Below the pieces are notes generated by a model, which was not told the origin of the DNA, did not search any database, and was given only the letters and a program-made list of their open reading frames with translations. A stretch of DNA of 64,000 nucleotides from Melieria omissa (Eukaryota; Arthropoda; Insecta; Diptera; Ulidiidae), in assembly GCA_963971225.1 (NCBI GenBank), contig OZ020267.1:122753891-122817890 (forward strand). Direction: 5' to 3'. Made by a program: the position numbers and the translations under genes. Of this stretch, positions 1 to 64,000 are shown one piece after another. Numbering within the stretch: the first letter of the stretch is position 1; each line of letters starts with the position of its first letter.

Positions 1-154
1 GAAACTCTAAGTAATTTAATTCAAGGGAATCAAGGTAAAACGAATGATGACTTTAATGCTTTGTAGGGAATATCCAAAAATTATTTACCGCCATACAAAT
101 TCGTTAACTAATAAAACATAATACATATATATATCATTAGCATATGTGTACCAT

Positions 155-261
155 CAGTGGCGCACGCAGGATTTCATTTTGGGAGGGAGATTTGCGTACA
201 TAATTTTTTTGTGTTTGGGAGGTTTGAGAGTTCAACCCCCCATCCCCTGTGTGCGCTACTA
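155..261. mobile_element. hAT-like MITE, copy 1
   Basis: A short element with imperfect inverted ends. The left end reads CAGTGGCGCACGCAGG and the right end, reverse complemented, reads TAGTAGCGCACACAGG. The 8-base flanks TGTACCAT and TGTACTAG share their first five bases, as a decayed 8-bp target duplication would. It has no coding capacity. Related copies lie at 29282-29381, which has an exact 8-bp duplication, and at 6061-7374, which is interrupted by a LINE. Confidence 0.6.
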
Positions 262-1860
262 TGTACTAGTAAAACGAGGAATCTATGGGCTTTATTCAGT
301 GCATCTTCCAATCTTGTTTGAAAATGTCATTGCACTAAAGTTGCTTGCGCTTCTGGTTGAAATATTGGTCAGGTTGGATTCGAGCATCTTCTATAGAATT
401 GAACAATAGTCTTCAGTCTCATTTAATGGTAAAAATTATTCGGACGCCACAGTCTTTGGGTAACGCAGAGCTCTTCTCGTCAAGAGTTTTTTTTTGAGTT
501 TCACAATACAGTTTATTAATCGTTGTGTTTTAATCAATAAATGATTTCCTCTGCAACATTTTTTCAATGGAGATAAGCTTGAAAGCAAAATTGTATTTCG
601 CGCTGAATGTTTTTATACAGACTTTTTTTAAATTATCGTATTAAGTATACTCTAAGGCAGTTCGCATATCATTCGTTGACTTGGGTCAGACAACCGTGAG
701 TTCACTGAAACAATTAATCAAGATTGGTATATTACCTTCACTTACACTTCGAAATAAGCCCTTCGAAATAACTTCAAGAATGTCCTCTCACAATAACGTG
801 ACTATAGATTTACAAGCAATTCCTAAATTTAAGGTGTTTTTTAAAGGTCCAGAACTTTAAGATTACATAATTTCGAACTGAAAATGTACTTAATTGAAAG
901 ATAGCTGAATGCTATTTGTGTTTGAGCATGTGGCGTAATCTGCAGGTGCAATGTACGACCACTTTTTCAAACAATGGACTACATCGGCTCGAAACTTTCT
1001 ATTAAATTAAATTTTGATAAAATTTAATACACGACCTAGAAGTGACCCAAAATGATCAGAATCAGATCATTTTCAGCTTTATATCTCTGCACGTTGCTGA
1101 GATATTCATTAGGTATTTTGTACCCATTACGCAGCAATGGTAGCTTTTTTCATACTTTGTGAAGTGATCAGCTAAACGCGTGAACGAAAGTTGTATTTTT
1201 TACAGGTGAGTTAGGAGGAAGATTTTTGTTAAGTTCTAAGGCCACGTGCTTGGGGTAATGACCTCCCTTAGGTTATTTCCTGGGCTCCCCTTCACATCCA
1301 TCCATCCATCCAAGGCCACTACGTTTCGCCACATTTCCCACCTCCGAAAAATTCACGATTTTTGAAGTCTGGTAACACTAGCTAGAGGGCGAAATTTAAG
1401 GGTGACCTTCACTAGGTTAAGGTAGTTCCATCTTTACCCTAACTATCCCTATCAATGGTTTTGAAAGACTTTTTTGTAATTTAAAAAAAAAATCAATTTT
1501 CATGGGTAAAATTTTACCCATTAGGCAGCAATGGGTTCATAGAGTAGCACAATTTCTTAAAAGGATTTTAGTGCAAAAACTATGAACCCAACTAACATAT
1601 TCCAATGAGATTACTTTCATACACACACACACATACATAGATATGTATGCATGCACTGAATGTATGTAGATAGAGGTTGCTATTTCTTGGCAATTCGTTT
1701 GTCGATTTTACATCCAACTTTTTGCTGATTTGCCCAAAATGGGGATCAGCTACCCGGCCATGGCTCATGGCCATTAAAAAGTGAAAAATAAATCCACATT
1801 GACAAGAACTTCCAAGTCGCAAATCCAACTCGTTGACTGGCTGACTGGCGGGTCAACTAT
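262..1860. other. AT-rich DNA, no gene seen
   Basis: No coding signal is recognised on either strand. The stretch holds a CCAT tetranucleotide run near 1295-1312 and a CA dinucleotide run at about 1619-1636. If Wnt10 continues to the left, this is intron of that gene. Confidence 0.5.
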
Positions 1861-1869
1861 TTTGCATAT

Positions 1870-3600
1870 CTTATTGAGTGAGCTTGGTGCATTGTCAGGC
1901 AGTGTTGTCAATCAAGCGGGCAAGCGCGCAGCCATTCAATTCCGTTTGGGAGTTGCAAGCGGGCGAGTGGCGAGGATCGAACGACCTTTGTCGACTGTGC
2001 GATTGTCGCTGGCGATTGCATTCACTGTGGCGGATGCGCTGCAGTGGTGTGTGTAATTTATGGCCAGCAGCCGTCGCAGCGCTAAAGCCAACTCGCCGTG
2101 GTGTGCCCAAAGCTTGCGTGTGCGGCGGACAATTGAGCGTCGCGGCGCGTTGGAGCAATGCGGTTGACAAGCGCTCAGCGCCGTTGGCCCGCTTGGCCGC
2201 AGCATTGTGCCGTGGCTGCACTTCGGCCGGCTCTGTGGCGACGATCGATGGGCTCGATACAATGGCCGATTGATCGCTGGATGCGACGGATGTCGTCGGA
2301 TAACAAGTTGACGCGATTTGATTGATGGTGATTTAACGATATGTTAAGCAATCAATTGCAGATTTTGTCAACAACATTGCCGACGTTGTGACGCTTGCCC
2401 TGACTAACTCAGCAACAACAATGGCTCATACTATGCGGCTTGTGGGCCGGTACTGTGATGGTGCCGGGGCCGCTGATGTTGGTGATAGTAATGGTGACGC
2501 CGGTGACGACTTGATGTTGATGTTGACGACTGGGTCGCGTGTGAGCCTTTAACATTTGGCAGTCAAATTGCTGATGTTTAATCCATCACCAGTCATCGAG
2601 AGGTTTGCATACAAATGACGTGTACCCGTGCGAGTTGTCGTCGCCTGTGATAAAGATGGACTACATCGTTGATTAGCATTTCGCTGGAAGTGCGCTGCCG
2701 AACACGAACGCGACTTTATTTGCGCAATTGACATTTGCGTTGCGCGCATTGTCCTGACACTTGCTCCATCACACTCACACACAGACGCGCCAGTGAGTGC
2801 TGCGTGATGTGTGCGATCATCACCGAGTATGTAGATTGACTTCATTTGACGCGACGCGAGTTTCGCAATTTGTGTGAACACATGCAAATTGCGCTGATCT
2901 TTGCTCGCTGTCCGCTGTCAGTCTTGGGTTGTCGGCTATCGATCGTGTTGCTGACTGATTTTTGAGTGACAATTGACAACTTGAACGATTGCATTCGAGC
3001 GCGGATCGGCGCGCGAACGTCTTAATTCGCAACGAACGTCATCCGAGTGCACGTCGAGACATCTGTCATGCGATTGTGCGCTTTGGCCGCCATGGAGCGC
3101 CATGTATGGAAATGACGGTTGCCTGCAGTTGTGCAGTTGTGATATTGATCGTGTTGCTGGCAATAACTGTCAAAGGAGCATTGCGCAACGTTCTCTTGAT
3201 TGGCCACGTGCAATCAAATGTCGCGGCGCGCTTGCGAAATGGCATTAGACTGCAATTGGCCATTGTGTGCGCCGGCGTTCGGCCCCAGATTTGTGCATAT
3301 TGCGTTCGCTTACTGCTCGCTCGAATGCCGCTACTCTATTATTCATGCTAATGCCATGAGAATGGGCCTGCTTCGGAGGGTGGTTTGTGGCTGTGTGACA
3401 TCATCAATTTTATTTGCCATATATGCCACACACAAGGCGGCGATGCCGACTATCGGCCGCTCAATCACTCGGACATGAATAAGCAATATAAACTGCATTA
3501 GCATATCATTTGCATGCGGCTACCACGCTTCTCACGAGCACACCGACAGACCGGCGGGCCTACTGTCAAGTACCCACGCTCGCCGCACCAGCCGATTAAG
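1870..3600. promoter_or_regulatory. GC-richer non-coding block, candidate enhancer
   Basis: Base composition rises clearly above the AT-rich flanks and no transposon ends are visible. Open frames occur on both strands and overlap one another, as expected for GC-rich non-coding DNA. A TTTATGGCC motif (caudal or Abd-B type site) lies at 2057-2065. Regulatory function is inferred from composition, lack of repeats and position within the Wnt10 locus. Confidence 0.3.
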
Positions 3601-6060
3601 CCTTATTTCACATTATCTTAGTAATAGCTTTAACTGACGTGTCGCATGGGAGTTGTTAATCGTTTGCATACTGTCGCCCAAATGTGTTACAGTTGGCTTT
3701 GATGGCGCGAATTATGCTTCATGTATGTATTTCAGTCAAGTTGTTCACATTACTGCTCAATGAAAATTGCACTGTAAACTGTGATCTTTGTAAACCAAAA
3801 TAAACGTAGCCTAAGACAAAATATTTACCTACAAATATGCCTCAGACTGTTAGGTATTTTTTTGGCTGTTAATGGTTCACAACTCAATCTTCCATACAAT
3901 TTTCAAATGCTCATTGAACCGGGGCCTTTTGCTGCTACAGTGAACTTTATTTTATGGCTTTTAACGACTCAAAAGTCTTCCTGAAAGTATTCTACTTGAT
4001 TAGGAATTTAATTCAAGATACAAGTTTTAATTGATTTTGACCAGGGCTCAAGTTTGATCATTAATGTGCAGATCATTCTCGCTATTCTTTTGATCGTAAA
4101 GGAATTGGTTACCGCGCGATCACTCGCACGTTCGTGCAAGGAACTTGGAACGTTCTGAAAAACTTCAGGGTGGACGCATTATTGAGAATGGATGCATGTG
4201 TTTCAATTTGTTAACGTAATGTTTTTAAAGTCTGTGCCTCGATCCCAGACTCTGAGAAGTTGGCCCTCTTCTCCGCCATACTAACCACTGAACTGAGCCG
4301 CTACGATCTCACAGTTTTGCCACTGCATGTTGCACTTCAAATCATTAACGAAATTGCCAACTTGCTGAACACATTCATAGACCTGTTGTTGGTTCGATTG
4401 TGGCTGCCACCAACAACAATTTATTGTATGGTTCATGGATGTTGATGCGAGCTGGTGGCTCTTGGTGGCAGTTGTGTGTGTGGCTGCGCGCGCTCATTTC
4501 AATGCAGAAATATTGCCTGAAACTGTACGACAATCGATCGTTTATCGATTGAAATGATCGGCCGATGTCGTCGCTGTGTAGAAATTTATTATAAGCGGTT
4601 GGACAGTAGCGCAGCTACGCGCCGCTGGTGGTGCATTGTAAGGACATGTGAACGCGGCGCAAAAGAGAGCGCGAGTGCATCCACGGATGGAGAATTGAAT
4701 GAATGAATGAATGAGATTGGAAGCGTAGTTTGACAGTTGAGTTTTAGTGCATTTATGTTGTAAGCACCAAAAGGCGGCGAAGCAGAGGGCACCGGTTTAG
4801 CGAATGGGTGGTCCAGTGTGGGAATGTGCTGGTGGTGGTGGTGAAATTGTGGCCGTGGCTACAAAATGAGATAGGACGCATTTGACAAATTGACAGTAGT
4901 GGTGGTTCAAAGCAGTATGAGACTTTTTAGATCATTTAGGTTTGTGATATTTAAAATACTTTCTATATACTCATAAATGTGATCCTTTCCATCTTTTTAA
5001 TAAAATCCGGCTTAGTTAACAAAGTTGAGCGATGTCAAATACCAAAATATTTGTTGCTGATATGGTTTATTGATTTACTTTGTTGAGGTAGAATTTGATA
5101 AATTGGCTCATAATATCCTTCCTTCTTACTAATCTGTTTGTAATGAAATGCCATTACCGAACCGTACTCACATCGCGATAAATATTCACATTTATTTCAA
5201 TAATTTTTTATGGTATGATACGCCTATCTTTGTCAATACTGCGCCACCTCAAATGGAATGTTTTAATGATCTGTTCAGACCAAGCACTTTTCGACTAAGC
5301 GATCAACTTTATTACTACTTATCATTGACTGGCTTCTCTTTTTATTAGCATAATCTGTGTTAATGTTGACGCGAGTGTTGACATTGTGATGTCCGTACGT
5401 GCATACCACATGTCTGCAAGTAGGCATACCCAATCTGAGGAATGTGTCATGTCTTATGAAAATTGATTTGATATGAACGAATCATATCGCTTTGCTGCGT
5501 TCCTATACACACATGTGAATGAGTTGACCAAGTCAATTAATGAATCAATCTTTTGAGTAACGCTGTCAACTGTCAGCAATGAAAATGTCGATCGATGTCA
5601 GCTGTATTTATGTGGCAAACGTTTATTAATTGACATATTAATGTATTTATAAGTAATTGATGGGTGATGACTCAATATCATTCAGCAACATCGGGAAAGT
5701 GCTTTTAATTAGGTAATATTAAAATTAATGACTAAGCGAAAGATAGCCACACGTTCGATGGCCTTTGAAATTTGTAGTGGACTTGAATTTTGGCAAAACT
5801 TCAGAGGAGATCATCAAAGGACGTCTTATTATGACTTGGATTATTTTAGGGAGTGTCAATAAATTTCTTCTTCCCTGTTTCAATCCCAAGTTTGATTTAT
5901 TCTCTTTTTGACTTTTGTAAATGATGCATCGCAGTCTTTGTTTCGAATTCACGGAAACGAGAAACGGAATTCGAGATGCGAACATTTTTGCAAGCAATTT
6001 CGAATGCAGATGTCTATTTTTAATATTTTTATGTTCAAGTAACTTTTTATATGATCGCTG
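3601..6060. other. AT-rich DNA with a small GC-richer patch
   Basis: No gene is recognised. The patch at about 4440-4870 has mixed composition with ATCGAT-containing sequence near 4530-4550. The rest is AT-rich with no clear repeat ends. Confidence 0.4.
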
Positions 6061-7374
6061 CAGTGACGCACACAGGGCGCGTCCAGGGTGCCCTCCCCCC
6101 AAACGCAAACATTGCTGGTACAATTATTATTATTGATGGGGATGATGCACTGCGACCTCTACATCTATTGTGCCCCCTTCTTGGACTTCACAGACTGTCA
6201 GTGGGCCCGGTATCCAGGAAGAATTTCAGTATGCTTCCTACACCTCTGGATACCCAGTCCGTACCTGGTATAAGATGGTCCCCCAGGTGTTTCTTTCTTT
6301 TATGCATGAGTACAGGGCACTCTCCTAGTATAAGTAATGCAGTCTCGTTTTCCTGCAAGCAGAACCTGCAATACCCGTTTTCACGGATTCCTAGTTTGGC
6401 CAGATGATAATTCAGTCTGCAGTGCCCTGTTAGCATTCCCGTGATAATCCTTAGATTATTCTTTGATAGGGTCATGCAATCCTCGAATCTTTTCCTATTG
6501 TAGGACCCGATAACCATCTTGGAATGCTCTAGACCTGGTAGATTTTCTCAGTATTGAGTTCTTCTCGTTATCTCGTCCTTTCTCGTTAGGATTGAAGAAG
6601 CTCCTTTTCCCAAACCACAAAAGGGTTCAGGGGCGACAAAAGGTGTGGAAGCTCCCCTCCTTGCCAGTTCGTCGGTCCGTTCGTTTCCTTCAATGCCAGC
6701 GTGGCCCGGAACCCAAAGTACCCAGACCTGGTTGTAACGGCAAAGTTCGTTTAGCTTCTCAAGGCACTCCAAAACCAGTTTCGAGGACATCTGGTAGAAT
6801 ATAAAAGCCTTGATTGCCGCTTCGCTGTCGGAGAGGACAGCAATCTTTCGGTTCCGGTATCTTCTCGCCATATTGAAATAAGAACACCTTTCAATGGCGT
6901 ATATTTCCGCCTGGAAGATAGTGGTGCGTTTTCCCGTAGGTTCCGAGTATCTTATCCTCGGCCCGTATACGCGTATCCCGGTACCCTCCTCCGTTAAGGA
7001 GCCATCTGTGTACCAGGATATCATATGCTGGTCTATCAGATACGTTTTCGATATATCTACCCAGTTCCTTTTGTTGCTAAGTTCAGTTTTAAATCTTTTG
7101 ACAAAAGTGAACTTTAGTGAGATTGTGTCCCTCGGTATTGCAATGTCAGGATACTAATTCGTAAGAGTATCAATCCTCTTACGGGTCAGGAAGCCCTCAT
7201 TCCCGATATTTATGTCAGTCATCCGTAGAAGAGCCCTCTTCGCCTGGGTCTGTATGTGTAAGTGAAGAGATGTTATTGCTGGTACAAAATACGGTTTCAA
7301 ATGGTATTCGGTTCAAAAGTTGTACGCAAACCCCTGTCCCCCGCCGCCAAAATGAAATCCTGTGTGCGCCACTG
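6061..7374. mobile_element. hAT-like MITE split by a LINE insertion
   Basis: The outer ends are CAGTGACGCACACAGG at 6061 and, reverse complemented, CAGTGGCGCACACAGG ending at 7374. They match the MITEs at 155 and 29282. Between them lies a LINE fragment at 6123-7274. The 12 bases ATTGCTGGTACA occur at 6111-6122 and again at 7275-7286, marking the LINE target duplication. Removing the insertion leaves a MITE of about 150 bp. The 8-base outer flanks GATCGCTG and GGTAGATG agree at five positions, so the MITE insertion is older than the LINE. Confidence 0.75.
6123..7274 (-). pseudogene. 5'-truncated I-type LINE with RNase H domain
   Basis: One reading frame runs on the minus strand from about 7272 to 6188. 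It covers the end of the reverse transcriptase region, then an RNase H domain (TDGS near 7005, an FQAEIYAIE segment, a SDSEAA segment and VPGHAGIEGNERTDELARRG), then a C-terminal tail with a CRFCLQE cysteine cluster. Two in-frame stops break it: a TAG near 7155 and a TGA near 6548 where tryptophan would be expected. There is no frameshift. The 3' end carries a short TAA-repeat tail at about 6121-6134 (plus-strand ATTATTATTATT), typical of I-clade elements. A 12-bp target duplication flanks it. It is dead, but insertion was fairly recent. Confidence 0.85.
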
Positions 7375-8390
7375 GGTAGATGTATTTATTGAACGTGGTT
7401 TGTAATTCAGTGAAGTAGTGCTGCTGCTTTCCAAGAGTAAACTTCATTGAATAGCTTTTCAAATAAACAATATTTCCTAACATAGCTGGTCGCTTCGAAT
7501 TTTTGAATCAGTTCTAACTGTTGTGCTTCTTTTTTCGTTCATTTATATATTTTTTATGATTTTTGAACGTACTCCCTATATATTGATTCACCCTATCAAA
7601 ACTTCCTATGAAATTTCTAAACTTTGTGTAGGTTTTCACTACAAATTCTTACTTCACAGTCACTAAAATCACACTGTTGCTAAGTCCTATACTTTAGTAA
7701 CCTTCATTCGACGCTTTGGTTCTGAGTTTTCTGACCCATATACTCTAAAATTGCTTTACAATTCTCTTGGAGATTCTATCATGTTTGTCATATCTACAGA
7801 TTTGAACGCACTCAGAAAACTGTTTACGCTTTGCTCTGAGATCGTTAAATTTTGTCAATTCGATTCCTTTATATAACGCAAGATGTTTGTTAATCAATTT
7901 AAAATCACTGCAGAGTGGGAGGGTTATCCTCTCACTATCCTTTATTTTCGACATTATAAGTGGAGTGATTGATTCTCAATGCCTACTTGAGCGCATTTTC
8001 TTTCATATTCCTAATAGAATATGAAGAAATGAAGTTTTGTCCTTGAATGTTTCAGAACTTTGTACGCTTCCCTTGCTCCTATACTCAGAGCCTAAATTAC
8101 TGACGTTACTTTAAATTACTGACACTTTAAATTTAATACTTTAACACTTTAAATTACTGACGTTAGTTTTTCAACGAGTAATTTTTTAATTGATCATTTT
8201 TGCATCAAATCAAGTCACCCTTCCGTTTCCTTTCGCGAATTGTTGTGATTTTGAAAATTGTTGTTATTACGAGATGGATAATCCATAACTTATTTAATAT
8301 AATAGCTAATAGTTGCTGTTGCTGCTGGTGTTAAGTTTTCTGTTGTTTGTTGTTATTGCATTTCTTTAGAAAGCGGTCTCTCAGTGGCTC
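7375..8390. other. AT-rich DNA, no gene seen
   Basis: No coding or repeat signature is recognised, apart from short local repeats of TTTAAATTACTGAC near 8100-8165. Confidence 0.4.
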
Positions 8391-9480
8391 AAAGCGAATA
8401 ACCGCCAAGCTCATAAAGCACGCTTCGAAGTGTTACCGTAACTCGACACCGGCGAGCTAAGGAGATTTCAAAGTGATTTGCCTCCCGGTTGGTGTGTGCG
8501 GCTGGTGTCAAATGGGAATCTGGCGCGATTATGTGGCACGCTGTCCACACGAACGCTCAGCAACGAGTAGCCTCGGTAGTAAACACATAAGAGCGCGATC
8601 ACTTTTACTACTCGGCCGGCGAAATTTAATCGGATAGAGGAGAATTAAAGTGTATCAAAAGAAAAACACCGCTTCAGAGTTGCGGAAATTTGATATGCGG
8701 TCAGTGTGGAGTGGCGAGTGGCCATGTGGTCTGTCGCCAGAGTATTAGAATATTTTAGACATGACTGCAGAGTCGCTGCAACGATCGCACGACAAGGTTC
8801 ACTGCGTTTGCGTTGTGGTTTGCTTGTAACATTAGAAGCGCTTTTGCGAATGGCGAACTGCGAACTGGACCGACTGTGCGTCTAATAATGCGCTGCTTGG
8901 GGCTTAATATCTCGAGACGCGAGCGCAGCTGTTGCTGCTGCGTGAGACCGCCTATTAGCCTAATGAAAGCCAACGCCAAGCCGACGCTCTGCACGGCCGG
9001 AATGATGCGGGCTGTGAGTCACGACGGGACTGGGCTGAGGGCTCGTCCATAGCCCATCGCCCAACGCGCAGCATTGTGTGCGCAAATTTAATTAGACGCA
9101 CTTTGTGATTCGACGTTGTCGCCAAGTGGTCAAAGCAGAAAGGTTCCTGGAGGTGTAACCGCAAACTCGTTGACAGTTGTTGTGGTTACTCACATAATCT
9201 GCTTGTCATCGGCAGCTTCAGCGGCCGCTTGCCACTTTTGTTGCAACACATACGAGCGCATGTGCCTGTGTGACTGCCGCCAGTAACATTTTATGTTTGG
9301 GTTTTGCTTAATGGTTTTTTACTTGCAGTTAAGTTGTTACTTAGTGTCGGTTTAATAGCGCTGGTACCGCTACTTGCTCATGCTTACAGAATACTTATGA
9401 TGGGATGTTGTGCCGCAGCTTTTTGTGCTCGCGCGAGCGTGTGCGTGTGTGTGTGTGTGGGTCTATTGTTACCGCGTTGC
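8391..9480. promoter_or_regulatory. GC-richer block in Wnt10 intron, candidate enhancer
   Basis: This GC-richer block without transposon ends lies directly downstream of the Wnt10 RWNC exon, inside the following intron. It contains a GT dinucleotide run near 9449-9459. The overlapping open frames look like compositional artefacts. A regulatory role is inferred only. Confidence 0.25.
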
Positions 9481-9486
9481 ACTCAC

Positions 9487-9795
9487 CTTTCTTTAGCATA
9501 TTCGAGGCGTGAGGATTGCGGCTCTTTGTGCTAAGCGACGAACAATTCCAGCGATGCCACTGAAACTTTTTGATAAAGAGCGATAATTGAAGTTGCGTTA
9601 GCGCCCCCGCTAGCTAATCCTCCGCGAACAGTCCTTACGGTACTTACCTGAACTTGACATTCGCGGATGGCCATGTCGAGCCCCTCCAATGCGGCCGCTG
9701 TGACATCACTCGCCTTGTAGCAGAGCTCGAGTTGATCCTTTGTCAGTCCGGGCACGGAGCGGCACGTTGCGCGGCCATCGGGTAAGCAATGGAAC
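9487..9795 (-). CDS. Wnt10: Wnt10 ligand, two internal 5' coding exons (partial gene)
   Basis: Two exons are visible. The first, 9795 down to 9648, follows a CTATTGCAG acceptor and ends at a CAG/GTAAGT donor. It encodes cysteine-bearing Wnt N-terminal sequence including CRSVPGLTKDQLELCYKASD and MAIRECQVQ. The second, 9565 down to 9487, starts in phase 0 after an 82-bp intron and encodes FQWHRWNCSSLSTKSRNPHA, then LKK, ending at a GTGAGT donor with one base of the next codon. RWNCSSL is the Wnt hallmark. The RECQ-FQWHRWNCSSLSTKSRNPHAS context matches fly Wnt10 as I remember it. The product is a secreted lipid-modified ligand for Frizzled receptors. The next exon, expected to open near YRES, was not found to the left, so the gene leaves the window. 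The acceptor requires an upstream exon ending in two bases of a codon; a candidate lies at 29928-30157. Confidence 0.92.
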
Positions 9796-10158
9796 CTGCA
9801 ATAGAGGACAGCACTCTCAGAAGAATTCACCAAGTCCGATCTTGAATTAAACAAGTAATTCGTTCAATGCTAAAAGGTCAAACAATTTTTGCCCCATTAA
9901 AACTTACTTCGGCCCCGTTCAATTCGCGCGATCTCAATGGGAAAACATTGCAGTTTACGGAAACCTTGATTTTGAATAGAAACTCAAGTTGATAACAAAC
10001 ACAGCGCGCACTTGGAGCATGCGGCAGGCCGTATTAACTATACAACATAGTATGTACTTACAGGCTGATAAGCCGCCGCTGACAATGAATTTCTACAAAG
10101 TGTGTTACGCGCGCGTAGTGTTGCTGCTCAGTGTGATCATGGAGTGATTGACGGCAAG

Positions 10159-10874
10159 ATGGCTACAAAGTTACTTACGAAAATTTTGTGGGCAATATTT
10201 CTGCTGCACGTAAGTATCCGGCCATGTGCTGTGACTGTCGCGCCAAGTTCCACTGACCAAACGCTTTGTACTCGCAGTGCGGCAGCAGTCTGGGCGGCGC
10301 TCAGTACCAGAACGAGGACGAAACCGTCATTCTGCAGTACTTCAACTACGTTGACATCATAACACGCATCAAACTGGACAACATGCTGACGATGTCGCGC
10401 AACTTCGTCATACAGCTGCTGGAGTCCATACCGCATGAGGATCGCGGTAACTCGGCGGACATGCTGCAGCAGTTCATAGACGACGCGGAGCGCGTGGTCA
10501 GGGGCGGCTCCGAGGCGCAGAAGGAGGCAGTGCTGTATCAGCTGCAGGAGCTGATTGGCACCATCAAAGCGGAGCTGGTGAAGCAGGAGCAGGAGGACTT
10601 TATCATAAGGCGTGGTCTGATGGGCACTTTCGAGCTGCTGGCACGCCTCTCGATCGAGGATAGGAAATTTCATGAGAAGTTCGTCAAAGCGACGCAGCTG
10701 CTGCGCGACAAAGTCACAGCGGAGGGCGAAGAGCGCTACTACATTCTGTTCAGTCTTGTAAATGCCATAGAGAGTGAACAGGACATTGTCCAGCGCGAAG
10801 CACTGACGGCGCGCTACAAAGAACTAAAGGACCGGATACTCAGCGAAATCAACCAAAATCGCCGTAGGGGATAA
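10159..10874 (+). CDS. Small secreted helical protein A (unrecognised family)
   Basis: Exon 1 is 10159-10209 and exon 2 is 10278-10874, joined by a 68-bp intron (GTAAGT to CGCAG) that keeps phase 0 and falls inside the signal peptide. The spliced product is 215 residues. It begins MATKLLTKILWAIFLLH followed by CGSSLGGAQ, a typical signal peptide with likely cleavage near residues 22-26. The mature part has no cysteine, many charged residues and amphipathic helices. No domain is recognised. A variant polyadenylation signal ATTAAA lies at 10950-10955. The neighbour at 10963-11610 is convergent and the same length. Shared pattern: MLTMSRNFVIQLL here against ILKTSKDFVLRVL there. A role as an extracellular or reproductive-tract protein would be a guess. 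If the Wnt10 first exon at 29928 is right, this gene is nested in a Wnt10 intron on the opposite strand. Confidence 0.85.
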
Positions 10875-10962
10875 GAAAGGGACCCGTTGAAAGTACGCCA
10901 ATGTTTTAACCAATTTTTACACAAAACTCATTCAAATCATTTATGTATTATTAAAAGGATTT

Positions 10963-11610
10963 TCACTGCATATACAAGTCGACGAATCTGATGGGAGTTT
11001 TATTAACAACAATTTCAGTGATTTCCGCCAGTATGTCCAGTTTTTGCAGAGCGTCCCTGGCAGTGGGCACATCATCGAACAGGTTGTTGAAGTGTTGGTG
11101 CCGGAGCGCATCGTCGATGGTATGGCGGTTGAACTGTGTTCGCATGCTTTCAGCGGTTTTGTCCAGCCATGCGGCAATCGAGTCTGCGTGCACTTTGTAT
11201 TCGCGCAAGCACTCAGCGGACAAGTGTGTTCGCAATTCCTTCATGCCAAGTCCCTTCAGAAAGGCCAGCTTTCTCGAAATACGCTCACTCGTTCCTGCGG
11301 CGTCGGCGGCGGCAGTGGCCTCCACGTCCAGCACTCGATTGAGCTCCTCTAGAAAGCGCTTGAGCGAGCTGCGGTCGCGCATAGTAATGTTGACATCGTG
11401 CGCCAGCACCCGCAGCACGAAATCCTTGGACGTTTTTAGTATGTGCTCCAAGATGAAGTTCATCTGCTCAGGCGCGTAGCTCTCCAGCTCGCTGACAGCT
11501 GCGGGCTCCGCAGTAGGCGTGGCAGCGCTTGTCTGCAACTGCATGCGATCGATGCTCACTGTCAGTATCCATAAGACGGCGGGCAGCTTTAGTATTGCTT
11601 TTGTGCACAT
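10963..11610 (-). CDS. Small secreted helical protein B, probable paralogue of A
   Basis: A single-exon frame of 215 residues. The start ATG has a good fly context (CCAAA before it). The N-terminus, MCTKAILKLPAVLWILTVS, is a signal peptide. The mature region opens with an Ala/Thr/Pro-rich stretch, then predicted helices with one cysteine (AECLREY). The segment LKTSKDFVLRVL aligns with LTMSRNFVIQLL of the convergent gene, and equal length adds support for duplication. Unlike gene A there is no intron in the signal peptide. Stop codons of the pair are separated by 88 bp, so the 3' untranslated regions probably overlap in antisense. I do not recognise the family. It reads in the same direction as Wnt10. 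Confidence 0.8.
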   Translation of the reverse strand: MCTKAILKLPAVLWILTVSIDRMQLQTSAATPTAEPAAVSELESYAPEQMNFILEHILKTSKDFVLRVLAHDVNITMRDRSSLKRFLEELNRVLDVEATAAADAAGTSERISRKLAFLKGLGMKELRTHLSAECLREYKVHADSIAAWLDKTAESMRTQFNRHTIDDALRHQHFNNLFDDVPTARDALQKLDILAEITEIVVNKTPIRFVDLYMQ

Positions 11611-12660
11611 TTTGGATCGAGGCTTTTTTGATTCGATTTAGAATAACACTGAGGCGCATTTTGCTATTTACAAACATTCAAGAAAATTGCTTAGACCTGC
11701 GCAAACAGTGAAGACCTGCTAAATAAAACGCTTCACTGGGTTTCAGTGTCGGATGCCGCATTTGGGTGAATTCAGTGAGATGGAAAGTGGGTTTTGCGAG
11801 ATTTTACTGTACCTTAAATGCCTTATCAGTGTTTACTTGTGTATGAAAGAATTTGCGTTTTTATAATTTATTATGTCATTTTTAAAAATGCCTTTTGAAG
11901 CCAGCGCGACGTCTGATTAATTCAAATTACAAATTAATGACAGCGGCAGTTTTCAAACATACATTTGCAAAAATTGAGACACTTTATTTTATGTTTTTGA
12001 ACATATAAAATGTTTCTGATTATGCATATTTGTCATATTATATTGAACATATAAACATTTCAATTAGATAAGTAAAAATTGTTTTCTCTATCGAAATCAA
12101 CTGAACAATTTAAACATTTTTATAAAATATATAGCAACAATAAAACGAAAGAGTTAAATATTGAAATCAATGTCTTATAACATAAAATAAACGCAAATCT
12201 TATGGGGAAAATTGTTATTTCTTTGAGTGTGTGTGCATGACCACTTAGCATTATTAGACTGTTCGAATAGTACATATCAGTCCACAGGTCACCAAAACAT
12301 TAACTTTAAACATGGGACTCAAAGCTGAGCTTGCGATGTGTCTACCTATGGCCGTGCAAAACGCTCTACATACTGTTTGGAATTTCATTCAAAAATAATC
12401 ATATCAGCAGTTTTATATACCTACTATAGTTTGTTATGCATGGACGCCGATTCGAATTCTACGCTGTCTTATCGCCTTAACCCTTAACTGCAAGAGAGCA
12501 CAAATTTCATTTGAGCGATTTGAAACAGTAAGAAATATCACTAAAGTTTTATAAAAGTTTGAAATTGCGACTAAATGTTGGTTAATTTTTGTGATAGTCA
12601 TTTAGAGTTTTCGCAAGTAATTTTTATTTGGAGATGTCAAGTGCGAGGTACTTTTGTGAT
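11611..12660. other. AT-rich DNA, no gene seen
   Basis: The promoter of secreted gene B should lie in the first few hundred bases; no clear TATA box is seen. The remainder is AT-rich with no recognised coding or repeat ends. Confidence 0.4.
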
Positions 12661-12664
12661 TTAA

Positions 12665-13390
12665 GGGGGCTTTCCCGTTTTTCGGTTTCAAAAAAATCGT
12701 TTTTGTTTTTTACAGAAATCGATTTATAAATACCATAACAATATGAAGCCAAAGTTTCATAATGAAATATGCAATAGTTTTGAAGTTATAGCCAAAAATG
12801 TTTCGGCGCGCACAGCCTCGCGTACGCTTTAAAAAAACTTTAATCGCGTTTTCCTCGAAACCATGTTTTTGTGACGTTTTTTACACTTTTTTTCGGATCT
12901 AATGAACCGATTTGGATAAAACTGAATTTCACGTGTTCACAAATGAATTCTCTATCGCACATCATAGGATTTTTTCAATATTGTGAAATTTCGATTTTTA
13001 ACAACACTTTTAGTACCAAAATTTTGCAAAAAAAATCGATTTTTTTTCAAATTTGCGCCAAATTTCACCAAGCTGAAATTTTTCAAAAATCCTCCGATGT
13101 GCGATAACTAAAACTATGTAATTAATGAAAATGATGGTCAATTTGATTTCAGATAAACCGTACCCGAGAAAAGTGTAAAAAACTGGGAGTATGTTTTCCA
13201 AACAAGGCAACATAAGTACTTGGCAAGCCGGCGGCCATTTTGTTTTTTTTCCAAAAAAAAAATTTTTTTCAACTCACTATTGTAACAACAAACAAAATAA
13301 AAAAGAATTACAACATTTTATCAAACTGTCTTTCCAAAATTAATTCTTGAAAAACACCTAATTTTTCGACGAAAAAACGGGAAAGCCCCC
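12665..13390. mobile_element. TTAA-flanked non-autonomous DNA transposon, GGGGG-ended family
   Basis: The tetranucleotide TTAA lies directly outside both ends (12661-12664 and 13391-13394). The inverted ends share GGGGGCTTTCCCGTTTTT. There is no coding frame. Internal sequence around 12830-12870, ACTTTAATCGCGTTTTCC, resembles 46730-46745, ACTTTAAACGCGTTTTCC, inside the second TTAAGGGGG element at 46035-47274. The TTAA target is that of piggyBac-type elements, though piggyBac ends usually start with CCC. Confidence 0.7.
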
Positions 13391-13568
13391 TTAAAAGAGC
13401 TCGTTATTAAAAAATTGATTATTAGAAAATTTTTATTTAAATCAAATCAATTTTCTTGTTAATTTTTCATGTCAAAATTGATACAATTTGAATTTTTCTG
13501 AAGCAAATATGCAGAAAGATTTTCAAGATTTTAAAATACAAAAAGACTGCTGCAACTAAGACTACATA

Positions 13569-15207
13569 CAGCTGCGGTCAAAATAATAGTAGTACGCATA
13601 CAACGAAAAGAAAATTAAGAAAAATTAATCTGCTTTTTTTACAAATATTTATTTTATATTTTTTTTAACAAGTTATATGTGCTAACAATGCAATCATAAA
13701 AGAAAACTTAAGAATTAAACTCAGTTTGGTTTGATTTAAATTAAATGCGTCAAAAGCTCCAAAATATGGACGGTCAAAAAAATAGTAGTTCGCTTTACTT
13801 TCATAAAAATTAAGCAACAATTGTGTTTCATTTTAAAAGATTTTGTGGTTAAATAGTAATAACGTAATGTTTCTTCAAATTAGTATTTAGTTGCGTGACT
13901 GTTGTTTGGCTATTACTGCAGCACAGAGCCGATGCATTGAAATAACCAAATTTTCATATCTTTCTCTAGGGGCGTGGTCTACTGCTTCTCAAAGTTGATT
14001 ATTATTTAATAGATTATTGTGAGCAACTGCTCTCTTCACGTCACACCACAAATTTTTAATTATATTGAAGTCTGGTGATTGTGCGAGCCATTCCATAACC
14101 CTAATCCTGCTTTTGCGAAGCTCCTTTCATGCGACCTTTCTTGTATGCTTTCGGTTATAATCCTGTTGGAAGATCCAAAGCATTGGCGTTTTTTCACGGA
14201 CATACGGTGGCACGATTTCCCGCAAGATTCGTACACATACACATCGATCCATCGTTTTCTTGATCAAATAAATAGCGCCACCTCCATAAAACGTAAGACA
14301 TGCTCAATAAATAAATGCATGTCTTACGTTTTATGGAGGTGGCGCTATTTATTTGGCATACGGTTGCACGATTTCCTGCAAGATTCGTACACATACACAT
14401 CGATCCATCGTTTTCTTGATCAAATAAATAGCGCCACCTCCATAAAACGTAAGACATGCATTTATTTATTGAGCATGTCTTACGTTTTATGGAGGTGGCG
14501 CTATTTATTTGATCAAGAAAACGATGGATCGATGTGTATGTGTACGAATCTTGCGGGAAATCGTGCCACCGTATGTCCGTGAAAAAACGCCAATGCTTTG
14601 GATCTTCCAACAGGATTATAACCGAAAGCATACAAGAAAGGTCGCATGAAAGGAGCTTCGCAAAAGCAGGATTAGGGTTATGGAATGGCTCGCACAATCA
14701 CCAGACTTCAATATAATTAAAAATTTGTAGTGTGACGTGAAGAGAGCAGTTGCTCACAATAATCTATTAAATAATAATCAACTTTGAGAAGCAGTAGACC
14801 ACGCCCTTAGAGAAAGATATGAAAATTTGGTTATTTCAATGCATCGGCTCTGTGCTGCAGTAATAGCCAAACAACAGTCACGCAACTAAATACTAATTTG
14901 AAGAAACATTACGTTATTACTATTTAACCACAAAATCTTTTAAAATGAAACACAATTGTTGCTTAATTTTTATGAAAGTAAAGCGAACTACTATTTTTTT
15001 GACCGTCCATATTTTGGAGCTTTTGACGCATTTAATTTAAATCAAACCAAACTGAGTTTAATTCTTAAGTTTTCTTTTATGATTGCATTGTTAACACATA
15101 TAACTTGTTAAAAAAATACAAAATAAATACTTGTAAAGAAAAGCAGATTATTTTTTCTTCATTTTCTTTTCGTTGTACGCGTACTACTATTATTTTGACC
15201 GCAACTG
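13569..15207. mobile_element. Tc1-like palindrome: two transposase 3' halves in inverted fusion
   Basis: TA dinucleotides flank the ends (13567-13568 and 15208-15209). The ends read CAGCTGCGGTCAAAATAATA on the left and CAGTTGCGGTCAAAATAATA, reverse complemented, on the right. Nearly the whole 1.64 kb is one inverted repeat centred near 14388, so both strands encode the same decayed piece of a Tc1-type transposase: a WIFQQDYNRKHT segment, then SPDFNIIKNL. Stops interrupt it. A smaller hairpin unit (GCGCCACCTCCATAAAACGT and its complement) recurs within the centre. Autonomous function is lost, but the ends are intact and could be recognised in trans. Confidence 0.85.
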
Positions 15208-15333
15208 TACATCTAATGACTTCTGTCGAAGATGCGGCTCCTAGGAGGAGGAAGAGACTGGTCTCCACCGGTTGTGTCAGTGTCCAGAAGAAGACATATG
15301 TTAAGTTTCTCGGCTGAGTTTATGTATCATAAA

Positions 15334-16742
15334 CAAGGTGGCACAAAAGTTCTCACCCAGTGGTTTTTTCTAATTTGTTTTCGAATGAATAAGTAGGAAG
15401 TACAGTCTGTCCAGTAGAAGCGTGACCGTCGTAACTTGGAAACTATTTGTCCGATTCGTCTCAAACAAACTGCATTTTATGCGTTTATAATATTTATTGT
15501 ACGCAATATTTTTAATAACAGGTATAGTCACCGCCATTCGCTATTATGGCATCAAACCTGCGACCCATACTTTACGCTAAGTTCTGAGCAAGTTTCCGAG
15601 GCAATCGACTCCAGATCAGCAGAATTTGTCTCGATAACTGTTTTGTTGCTCATATAGTTTTTCCTCTGAGTTTCTGCTTTACTATTGCCCACCCATTTTC
15701 TATCGGGTTGGCATCAGGCGATTGTGAGGGCCAATCTAACACTTCCACCTCATTTTGCTGTTTTCACTCAGCACACATTCGGCTGCGATGTTTGTGGTCG
15801 TTGTCTTCTTGTATAATCCAAGAGAGTCCTCTTCTCCTGAACATCTCCGCAGCTGGTGGTAATAAAGCTTTTTCATAAATTTTGTTCATCAAAACCGCGT
15901 TCAAGTTGGTCGTTATAACGAAAAGTCGCCCAAATCCTTTTTCTGAGAAGCAGCCCCAAACATGGATCTTTACTGGGTCTTTAGCAGTTCGTTGGAACAA
16001 TCGGTTGATGGCGGCACACCGAGATCGATTTATGCTACTATTTGCCCAAAATTGGGATTCATCCGTAAATATTACATTATTCCAATTCCGATCTGAATTG
16101 GCATAAGCCCAGGTAAGCCGTTTTGAACGTGTGATGATGAGAGCAACAGTTTTTTCAATGAGCTCCGGTATTTAACGTCGGTAGTTCTTAAACGTCCTCG
16201 AATCGTCTCTTTTGATATTTGAACACCAGTTTTCTCTAAAACTGCTTTAACTTTACGCAACGATAAGCCCGGCTTCGTCGCAAACAAATCAATGATCTTC
16301 TTGTCCTGTTTTGGGGAGGTATTTTTTTCAAGGCCCCGCCCAGCCAAATCGTCGACATTTTTTGCTTCAATAAACCGATTCCTTCTCTTCGTTATGAACG
16401 ACGTCGACTTCTTCATATATTTCGCTGCAGCTAAACGTGACATTTACGGCCCTCTAGGGTGTAGACAAAGGAATACGGCTTCAAGTCGCTTCTCTCATGC
16501 GGAACTCAATTTGTTAAAACACCGTGCACTTTGTAATTGTTTCACGAGACTGACCAGTTTTGCAATGCGTATTACAAAAATGATGAGGCTACTTAGGTGC
16601 ATTCAAGTTTTTTTGATATCGGTACTCTAAGTGACAATTTGGTCGATCACGCTTCTACTGGACAGACTGTATATATTCATTTATTCGTTCATAAACAAAT
16701 TAAAGCCAAAGAACACTGGGTGATAACTTTTGCACTACCCTG
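15334..16742. mobile_element. MITE interrupted by a Tc1-like element
   Basis: The left part at 15334-15402 begins AAGGTGGCACAAAAGTTCTC then ACCCAGTG. The right part at 16670-16742, reverse complemented, begins CAGGGTAGTGCAAAAGTTAT then CACCCAGTG. Both continue into matching TTGTTT and GAATAAAT sequence. Joined, they form a TIR-ended element of about 140 bp. The Tc1-like element at 15403-16669 sits in its middle. Confidence 0.7.
15403..16669 (-). mobile_element. Tc1-like transposon with broken transposase
   Basis: TA flanks both ends (15401-15402, 16670-16671). The inverted ends share CAGTCTGTCCAGTAGAAGCG. The minus-strand transposase begins MSRLAAAKYMKKS near 16443, with a helix-turn-helix region and the GRGLEKNTSPKQDKKI linker. 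It then runs on through FTDESQFW (first catalytic Asp), IIQEDNDHKH (second Asp) and WPSQSPDANPIENGW (the Glu that completes the triad) near 15720-15750. Frame is lost near 16080, between the paired-like domain and the DDE domain, and again after about 15764. All three catalytic positions remain recognisable, so the copy is recently dead. It is inserted in the MITE at 15334-16742. Confidence 0.88.
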
Positions 16743-17117
16743 TAGAAGGCTGCCACCTCAACCTAACCTAACCTAAGGGTTGCTTCAATATGACATGTGT
16801 GCTAATTGTTGCTTTTTGAATATTGAAATTTGACTACATGTTCATTTCTAGTGACCTCGAAAAAAAAAGAAATTCAAGACTGCCTTAAGAAAATGTAGGT
16901 CGAATTTACGGATGACTAAGCGGGGATTTCACGAGTTTTTGGTTTTTAATTTAGGATAGTTTTAGAATGAACAACTGTTATTGATATGTGACATATGATA
17001 CAATTTTCAGCCCTTTTTCAAAGTAATGATACTAACTAATATCTGTTCGTTTCGATGTACGTATTCGATGAGAAACGAAATCGTTAAAAAAAATGCCCAT
17101 GTCCAGAAAGAAATCTT
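16743..17117. other. AT-rich spacer
   Basis: It contains a short CCTAACCTAACCTAA run near 16757-16775. No gene is seen. Confidence 0.4.
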
Positions 17118-17655
17118 AACCCTTATGCTATTTTGTTGCCACATGCTAACATACTTTGTGGACGTCTGCATCCTCTATGGTTGCAAGCATAAATTTTTTT
17201 TGTTGGTACTTATAATAGTTTTAGGAAAAATACGAAATTTATAAACTGAATATTTAAGTTTAAAGAAGAGAAGTATACACGTTTTTTTAATGGTATATCT
17301 TGACAAAGTAAAGGAAGAAGAAGCAGAAAAATTTAGATAACTTTTTAATTTGACGTTTTTGTTTTCAATTTAGATGCTTTATTTTTTTTTTATTTTAACT
17401 GAAGTAAATTAAGAAATATTCAAATTTTCGTTATGCGTAAAAATTTTTATTTTTAAGTAATTATATTTATAAATATTTCAGCCACAACGATGTGGTTGCT
17501 CTCATAGAAAAACACTCTAAAACACAGGGTCCGAGTATACAAATTAAAAAATGTCTTATGGAATGTTGCTAATATAACCACATAGAAGCGTAAGATGTAA
17601 AATTGAACATTTTAACTTTCCCCAGTAAAAACCTGTAGCGAAAGGGTTACAAAAC
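17118..17655. mobile_element. TTAACCCTT-ended MITE
   Basis: The left end is TTAACCCTTATGCTATTTTG at about 17117. The right end near 17635-17652 contains GTAGCGAAAGGGTTAC, an inverted match to AACCCTTTCGCTA. The left 350 bp is homologous to 36672-37015, with shared GCTATTTTGTTGCC, CTTTGTGGACGT and AAGTATACA blocks. No coding capacity. Confidence 0.6.
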
Positions 17656-18759
17656 TAAACTGCAACACTAAAATGCATCCTTTGGTTAAACCAAACTAAC
17701 TAAACTTGCTAATTGATCAAAAACTAAACCTTCGTTTTGAGTAAAATCACAATTTTTCACAATACTTTACACAGGTTTAGAGATTTCATAATTCTTCTTT
17801 CTGTGCAAATTTCAGAATCTCGATTTATAGTGCCGTCCTGAGTGAAGAAGAATTGCTGCCAGCATGCCCACTATTTATAGAATTCGTTGGCGGCGCTTGT
17901 TTTTGTAGTATGAAAATCGCGATTTCAGTTAGTTTATTTGGACCATTATTAAGAAAACGGCAGCGTCTGCCTTGGACGCGCAACAATGTTTCGGGTATGA
18001 CACGTTGGAAGTGCGCAACTGTACACCTGAGCGGAATACAAATTTGATTTGAAGCCGTGTGTGAAAATGGCACGTTCGCGCGCAGGGATTTCATGGATGG
18101 ATGATGCGATATGAATTTTGGTTCGCTGCTGCGGACGTGTTGTTTGCGTTCACTGCTCATTTTAATCCTTAAGTGCACTGCTCATTTAATAATTGCAATC
18201 TGCTTGGTAGTTGAGTATAGATGAACCGGTTAAGAGCGATGTGGGCAGAATACTGCTGGTCATATGTTTGTTTTTTGTTTTAAGAAAATTCCACCTAAAC
18301 TTATATTCGGGACGGTGTCTTGCCTGTTTTTCTCGAAGTGGTAAGTGCCTTTATTATTCAATAATAAGACTGCATTGAATTCGGGATGGAATTACTTTTC
18401 AACCAGGTACGGGGTCCATAGCACAACGAAGTTAAGGTAGGTCACGAATCCCAGCAAGAAGGGCAAGTTGGCTCATTGAGAATGAGTCCTCACCCATGCT
18501 GCATTACGATGCGTTGTCTCACTGTGGGGCGACACTCATGTCGCTGTCTTCTCATCAACCGATCTATCAGGAAACCTTGGACCCTGCTTAACTCCTACGA
18601 TCAAGGCCATGCGTTTCAAACTGAACGCGGCGACTCACACGAGTCAAAGACATGCATGGCGATATATCCGATGGCAACTGCGCATCAGAATCAGAATCGT
18701 TTTGGGCCATTTTATTAGGCACACCCACTTAAAGGTTAAGTTTGAAGAAGAGCTTTTTT
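17656..18759. other. Unannotated unique-looking DNA
   Basis: Composition is mixed, with open frames on both strands at 17825-18178 and 18476-18718. None shows a domain, a signal peptide or splice support, so I leave them uncalled. Confidence 0.35.
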
Positions 18760-19660
18760 CCGTTTTTCAGCGCGTTTCGATGGAGTGATGCGCGCAGACG
18801 CCACTTTAGGTACGCTTGCTGCCGCCACAGCGTGTCTGAGTACAACTCAACACTCTGCGCCGCTTCCCAGATGGTTCGCTTGTGCCGTTGTGGCCACAAT
18901 CAAATACGCGCATGCACGCCTTGCGCCATTCGACTGCTTTGCAACGCGCACAATGTAAACGACATCAAATGATATCTACGACGAGCATCGCCTTTGACCT
19001 TGAATGCGCTGGAATGCTGCCATGTGCGGGCGTTAGCCGGCGGACGGCGCAATGAAGCGATCCCATTTTCAGCCTCGAAATGCAAACAAATTACACAGAG
19101 CGGTGTGGCGTTGTGGCGTCGTGTTGGTGTTGTCTTATTCAACACAACTTATTGCAAGCTGCAATGTTGCGGTTATGAGTTGATGTGGTTGGCTACTTGT
19201 GGCCATAAAAATGATGAAATACTTTCATTAATTTTAAGAGCGCACCAAATGACCGACAACCAAAAGCGACAACCGACCCAGAGCGATTGCTCCGTGTTGC
19301 CTCTAATGCCATGAACTCCTCGTAAAGAGTCTGGCCGCTGTTTCTGTTGCTGTTGCTGTGGCTGTGGCGGCCGCAGCTACCTCGGCGACTTCTAATTGCC
19401 AAACTTAGCAGCCCGCAGTTTACACTAAATGCTCGAGCAGCAATTGGTAACGAAATTGCTGGCTGTGGTTTGATTTAATTTACGAGCACGTTCGCCTGCG
19501 CATCCGTTGCGGTTGCGGTGGGGCGGCGCGCATCTCGACGTTAAAGTGCCGCCGTCCCTGTGCTACATTCTTCTCGGAATTCTATGTGCCGCGTGATGGC
19601 CAGTGCCGGCGCTCGTTTGGCAGCGGTAGCCGTCAAAGATTGCGATAAATTTATTTAAAT
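18760..19660. promoter_or_regulatory. GC-richer block, candidate enhancer
   Basis: A GC-rich, repeat-free block. A GGCCATAAA site (complement of TTTATGGCC) lies at 19201-19209. The sequence after 19630 turns AT-rich with homeodomain-like TAAT motifs. Inferred to be regulatory DNA in the Wnt10 region. Confidence 0.3.
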
Positions 19661-20220
19661 TAAATTATGACATTTTCCTCTCTGACAGCTTCGATGATTT
19701 AATAGAAGCGCAAATCAATCAAACACATCTAATTCAAGGCTAATTTCTAGCGTGTTTTTTATATTGCGAATTTAATCGCCTTAAACGTTGCGCACATTTC
19801 CCCCAAGCACCCAATTCCGCTGCAATTAAATTTTCATTCACCGATGCTTGCTGCTCTTTTTGCAACTTAGCATTCTTGTTGTTGGGTTTGTTTCTGATGG
19901 GTTTTTTGTTGTTTATTTTTGTGGTTGTCTAGCGTGGAATTAATTTCGCGGATGCTTTGTTTGATTTGCGTGCTTGGAGCGCGGAGTTGCTCGCGGAATT
20001 TTTGTGGCGTTTGTAACGTCTAAGCGAAGGAGCAGAACTTCGTGTGTTTTAATTGTTAAGCGCTCTCAGAGAAGAATGTTTCATGGTGGTTTGTAGAAAA
20101 AAACTTTCCTAACATAGAACGTTTGCCAACGCTTCCTTGGGTGTAGGGCAGTCCGGTTTTAACCTCAACCTAACTTTATCTCTACTGTTGAAATACATCC
20201 TTTTACTACCAATGGGAGAC

Positions 20221-20783
20221 ATATCGCACAAGCACTACAAAAGTGACACAACTCAAAATTTTTGATTTTTCAGGAAACGCAAAAAACTGTTTTTGAGCTA
20301 AATAAACATTTTTTTTAAATAACAAATAGACCGTTCAGTTGGAAGAATTTTTTTTAATTTTACACTAGAAAATCCAAAATTTTGAGTTGTGACTGTTTTG
20401 ATGATATTTTAATTCAATAATTACGGAATTATTTTAAGTTATGTCACTTTTGCTGAGTTTTATAATTATAAATGATAGTTAAAAAGTCGAAAGAAATATT
20501 TTGAAAATTCGAAATTAATTTTTTTTTTGAAAATGTATACTAAGATTGTCAGAACTTTGCTTAAAATTAACTTCAACAAAAATTTATTTCGTCAAAAGTG
20601 ACACAATTTGAGTTAGGACTCTTTTGCATTGAGCAGCAGCGATCAAATAGCATCAAAATTCTTACATGAAGAGAGACCTAACTGTATTTTTGCAACAGTT
20701 AACAACAACAAAATATAATATATACCTTTTGCTTATTGGTACAAATTTTGAGTTGTGTCACTTTTGTGGTGTGTGTGCGAATA
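20221..20783. mobile_element. TIR element with GTGACACAAC ends, copy 1
   Basis: The left end is ATATCGCACAAGCACTACAA followed by AAGTGACACAACTC. The right end, reverse complemented, is ATTCGCACACACACCACAAA followed by AGTGACACAACTC. Subterminal repeats of AAGTGACA continue inward. No coding frame. Related copies are at 28807-29275 (reverse, truncated) and 45727-45833 (short). Confidence 0.7.
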
Positions 20784-21039
20784 TTAAAAATATATTTGAT
20801 GGCAACATATTTCGCATAAATAACACAAAAACAAATACATAAAAATTACAAGCTAAAAATTACGAGAGAATTCAGCAAACATTAAAGTGTATTTTTTTTT
20901 ATAAAAAATATTATATCACATATGTATGTATATTGCTCGTGTCCACTGGGATAAACAAAAATACTGACGTAAACTCGACTTGTTAATAAATATTGCATTA
21001 AATATCAGTTTTTCCTTCAACTTAAAATGCGATGTGGCA

Positions 21040-21114
21040 TCGGCCAAAAAAAGGGCGATGCCGATCCCAATTTTTATAGCAGATACTAGCCGATGCCGAT
21101 TAATCGGCCGGACT
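21040..21114. repeat. ATCGGC-rich palindromic repeat fragment
   Basis: Degenerate units of GCCGATGCC and CGATTAATCGGCCGGACT. It matches the complete palindromic copy at 55381-55479 and the repeat at the right edge of the window, and probably represents one end of a small MITE. Confidence 0.5.
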
Positions 21115-22207
21115 GTATATATGTAACACATAAATTTACCACAGCTTTAACCGCATTGATTCTCTCTAAATGTAGTTAAAATTATTTTCATTGCATATAA
21201 TTTTTTACTGACAGTTGTATAACACAGTACAATAAATTTAAAGAATATTACTGGGATCGATTTCTATCACATTCCATTCAAAAGATGACCATATCTGTGA
21301 TCATATGGAAAAGTAGCTTAAGTCGAAAAGTCAAGTTTGAAAACTATGTGCACACAAGTTGTTCCTGTTAGGGTAAACAGTAAACACACATAATACTTAT
21401 TGTTAAAAAAAAACAGGATTTTTCAAACGGCATGAAATACATTTAAGCGTCTTGACTTCTATAAAGCTCGCAAGGCAATAACTCAATTCTCTTTTATGTC
21501 GACCTATGTCGAGCTACTCTTCTATATGATCACAGATATAAAGGAATCCTATAAGGTTTTTGACAGATTGTCTAAGTTTTTCTAAAGTGATTTAAAAACT
21601 ACGCTCTTGATGTGGTTTCTATAAAATATATCTTTCAACTGACGGGTTACAAATCTTGAACAGCAGATAAAGGAGGAAAAAAGCCCCGTTTCTCTCTAAG
21701 ACAGCCACCTTCCCTGCGCTTATGTATTACAAAAAACAGAATTTTACCTCGATTCAAACATAAACAAACTCAAAGTTTTATTCTTTTAAGCAAAATTAGA
21801 TGAAAAAGATATAAAAAAATTTAAATAACCTGAAGATCGTTAGCCGTTACATTCTATTGGTTACCTTTACGTTACGTTAATGAAGTCTAGCAAATCATTC
21901 TCCAATGAAAATATTTATTATGTCACAACTTTATCTAATTTGAGTTCTAACCCATCTAGACTTTTATTTGTTTCGGTGTAAATCTAAATTTAGGACAAAT
22001 TTTGTTTTCGAAAACCTTTAGTAAAATTATTAGAGAGATATGTTTGAACAATATTTTAAGCCATTAACTCTCACTTTTATGGGACTTTTTGGCCTTTTCT
22101 TGTTCAGTGCCTAAGAACTCATCTTTGGAGTGGGATTAGAGGTTAAAGTTAAAATGTTGTACAAAATGTTTACCAAAAAATTATTTTAGGAGGTTTAAGG
22201 ACACTAA
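21115..22207. other. AT-rich DNA, no gene seen
   Basis: No coding or repeat ends are recognised. Confidence 0.4.
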
Positions 22208-22219
22208 TCAACACCGAGT

Positions 22220-22545
22220 CAGCCGCCGTAGCTCAGCTGGCTAGTGCGTTGGGCCGCGAGTCAAGACTCCGCGAGTTCAATACTCCGTTGCTGCTAACAC
22301 CGAAAAAAAAGAATAAACAAATTTTTTATTTCGGCGGCTGTCCTCTCAGCAGGAAATGGCTAACCTCTGAGAGTAAAATTGCCTATGAAAAAGCTCCCAA
22401 CTCGCCGTTCGGAATCGGCATAAAACTGTAGGTCCCTTCCAACCTTGTAAAAACATTCGCACGCACAGCACGGTTGGTTGCGGGTAGCTAAGCCTTAGTC
22501 TCGTAATCGGGCTGTCGTGCCAGTCAAGTACAAGAAGAAGAAGAT
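22220..22545 (+). mobile_element. tRNA-derived SINE with intact target duplications
   Basis: The head contains polymerase III box A-like TAGCTCAGCTGG at about 22229-22240 and box B-like GAGTTCAATACTC near 22272-22284. Downstream comes a non-tRNA body with CCTCTCAGCAGG and CCTATGAAAAAGCTC, and the 3' end is an AAG triplet tail. The 12 bases TCAACACCGAGT stand on both sides (22208-22219 and 22546-22557), a perfect target duplication, so insertion is recent. A diverged copy lies on the minus strand at about 47465-47705. Confidence 0.88.
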
Positions 22546-22699
22546 TCAACACCGAGTTATAAGTGAAAGTTTTTTCTAATTATAAATCCTAAGCAATTCC
22601 AGTCTATTCTGTCAACGCAATTTAGTTACAATTTCGATGAATATGAAAATATTATTTATTTATTATTCTCAAATTTCCACTTAGTAACTTATTTAGTGA

Positions 22700-24060
22700 A
22701 TATTTAGTTAAGAGCTTCGTCCTTCGACTCTCATGGGAGCGGTTGCGACATCGCCCTACACGTCTGCGGTTCCAAAAAGTTCAAAGCATTCCTAGCTACG
22801 AAATACTCGCAAGTAAACGGAATAGAAGCGAAGGAAGGAATGCGAGTGCAAATTGCCGAGATGCCTCGGCGGCAGCGCTGGCAGCCAAGAATTTCTGGCT
22901 GTGGGAAACTGTGCATTCGCTCCACTTAGCATTCGACACTGGGTATTCGTTGGGTTTGCATGTTTGCATCTTTGTTTTTTAGTCGGTGATATTAAAAAGT
23001 GCTAATGCTTGATTTATGTCGGCTACCGTTTGGACAACAGCGGCCGCATCACACGAAAGGCGGACGCAGCGGCGTTTAAGCGGCTGCTATGGCGCGCCGA
23101 GACAATGGTCGCGGTCGCAGCGAAACGCTACTCATATTTGTTGGAATTTCTGTAGCCCACTGTCAATCAAAATCGGCCATAAATGTTGAGATTGCTTTTG
23201 ATGAACTCACTTTGAGCGTGGGAAACGTGTCTGCACGATTTTCTAGGTTGCATATATTTCAGCGTGACTTCATCCCCACAAGGACATTAATAATGCGGTT
23301 GACCGACGCGATCGTTGCCAGTGCCGTGCCGTGTCCAGTGTTATCAGCTGGGAACCTCGAGTCCACTTTACGTAGATTACAACTACACTTGCGATTGGCC
23401 ATAAACTACGTTCTTATCTAACCACACCGCGGCCAATGCCGATAAGTGCGCCACTTTGTGTCCAATAGTCGGCCGAATACGAGGCGAACGCCCAATCGCG
23501 TTCGAAACGCGATCGATAAATTTATACGCGATCAATTATGACCATCGCAGGCCCGAGTGGATTTTAAAATGCAGCAACGTGGCAGCGGATTGCGTGAAAT
23601 GTCGCTGATGACTCACAGTCGGAAGACGGGCACTCGCCACTTGCAGTCTGCACTGTGGTATTTTTATTGCGCTCGCCGATCAGACCGGACCAAAAATCGC
23701 AGCGCATCGGCTGCGGCTGCGGCTTCTTATCAGTTTTATTGACTCTTGTGTTGTGCGTTAAGATTTTCTGGGCTGCCCCTTATGAAGCTGTTAACAAAGT
23801 GAGCATCAGCTTAAAATCCTTATCGCTATCGCGAAAATACTTTGCATTAAATTTTTGATACCAATTAAAATGCATTCGCATTTGCATTTCTCTCCGGACG
23901 GTTCGAACTCGCTGCCGTTGGAGTTCTATTTGCGGCTGTAAGCAGTCGCCACTCGCATTCAGGTCTCTCACGCATATATTGAGACCGTGTGATATTTGAA
24001 AGGCACAGTTTTCGGTGTTTCTTTTGTTTTCAATGAGGGTATTCACGGTCTGATGTATTT
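22700..24060. promoter_or_regulatory. GC-richer block, candidate enhancer
   Basis: A GC-rich, repeat-free block with two GGCCATAAA sites (23175-23183 and 23397-23405). Frames of up to 110 codons overlap on both strands without domains or splice logic. Regulatory identity is inferred. Confidence 0.3.
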
Positions 24061-24129
24061 GTCATAAATATCTACAAAAAGTACAAAGTTTACAGCGCCA
24101 CGGTTGGAAACACCCACCTTACAAAATAA

Positions 24130-24840
24130 TTGTAAGCAGGGCCACACCACAAGAGGGGGTACTGTCGCATCCTCTGTGGGTTCGAGGAGGGAGAGAGGGG
24201 TCAAAACGGTGGCGTAGGCGGACGATGTGGTTGTGCCCTGATGCGATTAGCGGAATCCTTCAGAATATGACCAGGTTTAATGCTTTGGATGTTCTGGTCG
24301 GGGGGAAAGACATACCGTACGGCCACGGCAGTCTACTATCAAAAGATCAAAGGTGCCTGACCTAACTATGGATTACGCAATTTATTTCTTTAGGAAAAAT
24401 TACGATATCAGTACCCCCACCCGTCTGAAATGAAAAAGAGGGAGCATCCTAAATAACCTTAGTACCACAATCGATACTGATGGCTTCAAGATGGAATGCA
24501 GAGTTGGAGCGGGTGTCTTCTCCATACATGTCTGTCTCTCTAGCTCCCAAATACAGCAAGAGTTTTCCAGGCGGAAGTTCTTGCTAGGGAAGCGTGCAGA
24601 ATGGCTTTGGCACAAATTCACATTACCATACTTTCCGACAGCCTTTCCACGATTAAGGCACTGGACTAGTGCGGGAATGCAGGAAGGCCTTCACAGAGCT
24701 AGCCCATCGATTCAAAGGTACCCTGATATGGGTGCCACGGCATAACTAGCTCGAAGAGGCTCTGCTCTTGATGAGAGTGAGGCGCTGACGGTTCTCGCCC
24801 CAATGCACAGTGATTCGACTCCATACAACCGCGTGACAAA
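24130..24840 (+). pseudogene. Decayed LINE: reverse transcriptase and RNase H remnants
   Basis: At 24209-24229 the codons read V-A-stop-A-D-D-V: the catalytic YADD motif of reverse transcriptase with tyrosine turned into TAG. Further on come the RNase H motifs: DTDGFKMECRVGAGVF near 24471-24520, FQAEVLARE, then SDSLSTIKALD near 24640, and LIWVPRH near 24725. Frameshifts and stops separate them. It is older than the LINE at 6123-7274 and on the opposite strand. Confidence 0.75.
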
Positions 24841-26230
24841 ATTAGAAGGAGTGGTCCTTCATAAAATTCGGTATGCTAGTTAAACATGGTCTGCTGAATT
24901 GAAATCTCCATTTAGTTTTTCTTAAACTGTTATAGTTTAGCAATGCCTGAGACTTAAATTTGTAATTTTCGTCGTTTTTGTTGAGCTATAGCAACGAGTG
25001 TGGGCTAGAGTTTTCAGATTTTACATTTAATCGGTAACGTCAATATTGATTATTGCAAAGAGGAACAGAAATTGTCTCAGAACCCTCTGGTTTTGCAATA
25101 AAAACGATAATTATGGATGTATGTTTTGCATTTTTGCAGATTTTATAATTTTTCGTGCTGATTGTATACTTTTAGGCTTAAATAAAATAAATTTTGTCGA
25201 AAAATACGTGTTTAGACCACTTTTCAAATTGAATTATTTTCTGAGATCGGAAGATATCGGAGGCTGTAATTACATTATCCGACAAAGAAAGAATGCTTCT
25301 TAAAATAAAAAAATCCAGGAACATACTTTCACATACTTTTTAGATATTTTCCTCTAAGTTTTGCCAATTTTCAGATTTTTTATTTAGAAAAATTTTTTGA
25401 ATTAAAAGTGAAGTAAAAGCCTCAGCTTGGCAAATTTTGAGAAAACGTTAAAAGCGAAAATGGCCACATTATTTCTTATTCTATATTGGAAGTTTTAGCA
25501 ACTTATTGGTAACCATGTATTTTTTAAATTTTTTGCACTCAATAGACTAAAACACAGAAAATATGTGTTTACATTTTTTTGAGAAAAAAGTTTCAACTTT
25601 GAGCCGGTTTTGCACAGACACTAATTAATTTTTTGCACAGAATTTTTGGGGTTTTCTTACTTGGAGTTTTACCTTTCAAATTACATCAAAAGTGTTAAAT
25701 TCTGAGACCATAAATTTTTTGAATTTTGTCTATGGAACGAATCACTGTGCACTGGGCTCAATCAATAACGAGGTCTCCAAGAACTTTTTCTTCCCAGTCA
25801 GCACTAGATGGCAGAGGATGGAATCCTTCAAAATCAGCAGATCACTTTGGAAAATAGTTGAATTAAGTTCTCATCTCTTTAAAAAATACAACATGAGTAT
25901 CATTGAATATATGGATTTCCCACTCTATTTGTGATATTTATATTTATTAATAAAAATTTTCCTACAAATTCAAAATTCCTCACAAATACACGATACAAGG
26001 CATATCGTGAATACCTTAAATATCTTGTTGCGATGATATTATTGCTGTTGTTGTTCTATAATTTACATACCAGCGCTTTGTATTAAAATATCTAAATCTT
26101 CTAATTAATGGATTTGAACTTGTCCGATAAGTCATCCAACAAATCAATATTACATTATAAAATGTAATAAACAAGTTTTAATTATCAAAAATAAGCAAAA
26201 AATAATTAACTTTAAGACATTTCAAATATG
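24841..26230. other. AT-rich DNA, no gene seen
   Basis: Open frames at 25046-25303 and 25692-25934 are AT-biased and show no domain. Nothing else is recognised. Confidence 0.4.
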
Positions 26231-27360
26231 TAAGAATGGGTGAGCGCTTTGCCTTGATTCAGGTATGCGGTGGTTATCACGCTGGACATTTTTCAACACT
26301 AAGCAAGCGCATGCAAGCTGCATTTAGGATCGTTTACGCTATCAACGCGACAAGCGGCAAAAGCTGCGAAGGCACAGCGACCACATGCGACCTGCAGTTG
26401 AGGTCTCGTCGCAGCCGGATTTATCGGGTCCGTCGTCATTTGCTTATCAGCGACAGATAAATTCTGGATTTACGAAATTTGGATCTCATGTGCTGTACGC
26501 AGACGCAGTGCTAACAGTGCGGCCGTTGCCGTTTTGGTTTGCTGCCGTTGCGGCAGGTTAAATTTATCGAAAACGCAACAAGAAGAGCACAAAATATTTC
26601 GCAGATAAGCTTATCGACTGAAGGACCAATTAAGGATGACGCAGGAGCACTGCAACCCAACAGCGCAAGAACTATGCGTGGCTGGACGCAAACTCGCGCA
26701 ACGACTTCTATGAAGCTGAACGAAAAGCAGCAGTCGTCGGAGGTGATTTTCATAATTTGTGATTGAAATTTGATATTAGAAACGTATCGGGTTTCACGCT
26801 GTGCATAGAAGCTTCGGCTGCAGACCAACACCAACACAGACACACGTAGACGTGAACGCAGATGCAGCCACGGACAACGGACGACGACGCATAATGGCGA
26901 ATGGGATTGCGGCAAGTGTGCGGCTGGCAACTGCTGTTCGCGCATTGTTCGCCGCATTTGCACCCAATTAGGGGGCATTTTATTCGCGCTCAGTGCGCTT
27001 CATTAGCATTTCAAACGTGTGCAAAAGTGCAATGCAGGCCGCACACACGCGCGCGCATACTCGCCCAGTGCACCGCGCCGAGACCTGCTTTCGAGCCGGC
27101 AGCAGCTGCACTCGAACCACTGGCTCTCGCTGCACCTATCGCGTCTCTTCCTGTGTGTGTGTGTGTGCGCCTCATTATGCGCTGCAATTATGACGGACGA
27201 TGGCGTTGCATTCGGCGCATCTCTCGTCATTTTGCATCGCGTTGCACTTCATCGCAGCCGCACCACTGCGATGCGCTGCACTACGTTGCGTTGCATCCGC
27301 TGCGGGTGCAGTCGACTTGAGTTTTGACTTGAGTTGTTGAGCTCGGCTTTTAAGATGTCA
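26231..27360. promoter_or_regulatory. GC-richer block, candidate enhancer
   Basis: A GC-rich block with a GT run at about 27151-27164 and no transposon ends. Competing frames on both strands argue against coding function. Regulatory role inferred. Confidence 0.25.
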
Positions 27361-28160
27361 ACGAGTAAAAGTATGTTGACAACGACGATAACAAACAACA
27401 ATAACTACATAAGCACGACAACAACTGCAGCAGGTATCCAGTTGGTGAAGTGGGTTGAATTGTGGTCGTAGCGACCACCCTGTAACCACTACAACAACAA
27501 CAAATAGGGGAAGTGAGAGACGCAAATTGCATCGGGCTGGTCTGGCTGGCATCGATGCGAGTTGGCGCTGTTCGCGGTTGTCGTTTTTTTTTTTGCCAAA
27601 CTACAGCGGTGCTTATTTCTATGTTGTTGTTGTTGTTGTTGTTGTAACTATCGTTAGCGTTTTTATAACAATTCAAGTAGAAATTTATGAGATGACAATT
27701 TTTTTCGTTAATGTCGGTCAAATTCTCGGAATTAAATTTAAACCTTAAATTTGAAAAATTCAACTACAAACTAAAAAATTTCTTTTCATGTGTTCCAGAA
27801 ATCGCTTAAAAGTCCTTAATTGAAAATTATTATCATTATTTTTTGATTAAATATGTTACTGGATGTTTTAGAATCAAACTTTTACATTCGAAAATCTAAT
27901 GGATTGCTGAGAGTTTAATCATTTTAAATAAGAATCAATCAAAATTTGTGTTTTCACTTAGGGTTGCATAACTTTTTTATGTTTTATGCGATTCTGGCAA
28001 TTTTGTGCTCAACATTTACGCAAGTATCTCATCTGAGATATTAAAAACATAAGAAATAAAAACACTTCAAAATGGTTGAATTAATGGTTTTCCATCGCTC
28101 ACAGAGAGTAACTTTCCCAAATCTAATTTGACTTGAACACTCCATGCACCGTTAAAAAAA
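27361..28160. other. Mixed DNA with a GTT triplet run
   Basis: A (GTT)n run occupies about 27622-27644, next to further CAA and ACA-rich triplets at 27390-27510. No gene is recognised. Confidence 0.4.
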
Positions 28161-28165
28161 AGGTA

Positions 28166-28749
28166 CAGTCAACCCTCTTATAACGCGGTGAGTGCGTACC
28201 GCGTTATATGGAAACTGCGCTATAAGAAACTCAGAATTAGTACAAATCACATCATTTGTACCGCGTTATATGGAGACCAATAAATACAAAAGACAAGATA
28301 AATTATAAATTGTTTTTATTAAATTCATCCTTTCTATTTATTGAACGTTCTTTTGAAGGTTTAAACCCTTGAGCACGCCTTTGATTTTTCGAAATGAAGG
28401 TCCTAGCAGGTAGTTTTTTCCAATATAATGCCGTCTCATCGGCGTTAAAAATCGGATCAGGTAAATAATCTTATAATTTTCGGCAGCCTCAGCATCTGTT
28501 GAGGTCTGTTCTCCTTGAAACTTCATATTGTGCAATGTGTACCCTTTTTTTAGTATTTCAAACCATCCTTTCTGTGAAAGAGCTCTGAGACGATTGAAAA
28601 CTAAGCCGTAAACGGCTAAGAGATAAGCTTGAATGTTTATATAAACATATCCAGTTAAAACCATTCATTGGGTGCACGGAAAGAACTGATGGGACGTTGT
28701 TGAACGGAAACCGCGCTGTAAGAGAACCGCGTTATAGGAGGGTTGACTG
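28166..28749 (-). mobile_element. pogo/Tigger-like deletion derivative
   Basis: TA flanks both ends. The ends are CAGTCAACCCTCTTATAACG and, reverse complemented, CAGTCAACCCTCCTATAACG. The minus strand encodes part of a pogo-type transposase: a CENP-B-like DNA-binding region (LSQKGWFEILKKGYTLHNMK), an acidic linker with DAEAAENYK, and a catalytic-core opening, NADETALYWKKLPARTFIS, with the first DDE Asp. The frame shifts just before NADET, and the sequence runs into the terminal repeat soon after, so the rest of the catalytic domain is deleted. Confidence 0.82.
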
Positions 28750-28806
28750 TATACCATTTCAGCGGTGCCTTTTACGCCGTTAGGTCCCTCTTAATGTCGA
28801 TAAGTT

Positions 28807-29275
28807 TGATCGCTGCAGCTCAATGCAAAAGAGTTTTAATTCAAATTGTGACACTTTTGACAAATAAAATTTTTGTTGAAGTTAATTTTAAGTAAAGTAA
28901 AGTTGTGACAGTTTTAGTATATATTTTCAAATGAACAAATTAATTTCGAATTTTCAAAATTTTTCCTTCAACTTTTTAACTATAATTTATAATTATAAAA
29001 TTCAACAAAAGTGACATTACTTAAAATAATTCGGTAATTATTGAATTAAAAAATCATCAAAAAAGTCACAACTCAAAATTTTGGATTGTCTAGTGAAAAA
29101 AAAAAAATTTTTTTTAACTTATCCTAAAGCGTAATCTGTAGGGATTTTATACTAACTAAACGGTCTATACGTTATTTTAAAAAAAATTTTATTCAGCTCA
29201 AAAACAGTGGTTTGCGCTTCCGGAAAAATTAAACATTTTGAGTTGTGTCACTTTTGTAGTTAGTGTGCGATATAT
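28807..29275. mobile_element. TIR element with GTGACACAAC ends, copy 2 (truncated)
   Basis: Reverse-orientation homologue of 20221-20783. It shares the GCATTGAGC-GCAGCGATCAAA stretch and the CTTTTGTAGTTAGTGTGCGA end at about 29250-29270. The opposite end, about 130 bp, is missing. A hAT-like MITE inserted at its intact end. Confidence 0.65.
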
Positions 29276-29281
29276 GGAGAT

Positions 29282-29381
29282 CAGTGGCGCACACAGGATT
29301 CCATTTTAGGAGGCTTTGCGTTACAATTGTTATATTTGTGGAGTTTTAACCGCCTAACCGAACCCCCTGCTTGCGTCAATG
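29282..29381. mobile_element. hAT-like MITE, copy 2, exact 8-bp target duplication
   Basis: The left end is CAGTGGCGCACACAGG. The right end, reverse complemented, is CATTGACGCAAGCAGG. The 8 bases ATGGAGAT occur immediately outside both ends (29274-29281 and 29382-29389). An 8-bp duplication with CA-starting ends places the family in the hAT superfamily. Confidence 0.8.
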
Positions 29382-29389
29382 ATGGAGAT

Positions 29390-29800
29390 ATATACATATA
29401 AAAAAACTTAAATTTTTTGAATCAGATTAAACATTTTTTGCCAATGTTATTGAATTTTGTTATTTTTCTTAGCTAAATGTTCTTTTTTAAAGGTTTTAGG
29501 ATTCCATACTCAAATAAATAAATAAATAAATATTTCAGTGTTTAATATAGAGGGGCGGAAAAGAGAAGAAGGTGGTTTAAGCCAGTAAAAAGCCGGCATA
29601 CCCGCACACTGCCAACGCAGCCATCGTGCAACGATTTCACCCTTCAGTGTCGAAAAAAACTAAATGAAAGTTTTACGCAGAGATTGAACATTGTTCTTCA
29701 CATTTCTTCAATTAGATTGAATACTATTAATTCTGAGACTTAAATACATAAATAAATAAATAATTATTGAAGTGTTTCAATTAATTTGTTGTCACTCTTT
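29390..29800. other. AT-rich spacer with AAAT runs
   Basis: (AAAT)n tracts lie at about 29511-29533 and 29744-29762. No gene is seen. Confidence 0.4.
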
Positions 29801-29927
29801 CACCGGGAGGAGATTTGGTTGATTGATTAATTGCGCTGCCGGTTGACAGGCAATTACAGAATGGGTTAAGTCGCGACTGCGGTTGTGCGACGTGTGCAGC
29901 GGTGGGCGCCGCGTTGCACGTACTCAC

Positions 29928-30157
29928 CATCGTGTGTAGCAGGACAAGATAATCACAACAATTAAATGCAAATGCAGGCGGACGCGTATGTAGCGCGGTG
30001 CTGCGGTGACGATCCGCACGAGCGCTCCTGCTCCGACTGTCCCGAACGGCGGCCGGTGTTGAGTAGGTGGATGCTGTGTCTGCTGTTGGTAGCGTGGCTG
30101 GTGGGGGTGGCGATGCTGTTGGTGATGTTTGCGCTGTTGCCAGCGCAATACAAACAT
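29928..30157 (-). CDS. Wnt10: Candidate first coding exon of Wnt10
   Basis: The frame opens at ATG 30157 and runs to a strong donor, ATG/GTGAGTACG, with the last exon base at 29928. It ends with two bases (TG) of a codon, exactly what the Wnt10 acceptor at 9795 needs; the joined codon is TGG. The encoded piece is 76 residues plus the split codon: a basic, His/Gln/Pro-rich head, then a hydrophobic stretch (LHLHLIVVIILSCYT) suited to a signal or signal-anchor sequence just before the first Wnt cysteines. Support is phase, donor strength, strand and hydrophobicity, not homology. The implied intron is about 20 kb and would enclose the two small secreted genes. A noncoding alternative exon with a GTAAGT donor at 10062 cannot be excluded. 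Confidence 0.42.
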
Positions 30158-30960
30158 TGCTATCGAGATTTTTGTGCAGTGAGCGCGGCGTCGAGCTTAT
30201 GAAATGTTCACTTTGTTGGGCATAAAACGCAAAAATTGACACGAAGAATGGCTTGAACATTTTTGCGGTGGCTCGGGGTGATGGATTGCGATTACGGCCG
30301 TAGGCATTTGATTGAATGTGGGAAGGCGAATTTCAAAGCTCTCGAGCACAGTTTCACATATTCAAATGATTGCTTTTCAATTCTCGTTCACTTCGGTCAA
30401 CACTTTACATTCGAACTCTTTAACTCGTTACTGCACACATTGGACTATTTATCTGCGAAGTTAAACACTGTAATTGCCGCACATCCGAAGTGATTTCTTT
30501 GCGTAAAATGCTCAACAAGGTGGTCGTGGTGCTATTCGCAGCCTGAGCCTCGATTTCGGTGCTTCGCTTAGCCACTGCCCGCGCGGTTTTCCGCTGGTGG
30601 CCGCTGTTGATGTCGAGGCTTTTAGGTGCTTTTTTGCTGTGGTTGGAGCGGACACACGCGATCGTATCTCGGAGTGCCGCGATTGGTTTTTGTTTCGCGT
30701 TGAATTTTTTGTTGAATTTTTTTTCGAGATGTTCACTGGCTGGTGGCAGTTGTCGTCGGGTGGTTTCGCTTCTCTTTGGCTGCTTTTCACATGCTGTATA
30801 TTATTTCATCGGCCGAGTTGGTGTGGCCGCGGCGCGAGTACATGGAGCGCCGTCATCGGTTTCGGAGTGGCGAATAAGATCTTACGACATTCTATGTAAA
30901 TTCTAAACAATATTGCCGCAAACGATGTCAGCGCACTGGCGAGCAGAGCAATCGAGAGAA
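30158..30960. promoter_or_regulatory. GC-richer block upstream of candidate Wnt10 exon 1
   Basis: If the exon at 29928 is real, this block is the 5' leader and promoter-proximal region of Wnt10. No clear TATA box is visible. Open frames here are on the opposite strand and show no domain. Confidence 0.25.
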
Positions 30961-31989
30961 ATAAGCGGATTTGTTCTAAGCTTTGATAAATTCATTTGCA
31001 AATTAGCATAACTTGCGGGCTTGCAGAGACGCTGACGTTGTGTCTGTGTTTATTTCAGTTCTGAGCGGGAACTGTTAAAGCAGGGTGGCCGGATTTGCGA
31101 CTAACATTGTGTGAAAACTATCAAATTTTTTTTGGGATTGCTATTTACTATTTTACAAACTGAGTCAACACAAAATATTGTTTAGTTAATTGTTATTTGG
31201 TTAAAAATTTCAATTCACAAGAAATTGCTTTATAGTCAACTTCGTTAGGTTTGCTTGCAAATGATAAATAATAAAAAGTTGTCAGATTGAATAGAGAGTG
31301 GAGACAAATGCTTCCTACGGTTCGCAGTCACGATTTACAAAAGATTTATTGCTCATACGAGGGACTTTTTCATCTCATACAAAGACCGATTGCACATCGT
31401 GTGTGCAACTGATTTCCGAGGATACAAGACAGTAATGTGCAATTATCAGATGTTCTGAATAAACTAGTCGTCGAAATACGATTTTTCTGGAACTAATAAA
31501 ATCTGTAAAGTACAGGAAAAAAATTTTACTGTGTATAATACAAAGAAAAATAAAATTCGCTCCTGGGGACCGTGTTCGAAAAAAATCGTCGTCTCGAATG
31601 GGTTAAAATGTTCTGGAATCGCTACAGGAAAATATTTTCCTTACAACTTCCGAAACAAATTGCCTTTCGATTAGCTCAAAAACTCAGTGGTAAGGGATTC
31701 AAATTCCGCCCTAAGTTTGAGGAACATTTTAATGATTGCACAGTGAACTCGCTTGTGGAACGAGCCAGTTTTAGTATTTTTTTAACTAGATGTTCCCCCT
31801 AAAAGGGTTTGACTCGCAATCAATAAAGTTTTGTGATGTTGGTACTGTTGCTATTTAGATTTATATGTAAAAAGTCAAGCAAATACGATTTCAGACACCG
31901 AAATTTTCTGAAAAATGACTTACAACTTACAAAACTACAAATTCCATTCTCTAGAACCCAACTTGATTTTTCTGTAATTTTTAACTTAA
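30961..31989. other. AT-rich DNA, no gene seen
   Basis: No coding signal or repeat ends are recognised. Confidence 0.4.
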
Positions 31990-32227
31990 CCCTTTCGGGA
32001 CGGAGTTTAATTTTGAAATCAAAAATTCTCTCAATAGAAATATTCTCATGCCATGAATGTTGGGGTTAGAAAAATTATATTGGATGCTCACAAATTCTGA
32101 AATCATCCTTTTATGCGGGAACACCGAAATCGAGAAAATATTTTGCGTAGGTCGTAAGATTTGAATAATTGTTTTGAAGTGCGTTAAAAACTTGCTGAGA
32201 CGTATTATCCCAGTAGTCCCGAAAGGG
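31990..32227. mobile_element. TTAA-flanked MITE, CCCTTTCGGGAC ends
   Basis: TTAA lies outside both ends (31986-31989, 32228-32231). The ends are CCCTTTCGGGAC and its complement GTCCCGAAAGGG. The length of 238 bp, TTAA target and CCC start are typical of piggyBac-type MITEs. Confidence 0.75.
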
Positions 32228-32231
32228 TTAA

Positions 32232-33080
32232 ATATACTTTCGGTCAATCTTTTAATGTTCGAGCTCAAAAAGATCGATTCTTTTTTTTACTTTTTAAAGC
32301 AGCGAATAGTCAAACCAATAATAAAAAATAAAGTTATTTTTCGAAATTATGCAAATAGTATGAACATTTAAAAAATCTGCTCAATTCAAATCAGGCCTAA
32401 ATGCATATAACAAACTTTAACAAAAAAACCAATTAACCAACTAACTAAAAAAAACAATTTAATTTAGTCCCAAGTTTAAATTAAAAAACTGAAAACAAAC
32501 AAAATTAACAAAATTATACTCAGTTTGGTTTGCAATAAAAAAAATATTTTTTTTCGTGATGCAGCCATTGAACATCATTTTCTGATTCACACCGTTTCAT
32601 GAAGCTGTCCATGCATGAAGCATTTAAAAAAATTAAGTGGAACCAATCAGTTTTACGACACGTAAAGGATTAACTTTTACAGTTAATAAATAAATTAAAA
32701 TTTCATATATTAAATCTGCTCGGCTGGAAACAGTATTTGACTTGAAACAGCTTTTTTCAATTAGGTGGGTTTCTTTTATTATATTCATTTGTATTCATTT
32801 AATTTGTATTCATTTATTTTTATTTATTCATTATTTATTTACATATTTTTATTTAATTTAATTTCAATTTAATTATATGAATTTTACTCATGTAATTTTA
32901 TTTATTAAAACGCCATGTAAATTTATCACATAATTATATTTTTCTCAGATTATTTTTTAACGTTCCTTGATTGCAATTTACAACTTTATTTAAATTTAAT
33001 TTGACCTTTTCATTGTTCAACTGCAATTTTATTTTGCATGAATTTCCTTTTTGAAACTCTACACTATTTAATTAAATGTT
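32232..33080. other. Very AT-rich DNA
   Basis: ATTT and TTTA-rich low-complexity sequence, especially 32770-32900. No gene is seen. Confidence 0.45.
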
Positions 33081-34250
33081 ATCAGCGCCGACGTTTGCTG
33101 CCATCTAAATTTTGATTCTCCGATTGTCTACTCGAACGTCCTTACGCGAAGGGTAGTCACAATACTTTGAAACAATTGTATGCAAAAATGTTTCACAATA
33201 CCGACGAGCGCCGACAGTTGCTGCCCATGCGACGATGCAGGACGGCGAGGCGCGGTGTACGGGTGTCCTGGCCGCTTGCCGTTGTGCGCGTGTCAAACGT
33301 CCTTGCTGGGGTGTGCGCACTCAATTCAGACACTGTGAAAGTTTAGCAGAACAAAGCGCAAAGCTGCTCGCCATAATAGCTGCGGCTGTCAGGGAAGTGA
33401 AATGAAAATTTATCGCATGCGAGAAAAGTGCATGCACGACAGACAACGACTGCGACGTGCGAACGCAATGCGAATGCAGTTGCAGCGATAATTAACTGCA
33501 ACCGCACCGGTCGACTGAGCGTTGCGAATGCACTTTTCAGATTAAAGGAAAACTCTGGGGGCCAATAGGCACGTTTTAGCGCGTAGCGTCCAATTGAACG
33601 GCATTTGTTTGCAGCCCGCGAGCCTTTAACGCTGCCGCCGCATTGCGGCTGAGTCGACAGTCGGCAATAAGTCGCATCACCTCAGCCAATTAAATACTTT
33701 GTTAATGCCGTTCGCGTGCATTTGCTTTAAAGTCGCTTAAAAGTTGCGGGCTGCGGCCGCGGCTGCGTCCCGGCACGGCGACAGACACAAGGACACAAGT
33801 CTAAGGGCCACTTCTCGAAAGATCAAAGGCGTCCCGGAGCGCGGGGCCGAACGCGCGGCAGTGAAAAGTGAAAGAATGTGGTCCACGGCGCTGGGCGGCC
33901 GAAAGCAACCCCTGCGCGGTGCAATCCAAAGGACTCCGAATGCATTCGCACTGAATATGCTAATTTGCATGGCGAAAAGACAAAGAATTTAATTGATTGG
34001 ATTGTGTCTCGTGGAGAGATGCTGCTGAGCGCGAACTTGACGTTCGCCCGCCAGCGCCGGGAGTGGGAGTGGGAGGCTGAGTCGTTGCTTGCGAGCGAAA
34101 TGTGGGTCGGAATTCTTTTAACTTTGAACTTTTCGTCTAACTCGTTGGCGCGCTACTGGGCCGTTGTAATGGCACTTGTTGCCTGCCGTTTGCCGGGCCG
34201 CAAGGTGGGCAGCAGGCAATCCGAATGGAGTGTAAAAACATTGTGAAGTC
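33081..34250. promoter_or_regulatory. GC-richer block with a TCF consensus site, candidate enhancer
   Basis: A repeat-free GC-rich block. AAGATCAAAGG at 33819-33829 is the complement of CCTTTGATCTT, the full HMG-domain site bound by TCF/Pangolin. A GCCGCCG sequence at 33634-33640, resembling the fly TCF helper motif, lies about 180 bp away. This would fit feedback by Wnt signalling on the cluster, but a single site is weak evidence. Confidence 0.35.
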
Positions 34251-35030
34251 ATAAAAGTAAAAACAAAAATGAAACGCGCACAACGAACCTACGAGAACGA
34301 AAGCGAAATTTGTTGCATGTGTAATCGACAAGTGGAATATGTTTGTTGTTATTCAAACGGTTTTCGAGTTGTTGCGTATGTGTGAACCTTCTTGCTACCA
34401 AAACTTTTTTAGTCCCGATTTAGTCTCACCTCTTAATTTTCTATACAAATTATACATACAAAGTAGTTCAAACCTTATTTTTTATGTTATCTCACGTTGA
34501 CTGCATCCTCCCCCCGAAATATTTGGATCGACTATAAAACTACATACAAATTAAAAGGCATTTTACAAATATTAAAGAATTACTTTTTAAAATCCCCTCC
34601 GAAATATTTTTCTGGATCCGCACCTGCTCCTGTAACTCAAATAGTTAGAAACTGTGCGTAAACGCTTCGCTACCACACGAAATCGGCAAATGGGTACCGC
34701 AAAAAAAAAAAAACTGTGTAAACGTGTTTAATAGAGTTTAATTGCGATATTCCTAAACTTAGAGGTATGTGGTTCAAATAATCATTGCTGCCGACATTCA
34801 GGCGTTTTCATATTAATTTTGAATTGAAATTTTACCTAATAACCTCACTTTTAATGCATCATCGAATACTGCATTCAGCCAAAGTCCCAACGCACAAAGA
34901 ATTCATCTACCGAAATTTCCATATCTCAGCGACTGTCAATACAGAAAATACCGCAATAAATAAGTACCATAAAACAAAAACAAAATGCATACACACAAAC
35001 AATGGACTGGTTTGTGTCCACTTGACTGAT
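34251..35030. other. AT-rich DNA, no gene seen
   Basis: A poly-A run lies near 34700. No coding or repeat signature is recognised. Confidence 0.4.
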
Positions 35031-35820
35031 TTTCAAAAATAAACCGTAACAAGCCTGTAACTGAACTTGAAACGCAAAAACAACCGAAAACAGCGCCGCA
35101 CCGAAAAAACGAGCACGAGGAGAAAACGGATCACATTCGCAAAGGTCGTCTGTCCTTTGGACTCATACATCACGCCCGTGTGACATTTGCATTTGTATGC
35201 TGACAGCAAATGTCACAACAATGCAGTGCATGGCACCAACAATAACAACAACAACAACGCGGCCAAAGTGAAGAAAATGCGTTTCAACGGGCACACGCAT
35301 AAATTACGAACGGATTATCAGAAAAATGCTGCACGAGGGGAAAGAAAGACAACTCTGCCCATTCGTCGTGCACATCAATCGGGCGTTGAAAGCGAAAACG
35401 AAACGGCGACATTGGCCGTTGCTACGCTCATTGTTGTGCATTACCAATTTATACACGACCGGGAAGGGGTAAATTAAAATCAGATCAATTCCTCGATAGT
35501 GAATGCAGTTTCGCAGTCGTTGGCAACGCGTGCAGTGCGAGCTGCTGATAGTTGCTGCCAATGTCGTCCTTGACAATAGTCTGTCGACAAGTTATTGCGC
35601 TGTGCGGACACTAATGGGCGCGGAGGGCGAATGCGCAAATTACGGGAGATAAATGATAATGAGATGATGAGGGTAATTGTTGTAGGTATGTTGCGCTATG
35701 CTGCAATGACACTGGCAAAGGGTTGTTGATTGTTCGGCTCCTTTCACATTTGATGGACAATAGATAAGTGTTTGATTTGCATGAAACATTTTCCCATGCT
35801 TTGGACATTCGTATTATCGC
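35031..35820. promoter_or_regulatory. GC-richer block, candidate enhancer
   Basis: Mixed to GC-rich composition without transposon ends. A CAA triplet run is at about 35239-35256. Regulatory role inferred from position and composition. Confidence 0.25.
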
Positions 35821-36255
35821 ATGCGAGTTTTTAATTGGGAATTTTAGCTTGTTGAAATTTAGTCATGCTGCAAAACTTGAAACAAAAGAAAAAAACCTAA
35901 AAACAGTAGGAAATACGAAAATGCTTCACTTATTGCATTCAACATAACTTGAAAACGTCGTTAAGATGCTGCAATGAACAAATGGTTTAGACCCCTTGCG
36001 TGTTTTGTCTATGGCTGTGTATGTGAACAAGATTCAGACTAACGAAATTGGAATTCATATAAGACTTACGGCTAATAATCCTAATAAGCAACTAGTAAAG
36101 TCACACATAAAGCTACTCAACGATGAAAGATTTGCCAAATCAAAGCCTTTTCCGACATAAAGTCAGCTTTTGAATCAAATACGAATACGGGACAAGGCAA
36201 AAGTGAAAAATGACCAACTTAGTGGTGGTGACCGATACTTCTTTGCCATACTTAA

Positions 36256-36564
36256 CCCTTTCAATACTGCGGGGATATATAAGTTCCAGATAATGTTCAA
36301 AAATTACTGCTGCGAAAAGTATTCGCTTTTAAAGTGCTGGGATGGGACTAAACAGTAGTCTGTAGTCAGTACTTCATAACACGTGTTTTGGTTAGCATAA
36401 CCTAACTAATTCATACTTGGTATACGTTCAGAAGTGTAAGCGTGCTCTTTGTGCATAAAAAAAAAAATCTGAAATTATGCAAGCATGTTTTTTTACTTAT
36501 TTACAGCACATTCTGTTCAATTATACAGAAATATCTTCACTGGCCAAAAGTCGTGTTGAAAGGG
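36256..36564. mobile_element. TTAA-flanked MITE, CCCTTTCAA ends
   Basis: TTAA lies outside both ends (36252-36255, 36565-36568). The ends are CCCTTTCAATACTGC and, reverse complemented, CCCTTTCAACACGAC. The length is 309 bp. The start resembles the MITE at 31990 (CCCTTTC). Confidence 0.7.
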
Positions 36565-36671
36565 TTAATGCACTTACGTATTTATTTTGATAGGGATAGC
36601 AAAATAATCCAAAAGATAGAAAAACTAAAGGATCTCATGTTCTCTGTAGCCAAAGACAAACCAGATGATGT

Positions 36672-37030
36672 TAACCCTTTGCTATTTTGTTGCCTTATGG
36701 CAACATGCTACTTTGTGGACGTTTGAATCTTTTATGTTTTCAAGATTACATTTGTTTGTTCATGCGTAGAATAATTTGAAATTCTATAAATAATACAAAA
36801 TTAATAAACTGAATATTAAGGTTAAAAGAAGGGAAGTATACAAGTTTTTTGAATGTAATATCTTTACATGCTAAAGGAAAAAGAAGCAGAAAAAGTAAGA
36901 GAACATCTTATTTGGACTTTTCATTTAATTTTGAAAATGAAGAAATATTCGATTTTTAGTTATGCGTAAAAAATTTTATTTTTAAGTGGTTGTTGTCATA
37001 TGGCGACACGCTAAAAAACTGGGTTAGGTA
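36672..37030. mobile_element. Relative of the TTAACCCTT MITE at 17118
   Basis: The left end is TTAACCCTTTGCTATTTTGT. Homology with 17117-17460 runs through CTTTGTGGACGT, AATAAACTGAATATT, AAGTATACA and AAGAAGCAGAAAAA. The right end is unclear and abuts the mariner-like fragment. Confidence 0.55.
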
Positions 37031-37036
37031 ATAAAA

Positions 37037-37789
37037 ATGTTTATTTCATAATAAAGAAGAAGGTATGCCGTTAATAATGAAATACAACATCAGCCAAATG
37101 GCCACCACGACCACGCTTACAGGACCATATCCTTTTCATGAAATTTTCCATAACCAAATTGCAATGGCTGCCCTATGTCCTCGATAGCCTCACGAATTCT
37201 ATCTTTGAGGTCTTGAATCGACGTTGGGCTGTTGGCGTTTATCTTATCTTTCACGTGGCCCCAAAGGAAGAAGTCGCAAGGTGTTAAATCACAAGATCTC
37301 GGTGGCCAATTGTGATCACCTCTTCCAGAGATAACATAGTCCGGAAACTTTTCCCGTAAAAGAGCAATGGTTTCGTTGCTTGTGTGGCACGTAGCGCCGT
37401 CCAACTCCGACCATAAAAAATCATCATTCCAAAGAACGATGAGGAATCGACAAACCTGGGTTTTCTTCAACACTTTGGGCTACAGCAGCAATATTCTCAG
37501 TTGTTCTTGAGCGACGTGCACGGGTTTTATTCTTCACATCACCAATTTTTCCACCAATTTCTGTATTGCGGTCCGACAAGGTGCTTTAGTTTTGCGAACT
37601 GTGACTGCAAGATTTTCACAATTTTTATAGTGAATTTTAATAATTTCAATGCATTGTTGAAGCGTGTATCGTTCCATTTTTAGTAATGGCGTAGTTTCTA
37701 CTTGTCAAATGTCAAAGAATAAAAGCTTCAAAAGTGACAGCTACCGAAATACCGGATGATTCAAAATAACACCTCTTGTTGGAAAACCC
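37037..37789 (-). mobile_element. mariner-like transposon, truncated at its 3' end
   Basis: Reading on the minus strand from 37789, the terminal repeat begins GGGTTTTCCAACAAGAGGTG, as at 50468. A transposase follows with MERYTLQQCIEIIKIHYKN as its helix-turn-helix start. After an internal deletion come the catalytic-domain pieces: WSELDGATCHTSNETIALLR and NWPPRSCDLTPCDFFLWG. Homology to the other copy stops near 37037, so the 3' terminal repeat is lost. Confidence 0.8.
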
Positions 37790-38745
37790 TATAGCTTGCA
37801 GAAATGATTTAGGGAAAAACCTTTTCGTACTAGCATAGACAATAGAACAAAGATTATACGATTCTTTCTGATTTTGTTCCAGGTCTTAAAGAGATGCTTC
37901 CGCTGCCAATTTAAATAAAGTATTAATTAACTATTTATTTTATTCCGCAATATGTGTAAACAAATTTTTAAAAAAGATATCCTCATACTTTTTTTATAGT
38001 TGTGAAACTCATAAATGTAGCTAAGCCTTTCTTACTTTTCGAAATAAATAAAGAAAGTTAGGCCTTTTGTGGTGATGGGATGGAGCGCCAAAGTCAGGTT
38101 AAAGTTGAGAGAGTGTTCGTCAGTAGTATTACGGCCGCTTCAGTGATGTTACCCCTTAAAGTGTCTTAAAGTGCCGAATTGTTTAATACAGTTTTTGACT
38201 CAGACCGACACAAATCTTTTCTACACCTTGTTACATACATATGTACATATATACATATGTATGTAGGTCATTTGATTCGTCGTAATTTCGCTTCGTCCCT
38301 CGAACCTTGTTGCATTTCTGGCACATTGGAAACCTAGAACAATTTTGTTTTAGCAAAATTATTAATTTTTAATTTTAATATTTGGTTTGGAAAAAACCAA
38401 ATATTAAAATTAAATAATAAAAAATTTATTGCACATTTGCAGTGCAGACCGATTTAATAAATTTAATGCAAATATAGATTTTTCTACATACACACACACA
38501 TAGGTATGGATTGTTGGTATTTTGGTAACGTGTTATTCGCTTTGGAAAATTAATAGTCACTATGTATACAAGTATTTCGCCTCTTGGACATAGATATGTA
38601 AATCATGGCTCGAGTGTTGTTGTTAAATTTGTATCGAATTCATGTAATTACGTAGTATGTAAGATTTTTCATGTGTAAATACTAGCAAAAAATAATGACA
38701 ATAAATTGATTCGTGTATCGATTTCAAATGAAATTACAAGTTTGT
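37790..38745. other. AT-rich DNA with a perfect hairpin
   Basis: At 38370-38412 two perfect 19-bp arms (TAATTTTAATATTTGGTTT and its complement) surround a 5-bp loop. The rest shows no gene. ATGTAT-rich repeats occur near 38236-38265. Confidence 0.5.
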
Positions 38746-40320
38746 GCACTTTAAGCGTTTCCCACCGCAACGCTGCAATTTCGGTTCATTAAAATTGTAA
38801 AAGATACCGTACGTACGAGCGCCGTGTGCGGCTGCTGTGCGACCGCTGCGCCATAGAGTTCGCCGTCGCCCTGGGTTACGGTAGCTGCGAAATTTTCCAA
38901 ACTTTCTAATTGCGGGTAATTTATTCGCATTCGCCGCGATGAGATAATGATGCCAATAAATTGCAATGGCTTTTAATGCATCGTTATTACAAACTTATCT
39001 TAAAGGAATATTAAATTGCATTTAATGAAGGCCGTGAGCGCCGCTGCTGCCTGCACAGATTCAAATCGAATTGTACGGCAAACACAAATATCTACATGTG
39101 TTCATTTTAACTGTGCACATTCACACGAACCATATATGTGTGGTGTGTGCATATATGTGAGTCGAGTGTGTCGATGGTGTGGTGCGTGGTGCTGCAGTGG
39201 ACTCGCACGAATCGGTCAATCGGTGCTGAGCTGCGACATCTCGCCGCCATTAACGAAAATCTCTTGCGACATTTTGCGTTTCATTATATCATTATTAAAT
39301 TGTTGCTGCTTCGCTGCTGCTGCTGCGCGTGTTTTTTGCGCCGCACAGTTGAGTTGGAAAGTAAGAAATAACAATGAAAATGCAGCACAACGAACGGCAA
39401 AGAAATTACTGTGCACTTGTGCGCTTTTGGCCTTAACTTTAGCCTCTGTCGCGCTCGCTCGTTGCCCCGCACCGCACCGCACCGCATAATCAAAATTCCT
39501 GCCGGCATATTTTGCGTTTCGCCTCATTCTGAGTCGCAGGCTCGCCCGACATACCGTTCGCCGGACCGGCTGGTGTTTTCTCCCTGGCTGCGATGCGACC
39601 TCTTCTGCCATTTGCGCGCCAGTTGTGCGGCCGGCCGAGGTCCCTGATTTCCTGTCCCCTTGATTGCGCTGTTGTGGGGCTTGGCGCTTTTTTCCGCTTC
39701 ACTCGCTCGTCGTATGGGAAAAATTCCAGCGCAGTCCAATCAGTCTGCAGCGGGCTTTGACATGGAAAAGAAATCAGTGCACTCGCTGCTTATCTTCGGC
39801 AAATACACGTACGCGTCTGCGTACCCAGCCAAACATATTTACGTATGTATGAATGTATGTATGCTTGTCCACACACCCTGCCAGTGCAATTTGTATGGGT
39901 CCCCGAGGTGAAGGTCCGCGCTGTGCTGCGCTAGCCTGGCAGTAAGTGCACAGGCGGCGCGCGCAGGCGCAAACGCTGCGGAGCAGAAGGAGAACGCACA
40001 GTTTTTTGCAGTGTAAAAAGGTTAAAAGTTTTCTGGACAAACAGACAAACAAACAACCTGACGCAGAAATCAAATATGGCCGCGCGGTGCGTGTGTGCGT
40101 ACGAACTGTGGGAAAATTGTTCAATTTTAATTGTCCGCCGCAGCTTCGAAGAGGCAGCGCTGACTTTTTATTTATGTAACTTTTGTTGTACGCCGGTTTG
40201 TTTACCTGTGTTTGTCAATTGGCTGCTTTTGTTTGAACATGGGTTTATTGTCTGCGCGCTGATGGATTTCAACGCCTCGCTGTTCGATGAAATGGTGGGC
40301 GACATACCACTTTGATATAT
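38746..40320. promoter_or_regulatory. GC-richer block, candidate enhancer
   Basis: A long GC-rich block without repeat ends. It has many overlapping frames on both strands, the longest 157 codons at 39016, none with a domain or homology I can see. A coding role cannot be excluded, but the block resembles the others in this interval. Confidence 0.3.
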
Positions 40321-40980
40321 ATGTGCGTAGGTGTGCGTGTAAATTTATTAAGTGAATATTTGACTTATAACCATTGAATAGCCGGTGTTAAGCAGTCAAT
40401 GTTGGGATATTCTGCTGGGAATGTGTACGTCAAAGTGGTGATTTGTCTCAAAGAATTCAAACAACTCTCTACACCTTACATCAATTTCGATTTTAGACCA
40501 TTTGAATAAGTTTCAAGTTTTTTATTTTTTTTTATCTATTTAAGCCTATCGAAAAATAAATACCTACAGGATAGAATATATAATTAGAAAGACTTAGTAT
40601 TACAATTTAACTAAATAAAATAGGGTTTGATAACTTCTTTGAGCTTTTCTTTACAAATAGAAAAATCAATTGAATAAGAAGCTTAAGTAATAAACGACAT
40701 TTCTAAGTCTATGAGTCAATATCACAGCTTCAATAACTTAATGTGTAGTTAGGATCAACAGAATCGAGCGGGAAAGCAAAGTTATTAGTTTATGAGGTCC
40801 GTTACCATTGCAGGCAGTTCAAGGTATCAAAAAATTTTTCATGTCGTCTTGTGAGCAAAGTATTGAATATTTTACAAAGAGGTTTTGACAGATAAAAGAT
40901 CATATACAGATACCCACAGGGCTGCCATAAACTGAAAAAAAATTTTTTGAGTTATGACGTTCTTGCAGCGAAGGAGCGAT
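40321..40980. other. AT-rich spacer
   Basis: Nothing is recognised. Confidence 0.4.
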
Positions 40981-40988
40981 ATGTATAT

Positions 40989-41461
40989 CACCGTGCGACA
41001 AAAATGAAATTTTTTTTTCACACTGGAAAAATCCATATGGGCGTGAGACTAGAGATCAAACATAGTAATACTGCGTGCTCAGTTTTTCATTTTTATATCC
41101 TTTGTCCTTTTAAAAGAACTTCAGAATTTTGAAGGGGATAAAAAATAATAAAAAATATAAACGGTCCTTTGAAAAATTTAATCCTTTATATCCTTGAAAA
41201 TTTATGTAGAATTTTCTTGAAAAGTAAGTATGTTAAAACCCAAAATCTCCTTGATCACATGTCAAAATTCTACACAAATTTTCAAGGATATAAAGGATTA
41301 CAATTTTCAAAGGACCGTTTTCATATCCTTTTGGTACAAATAGATAAAAAATAAATTTTATTTAAACTCTTAAGCCTTTCCTCTTTCATTTGATATACAT
41401 ATCGGCATATTCTAACGAGGTTAGGATTTTTTTTCAGTGTGAAAAATGCTGTCGCACGGTG
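40989..41461. mobile_element. Foldback element with CACCGTGCGACA ends
   Basis: The ends are perfect inverted CACCGTGCGACA (40989-41000 and 41450-41461), with further inverted similarity inward. Inside is a second hairpin whose arms of about 60 bp (41159-41216 and 41261-41322) share ACGGTCCTTTGAAAA and ATCCTTTATATCCTTGAAAA, separated by about 44 bp. It has no coding frame. No clear target duplication was identified. Confidence 0.65.
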
Positions 41462-42825
41462 CATTCAGTGTAGGGATAAGGGACAGCAAGGATGAGGAAA
41501 CCTCTATCTAAATACATTCTGGAATACTACCAAATGCCTTAAAGAGATTGCTTCAAGAGAAAGGAATTTGAAAATGTGATAAAAACAACTTGTTTGTTAA
41601 TTATCGTGTTTTCGAGTACTATGCACATAATTCTATTCATTAATTCATCTATTTTAAACCTTTTGACCCAGAATTTTACCCTGTGTCTCGATATTACTTA
41701 TTGGTATTTAAATCATGAAACATTTTCCTATGAAGTCATTTGCGGTCGCCAGACCTCTATGTTAGGGCTCTAGAGTTTACTTTTGAACAATTTGAGCTTT
41801 AAACGGGTTAAATAAATTTTGTATCAATTTTTTTAATTACAGAAAAATTATTTAGTATTTACAGAAAAATACAAAATTATCACTTTTTGATTTTATTTAA
41901 CCATTATTAAAGAAACAGGGCTTAGATCAAACGCACCCAATTTGTAGATTTCAATTAGAACACAAACTTTCTCTGATATCGCTGCAAATTATTGGAAATT
42001 ATTTTTGGCATAACGGTAACATTTTTGTAATTGGTTTTGAATTCACTTCTAAAAATATTAATTTGTTGGTGCATACTTAAGTTTAACCCATAGATCAATC
42101 GTAGCTTTTACTATAAGATCACAAATAGGTGAAGTTGCTCTCAGGCAACTTTTGAGGTCGAAATGGTTGGGAAATGGGTTAGTCAAAACAACGCATGCTT
42201 TAAATGCTCCTATCTTGCGTTCTTTAATTGAGTTTAATAGAATTTCGAAAAACGCTTAGTGAAGTTTGCGTCTTCCAAAGCGATTGTTTTGAATCTCTTG
42301 TACCTTGTTTCTAGTTAATTTTATGATTAATTTTATCCTTAGTTTGTTCCTTATTAGTCTGTGCGATCCAATTGTATTGGACTAATCAATTAAATTAAAT
42401 AAATTAAAATAAATAAATAAAAAAAATTAAATTAATAAATTACATGAAATTCGATCTTTTCATTGACCAACGATCAAAAGTGATACAGTTTAATTTATTT
42501 TTATTCTTTATGGAAAACTTCAAGGAAAACGTTTTTAATAGATTTTGCACGATGTACTGCATTTATTACAAGGTGAACATAATTGATAAATAGATTAGTT
42601 TGTGTTTGTGTTATTTACCAAATCCGCATACTTTTTGTTCATGTCAGTTGCGACCTGCTCGTTGATTTTGTAGTATATTTCTTTAATTTAAAATCTGACA
42701 TTCATTCATCAGTCCATTACTTTTCCTCACCTGGGAAATCCATTACCATCCAAAAGCTTTAAATCATTTGTGCTTAGCAATGTCGTAGTAGCTACATTCA
42801 TCTAGTTTTAAACCGACAGTGAACA
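41462..42825. other. AT-rich DNA, no gene seen
   Basis: A TAAATTAAATAAA low-complexity run at 42385-42440 could be the 3' tail of an old retroelement. Nothing else is recognised. Confidence 0.4.
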
Positions 42826-44045
42826 TAACCTTTAAGACGCTCCACGCCTATGCGGCACTCACAGTATTCAGTTGCAGAACATTCAACTGAAGCGATGCTG
42901 TTCTGGCACAAGATTCCTGAAATTCCTCGCAACTTGGCTGGAATTTGCGAATTTGAAAAATGTCTGCGGCAGCGAAGCGCAGCAGGAGAAGTGCCTGTGG
43001 AAGCGAAATGTTGCGTTAGCAGTAAAACAGTGAAAAATTGCAATTAAAAATAGTTTCGAGTGGCTTTCAACGCACAAGCAGCATTTCACAATAACAACAA
43101 CACCAACGCCAACAATAGCAGCGGTTGCAACATTGCCAACATGTGGTGGCAGCCGCAAGAGCGTAAAAAGTAGAAATAAAGCAGAGAAACACCAACAAAA
43201 TTACAGTGGAAAAAAGGAATAAAGTTCAAGTGCAGCTTGAATGTTCAAGCGGCCATCTTGTTGTTGGATTTGTTGCTGCAGATGGCGGAAGCATTGTCAG
43301 CGAGCACCAGCCAGCAACAGGACGTGCAATGCATCGGCCAGCTGGCAAAGCGGCAAGCAGGCATTGAGGGTGCAGCAGCTCAGCCAACCAAATTATAACG
43401 TGCACTCGAAATGTTCATTTCTACAATTACAACAAGTTAATGGCAGCAGCAGCACCAGCCGCAGTCGCAGCAACAGCAACGCCAGCAGCCCCAATTCAAG
43501 CAGCAACAGTTTTTTCCATTCCACTGTTTTGTTGTTGCTGTAAAGGGCGGGTCTGAGTGAAGGAAAAAGCACAAAACAAAACGAAAAGAAGAAGAAGAAG
43601 AACTTCAACTTTGAAAAAATCCCCCCATTTAATTCCCTCAAATTGCATTCGGTTGCAATCAGTGCCAGGTACTTGCGCTCCGCTTCCCGCTCCTCCTGCC
43701 GGCAGTGCGTGAGCCTTCAGGTTGGAGCGGAGCAGAGCGCTTCGCCCAATGGGACAAGTGTCAGGCTCACAGCAGACTCCATCATCGAGAACTCATCAGC
43801 GCAACGCTCTGCTATCGCCGCGCTGCAATCGCTGTTCGCTGTTCGGTGGTGATTGAATGACGTTCGTCCAGTGCGGACGCGTTTCGTGTCGCTGGGCGCT
43901 GCAAGTGACTGCAGTTGTTGCACGCAAAAGCGCAGACATGTAAAATTGCATCGATCGGCTGTCGTTGACCGACCAATAAGAGCGCTAATGAATGCGTGCC
44001 GCAGAATTTCGTACAACATTGAATAAATCCGTGCAATTAGCATGG
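42826..44045. promoter_or_regulatory. GC-richer block with CAG-rich tract
   Basis: It contains a CAG/CAA-rich tract at about 43441-43515 that reads as polyglutamine or polyserine depending on frame, the kind of opa repeat seen in fly exons and untranslated regions. No gene structure is convincing. It could be an untranslated exon or a regulatory block. Confidence 0.25.
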
Positions 44046-44466
44046 CTTAAGTGGCACCTAAGTTCTCTAATATACGTGAATACAAAATTTATAAAGTTGA
44101 GGTAAAATATGAATACATGAAATAAGATAAAATATGAATATATGAAAGCACTTGCATACTTTCAATTTATTCAGGGACGTAGCCAGAACTTGGTTATGGA
44201 GGGGTTTACAATTTTTGTTTTCATGCAAATTCAGTATTATAAGAAATTAAAATATTATGTTATACTATTAATTTCTTCTATATTATATTTTTTTATTTAC
44301 ATTCTTATATTTTAATATTATACAAAAGGGGGTTTTCTGGTGGCGCCACCCATATGCAACTTGTGTTGGAAATTTGCATTTTTGCCTGAATTTCAGTCGA
44401 ACTTTCATGATGTTCGGTTTACTGAAGGCGAAGTTATTGCATCTGAAGTGAAACAATGTTTGTGTC

Positions 44467-45135
44467 ATCGGTACAAAAGTGAGCATCAAACAAACATTCA
44501 ATATTAAGATTTGTTTCAATCTTGGTAAAACTTTAGCCGAAACATTTCCCTTGATAAACCATGGTGCTGATTGTTTATTCCAAAGAATATTTATGGCTCG
44601 CTGTTTACGCGAGATTTCAAAACGATCGTGAGAACATAAATGATGACCAACATGTTGGACAACTGAAATCCGCGATCACCACACATTCCATCAAAACTGT
44701 GCATGAATTTGTTGGAAATGTTTCCCAACATTTCATTGGAATTGAGCATCTACAAAAGATCATTTTATCGAATTTTAAGCCAACATTTAACTATCGAAAA
44801 GTGTGTGCACATTTTGTTCTGCAGAAGTTGACTAATGGCATCTCATCGATCGCATCGAGCACTCAAGACCAATTTTTTGACCACAAATTGCATTTAACTA
44901 TCAACCACTCCTCGTATTCACCGTGCAACTTTAACAATTTCGGAAAAATATTTTTGCCGGTGATAATTAAGCGAAAGTAAAGCATTTTGTGAACCTGCAA
45001 TCTATCCAAAAGGTCTGAGCCGGCATCCTAAAGGACTCTCGCCCAACACCCATTAGACATGCTTTCGGGCCGTGGAAATCACTGAATTGAGTCCGAAGGG
45101 AACTACTTTGAATAAAACTAATCGGTTTTGCCGAA
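44467..45135 (+). pseudogene. Decayed mariner-like transposase
   Basis: The plus strand shows, across frameshifts, NIKICFNLGKTLAETF near 44500, ARFQNDRENINDDQHVGQLK near 44610, RKVCAHFVLQKLT near 44800, a DHKLHLTINHSSYSPCNF stretch near 44885-44935, and IESEGNYFE near 45085-45115. This is the order in mariner-family transposases of the class whose proteins end in a YFE motif. Stops and substitutions make it nonfunctional. Terminal repeats are not identifiable. Confidence 0.72.
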
Positions 45136-45459
45136 AAAGTTTGTTGTTGTTATTATTTGAAATTGTTTTAAGGTGGAAAAGACCGTTTATTCTCTAGTGT
45201 GGCAATTTACATATGTTGGCATGCAAAGTGATTGAAAATTTTGATGACTGATCTGCTTTCATTACACAGTCAGATCGAATTTACTATACTTCAGAATCAA
45301 CCCTATTCACTCCAAGCAATACTCAGCATTCAAAGAATATCAACTCATAGATTTTGCTTGGGAATAGTTCATTTGTAATTTATAAATTGTTAACTTGTAT
45401 TGTTTAATTTATAAATTGTTGTTATTATATGCTGATTGCAGGTTTGTAATTGAATTTAT

Positions 45460-45531
45460 GAAGATCATCGTTCTGAAGATATTTCGTCAAAAAAAGAAGA
45501 TCATCGTTCTGAAGATATTTTGTAAAAAAAA
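45460..45531. repeat. 36-bp tandem duplication
   Basis: GAAGATCATCGTTCTGAAGA begins at 45460 and again at 45496, with the following ATATTT-GT-AAAAA also repeated. Two copies, nearly identical. Confidence 0.8.
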
Positions 45532-45726
45532 AGATACAAGTAGAACTAAAAACAGTATGCTTAAAAGTAAATTAAGAGATCTTACGCACAATACGTTGTT
45601 TACCTACTACTATCCAGAACAACTCTAATAAAAACTACATTGAAATAAATGTGTGTAATGTATAAAGAACAATGTAAAGACGCATGTTACACACATTTCC
45701 AGTTATAAACTTTCCCTAATCGGGTG

Positions 45727-45833
45727 AATATATCGCACACGCACAACAAAAGTTAGGTTAGGGTGGCAGCTAGAAGAGCTCACAACAAAAGTGACACAAC
45801 TAAAAATTTTTTTGTAGTGCGTGTGCGATATAT
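45727..45833. mobile_element. Short TIR element related to 20221
   Basis: The ends are ATATATCGCACACGCACAAC and, reverse complemented, ATATATCGCACACGCACTAC, with an internal AAAGTGACACAACT. It is about 105 bp long and includes a TTAGGTTAGGGTGGCAGC insert-like stretch. Confidence 0.65.
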
Positions 45834-46034
45834 GAAATGCTAAATAAAAACATTATTTACACTTACAAAATTACACTTAGTTAACTGGTTTAACATGGTT
45901 TTTAGATATGCTTTAGGAGATACCAAATCTGTATTGCATTTGTTTTTTGAGAAGCTTGAATGTGTAAGAAGCAGCAAGGCTCTATAACTTTGTAAGAAAA
46001 TGAGCTTCTACTTTTAAAGGACATTATTAGTTAA

Positions 46035-47274
46035 GGGGGTCGTCTACGTACAGGGTAGGCCATTTGAAGTGGAAGCATTTGTTTTTGAAAAAGTGAGGAA
46101 AAAAAATGTTTTTTTTTTGTTTTCATCTCGATATTCATTTATTTTGGTCCAAGGCGAAATTTTCTAGGTAGTTTTTGAAAATGATATCGCGTAAATGGCC
46201 ACCATTAGCTTTGGCCGCAAAATGTGCCCTTTTTTCGGCATTTTCCATCACTTTTGCCAGTGTATGGCCGATATGGCTCTTATTTCGCGGCGTATGTTGG
46301 CTCTGAGTTGAGCTAGTGTCCTTGGCTTGTTGGTGTATACCTTGGACTTCAAGTAGCCCCATAAAAAAAAGTCTGGCGGCGTCAAATCGTCAAACAATTT
46401 TGTTTGTTTACGCATCCATTCAACGTGAAATGTGCCTCGTCTGACATGATGATTTTTCGCCAAATGTCACCTTCGTTCTCAGCCATTTCAATGGACCATT
46501 TGGCTGTTCCATAGTATAAATTGTCTTGGAATGACGCTTCCAACGCGCTATGTCATTAGTCGATCTGACAGCTCTGTCAAAAGTTATAGGGTTACCAGAT
46601 GGCCTACCCTGTACAAAGTTTTAAAAAATCCATTATTTCCAAAGGATTTGGGTAAACTCGTCACGGTTATTGAGCTGTAGAGCATTGAGCACGCTCGCTC
46701 ACGGTGTTTCCGCACGCTTCCTGTGAACTTTAAACGCGTTTTCCCGAAAGCCGTATTTTTCCAACTTGCACGATTTTAAGAAAATTTGTACACGCATCGA
46801 TTCGATTTCTTTTTTTACTTGCTCAGAAAACATGTTGCTATGAGTAGACACGAGCTTTTGAAAAACATTGTTTTTTTATTATAACAGACAATAAACATTT
46901 GAAAAAAAGGGAAAAAATAACTTTTTTTTCAAAAATGTCCACCATTTCGAGAGATTTTTGAATTTTACAAAAAGCTAGTGTCTAAGTATAGCTGATGTAA
47001 TATCAATTATAGATTAGTTTCATTTTTTGTTGTAGGTTACGTGGTTGGCCCAAAATCTTGCAGGGAAATTGATATTAAAATTCTGATGGGGGCAGGTTCA
47101 AGGTCATCCCGCACTCGAATATGTAGAAATATAATTTTTATGATCTTACCTCTTGAAAGATTACGATTAAATAAACAAAAAACAAAAAAAGTGAGTTAAT
47201 ATCTTTTTTCGTTCTTTCGTAATAAATTTTGAAAAAAAAGGCTCGAAAATTGGGCCGCTACGTAGACGACCCCC
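46035..47274. mobile_element. TTAA-flanked GGGGG-ended element carrying a mariner-type insertion
   Basis: TTAA lies outside both ends (46031-46034, 47275-47278). The ends share GGGGGTCGTCTACG. A TA-flanked element at 46051-46611 interrupts the left end 16 bases in. Without it the host element is about 680 bp. Internal sequence near 46730 resembles the element at 12665-13390. Confidence 0.75.
46051..46611 (-). mobile_element. Tc1/mariner-type deletion derivative
   Basis: TA flanks both ends. The ends share CAGGGTAGGCCAT. The minus strand encodes the tail of a transposase: DDLTPPDFFLWGYLKSKVYT, then a frame change, then KVMENAEKRAHFAAKANGGHLRDIIFKN. It lacks the N-terminal DNA-binding region and the first catalytic Asp. 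It lies inside the TTAA-flanked element at 46035-47274. Confidence 0.8.
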
Positions 47275-47464
47275 TTAACCGTAGATACATCAAAAAAAGG
47301 ACAAATATTTCAACAGGATTCCCCATATTTATTTATGATAAGTTATTGTTGAATGTATGTATTTTAGTAATTTAAAAAATTGTACAACTTTTTCTTTGAC
47401 CAAACTAATAGTTAGAAAAAGGACCAGTACAATATCGAAATTATAAAAATTCTAACAATATTAC

Positions 47465-47705
47465 CTTCGACAGCCTGAATACGAGACTAAGTTCAAGCTT
47501 ACCGCAACCATTCGTCTTGTTATTATTTGTACATGGATGGCGTTTTATGCTTTTTCATAAGACATTTTATATATGGAGTTTTATGCTTTTTCATAGGAAA
47601 TTTTACTGTCCGAGGCTTGTCATATCCTGCTGAGAAGATCGGACGTGGGATCGAACCTCGACTCGCAGCCTAGTGACGATAGCTGCAATGGGCCAACTTT
47701 GGGCA
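47465..47705 (-). mobile_element. Diverged SINE copy
   Basis: On the minus strand the head carries a box B-like GAGGTTCGATCCC at about 47650-47662, then TCTCAGCAGG and TTTCCTATGAAAAAGC, as in the SINE at 22220. The AAAAAGCATAAAA unit is repeated. No target duplication is evident, so it is older or a subfamily. Confidence 0.65.
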
Positions 47706-47959
47706 TTCCAAAAAGAATTTTATAATACATTTTTAAACCCAGCACAAATGCTTGGAAAAAATGTTTAAAGGCATCTGCAGTTTTCATGAATTCAAAAGCA
47801 TCAAATGCGATATGAAGTCTTGCTTAGAGCAGAGAGAGTGACAGTCTCTGCCTATCACAAGAAAATTTTATTTAGAAATTAAGAAATATCGACAACAGTT
47901 GCAATCCTTATAGGTCATATGTGCTCTATTCTTTTAACATCTTAAGTAATTCGATTATG

Positions 47960-49200
47960 TAAGCTGCCAGGCAAAATGGGGGCGACTAGCGCGCACGGAG
48001 GGTTGCAACTTTCGGCACCATCCCGCCATCGAAAGTGTGGTATGAAGTGTTGGGTGCCATGTGCGCTGTGCGCAAGTCAAGTTTGGAAAGATGCTGCGGA
48101 ATCTAATGTAAACACTTGTCCAACGGTTCGTGCACGTGTTTGTGAGTGTGCGTTGCGTGTGGGACGGGAACGGTAGCGGAAACACACAGAGGGTGGAGCC
48201 ATATTTGAGTCGATTTCATTTCTACATTGCGGTGGCACGCGGGCAGCTTGAGTGCGCTGAGCTGTTGAGTGAAAGCTTCTAGGACAAAAGCACTGAGGGC
48301 TTTTCCCAAAAAACGAAAGCTTGACGAGAGTATCTCACACAGAGTCACTCGGGTGACATTTATATGCAAATGATTTGTGTGTGGCACCCTGTAATTGCGC
48401 ACGTCATCAACAACAAAATGCCACAAATGTGCACAAGCGAAGAAATCTTTACAAATTATTGACATTAATAAATCATTGTAAGAGCAGCGTACGCGTATGT
48501 GCGAACGCTGAACACAAACACAGATGCACAGATGCAGACACACGCATGCCACACGAGCGCAAGACCGCAATGCAGCGCAAAGCAATGAAATCGAATGCGA
48601 TGGGAATGCGAATACGCGGCATGGCACGGCGCGTAAGTCACTCGGCGCACGGCGCACCGCGTACGGCGCACGCGCAACATTCTCATATTACGAATTATGA
48701 AAGATTTACATTAATAATTCTTACTAAGCCATACATAAATACGCAGTTTCGTGCCCTCTTAAAATACAATAACAATTTTTATTTAGAGACAATGAGCGAG
48801 CGACACAGATAAGCCAGCCAACGCGTCAGCCGGCCGGCCAGTGCGACGAGCCATTCCAGCCCATGTGGCCAGTGCCGCGATGCGGTTTAGTCCACTCAAG
48901 CGGCTTTTGGTGGGCGCTTGGCCGGACCGGACTGGCTGGTTGGTTTGTGCAAGTGAAAAAGCCGTAAATGCAAATGAAACACACACACGTGCGTGTGTGT
49001 GTGTGTGCCTGCTTGCGTCCCTTCCGCCCTGGCTGGGGCGCATGCGTGTGTGCGAGCGTGTGAGTGAGCAAGTGAGTTGTCGAGTGGACTGCCCGCTGTG
49101 TGGCTGCCTTTGTGCTGGTGCTGGTGCTGTGTGCGGAGTGGCTTGGCGTGTGGAGCCTTTGGGAGCTGCAAGGATGCAAATGAAATCACTTTATTAAATG
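47960..49200. promoter_or_regulatory. GC-richer block, candidate enhancer
   Basis: A GC-rich block with an (AC)n(GT)n dinucleotide palindrome at about 48979-49008. Long overlapping frames occur on both strands with no domain; coding is unlikely. Confidence 0.25.
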
Positions 49201-50467
49201 CTTACATAATTCATGCTTTGTGAGGGCATTTAATTTAAGGTCATCAAGCGCATAATGAAAAGGCAATGGCAATAATTTTAAATGCATGTAAGAATAGGTG
49301 TAGACAAGCTGAAATTTATATTTATCCCGCACATGCATACATGGTGAGGTGCATTCAATTACTGGTGTTGCCGCAGTTGGCGGCATTTTCATGGCAATTA
49401 AGAATTCGTTTGAGTCTGCGAGTGCCATCTGGGATGAGTGAACATATTGGAAATATACAGTTTCAATAGGAAATGAATTGATACGAAGTGTAAACGAGAT
49501 ATAAATGAGATCATTAAAGTACAAATCATTTTCACTTTAACACAATTTGCAATATGTTATTTGAGACTCAGGACTTGCTCTGTATTCACAACCCAGCACT
49601 GATTTAAAAAATTGCTTCCACAGTGCCCCTTATAACAATTTGATCATTGCATCAGAAGCAGGTCGCGGATTTTATATTCGGCAATTGGTTTCTACTCGAA
49701 TCCTGACTGAAGGTTTTCTTCTAATTTAGTTTTTTACTAGCCGAGGCCTCCAACCCTCATCGGCATTAATCTATACTGAATCCTGAATCTTTTTTATCTT
49801 GTCATATGGAAACATTTCTGTGGTCAAAAGCAATAACCGCTTAAGTCGACTTAAGAAGAAATTGAGTTATGCACGGAAGGCAGGAAGCATCGATAGGTAG
49901 CACATAAATGTCGACAAAAACTGCAATATGGGTTGTTTTTGTTGATGATTATAGGTGCAAAATCCGTTCGAATTGAAATCCTATCTGCTCCTTCTCAAAA
50001 GTTATTCATATTTTTATATTTCGAATCGGGACAATTTGTAACACAGGACAACAAGAAAACACTTTTTTTCTGTTGCATGAAGTTTTTCGACTGTTTCTTA
50101 CTAATTTGGGTGCGCTGATTTCGAATCTATACTCAGATTTTTTCTAGCAGCTCTAGTTATTGAGATATACATAGGTACCGTGTCATTTTTTCAGTTTTTC
50201 CTCTACTTTTGCCATATTTTTGATCGTAATTTCTAAACCATAAAACCGATTGACATGATTTTCACCTTATCGCATTAACGACACCACGCGGCTTCTTTTC
50301 CGATGCAAATTATTTTTATAAGTTTTAAAATGCCGCGGTAATTGGACCTCAAAGTAGGAAAATATGGAATTTTAAGGCGTTTTTTTCGATGGTCAAAACA
50401 TACAAATTTTTTTGTAAATCAATTAACGATTCGGTGTATAATGAAAGCCGACACATCAAGTAATATA
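49201..50467. other. AT-rich DNA
   Basis: It contains GCTTAAGTCGACTTAAG at 49839-49855, which recurs at 54280-54296. No gene is recognised. Confidence 0.4.
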
Positions 50468-51339
50468 GGGTTTTCCAACAAGAGGTGTTATTTTGAATCA
50501 CCCGTCATTTCGGTAGCTGTCACTTTTGAAGCTTTTATTCTTTGACATTTGACAAGTAGAAACTACGCCATCGAAACTACGTATCGAAAAATGGAACGAT
50601 ACTTGGTTCAACAATGCATTGAAATAATTAAAATTCACTACAAAAATGGTGAAAATCTTGCAGTCGCAGTTCGCAATACAGAAATTGGTGGAAAAATTCG
50701 AGCTGTTGGGACAAGTTAGTGATGTGACCGCAATACAGAAATTGGTGGAAAAATTCGAGCTGTTGGGACAAGTTAGTGATGTGAAGAATAAAAACCGTGC
50801 ACGTCACTCAAGAACAACTGAGAATATTGCTGCTGTAGCCCAAAGTGTTGAAGAAAACCCAGGTTTGTCGATTCCTCGTCGTTCTTTGGAATTAATGATT
50901 TTTTTATGGTCGGAGTTGGATGGTATTGATCTGGACAACGTTTACTTTCAACAAGACGGCGCTACGTTCCACACAACCAACGAAACCATTGCTCTTTTAC
51001 GGGAAAAGTTTCCGGACCGGACACCTTGCGACTTCTTCCTTTGGGGCCACGCGAAAGATAAGGTGTACGCCAACAGCCCAGCGTCGATTCTAGACCTCAA
51101 AGATAGAATTCGTGAGACTATCGAGGACATAGGGCAGCCACTTTGCGATTTGGTTATGGAAAATTTCATGAAAAGGATATGGTCCTGTAACCGTGGTCGT
51201 GGTGGCCATTTGGCTGCTGTTGTTTTTCATTATTAACGGCATACCTTCCTCTTTATTATGAAATAAACATTCGATCATTTATCTCAAAAACTGGCATCTT
51301 TCTTTGAATACCAAAATAACACCTCTTGTTGGAAACCCC
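50468..51339 (+). mobile_element. mariner-like transposon, internally deleted, both ends intact
   Basis: TA flanks both ends. Terminal repeats start GGGTTTTCCAACAAGAGGTG on the left and GGGGTTTCCAACAAGAGGTG, reverse complemented, on the right. The transposase starts at ATG 50591 (MERYLVQQCIEIIKIHYKNG). The frame carries a 57-bp tandem duplication at 50672-50785 that repeats 19 residues. It then contains FQQDGATFHTTNETIALLR (the second catalytic Asp region) and a deletion that joins KFPD directly to RTPCDFFLWGHAKDKVY. Part of the catalytic core is therefore missing. It is more complete at its ends than the relative at 37037-37789. Confidence 0.85.
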
Positions 51340-51429
51340 TATACAACAGAGCCAAATTGTTTGGCGGAATATACATTTGCATCGAAACAATAGCAAAAAT
51401 GTACCATAGCCATTTTCATTTCATTTTGT

Positions 51430-53800
51430 GTAATTTTCCCAGATGTGTCTAACCTTGACTGGTACTTTCAGCGCCTCTCCCAATTGGGCAGCGTGTACAC
51501 AGGTTGACTCGTACGCAGTCACCCAAATCCGAAATATAATAATTTCACTGCTCGAGGGCAACTGATACACGTTACGTGCATGAAGACCTCCAAGGTAGCA
51601 GGGCTCTCCACAGCCAAAACACAAGAAACGGTTAGTGAGAGGAGAAAGGAAAAGGGCGCTTCGAGTATTACAGCTTCGAATGCGCCGCATAAACTTCGCA
51701 CTTGTGGCGCTGCACTGAAGAAGACATCAGCCGCACGAACGCGCTGGCTGCTGATGAAGTGACGCAGCAGTGGAGCGTGCGCCGCCCAGGGGTCGGAGAG
51801 TGGAGGAGCGCAACTGTTAAAACGCACTCAAATTATGTTCTGCTAACATTAACACCCGCTGTGCCAGCGACTAAATAAAAATGTAAAGCTGCGCTCGCCA
51901 AGCCACGGGTGGAGCAATCAAGAAGAAGCACATCGAAATGAAATCTTGCGAATGGCTTTTCGACTGGCCAGCCGGTTGAGTGATGATTCGGACACGGCGC
52001 GATCGACTGACGTGCATTTGGTCTTTGTTTGGCGCTCTGCTCGCTCTGTCCACCCCTCGCTGCAAACGCATTTCAGCCGCTGTTGTGCTACATTCTGCGC
52101 ACTCACGACCCAAGTGTGTAATTAGTTGGAGTGAAGCTCATTGCAATGTTGTGGCGGCCAAATTGCATCATGTGTGCTTCTCGCATTGTTAGTTTTACTA
52201 TTTCTGCTTTCGGCCGCTTGAAGTAAGTCGCAATGAGCGCGCAAGCAGCAACTGATAAGCGCCGCGGCCGTTGCTGCAGTTCAAGTGCCACCTCGCCGTC
52301 GTTTGTCCCTTTTGTCTAATGCCACTCGACCGATGCCCACTCGGACTGCTCGCCTCACTCATGGTGTCATTTCTAGTGTTTCGTCGTCGGCGCTGGTATC
52401 TGGAGCGGCCGGGACGGCTGGTGCGCGCCCCTGTTGTAGCCGTGTCATTATTGCGCTATCAAGCACGTGATTAATTGCTTTGGGCTCTCGATTTCGATTT
52501 CACACTTGCTGTGCGGTCTTTGTGCGCTCCTCGCTGTCTATTGGTGCGGCCGCCATGCTCCGTGGGCTTTGTTTTTGCCGTTGTTGTTCTGCTGTTGATA
52601 CGCAGTGCCCCTAGGCGCTCGATTTGCAGCAGTTTTGCTTTGATTTCGATTTGCTCGTGACTTTTTGTACGGTTTTGTACTGTTTCTTCTCGTTTGTTGT
52701 GGCTGTTGCTGTAGTGGCCGATGGTGTTGTTGGTTTTGCGCTTCTCCAGGCCGCCCATTTTTTACTCATTTCGAAAACTTCTCAATAAAAGGTGTTGACG
52801 TTTATTGCTGCTGCCGCTGACAATGTACCCCCCAATGCGCGTCCACATGTTCGGCGTCGTGTGAGTGGTAGGCCAGCGCGTCTGAACGTTTCTAATATTT
52901 TTTATGGTTGTTGTTGTTGTTGTTATTAGATTTGTTGCTGTTGCCGGCGCGGTTGTGGTTTTTAGCCAGGTGTCAGCGTCGCTGCAGCAGGCTCTTTCAC
53001 TTGGCCCATTGCCATTGCTGTTTTGCAGTTTATACCAAACTGACATTAATTACTTCGCCTGGAAGAGTTATGACTCGAAGATTCGGCAAAACGCGCACAA
53101 TGCGGCAACTTTTGCCTCAAAATCCATGAAAAGTAATTGATTTTAAAACTATTTTTAATACTCCTCCAGGTCACACGCACACAAGCTGCGCGCGTCCTCG
53201 ATGCGCGCGCGCAGATACTCATTTCGCAACCAGGCAAATTCCCTCCAGCCCGCTCCACGATCGAAGTTCTGCCAATTCATCTTCGGCGTTTTCAGCGGTT
53301 CTCCTGCGGTGCGTTAAAGTCAAATAATGCATTAATCTTAATTTGTCTGCCGTGGCCGGTTGCGGCCGTCTGCAGCGTTGTTTCTCACAACAGCAACAGC
53401 GCACAGCATCATCCCGAAATTTGAAATTAATTGCCCTTTTTGCCGTGTCATAATCTTCACGCTCGCGTGGTCGCACAATCCTTAAAGCCAGCGCTCACAA
53501 TGCGCTCGCTCGGCCAGTCGGCCAACCGGCGGCCTGGCTCCGCATTTTTACCGCCGCGGCCCGCGCCTGCGTTCGTAATCTCTTAATAATTTAAGACAAT
53601 CCAGTGCAAACCGTTACCAAATGGCAGGCGTTGCCACTTTTGCCGCCGATAAGCATCTGCCGGCTGGCAAATCGTTCGTCGTCGAGCCCTTGCGCTGTGT
53701 TAATATTTGCTCATCGCGCAGCCTCAGTCGGCGGCCGCTCCGAGCGCACCGCAGCGCTGTCCATAACTAATGGTGGAAAGTCCTAATTACCGCATTAAGG
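51430..53800. promoter_or_regulatory. GC-richer block (longest), candidate enhancer cluster
   Basis: The largest repeat-free GC-rich block in the Wnt10-Wnt6 interval. It contains GTT triplet runs near 52905-52925. Frames on both strands show no domain. Regulatory role inferred. Confidence 0.3.
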
Positions 53801-54255
53801 TGTCGAAAATGATGCCCTTTCATATCTTCATTTCTCTCTGTTCTGCCATAATAAATATGTCAAAATTAGTGTTGTTGTTGTTATTGTTGTTCGTCTTTAT
53901 AAAATCATGCTGAAGTTCGCTGATGATCTGTTGGGACATCTGAGATTGCCGAGTTCCTGAGTAGAGTCCACGCTGATCCCAACAGATCTCTGACAGTGTT
54001 TGCTTGCTTACTGACAAATTAACTTTTGAATGCCTTCCATTCATCCATTTCCTTTGTGGGAATTTGTTAAAAAATCTGACATGTGCAATTTTTCATAAAT
54101 GCAAAAAACCGTGTAGAACGCGTTGTGGCGTTTTAACTTGTTAAAAGACATTCACGCTTGCAAATAGGAAAAAAATTAGTTAAGCTGAGACTAAATGATT
54201 TTTTGTTGTTCAGATAAAGAGAATATGTATTTGGAAATGTAAATAATGATATACA

Positions 54256-54512
54256 TATCTGCGGAATTTTGACAAAAGCGCTTAAGTCGACTTAAGTCCA
54301 ATTTTTTAATCATAAAGAAACTATTTAAAGACGCTTCTTTTGGTGTAATCGGTTTGTTTCTATGACATTTAGTTACAGAGGTATGACGTGTATAATTTCA
54401 ACTTTTCTCGAGTTTTGTATGAGATTTGGTCTGCACCTCATCAGTTTTTTCGCTCTCTTGAACATTTTGAAAATTAGACTTAGGTTGTTTTGTCAAAATG
54501 CCACAGATATAT
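54256..54512. mobile_element. Small TIR element, TATCTGYGG ends
   Basis: The left end is TATCTGCGGAATTTTGACAA and the right end, reverse complemented, is TATCTGTGGCATTTTGACAA. It includes the palindrome GCTTAAGTCGACTTAAG near the left end. No coding frame. Confidence 0.55.
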
Positions 54513-54580
54513 AGGAAAGACAATGTTGATTTCAGATTTCGTTCATTTCAACTCACTACGGCAAACGCTTTTTGCTTATA

Positions 54581-55161
54581 TGGCGTTCAAACTGACGACT
54601 TAAACGTGTTTAATGTGCTTAAACAAGTTAAATGAACAAAACCAGTTCGAAAACCTGTTTATTCACATGCAATTGTTGTTGGAAATTGAACGTGTTACAC
54701 AATTTAACATGTTTTGAAACAAGTTTAATGCAGGGTTGCATCCGAAAGCTTTCTATGAAAAAGCTTTATTACCAACGAATCGCAGCTATTCATGTATGAA
54801 ACACATCCCTTAAAATTCAGCTGTTATTTCAACAAAACAAAACAAAAATTGAAAATTTTGAAATGAATGCAAATAATCGTTTTGCTCGCACTGCTTTCAT
54901 TCCATTCATCGTCTTCTTATGGCAGGTGACTTCAAGGCGTCTAATATTTGGACGAAGTTGAGTATGTTGCCGTGGATTGTGAAATATGCGCCAATATTTC
55001 GCTCGAATCATGCTCCCAGCACATAAGTTCACAAAAATATTTATTTGTTGTTTGTAAACAAACAGCTGTCAAAATTGACTTCATTGAGCAGTCTGGACGG
55101 TTGTGTTCAACAAAAAGCTCTTTCCACTTAAACTAGTTTAAATGAGTCAGTTTGAACGCCA
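54581..55161. mobile_element. TA-flanked MITE, TGGCGTTCAAACTGA ends
   Basis: TA flanks both ends. The inverted ends share TGGCGTTCAAACTGA and continue with ACTTAAAC-like sequence. The length is 581 bp and it is noncoding. Confidence 0.7.
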
Positions 55162-55380
55162 TATTAGCCTCGTAATTGCTTTTTCGTACCAGTTACGTAG
55201 ACTTAAAAATATGTAGATTATAAATAATAAAATGCGAGTGTATAGTACAATTTGTTTAGTTGAACTATTAAATCAATTACCACCAGAATGTTTAAGTTTT
55301 ATGCAAAGAAAAACGTTAAAAAAATCGATTAAATGTTCACTGAATTTAGGCGTTTTTAGAGTCTTTAAGTGTCATTTGTG

Positions 55381-55479
55381 TAGAGTCCGATCGATACCAA
55401 ACTTTTGGCCGATGCCGATTAATCGGCCGGAAGGGCGAGAATCAGCCGATGCCGATACCGATTAATCGGTCGGACTCTA
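55381..55479. mobile_element. 99-bp palindromic MITE rich in ATCGGC
   Basis: The ends are inverted TAGAGTCCGAYCGAT. The interior is made of GCCGATGCCGAT and CGATTAATCGGCCGG units. Partial relatives lie at 21040-21114 and 63872-64000. Confidence 0.6.
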
Positions 55480-56335
55480 CATTTGTGTAGAACTTATTTT
55501 TTAAGTCTCTTTTTATAAGGCTTATTTTTCTCTCAGAGAAAATGGTGGAGATTTTAATAAATTAATTAATCTCATTAACCCCTACGGAGACAGTTTTCTT
55601 TTCTTTCTCCTGAATTCACCAGTAGAAACTTACGACAGTCAACAAAAAATCCATGTCATTTCTCAGTTATAAACTTGATTTGGGTGTTTCTATTCGGGAA
55701 ACACTGTACATAGCTTTAACAAGGCTCAACTTTCTACTTGATCACTCACTCACTCTCTCTCTCTCTAAGTATTCACTTATATTTCTCCTTTTCAATTTCA
55801 AATTTTGCCGATTGTTAATGTCAATGAAATACTGAACATACCATTTGACTTAATTAACTTTTGCTTCGCTTTTTATTTCTTTCCTTAAAACACATCTACA
55901 TTTTGGATTCTTTTCCTGTCCAGGAAGTACTCTACTCTAGCTTTGATTTCGATTCGCATCAAGTATTTCCAATTTGAAACACTTTTTTCTTCCAATCGCT
56001 AATAAGCAGCGAATACTGTACGAAACGTTAAACTTACACAACTTTAGCATTTCTCCTTAATTTTTCCCTTCAAAATAATTCTACTCTCAAAATTTTACAA
56101 GTTTTTTCTGCGCAGCCATTAATGTTTTTTAATCTTCTTCCTTTCGAATTTTTTGTTTCTTGATTTCCCCATTTGTCCGCTTCTTAAGGTCCTGCTGACC
56201 GAACATAGCCATGGTTTTGGAATTCCTTCGTTCCATTTTAATAACATTAATTAAGGTGGTACCTTCGTTGGTGTTCTTCACGCCTTTCCCTACAAATTAC
56301 GCAGGAATTTCAAGTTTCATTTTTTGTTCATTCTC
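55480..56335. other. AT-rich DNA, no gene seen
   Basis: A CT dinucleotide run lies near 55745-55766. Nothing else is recognised. Confidence 0.4.
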
Positions 56336-57400
56336 TTTCGGCTGCAGCCGCACGCATTCTCAGGTCTGCCACGGCGCTGGGCCGTTGTCCACTTGCCATG
56401 AAACATGCAATTTGGCTAAAATGTTGAGCGAATGCGGATTTTCACGTCGAGAGGTGAGATCAAAACGGTTCGATACGGCTGCAGCGCCATGCAGCGCATG
56501 CGAGCGTCGAGACGTCGCCGGCCGACTGAATGAGCTGAAGTAGGTGTAACAGATTTAAAATTAAGCCATTATGTTGGCTCGTATTGAACTCACACACATA
56601 GACAACGAAGGTGTGCACAATTTTGCGAGGTTCTTTTGTCTGCAGTCAGCCGGAAAAAGCCACTAAAGTCACCGTTGAGCAGACACCACTTGTAGCGCCA
56701 CATGCAACGATCATCGAGCACAACTTCTCGGACTTGGTTGCATTTGTCGAATGCGCATATGAAATGTATAAAACCTTATTGGTTATTAATCGAACACGAT
56801 GTTGATCTGAAGATTTTGTAATCGTCAGTTCGAGTCAATAAACACATCGGGCCACCGTAAGCCGCACACACAAATTGATAATGCACATAATGCGCGCGGA
56901 GCCCAAGCAGAGCGGCCGCGTAACTTCAGCCGCCAGTGCAACATTTCCAAAATCAAGGCCGATTCGGTCAATGGCTTCCGCGGTGGCGCCGATGCAGGCG
57001 CACCGTCGTTCCTATCCGAAAACGCATAAACAGCAGATTAGCCCTTGGATCCATTGGCCGAAATAAGAGCTTCAGCCTCGTTTGAATGGAACGCAGCTGG
57101 GGGACCGCACGATGATTTGTCGTCGTCAGATTGATGACGAATAAGCAGCGATGCAATTAATCGGATGCAGCATAATCGATGATACAGATCGCAGCGGCGG
57201 ACGCAGTTACACGCAAATCTCATTAAAGTGACGAGATAAGGGCCCGAAGTGTCGCGCGCTGCTGATAGACCGACGCGCTGCTCGGACGGGGCTTGAACGT
57301 CTGCAGACGGATAACACCCGCGACGAATGGTGCGCGGCTTATTTTAATTACCCAGCAGCGAGCGAAGCGCAAGAAGGTTGTGGATGTGGATATCCAAGCA
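56336..57400. promoter_or_regulatory. GC-richer block, candidate enhancer
   Basis: A GC-rich block without repeat ends, about 4 kb downstream of the Wnt6 stop codon. Regulatory role inferred. Confidence 0.3.
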
Positions 57401-57675
57401 AATGCAGTATTTTAAAATATTTATAGAAGCAACGGATTCTTCTTCTTTGAGGCTGTAAGATTTGAATTGAATATATTAAAAAATTTGGCATTTCAGAAAA
57501 TTGTGTCTTCTAATATTTTTTCACAAATAGAGGTGGCAAAAGTTAAATTTCGTTTCGTGGAAGAACAGTGTGGAGTCAAACACTTACGAAGCCAACAGAA
57601 CTTAATGATAATTTTTCTGGACTTGAGAGATGGCAAATCTCGAAGACACAATAGTGGAGTTCACTCTTCATAGAA

Positions 57676-57798
57676 TTTTAGGTGTAAAGTTGCTATCGTC
57701 GAAATTTACGAATTTTTATTTATGTATTTATTTATTTTAAAAATGTTTTCGAAAGCAGATGTAGCGATAGCAACTTATAGCAACTTTACACCCAAAAT
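57676..57798. mobile_element. Small palindromic MITE, GGTGTAAAGTTGCTAT ends
   Basis: Arms of 22 bp with one mismatch (57676-57697 and 57777-57798): ATTTTRGGTGTAAAGTTGCT then AT. It is 123 bp long with an AT-rich centre. Confidence 0.65.
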
Positions 57799-58380
57799 AC
57801 TAAACTCGGCTTTCAGCTTTTGGAAGCGTTATAAACATAACTGTGATTCGATCTTCTGATCGCATTTAGCTTTGCCAAGTCTTCAAGTGAAGATCGACTT
57901 ACCTTCTTTTATGTACGTCACGCTTTATTTCGTGTAGATTGTTGTTGATGGCACCAATCCCTTCGTGTTATCTTGAAGGTTCTCAATTGTAAGTCACACC
58001 TTCCATCGTCTAACTGCTTAATTCAATCCTATGTTCGGGTCCACAGAAAACCATATCCAACCCAATCTTAGCTATTTTGTTCGTAGCACATTTTTCCCTC
58101 TAATCCACATCAAAGTCTGACCAATTTTTAAGTGTCTCCTTTTACATTTGCGAATCGGTCAAGTAACATTTTCAGTTGAGAAAGTTTCGTTGCAACATTT
58201 GAAAGTGAAAAAGTGTTTCAGCTGCGCGCTTTCTGTGTGATTCATTAGCGTTTAACCTGTTTGCGTAGTAGCACGAAATAGCACAGTTTATTCGTATCTG
58301 TTTGTGTTAATCGATTTTCATTTCATTCAAAATTAGTCTGACAGAGCTTCGTAGATGCTTATCGCATGTCGACATCAATA
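57799..58380. other. AT-rich spacer
   Basis: Nothing is recognised. Confidence 0.4.
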
Positions 58381-59100
58381 AAGTTGTGTTAATTTACGAC
58401 TACGTGCACAAACGAGACGCGGCGACGTGTGTGCCCGCTTATGAATAATGAAGAGTGCACGTGGGGCCACGACATATGAATGAAAACTTCCTTCAGTACG
58501 CTGGGTGTATGTATGAAGAATGTGTTTGTGTGTCTATATGAGTCTGCGGTGTGCCTGCTGAGTGTGTTGGGCGATGAGCGAGCGGTCACACCAGCGCGAA
58601 TCAACAATGTTGTGGTTAATCATTTATGTAGATTTTGGTGAAATGTTTTAATTTTTTTGTCTTCATTATATTTTTGATTAATAATCACGAATGCGAGCAA
58701 CGGTGCGGATGTTGTCGAAGAGAGCAACAAATTCAGCTAATGAAATAAAACATTTCAATTAATTCAAATTTAAGTGTTTGTGAAGAGTCAACTTGGCCGC
58801 TGCTTTCGTAATCGTCGAGTGCATGCATGTTTGTAGATATGTATGTGTGGTGTCAGTTCACACCGTGTTTACGACTAAATGTGATCAATTTTGATGTGGC
58901 ATTAAATTGAAGATAATTTTGACATTTTTATTAGCTTTAATTGCGTGCCACGTAGCTAATTGCCATTGTTAGCAAAGACATCAGGTAGTTAAATTCATTA
59001 TGGCAGTGAAATTAAGACTCAACTGATAAATTACGAGTACAATCGAACACACACAAACAAACATATTTATATGTTATGTGTGTTGGCGAGCGCGTTGAAA
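58381..59100. promoter_or_regulatory. Non-repetitive block downstream of Wnt6, candidate enhancer
   Basis: Mixed composition and free of repeat ends; the candidate block nearest the Wnt6 stop codon. Regulatory role inferred only. Confidence 0.22.
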
Positions 59101-59127
59101 TGGCTGCGGCTTAAAAAAAAATGTTAA

Positions 59128-59342
59128 CCCTGCTGTTAGGTTAAGCCCATTTGGTCCAATTTTTGGCTTGTTGCCTTTGCAACTTTTGACTAACTATTTA
59201 ACTATTAACTATTTTTTACATCAGTTATGTTGAGTAAAGAATGAATGAACCAAAATAAATACAAAAAATTTGAATAAATTGTTGTTTTGTACGAAAATTG
59301 CAGTATAGACCAAATGGTCCCTTTTCTAACCTAACAGCAGGG
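59128..59342. mobile_element. TTAA-flanked MITE, CCCTGCTGTTAGG ends
   Basis: TTAA lies outside both ends (59124-59127, 59343-59346). Inverted ends share CCCTGCTGTTAGGTTA and, slightly inward, CATTTGGTC. It is 215 bp. The TTAA target and CCC start indicate a piggyBac-type MITE. Confidence 0.8.
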
Positions 59343-59346
59343 TTAA

Positions 59347-60920
59347 ACAAAACATGGATTTTTTGTTTCGACTGGTCGAATCTTGAGTAATCCTGTTAAG
59401 TAACTACGTTATAAAGAAGTTAGAAAATCTTGAAAAAATATTTATTTGAAATATTTGAGATGAATGAAAGTATGAAGTTGAAGTGATAATAACAAGAAGA
59501 AAATCCTTTGTAGTGTTTCTCTAGGAATAGGGTTTAGTAAATTGAAATTGAGTGTAATAAAAAATTATAACTTAATTTTTGTTAAACATTATGGGTCTAA
59601 AATACACATACACACATACAGCTCCTATTAAGTAAGTTAAACTTCTAAAGGAACCCATCCATAAATCTATCCAAGGTGAATCGTGTTGCGCGCATTATTA
59701 ACATAGATACATTAGTTGGTCCCTGGTTGGTTTTGTCGTTACTAATGAGAAAACTGCATAATAATTAAAGTCTGGAACTTTGTTATAAGTTATTGTTGTA
59801 CGTACGTTAGGTGATTGATCCAACACATATCCAATTTTTAGGTCTCTAGCTGGAGGTCTGCAATAAGCTCAACGTTTTTGATGTATAAATTGGGAGCCAT
59901 TTAGCAAAGAATTCACTTCAAATTTGAACAATCTTTTACTAATCCAACGAAGAAGTAAGCTTTTTCAGTTTGGGACCGCGGGTCACGAACGACGGTGTTG
60001 CTGTAGTAATTTGTTGGAGACATTAGAATTTAGTAGTTCTACTAAAACACATTCGACTCAAATTATTTCTTGCCAAATACCTACATCAAAAAAAAAAAAA
60101 TAACACGACATTTTGCGTTGGTATAGAAAAATTGTGTTGCTTTTTAATTTTGTTCATTTGAAATTATTTACACAATAATACATACAACTCTGGCTACTCA
60201 TAACGTTAACACGGTTAATACTAAGTGTAAGAACAAAAAATTGCCAAATAATTACGAGCAAGTGAAAAGATTTACATGTATTCTACTTGAACTGGACGCT
60301 TATACTGCTGTGCAACTCTGGTTCAATTCCGTTAATGTCCGAAAAAGTTCCGCTAATTTTGTCTGCAAGTTAGCAGTTAGGCTCACCGCAAGTTCACCGC
60401 GTCTGCAAGTTATGGCTGATAATTTAAACCCAAAAATTGTTCACATGCGATGACGTTCGGCAGTTTTCAGTGTTTTATAATGATTGCGAAACCTATATGT
60501 AGCTCTAACGATGCCTGCAAGAAACCAACTTCCAGTGATAGTGTCGCAGATTTTTCTTTTGGTGCCACATGTCGTAATTCATTGCCTTTCGACCCTTGAA
60601 GTCTACACAGTGTATTGGTTTCTCAGCGGCAATGAGTTGCTTGAAACTCTTTGAACCTTAAGTCAAAATCGCAATCTGCCTTTTCAATTTTGTCGAATCG
60701 TAGGTATGTATGTGTTATCATAAAGTCCAGCGTAAATACCAGTTTTACAATACTAAACCAATTCCAGTTCGAATTTATAAATTGCAGAAATATGTTTTCT
60801 GTAATTTTAGTTTGGCCAACCACTGTAGGCTCGTGCTTCTCGTATAAATCTATTCCGAATGCGTTGTTAATAATTTAAGTATGCTTGTAACGGTAATACT
60901 ATTTAAATATACTGAATAAA
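59347..60920. other. AT-rich DNA downstream of Wnt6
   Basis: No gene or repeat ends are recognised. The Wnt6 3' untranslated region probably ends near its right boundary. Confidence 0.4.
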
Positions 60921-60923
60921 TTT

Positions 60924-60929
60924 TTTATT
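60924..60929 (-). terminator. Candidate polyadenylation signal of Wnt6
   Basis: AATAAA on the minus strand, 73 bp beyond the Wnt6 stop codon. Position and hexamer are standard, but AT-rich surroundings make chance occurrence possible. Confidence 0.4.
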
Positions 60930-61001
60930 ATTCATAAATTATCACGTGAAATGGAAAGCTTCTTATTACAAACATGCGACCCCAGCTGCCGCCGTACTCG
61001 T

Positions 61002-61981
61002 CTACAGACACGTGTTCACCTCTCGTCGCTCCAGGCACTTATCACATGTCACATCGCAGCACCACTTGAAGACGCACTTGCAGTTGACCCACTCGGAGAC
61101 GATGCGGTGTCGGTAGCCCCGGCTGCAGCACAGCAGATCGCAGCCGTCCACGCCGGCCGAGGTTGCGTTGCATTCGCGGCCCTGCGTTCCGATCGAGCCC
61201 GTCTTCATGTTGGGCGCACAGAAGTCGGCCGAGTCGTCCGTATAGACGAGATCGTACTTGGTGGGCTGCTTGATCGTTTCGCTCTCGGGCATGAAGCTGT
61301 TGCCGTCGTTGCGCAGCACCACCTTGTAGGCGCCGTCGAACTTGTCGCGCAGCCGCGTGGCCACCTCCCGGAAGGGCGGCATTTTCAGCCAGCACGTCTT
61401 CACCGTGCACGAGCCGGACAGCCCATGGCACTTGCACTCCAGCCGCATTGAGTCACGTATGGCCTGCAAAAACAGCCGTTTCGATTATCGAGAAAACCTA
61501 AAACTAAGCGCTCGCAGACGCGGTCGCCTTTTGCTCACCAGTCGCCCAGCGTTGTTGTTGTGCAGCTTGACCAACGTGCGTAGATCGCGCCTGCGCCTGT
61601 ACTTGGAATCGAGGAAGGCACGCGAGTGGCGGAAGCCAAAGTTGACGTTGTCGCTGCAGCCGCCCCACTCCCATTCGCCCTCCGGAAAGTGAATGTTGCG
61701 CAGCGGCGTGCGCTTGCGGCCGCCCAGCCGGCCGCGGTTGCCGCGATTGTGCTTGGGCCGCTTCGGTCTGGCGGTGGTGTTGCGCTCGAAGGCCGCTTGC
61801 TGCCGCTCCAGCGCTGCTTCTGCCGTCACGGCGTTCACCATCTGTGGCTGGCCGCCGTTGCGACGCGAGTGGCTCTTGTCACAGGAACACTCGATCAGGC
61901 TGCCCATGGTGCAGGCCTTGGTCACCGAGTACGTGACGCCCGCCGAGGTGATGGCGTTCACAAAGCCCGTCTCGCGTGTAT
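61002..61981 (-). CDS. Wnt6: Wnt6 ligand, last two coding exons (partial gene)
   Basis: The penultimate exon, 61981 to 61539, follows a CTTCCGCAG acceptor. It encodes RETGFVNAITSAGVTYSVTK, ACTMGSLIECSCDKSHSR, a basic spacer rich in Arg, Lys, Asn and Gly, then WEWGGCSDNVNFG and LVKLHNNNAGRL, ending at a GTGAGC donor. A 75-bp intron leads to the last exon, 61463 to 61002 (153 residues and TAG). This encodes CKCHGLSGSCTVKTCW (the serine that carries the lipid lies in HGLSGSC), PPFREVATRLRDKF, the FCAPN segment, RECNATSAGVDGCDLLCC and KCVFKWCC, ending in VNTCL. PPFREV, NDGNSF, GCDLLCC and the final CL fit Wnt6 better than wg, which has a long insert here. The exon joins in phase 0. The N-terminal exons, including the RWNC motif, were not found before the right edge. 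Confidence 0.95.
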
Positions 61982-63690
61982 CTGCGGAAGAGTTACGAGA
62001 AAAGGGGGAAAAGTGATTGAGAGGAGTGACCATAAAAATAGTTGCGAATCTGTGCAGCGAGCGTTTGAGTCGTTTGTGGCGAGTGTCAGTTGGATGTCAG
62101 CACACACAACTAAATTGACACTCGGCTGAAAAGTGACAGTTTACAGCTCTGGCTGACCGCACAACTGACACCTAGAATTGCTTGTTACAAACAAAGCGAC
62201 GATAATGACAGCAATAAAATATTAACTTGCAATTGTTATTCATTTATGCAGGTGATTAGCACCGCAACCGCTCACGTATCGACAGCGGTGGCGGTGGCGG
62301 CGGCGTTCGCGCATGCAAAACCACTTTGTTCGCGCGTACACACTTTTGTCAAACGTCACGATCGATTTGTTCTCTGCCTGTTGCGGTGTGACATGCCGCA
62401 CAATGTAGTAATCGGCGGCTACGCGGACCTCAACTCTGACCGCGCGCTGTGGGAAAGCAAATATTGAATTTTCTCCAACTATGTATTCGCATCAACGAAA
62501 AAAAAAAAATCGATTCGAAAAAATTACGTTCCAGTGCACCCAAACCACATTTATCTAAGTTCGAGCACCTATTATTGTTCAACTAGTTGAAGCGGCATCG
62601 GGCACACCTTACACCTTCCGCCAACGATCAGCTGTAACATAAAATGTCAGCTCGACTGACGGAGGTTAAAACCCATGACGCCGTGTTTGCGCGAATGTCA
62701 ACAGCGGTAGCGACGACACGGCTCGCACGACTGTTGAACAAGTGACACACTGCCGCTGACTTGTCACTTCCGACAGCGGGCCGTGTCTGTGCCTGTTGGC
62801 GTTTGGCAACGGGGGCAAAACACTAGTCTGTATTATTTTCGACGCTCGGTACACACGTCATACAGTGTATTAGCTAAATATTTGCGCCCATAAAACGAGC
62901 AAGTTAAGTAAAAGCACAATATTTGGTTTTGTGTGAATAAGCCTCGATGAACACGCTAAACGGGCCTTGATAACGGGCTCGCGGTGACAGCTCGAAAGTC
63001 TGTAAACGCGAAAAAATGTAAAAAAACCGTATGGGTTTTTTTCAGAGTTTAAACAAAGATTCTGTCAGTTGCCGAACATAGAGGATCAAGAAAGTTAATT
63101 GTTCTATGGGAGATATTTGGCTAGGTCTTCTTCTTACTTGTGTAACGGTACTTATAAACGCTTACAACTCCTTTAAGTTCAATTGTTGTTGTCATTGCTA
63201 CGAACAAGCCACGTGCTGAGTAAGTTACTAAAGTGTTTTATTTGCTGCGGCTGAAGAAACCTCAAACTAGTGTCCGGCCAAATAATCGACATGGGTCTCA
63301 GCTGGTATTGGCCAATAACTCGAATATATAAACAGACCACGGAAGCATTTAGGGGAAAATCTTTCCTAAAGGCGAAATCTTTACAGGGTGAGAGAGTGTA
63401 AGGATCCAGGAAGAAATCGAGCTCAAAGGCAAGTGTCCACTATGGATTTTGTTCGGTAGAGTGTATGTAGAGCGTAGAGATTAAACCTGTTGTGTTTTCA
63501 CTATAGCGCGACTCTACCACACTAGCGATCTACGTAGAAATGGTGTAGAGAAATTTTGAGTAGAGCTCTACTATGCACTGTACCAGCTGTGGCCACTCTA
63601 GACACATTTTTCTCTATGGTAGATCAAGATCGTTTGACATTTCACTTCATTTCGGAGTCATTCTGTCGTGCGTGCGTGCGTATACAACTT
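61982..63690. other. Wnt6 intron, running off to the right
   Basis: No Wnt N-terminal exon was found on the minus strand here. A GC-richer section (61982-62900) directly precedes the exon. AT-rich sequence follows, with GTAGAG-like repeats at 63460-63610. Confidence 0.55.
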
Positions 63691-63871
63691 TTTTTAATTG
63701 AACCAAGAAGAAGAAGAAAACAAGAAAAGAAAATGTTGGAAGCAAATTGGAATCAGATTTTCTTCGCTGCCGATGCCATTACGATGCGATTTAAATTTAG
63801 ACACGCAGACATACACGTTTGTCAACCCACGCGAAAATATACTGTTCACTCTACTATAGAGCGAAAAACTC

Positions 63872-64000
63872 AAGATCGACCAATCAATCGGCATCGGCTA
63901 GTTTCGGCCAATAAAATTGGTATCGGCATCGGCCCTTTTGGGTTTATGTCACATCGGCCATTTTTTGTCATATCGGCATATCGGCCTATTCTCCTGCTTT
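63872..64000. repeat. ATCGGC-rich repeat at the window edge
   Basis: Repeated CATCGGC, ATCGGCC and TATCGGCATCGG units, of the same kind as at 21040 and 55381. It is cut by the window end, so its full form is unknown. Confidence 0.5.

What the first reader, a model, noticed from the sequence alone, without database searches (positions are those of the whole stretch)
10159..11610. Unrecognised pair of tail-to-tail secreted helical paralogues
Both predicted proteins have exactly 215 residues, a signal peptide, almost no cysteine and a shared SRNFVIQLL / SKDFVLRVL segment. One has an intron inside the signal peptide, the other none, so intron gain or loss followed duplication. I know no named family for them.
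Basis: partly seen in the sequence, partly recalled or inferred. Interest (0 to 1): 0.75.

Follow-up and report, generated by a model that had tools for sequence, protein, structure and literature searches.

The report
Divergent pair of secreted fly genes
Two neighbouring fly genes that face each other tail to tail encode distant sister proteins, probably secreted and mostly helical; one is conserved among flies but has no known function, the other has changed so much that its kinship shows only with a family profile.

Summary
Gene A (10159-10874, +, one 68-bp GT-AG intron) and gene B (10963-11610, -, no intron) each encode 215 residues with a hydrophobic leader and almost no cysteine; their stops are 88 bp apart, tail to tail. 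A is not an orphan: profile search found 20 relatives, the 10 named ones all from muscid, tsetse and blow flies and all uncharacterised or hypothetical. B found none in its one search. A against B is not significant by BLASTP. But a profile of the 20 relatives, A left out, ranks A first and B second among 4,748 open frames over 234 kb (E 7e-72 and 0.0012; next 0.49); 1 of 20,000 shuffles reached B's score. So they are very probably old paralogues, A conserved and B strongly diverged. Relatives' proteins imply that A's intron is old, so loss in B (or an RNA-derived copy) is likelier than gain. A is predicted as an all-helical bundle (pLDDT 87) without a confident match in PDB; B's model is unusable. 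No Pfam cut-off was reached. Function is unknown; an extracellular binding or carrier role is my inference. Modest interest.

The parts
10159..10209 (+). Gene A, exon 1: start codon and hydrophobic part of the leader (17 codons)
   Evidence: donor CAC|GTAAGT
10210..10277 (+). Gene A intron, 68 bp, phase 0, GT-AG
   Evidence: (junction table); same place implied in fly relatives by translated ORFs
10278..10874 (+). Gene A, exon 2: rest of leader and mature helical protein, with stop
10875..10962 (.). 88 bp between the two stop codons; 3' ends probably overlap (ATTAAA about 75 bases after A's stop)
10963..11610 (-). Gene B: single-frame 215-aa divergent paralogue, two N-glycosylation sequons (NIT 74, NKT 203)
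9648..9795 (-). Neighbour: Wnt exon, called Wnt10 from recall of the sequence (FHCLPDG...IRECQVQ); its upstream coding exon was not found, so whether A and B lie inside a Wnt10 intron or upstream of the gene is open
   Evidence: further Wnt exons at C1:122746790-122750912

Best explanation
A and B are two very unequal members of one uncharacterised family of fly proteins with an N-terminal leader and an all-helical body. A is the conserved member: it keeps the family's core helix pair (around KE..L..LQ.LI..I...L.KQE.ED.I.RRGL.G.FELLARLSIE.R) and the old leader intron. B arose by inverted duplication, lost the intron (or was copied from spliced RNA) and then diverged strongly, keeping 16 of 55 highly conserved positions, 9 of them in helix 4 (GM-EL---LS-E). 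Shown: gene anatomy, A's relatives, B's profile match, no third copy found by the searches made. Inferred: secretion, the history of the intron, and function. For function I commit to an extracellular helical bundle that works by binding a partner or small ligand, with B a changed version under different selection; this step rests on fold type and conservation alone (about 0.3).
For: 20 relatives of A at 46-54% identity. A profile without A scores B at 16.5 bits, E 2.1e-7 as a single test; mature part 14.0 bits, E 1.2e-6; two segments in the right order; reversed mature B E 0.03. Shuffles of mature B reaching its score with that profile: 1 of 20,000 plain, 0 of 20,000 that keep the hydrophobic pattern; with A in the profile 1 and 1 of 20,000. 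A second statistic: 0 of 1,000 in each of three shuffle types, with and without A in the profile. Real-sequence control: B is second of 4,748 frames over 234 kb, E 0.0012, next 0.49. With SKDFVLRVL cut out the score still exceeds 1,000 of 1,000 shuffles. A: helical model, pLDDT 87.3, pTM 0.79. Intron: P0005 departs from P0012 at ...RFHF(Q), the letters that a TTY CAY TTY CAG acceptor read through would give; P0009 and P0018 have a Q at that place where annotated blow-fly proteins have E.
Against: BLASTP finds nothing significant between B and A, P0001 or P0002. hhalign gives probability 4.5%, P 0.009. A alone against B is reached by 2, 5 and 1 of 1,000 shuffles. In one search one of 1,500 shuffles of each of two kinds reached B's HMM score, and 14 of 73 rotations of B did (rotations keep the matching segments; 0 of 73 by the other score). 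The ML tree puts B on a branch of length 10, that is saturated. B's lone model has pLDDT 40, so no fold comparison exists. B's identity at conserved columns (16 of 55) is only a little above that at variable ones (25 of 120 aligned). No transcript or protein evidence for either.
Confidence: 0.8

Rival explanations
1. A and B are unrelated helical secreted genes that happen to lie side by side; the shared pattern is convergence of amphipathic helices.
For: No BLASTP match, weak hhalign, saturated branch.
Against: Pattern-keeping shuffles almost never reproduce the score (0 of 1,000; 0 and 1 of 20,000); B is second only to A among 4,748 real frames; two colinear segments match.
Confidence: 0.12
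2. B is a processed (RNA-derived) copy of A that landed next to its parent, which would explain the missing intron in one step.
For: B lacks the intron; the intron appears older than the window fly's split from muscid and blow flies.
Against: Landing tail to tail 88 bp from the parent would be a coincidence; intron loss after an inverted DNA duplication needs no such luck. B is no closer to A than to the other flies (61.0 against A alone, 64.4 against the rest), and a clade of A with B is if anything disfavoured (AU p 0.044 on a saturated branch).
Confidence: 0.15
3. The duplication is older than the leader intron: A's line gained the intron, B never had it, and calyptrate flies lost B or changed it beyond recognition.
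For: B is about equally far from A and from the other flies.
Against: B's distance is saturated, so its age cannot be read; no B relative was found in the one search made.
Confidence: 0.2
4. B is not a working gene but a decayed or chance frame.
For: Weak codon-use score; no relative in the database searched.
Against: Stop-free over 215 codons with ATG and a hydrophobic leader (4 of 3,000 simulations reach that length); profile match. A decayed copy would rarely keep the whole frame.
Confidence: 0.06

Closest known systems
Uncharacterised proteins of calyptrate flies, e.g. Musca domestica A0A1I8M4A8, Stomoxys calcitrans A0A1I8P0U5, Glossina pallidipes A0A1A9Z5Z5, Lucilia cuprina FF38_08027, L. 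sericata LOC119613023, Calliphora vicina LOC135951868, Haematobia irritans LOC142227231
   Same: A is a member: 46-54% identity to the 20 relatives, same conserved core, a leader in the annotated full-length ones, and an implied leader intron
   Different: B matches only as a profile outlier; none of the relatives bears a functional name
Pfam PF11865 (mTOR_dom)
   Same: Best Pfam match of A, residues 44-114
   Different: 18.2 bits against a cut-off of 27.6, and seen in 1 of 21 family members: read as chance helix similarity
Solved helical bundles (e.g. staphylococcal complement inhibitor SCIN, LemA protein 2etd, a designed four-helix bundle 1yo7)

Membership tests
Uncharacterised fly family of gene A (no name) | Significant sequence similarity, gene A | tested here: met
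   E 4e-45 and 2e-36 with A alone, 18 more by profile at 2e-57 or better; A scores 239 bits against a profile built without it
Uncharacterised fly family of gene A (no name) | Significant sequence similarity, gene B | tested here: met
   E 0.0012 over 4,748 frames with A left out of the profile; pairwise BLASTP not significant
Uncharacterised fly family of gene A (no name) | Phase-0 intron in the leader, gene A | tested here: met
   GT-AG, phase 0 (junction table). In relatives it is inferred from amino acids only
Uncharacterised fly family of gene A (no name) | Phase-0 intron in the leader, gene B | tested here: not met
   B is one open frame from ATG to stop; intron content is not taken as needed for homology
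Uncharacterised fly family of gene A (no name) | All-helical bundle | tested here: inconclusive
   A: helical, pLDDT 87; B: model unusable, pLDDT 40
Any Pfam-A family | Score over the curated cut-off | tested here: not met
   A: best 18.2 of 27.6 bits; B (given without its first Met): nothing listed at E up to 1
Seminal fluid / accessory gland proteins | Male reproductive expression | not testable with these tools
   No expression data
Paralogous pair by fold | Superposable models of A and B | tested here: inconclusive
   B's model has no residue at pLDDT 70 or more

The most novel reading that the evidence does not exclude
A founds an undescribed family of secreted helical-bundle proteins of higher flies, in this fly beside Wnt10, that binds a dedicated extracellular partner through its unusually conserved third and fourth helices; B is a strongly diverged antagonist or sex-specific version of the same ligand.
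Probability: 0.1. Interest if true: 0.65.

Novelty: new member of a known kind. Interest (0 to 1): 0.4.

Why it matters
It turns a pair of open frames into a testable case of unequal evolution after duplication: one copy conserved from this fly to house flies, blow flies and tsetse, the other diverged to the edge of detection. It also flags a conserved fly protein family without a Pfam model or known function, several of whose bearers are livestock pests or disease carriers (general knowledge).

Full report
What is there. Gene A runs on the plus strand from 10159 to 10874 with one 68-bp intron (10210-10277). Of the 12 donor and acceptor combinations tabulated, only 10209|10278 joins a GT to an AG; it gives the 215-aa frame. 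Gene B is one open frame on the minus strand, 10963-11610, also 215 aa. The stop codons are 88 bp apart, tail to tail. Both have a hydrophobic leader; with a nominal cut after residue 22 the pI values are about 5.1 and 5.8. B has two N-glycosylation sequons, A none.

Surroundings. A Wnt exon lies on the minus strand at 9648-9795. I call it Wnt10 from recall. Wnt exons continue beyond the window's left edge at C1:122746790-122750912, and a second Wnt gene, Wnt6 by recall, has exons at window 61008-62006. The coding exon upstream of 9795 was not found, so A and B may be nested in a Wnt10 intron or lie upstream of that gene. The genome is 490 Mb in 164 contigs. It carries no name here; all ten named relatives of A are flies.

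A's family. The first search with A gave 2 relatives, E 4e-45 and 2e-36. A search with the alignment of A and these two gave 20 in all, the same two included, the weakest at 2e-57. Ten bear names: Musca autumnalis, M. domestica, Stomoxys, Haematobia, two Glossina, two Lucilia, Cochliomyia and Calliphora. The other ten have no name (8 'lgn', 2 'ena'). No protein named as Drosophila or tephritid appeared, but the search needs shared five-letter words, so absence is weak evidence. B as query: 734 candidates, none at E 10. Identity to A in the 21-row alignment is 46-54%. The strongest block is helices 3 and 4: 30 of 63 columns there are at least 95% conserved, 13 of them polar, against 20 of 101 in the other four helices.

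Are A and B paralogues? Directly, no test is convincing: BLASTP fails, hhalign gives P 0.009 with probability 4.5%, and A alone against B is reached by 2, 5 and 1 of 1,000 shuffles of three kinds. With the family profile the case is good. Built from the 20 relatives with A left out, it gives B 16.5 bits (single-test E 2.1e-7) in two colinear segments, mature B 14.0 bits, reversed mature B -0.4. Shuffles show that HMMER's E is optimistic: 1 of 20,000 plain and 0 of 20,000 pattern-keeping shuffles reach mature B (1 and 1 with A in the profile), and 1 of 1,500 of each kind did in an earlier, smaller run. I take the chance level as between 5e-5 and 7e-4 for this statistic. In a scan of 4,748 open frames of at least 30 codons over 234 kb, A is first (7.1e-72), B second (0.0012) and the next is 0.49; with A in the profile B has 0.0067 there. 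Results against: the tree gives B a saturated branch (length 10) and slightly disfavours A+B as a clade (AU p 0.044), and B keeps only 16 of 55 conserved and 25 of 120 aligned variable positions.

Intron history. P0005 (unnamed source) is almost the same as annotated house-fly P0012 through its body, but its first ten residues differ and end in RFHF before a shared Q; such letters are what a splice acceptor TTY CAY TTY CAG would give if read through, and the Q of P0012 is what an exon ending in CAG would give. P0009 and P0018 show a Q at the matching place where the annotated blow-fly proteins have E. This is read from amino acids, not DNA, for three of the ten unnamed proteins. It implies a phase-0 intron at the same place in muscids and blow flies, so A's intron is old and B most likely lost it, or was made from spliced RNA; a duplication older than the intron cannot be excluded because B's place in the tree is unreadable.

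How it works. Secretion follows from the leaders (inferred). A soluble helical bundle with a long, almost invariant helix pair suggests a binding surface or a buried core under strong constraint; I take an extracellular binding or carrier role as most likely. B's divergence suggests a different partner or relaxed constraint. No expression, binding or genetic evidence was available.

Verdict. Observation confirmed, paralogy probable, family real but uncharacterised, function open. Interest is moderate: unequal duplicate pairs of secreted genes are common in flies (general knowledge, not tested here).

Noticed in passing
10085-10147 (+): A 20-codon frame upstream of A's start (read by eye) encodes a hydrophobic leader-like peptide whose start resembles the MN.. 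starts of blow-fly and house-fly relatives; it could be an alternative first exon or an upstream ORF.
   Followed up: no
12640-12990: Part of a dispersed repeat: 40 other match rows in the genome (the tool scored 40 of 276 candidates; two rows are one place), 39 of them spanning about 320 bases or more at 97-99% identity, so a recently active element.
   Followed up: partly
13567-15209: Inverted repeat with 789-nt arms, 97% complementary, 65 nt apart, with inner 120-nt repeats; looks like a foldback element next to the dispersed repeat.
   Followed up: no
16072-16443 (-): Fragment of a Tc1/Tc3-type transposase (PF01498).
   Followed up: no
6548-7024 (-): RNase H piece, probably of a non-LTR retroelement (PF00075).
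   Followed up: no
50646-51236 (+): Transposase-like frame with an internal duplication (QKLVEKFELLGQVSDV twice), mariner-like by recall; only a DUF4817 match under its cut-off.
   Followed up: no
G000:C1:122746790-122909950: Wnt exons on one strand over about 163 kb, read as three genes (Wnt10, Wnt6, wg by recall of sequence), with further Wnt exons on the other strand at 123.07 Mb.
   Followed up: partly
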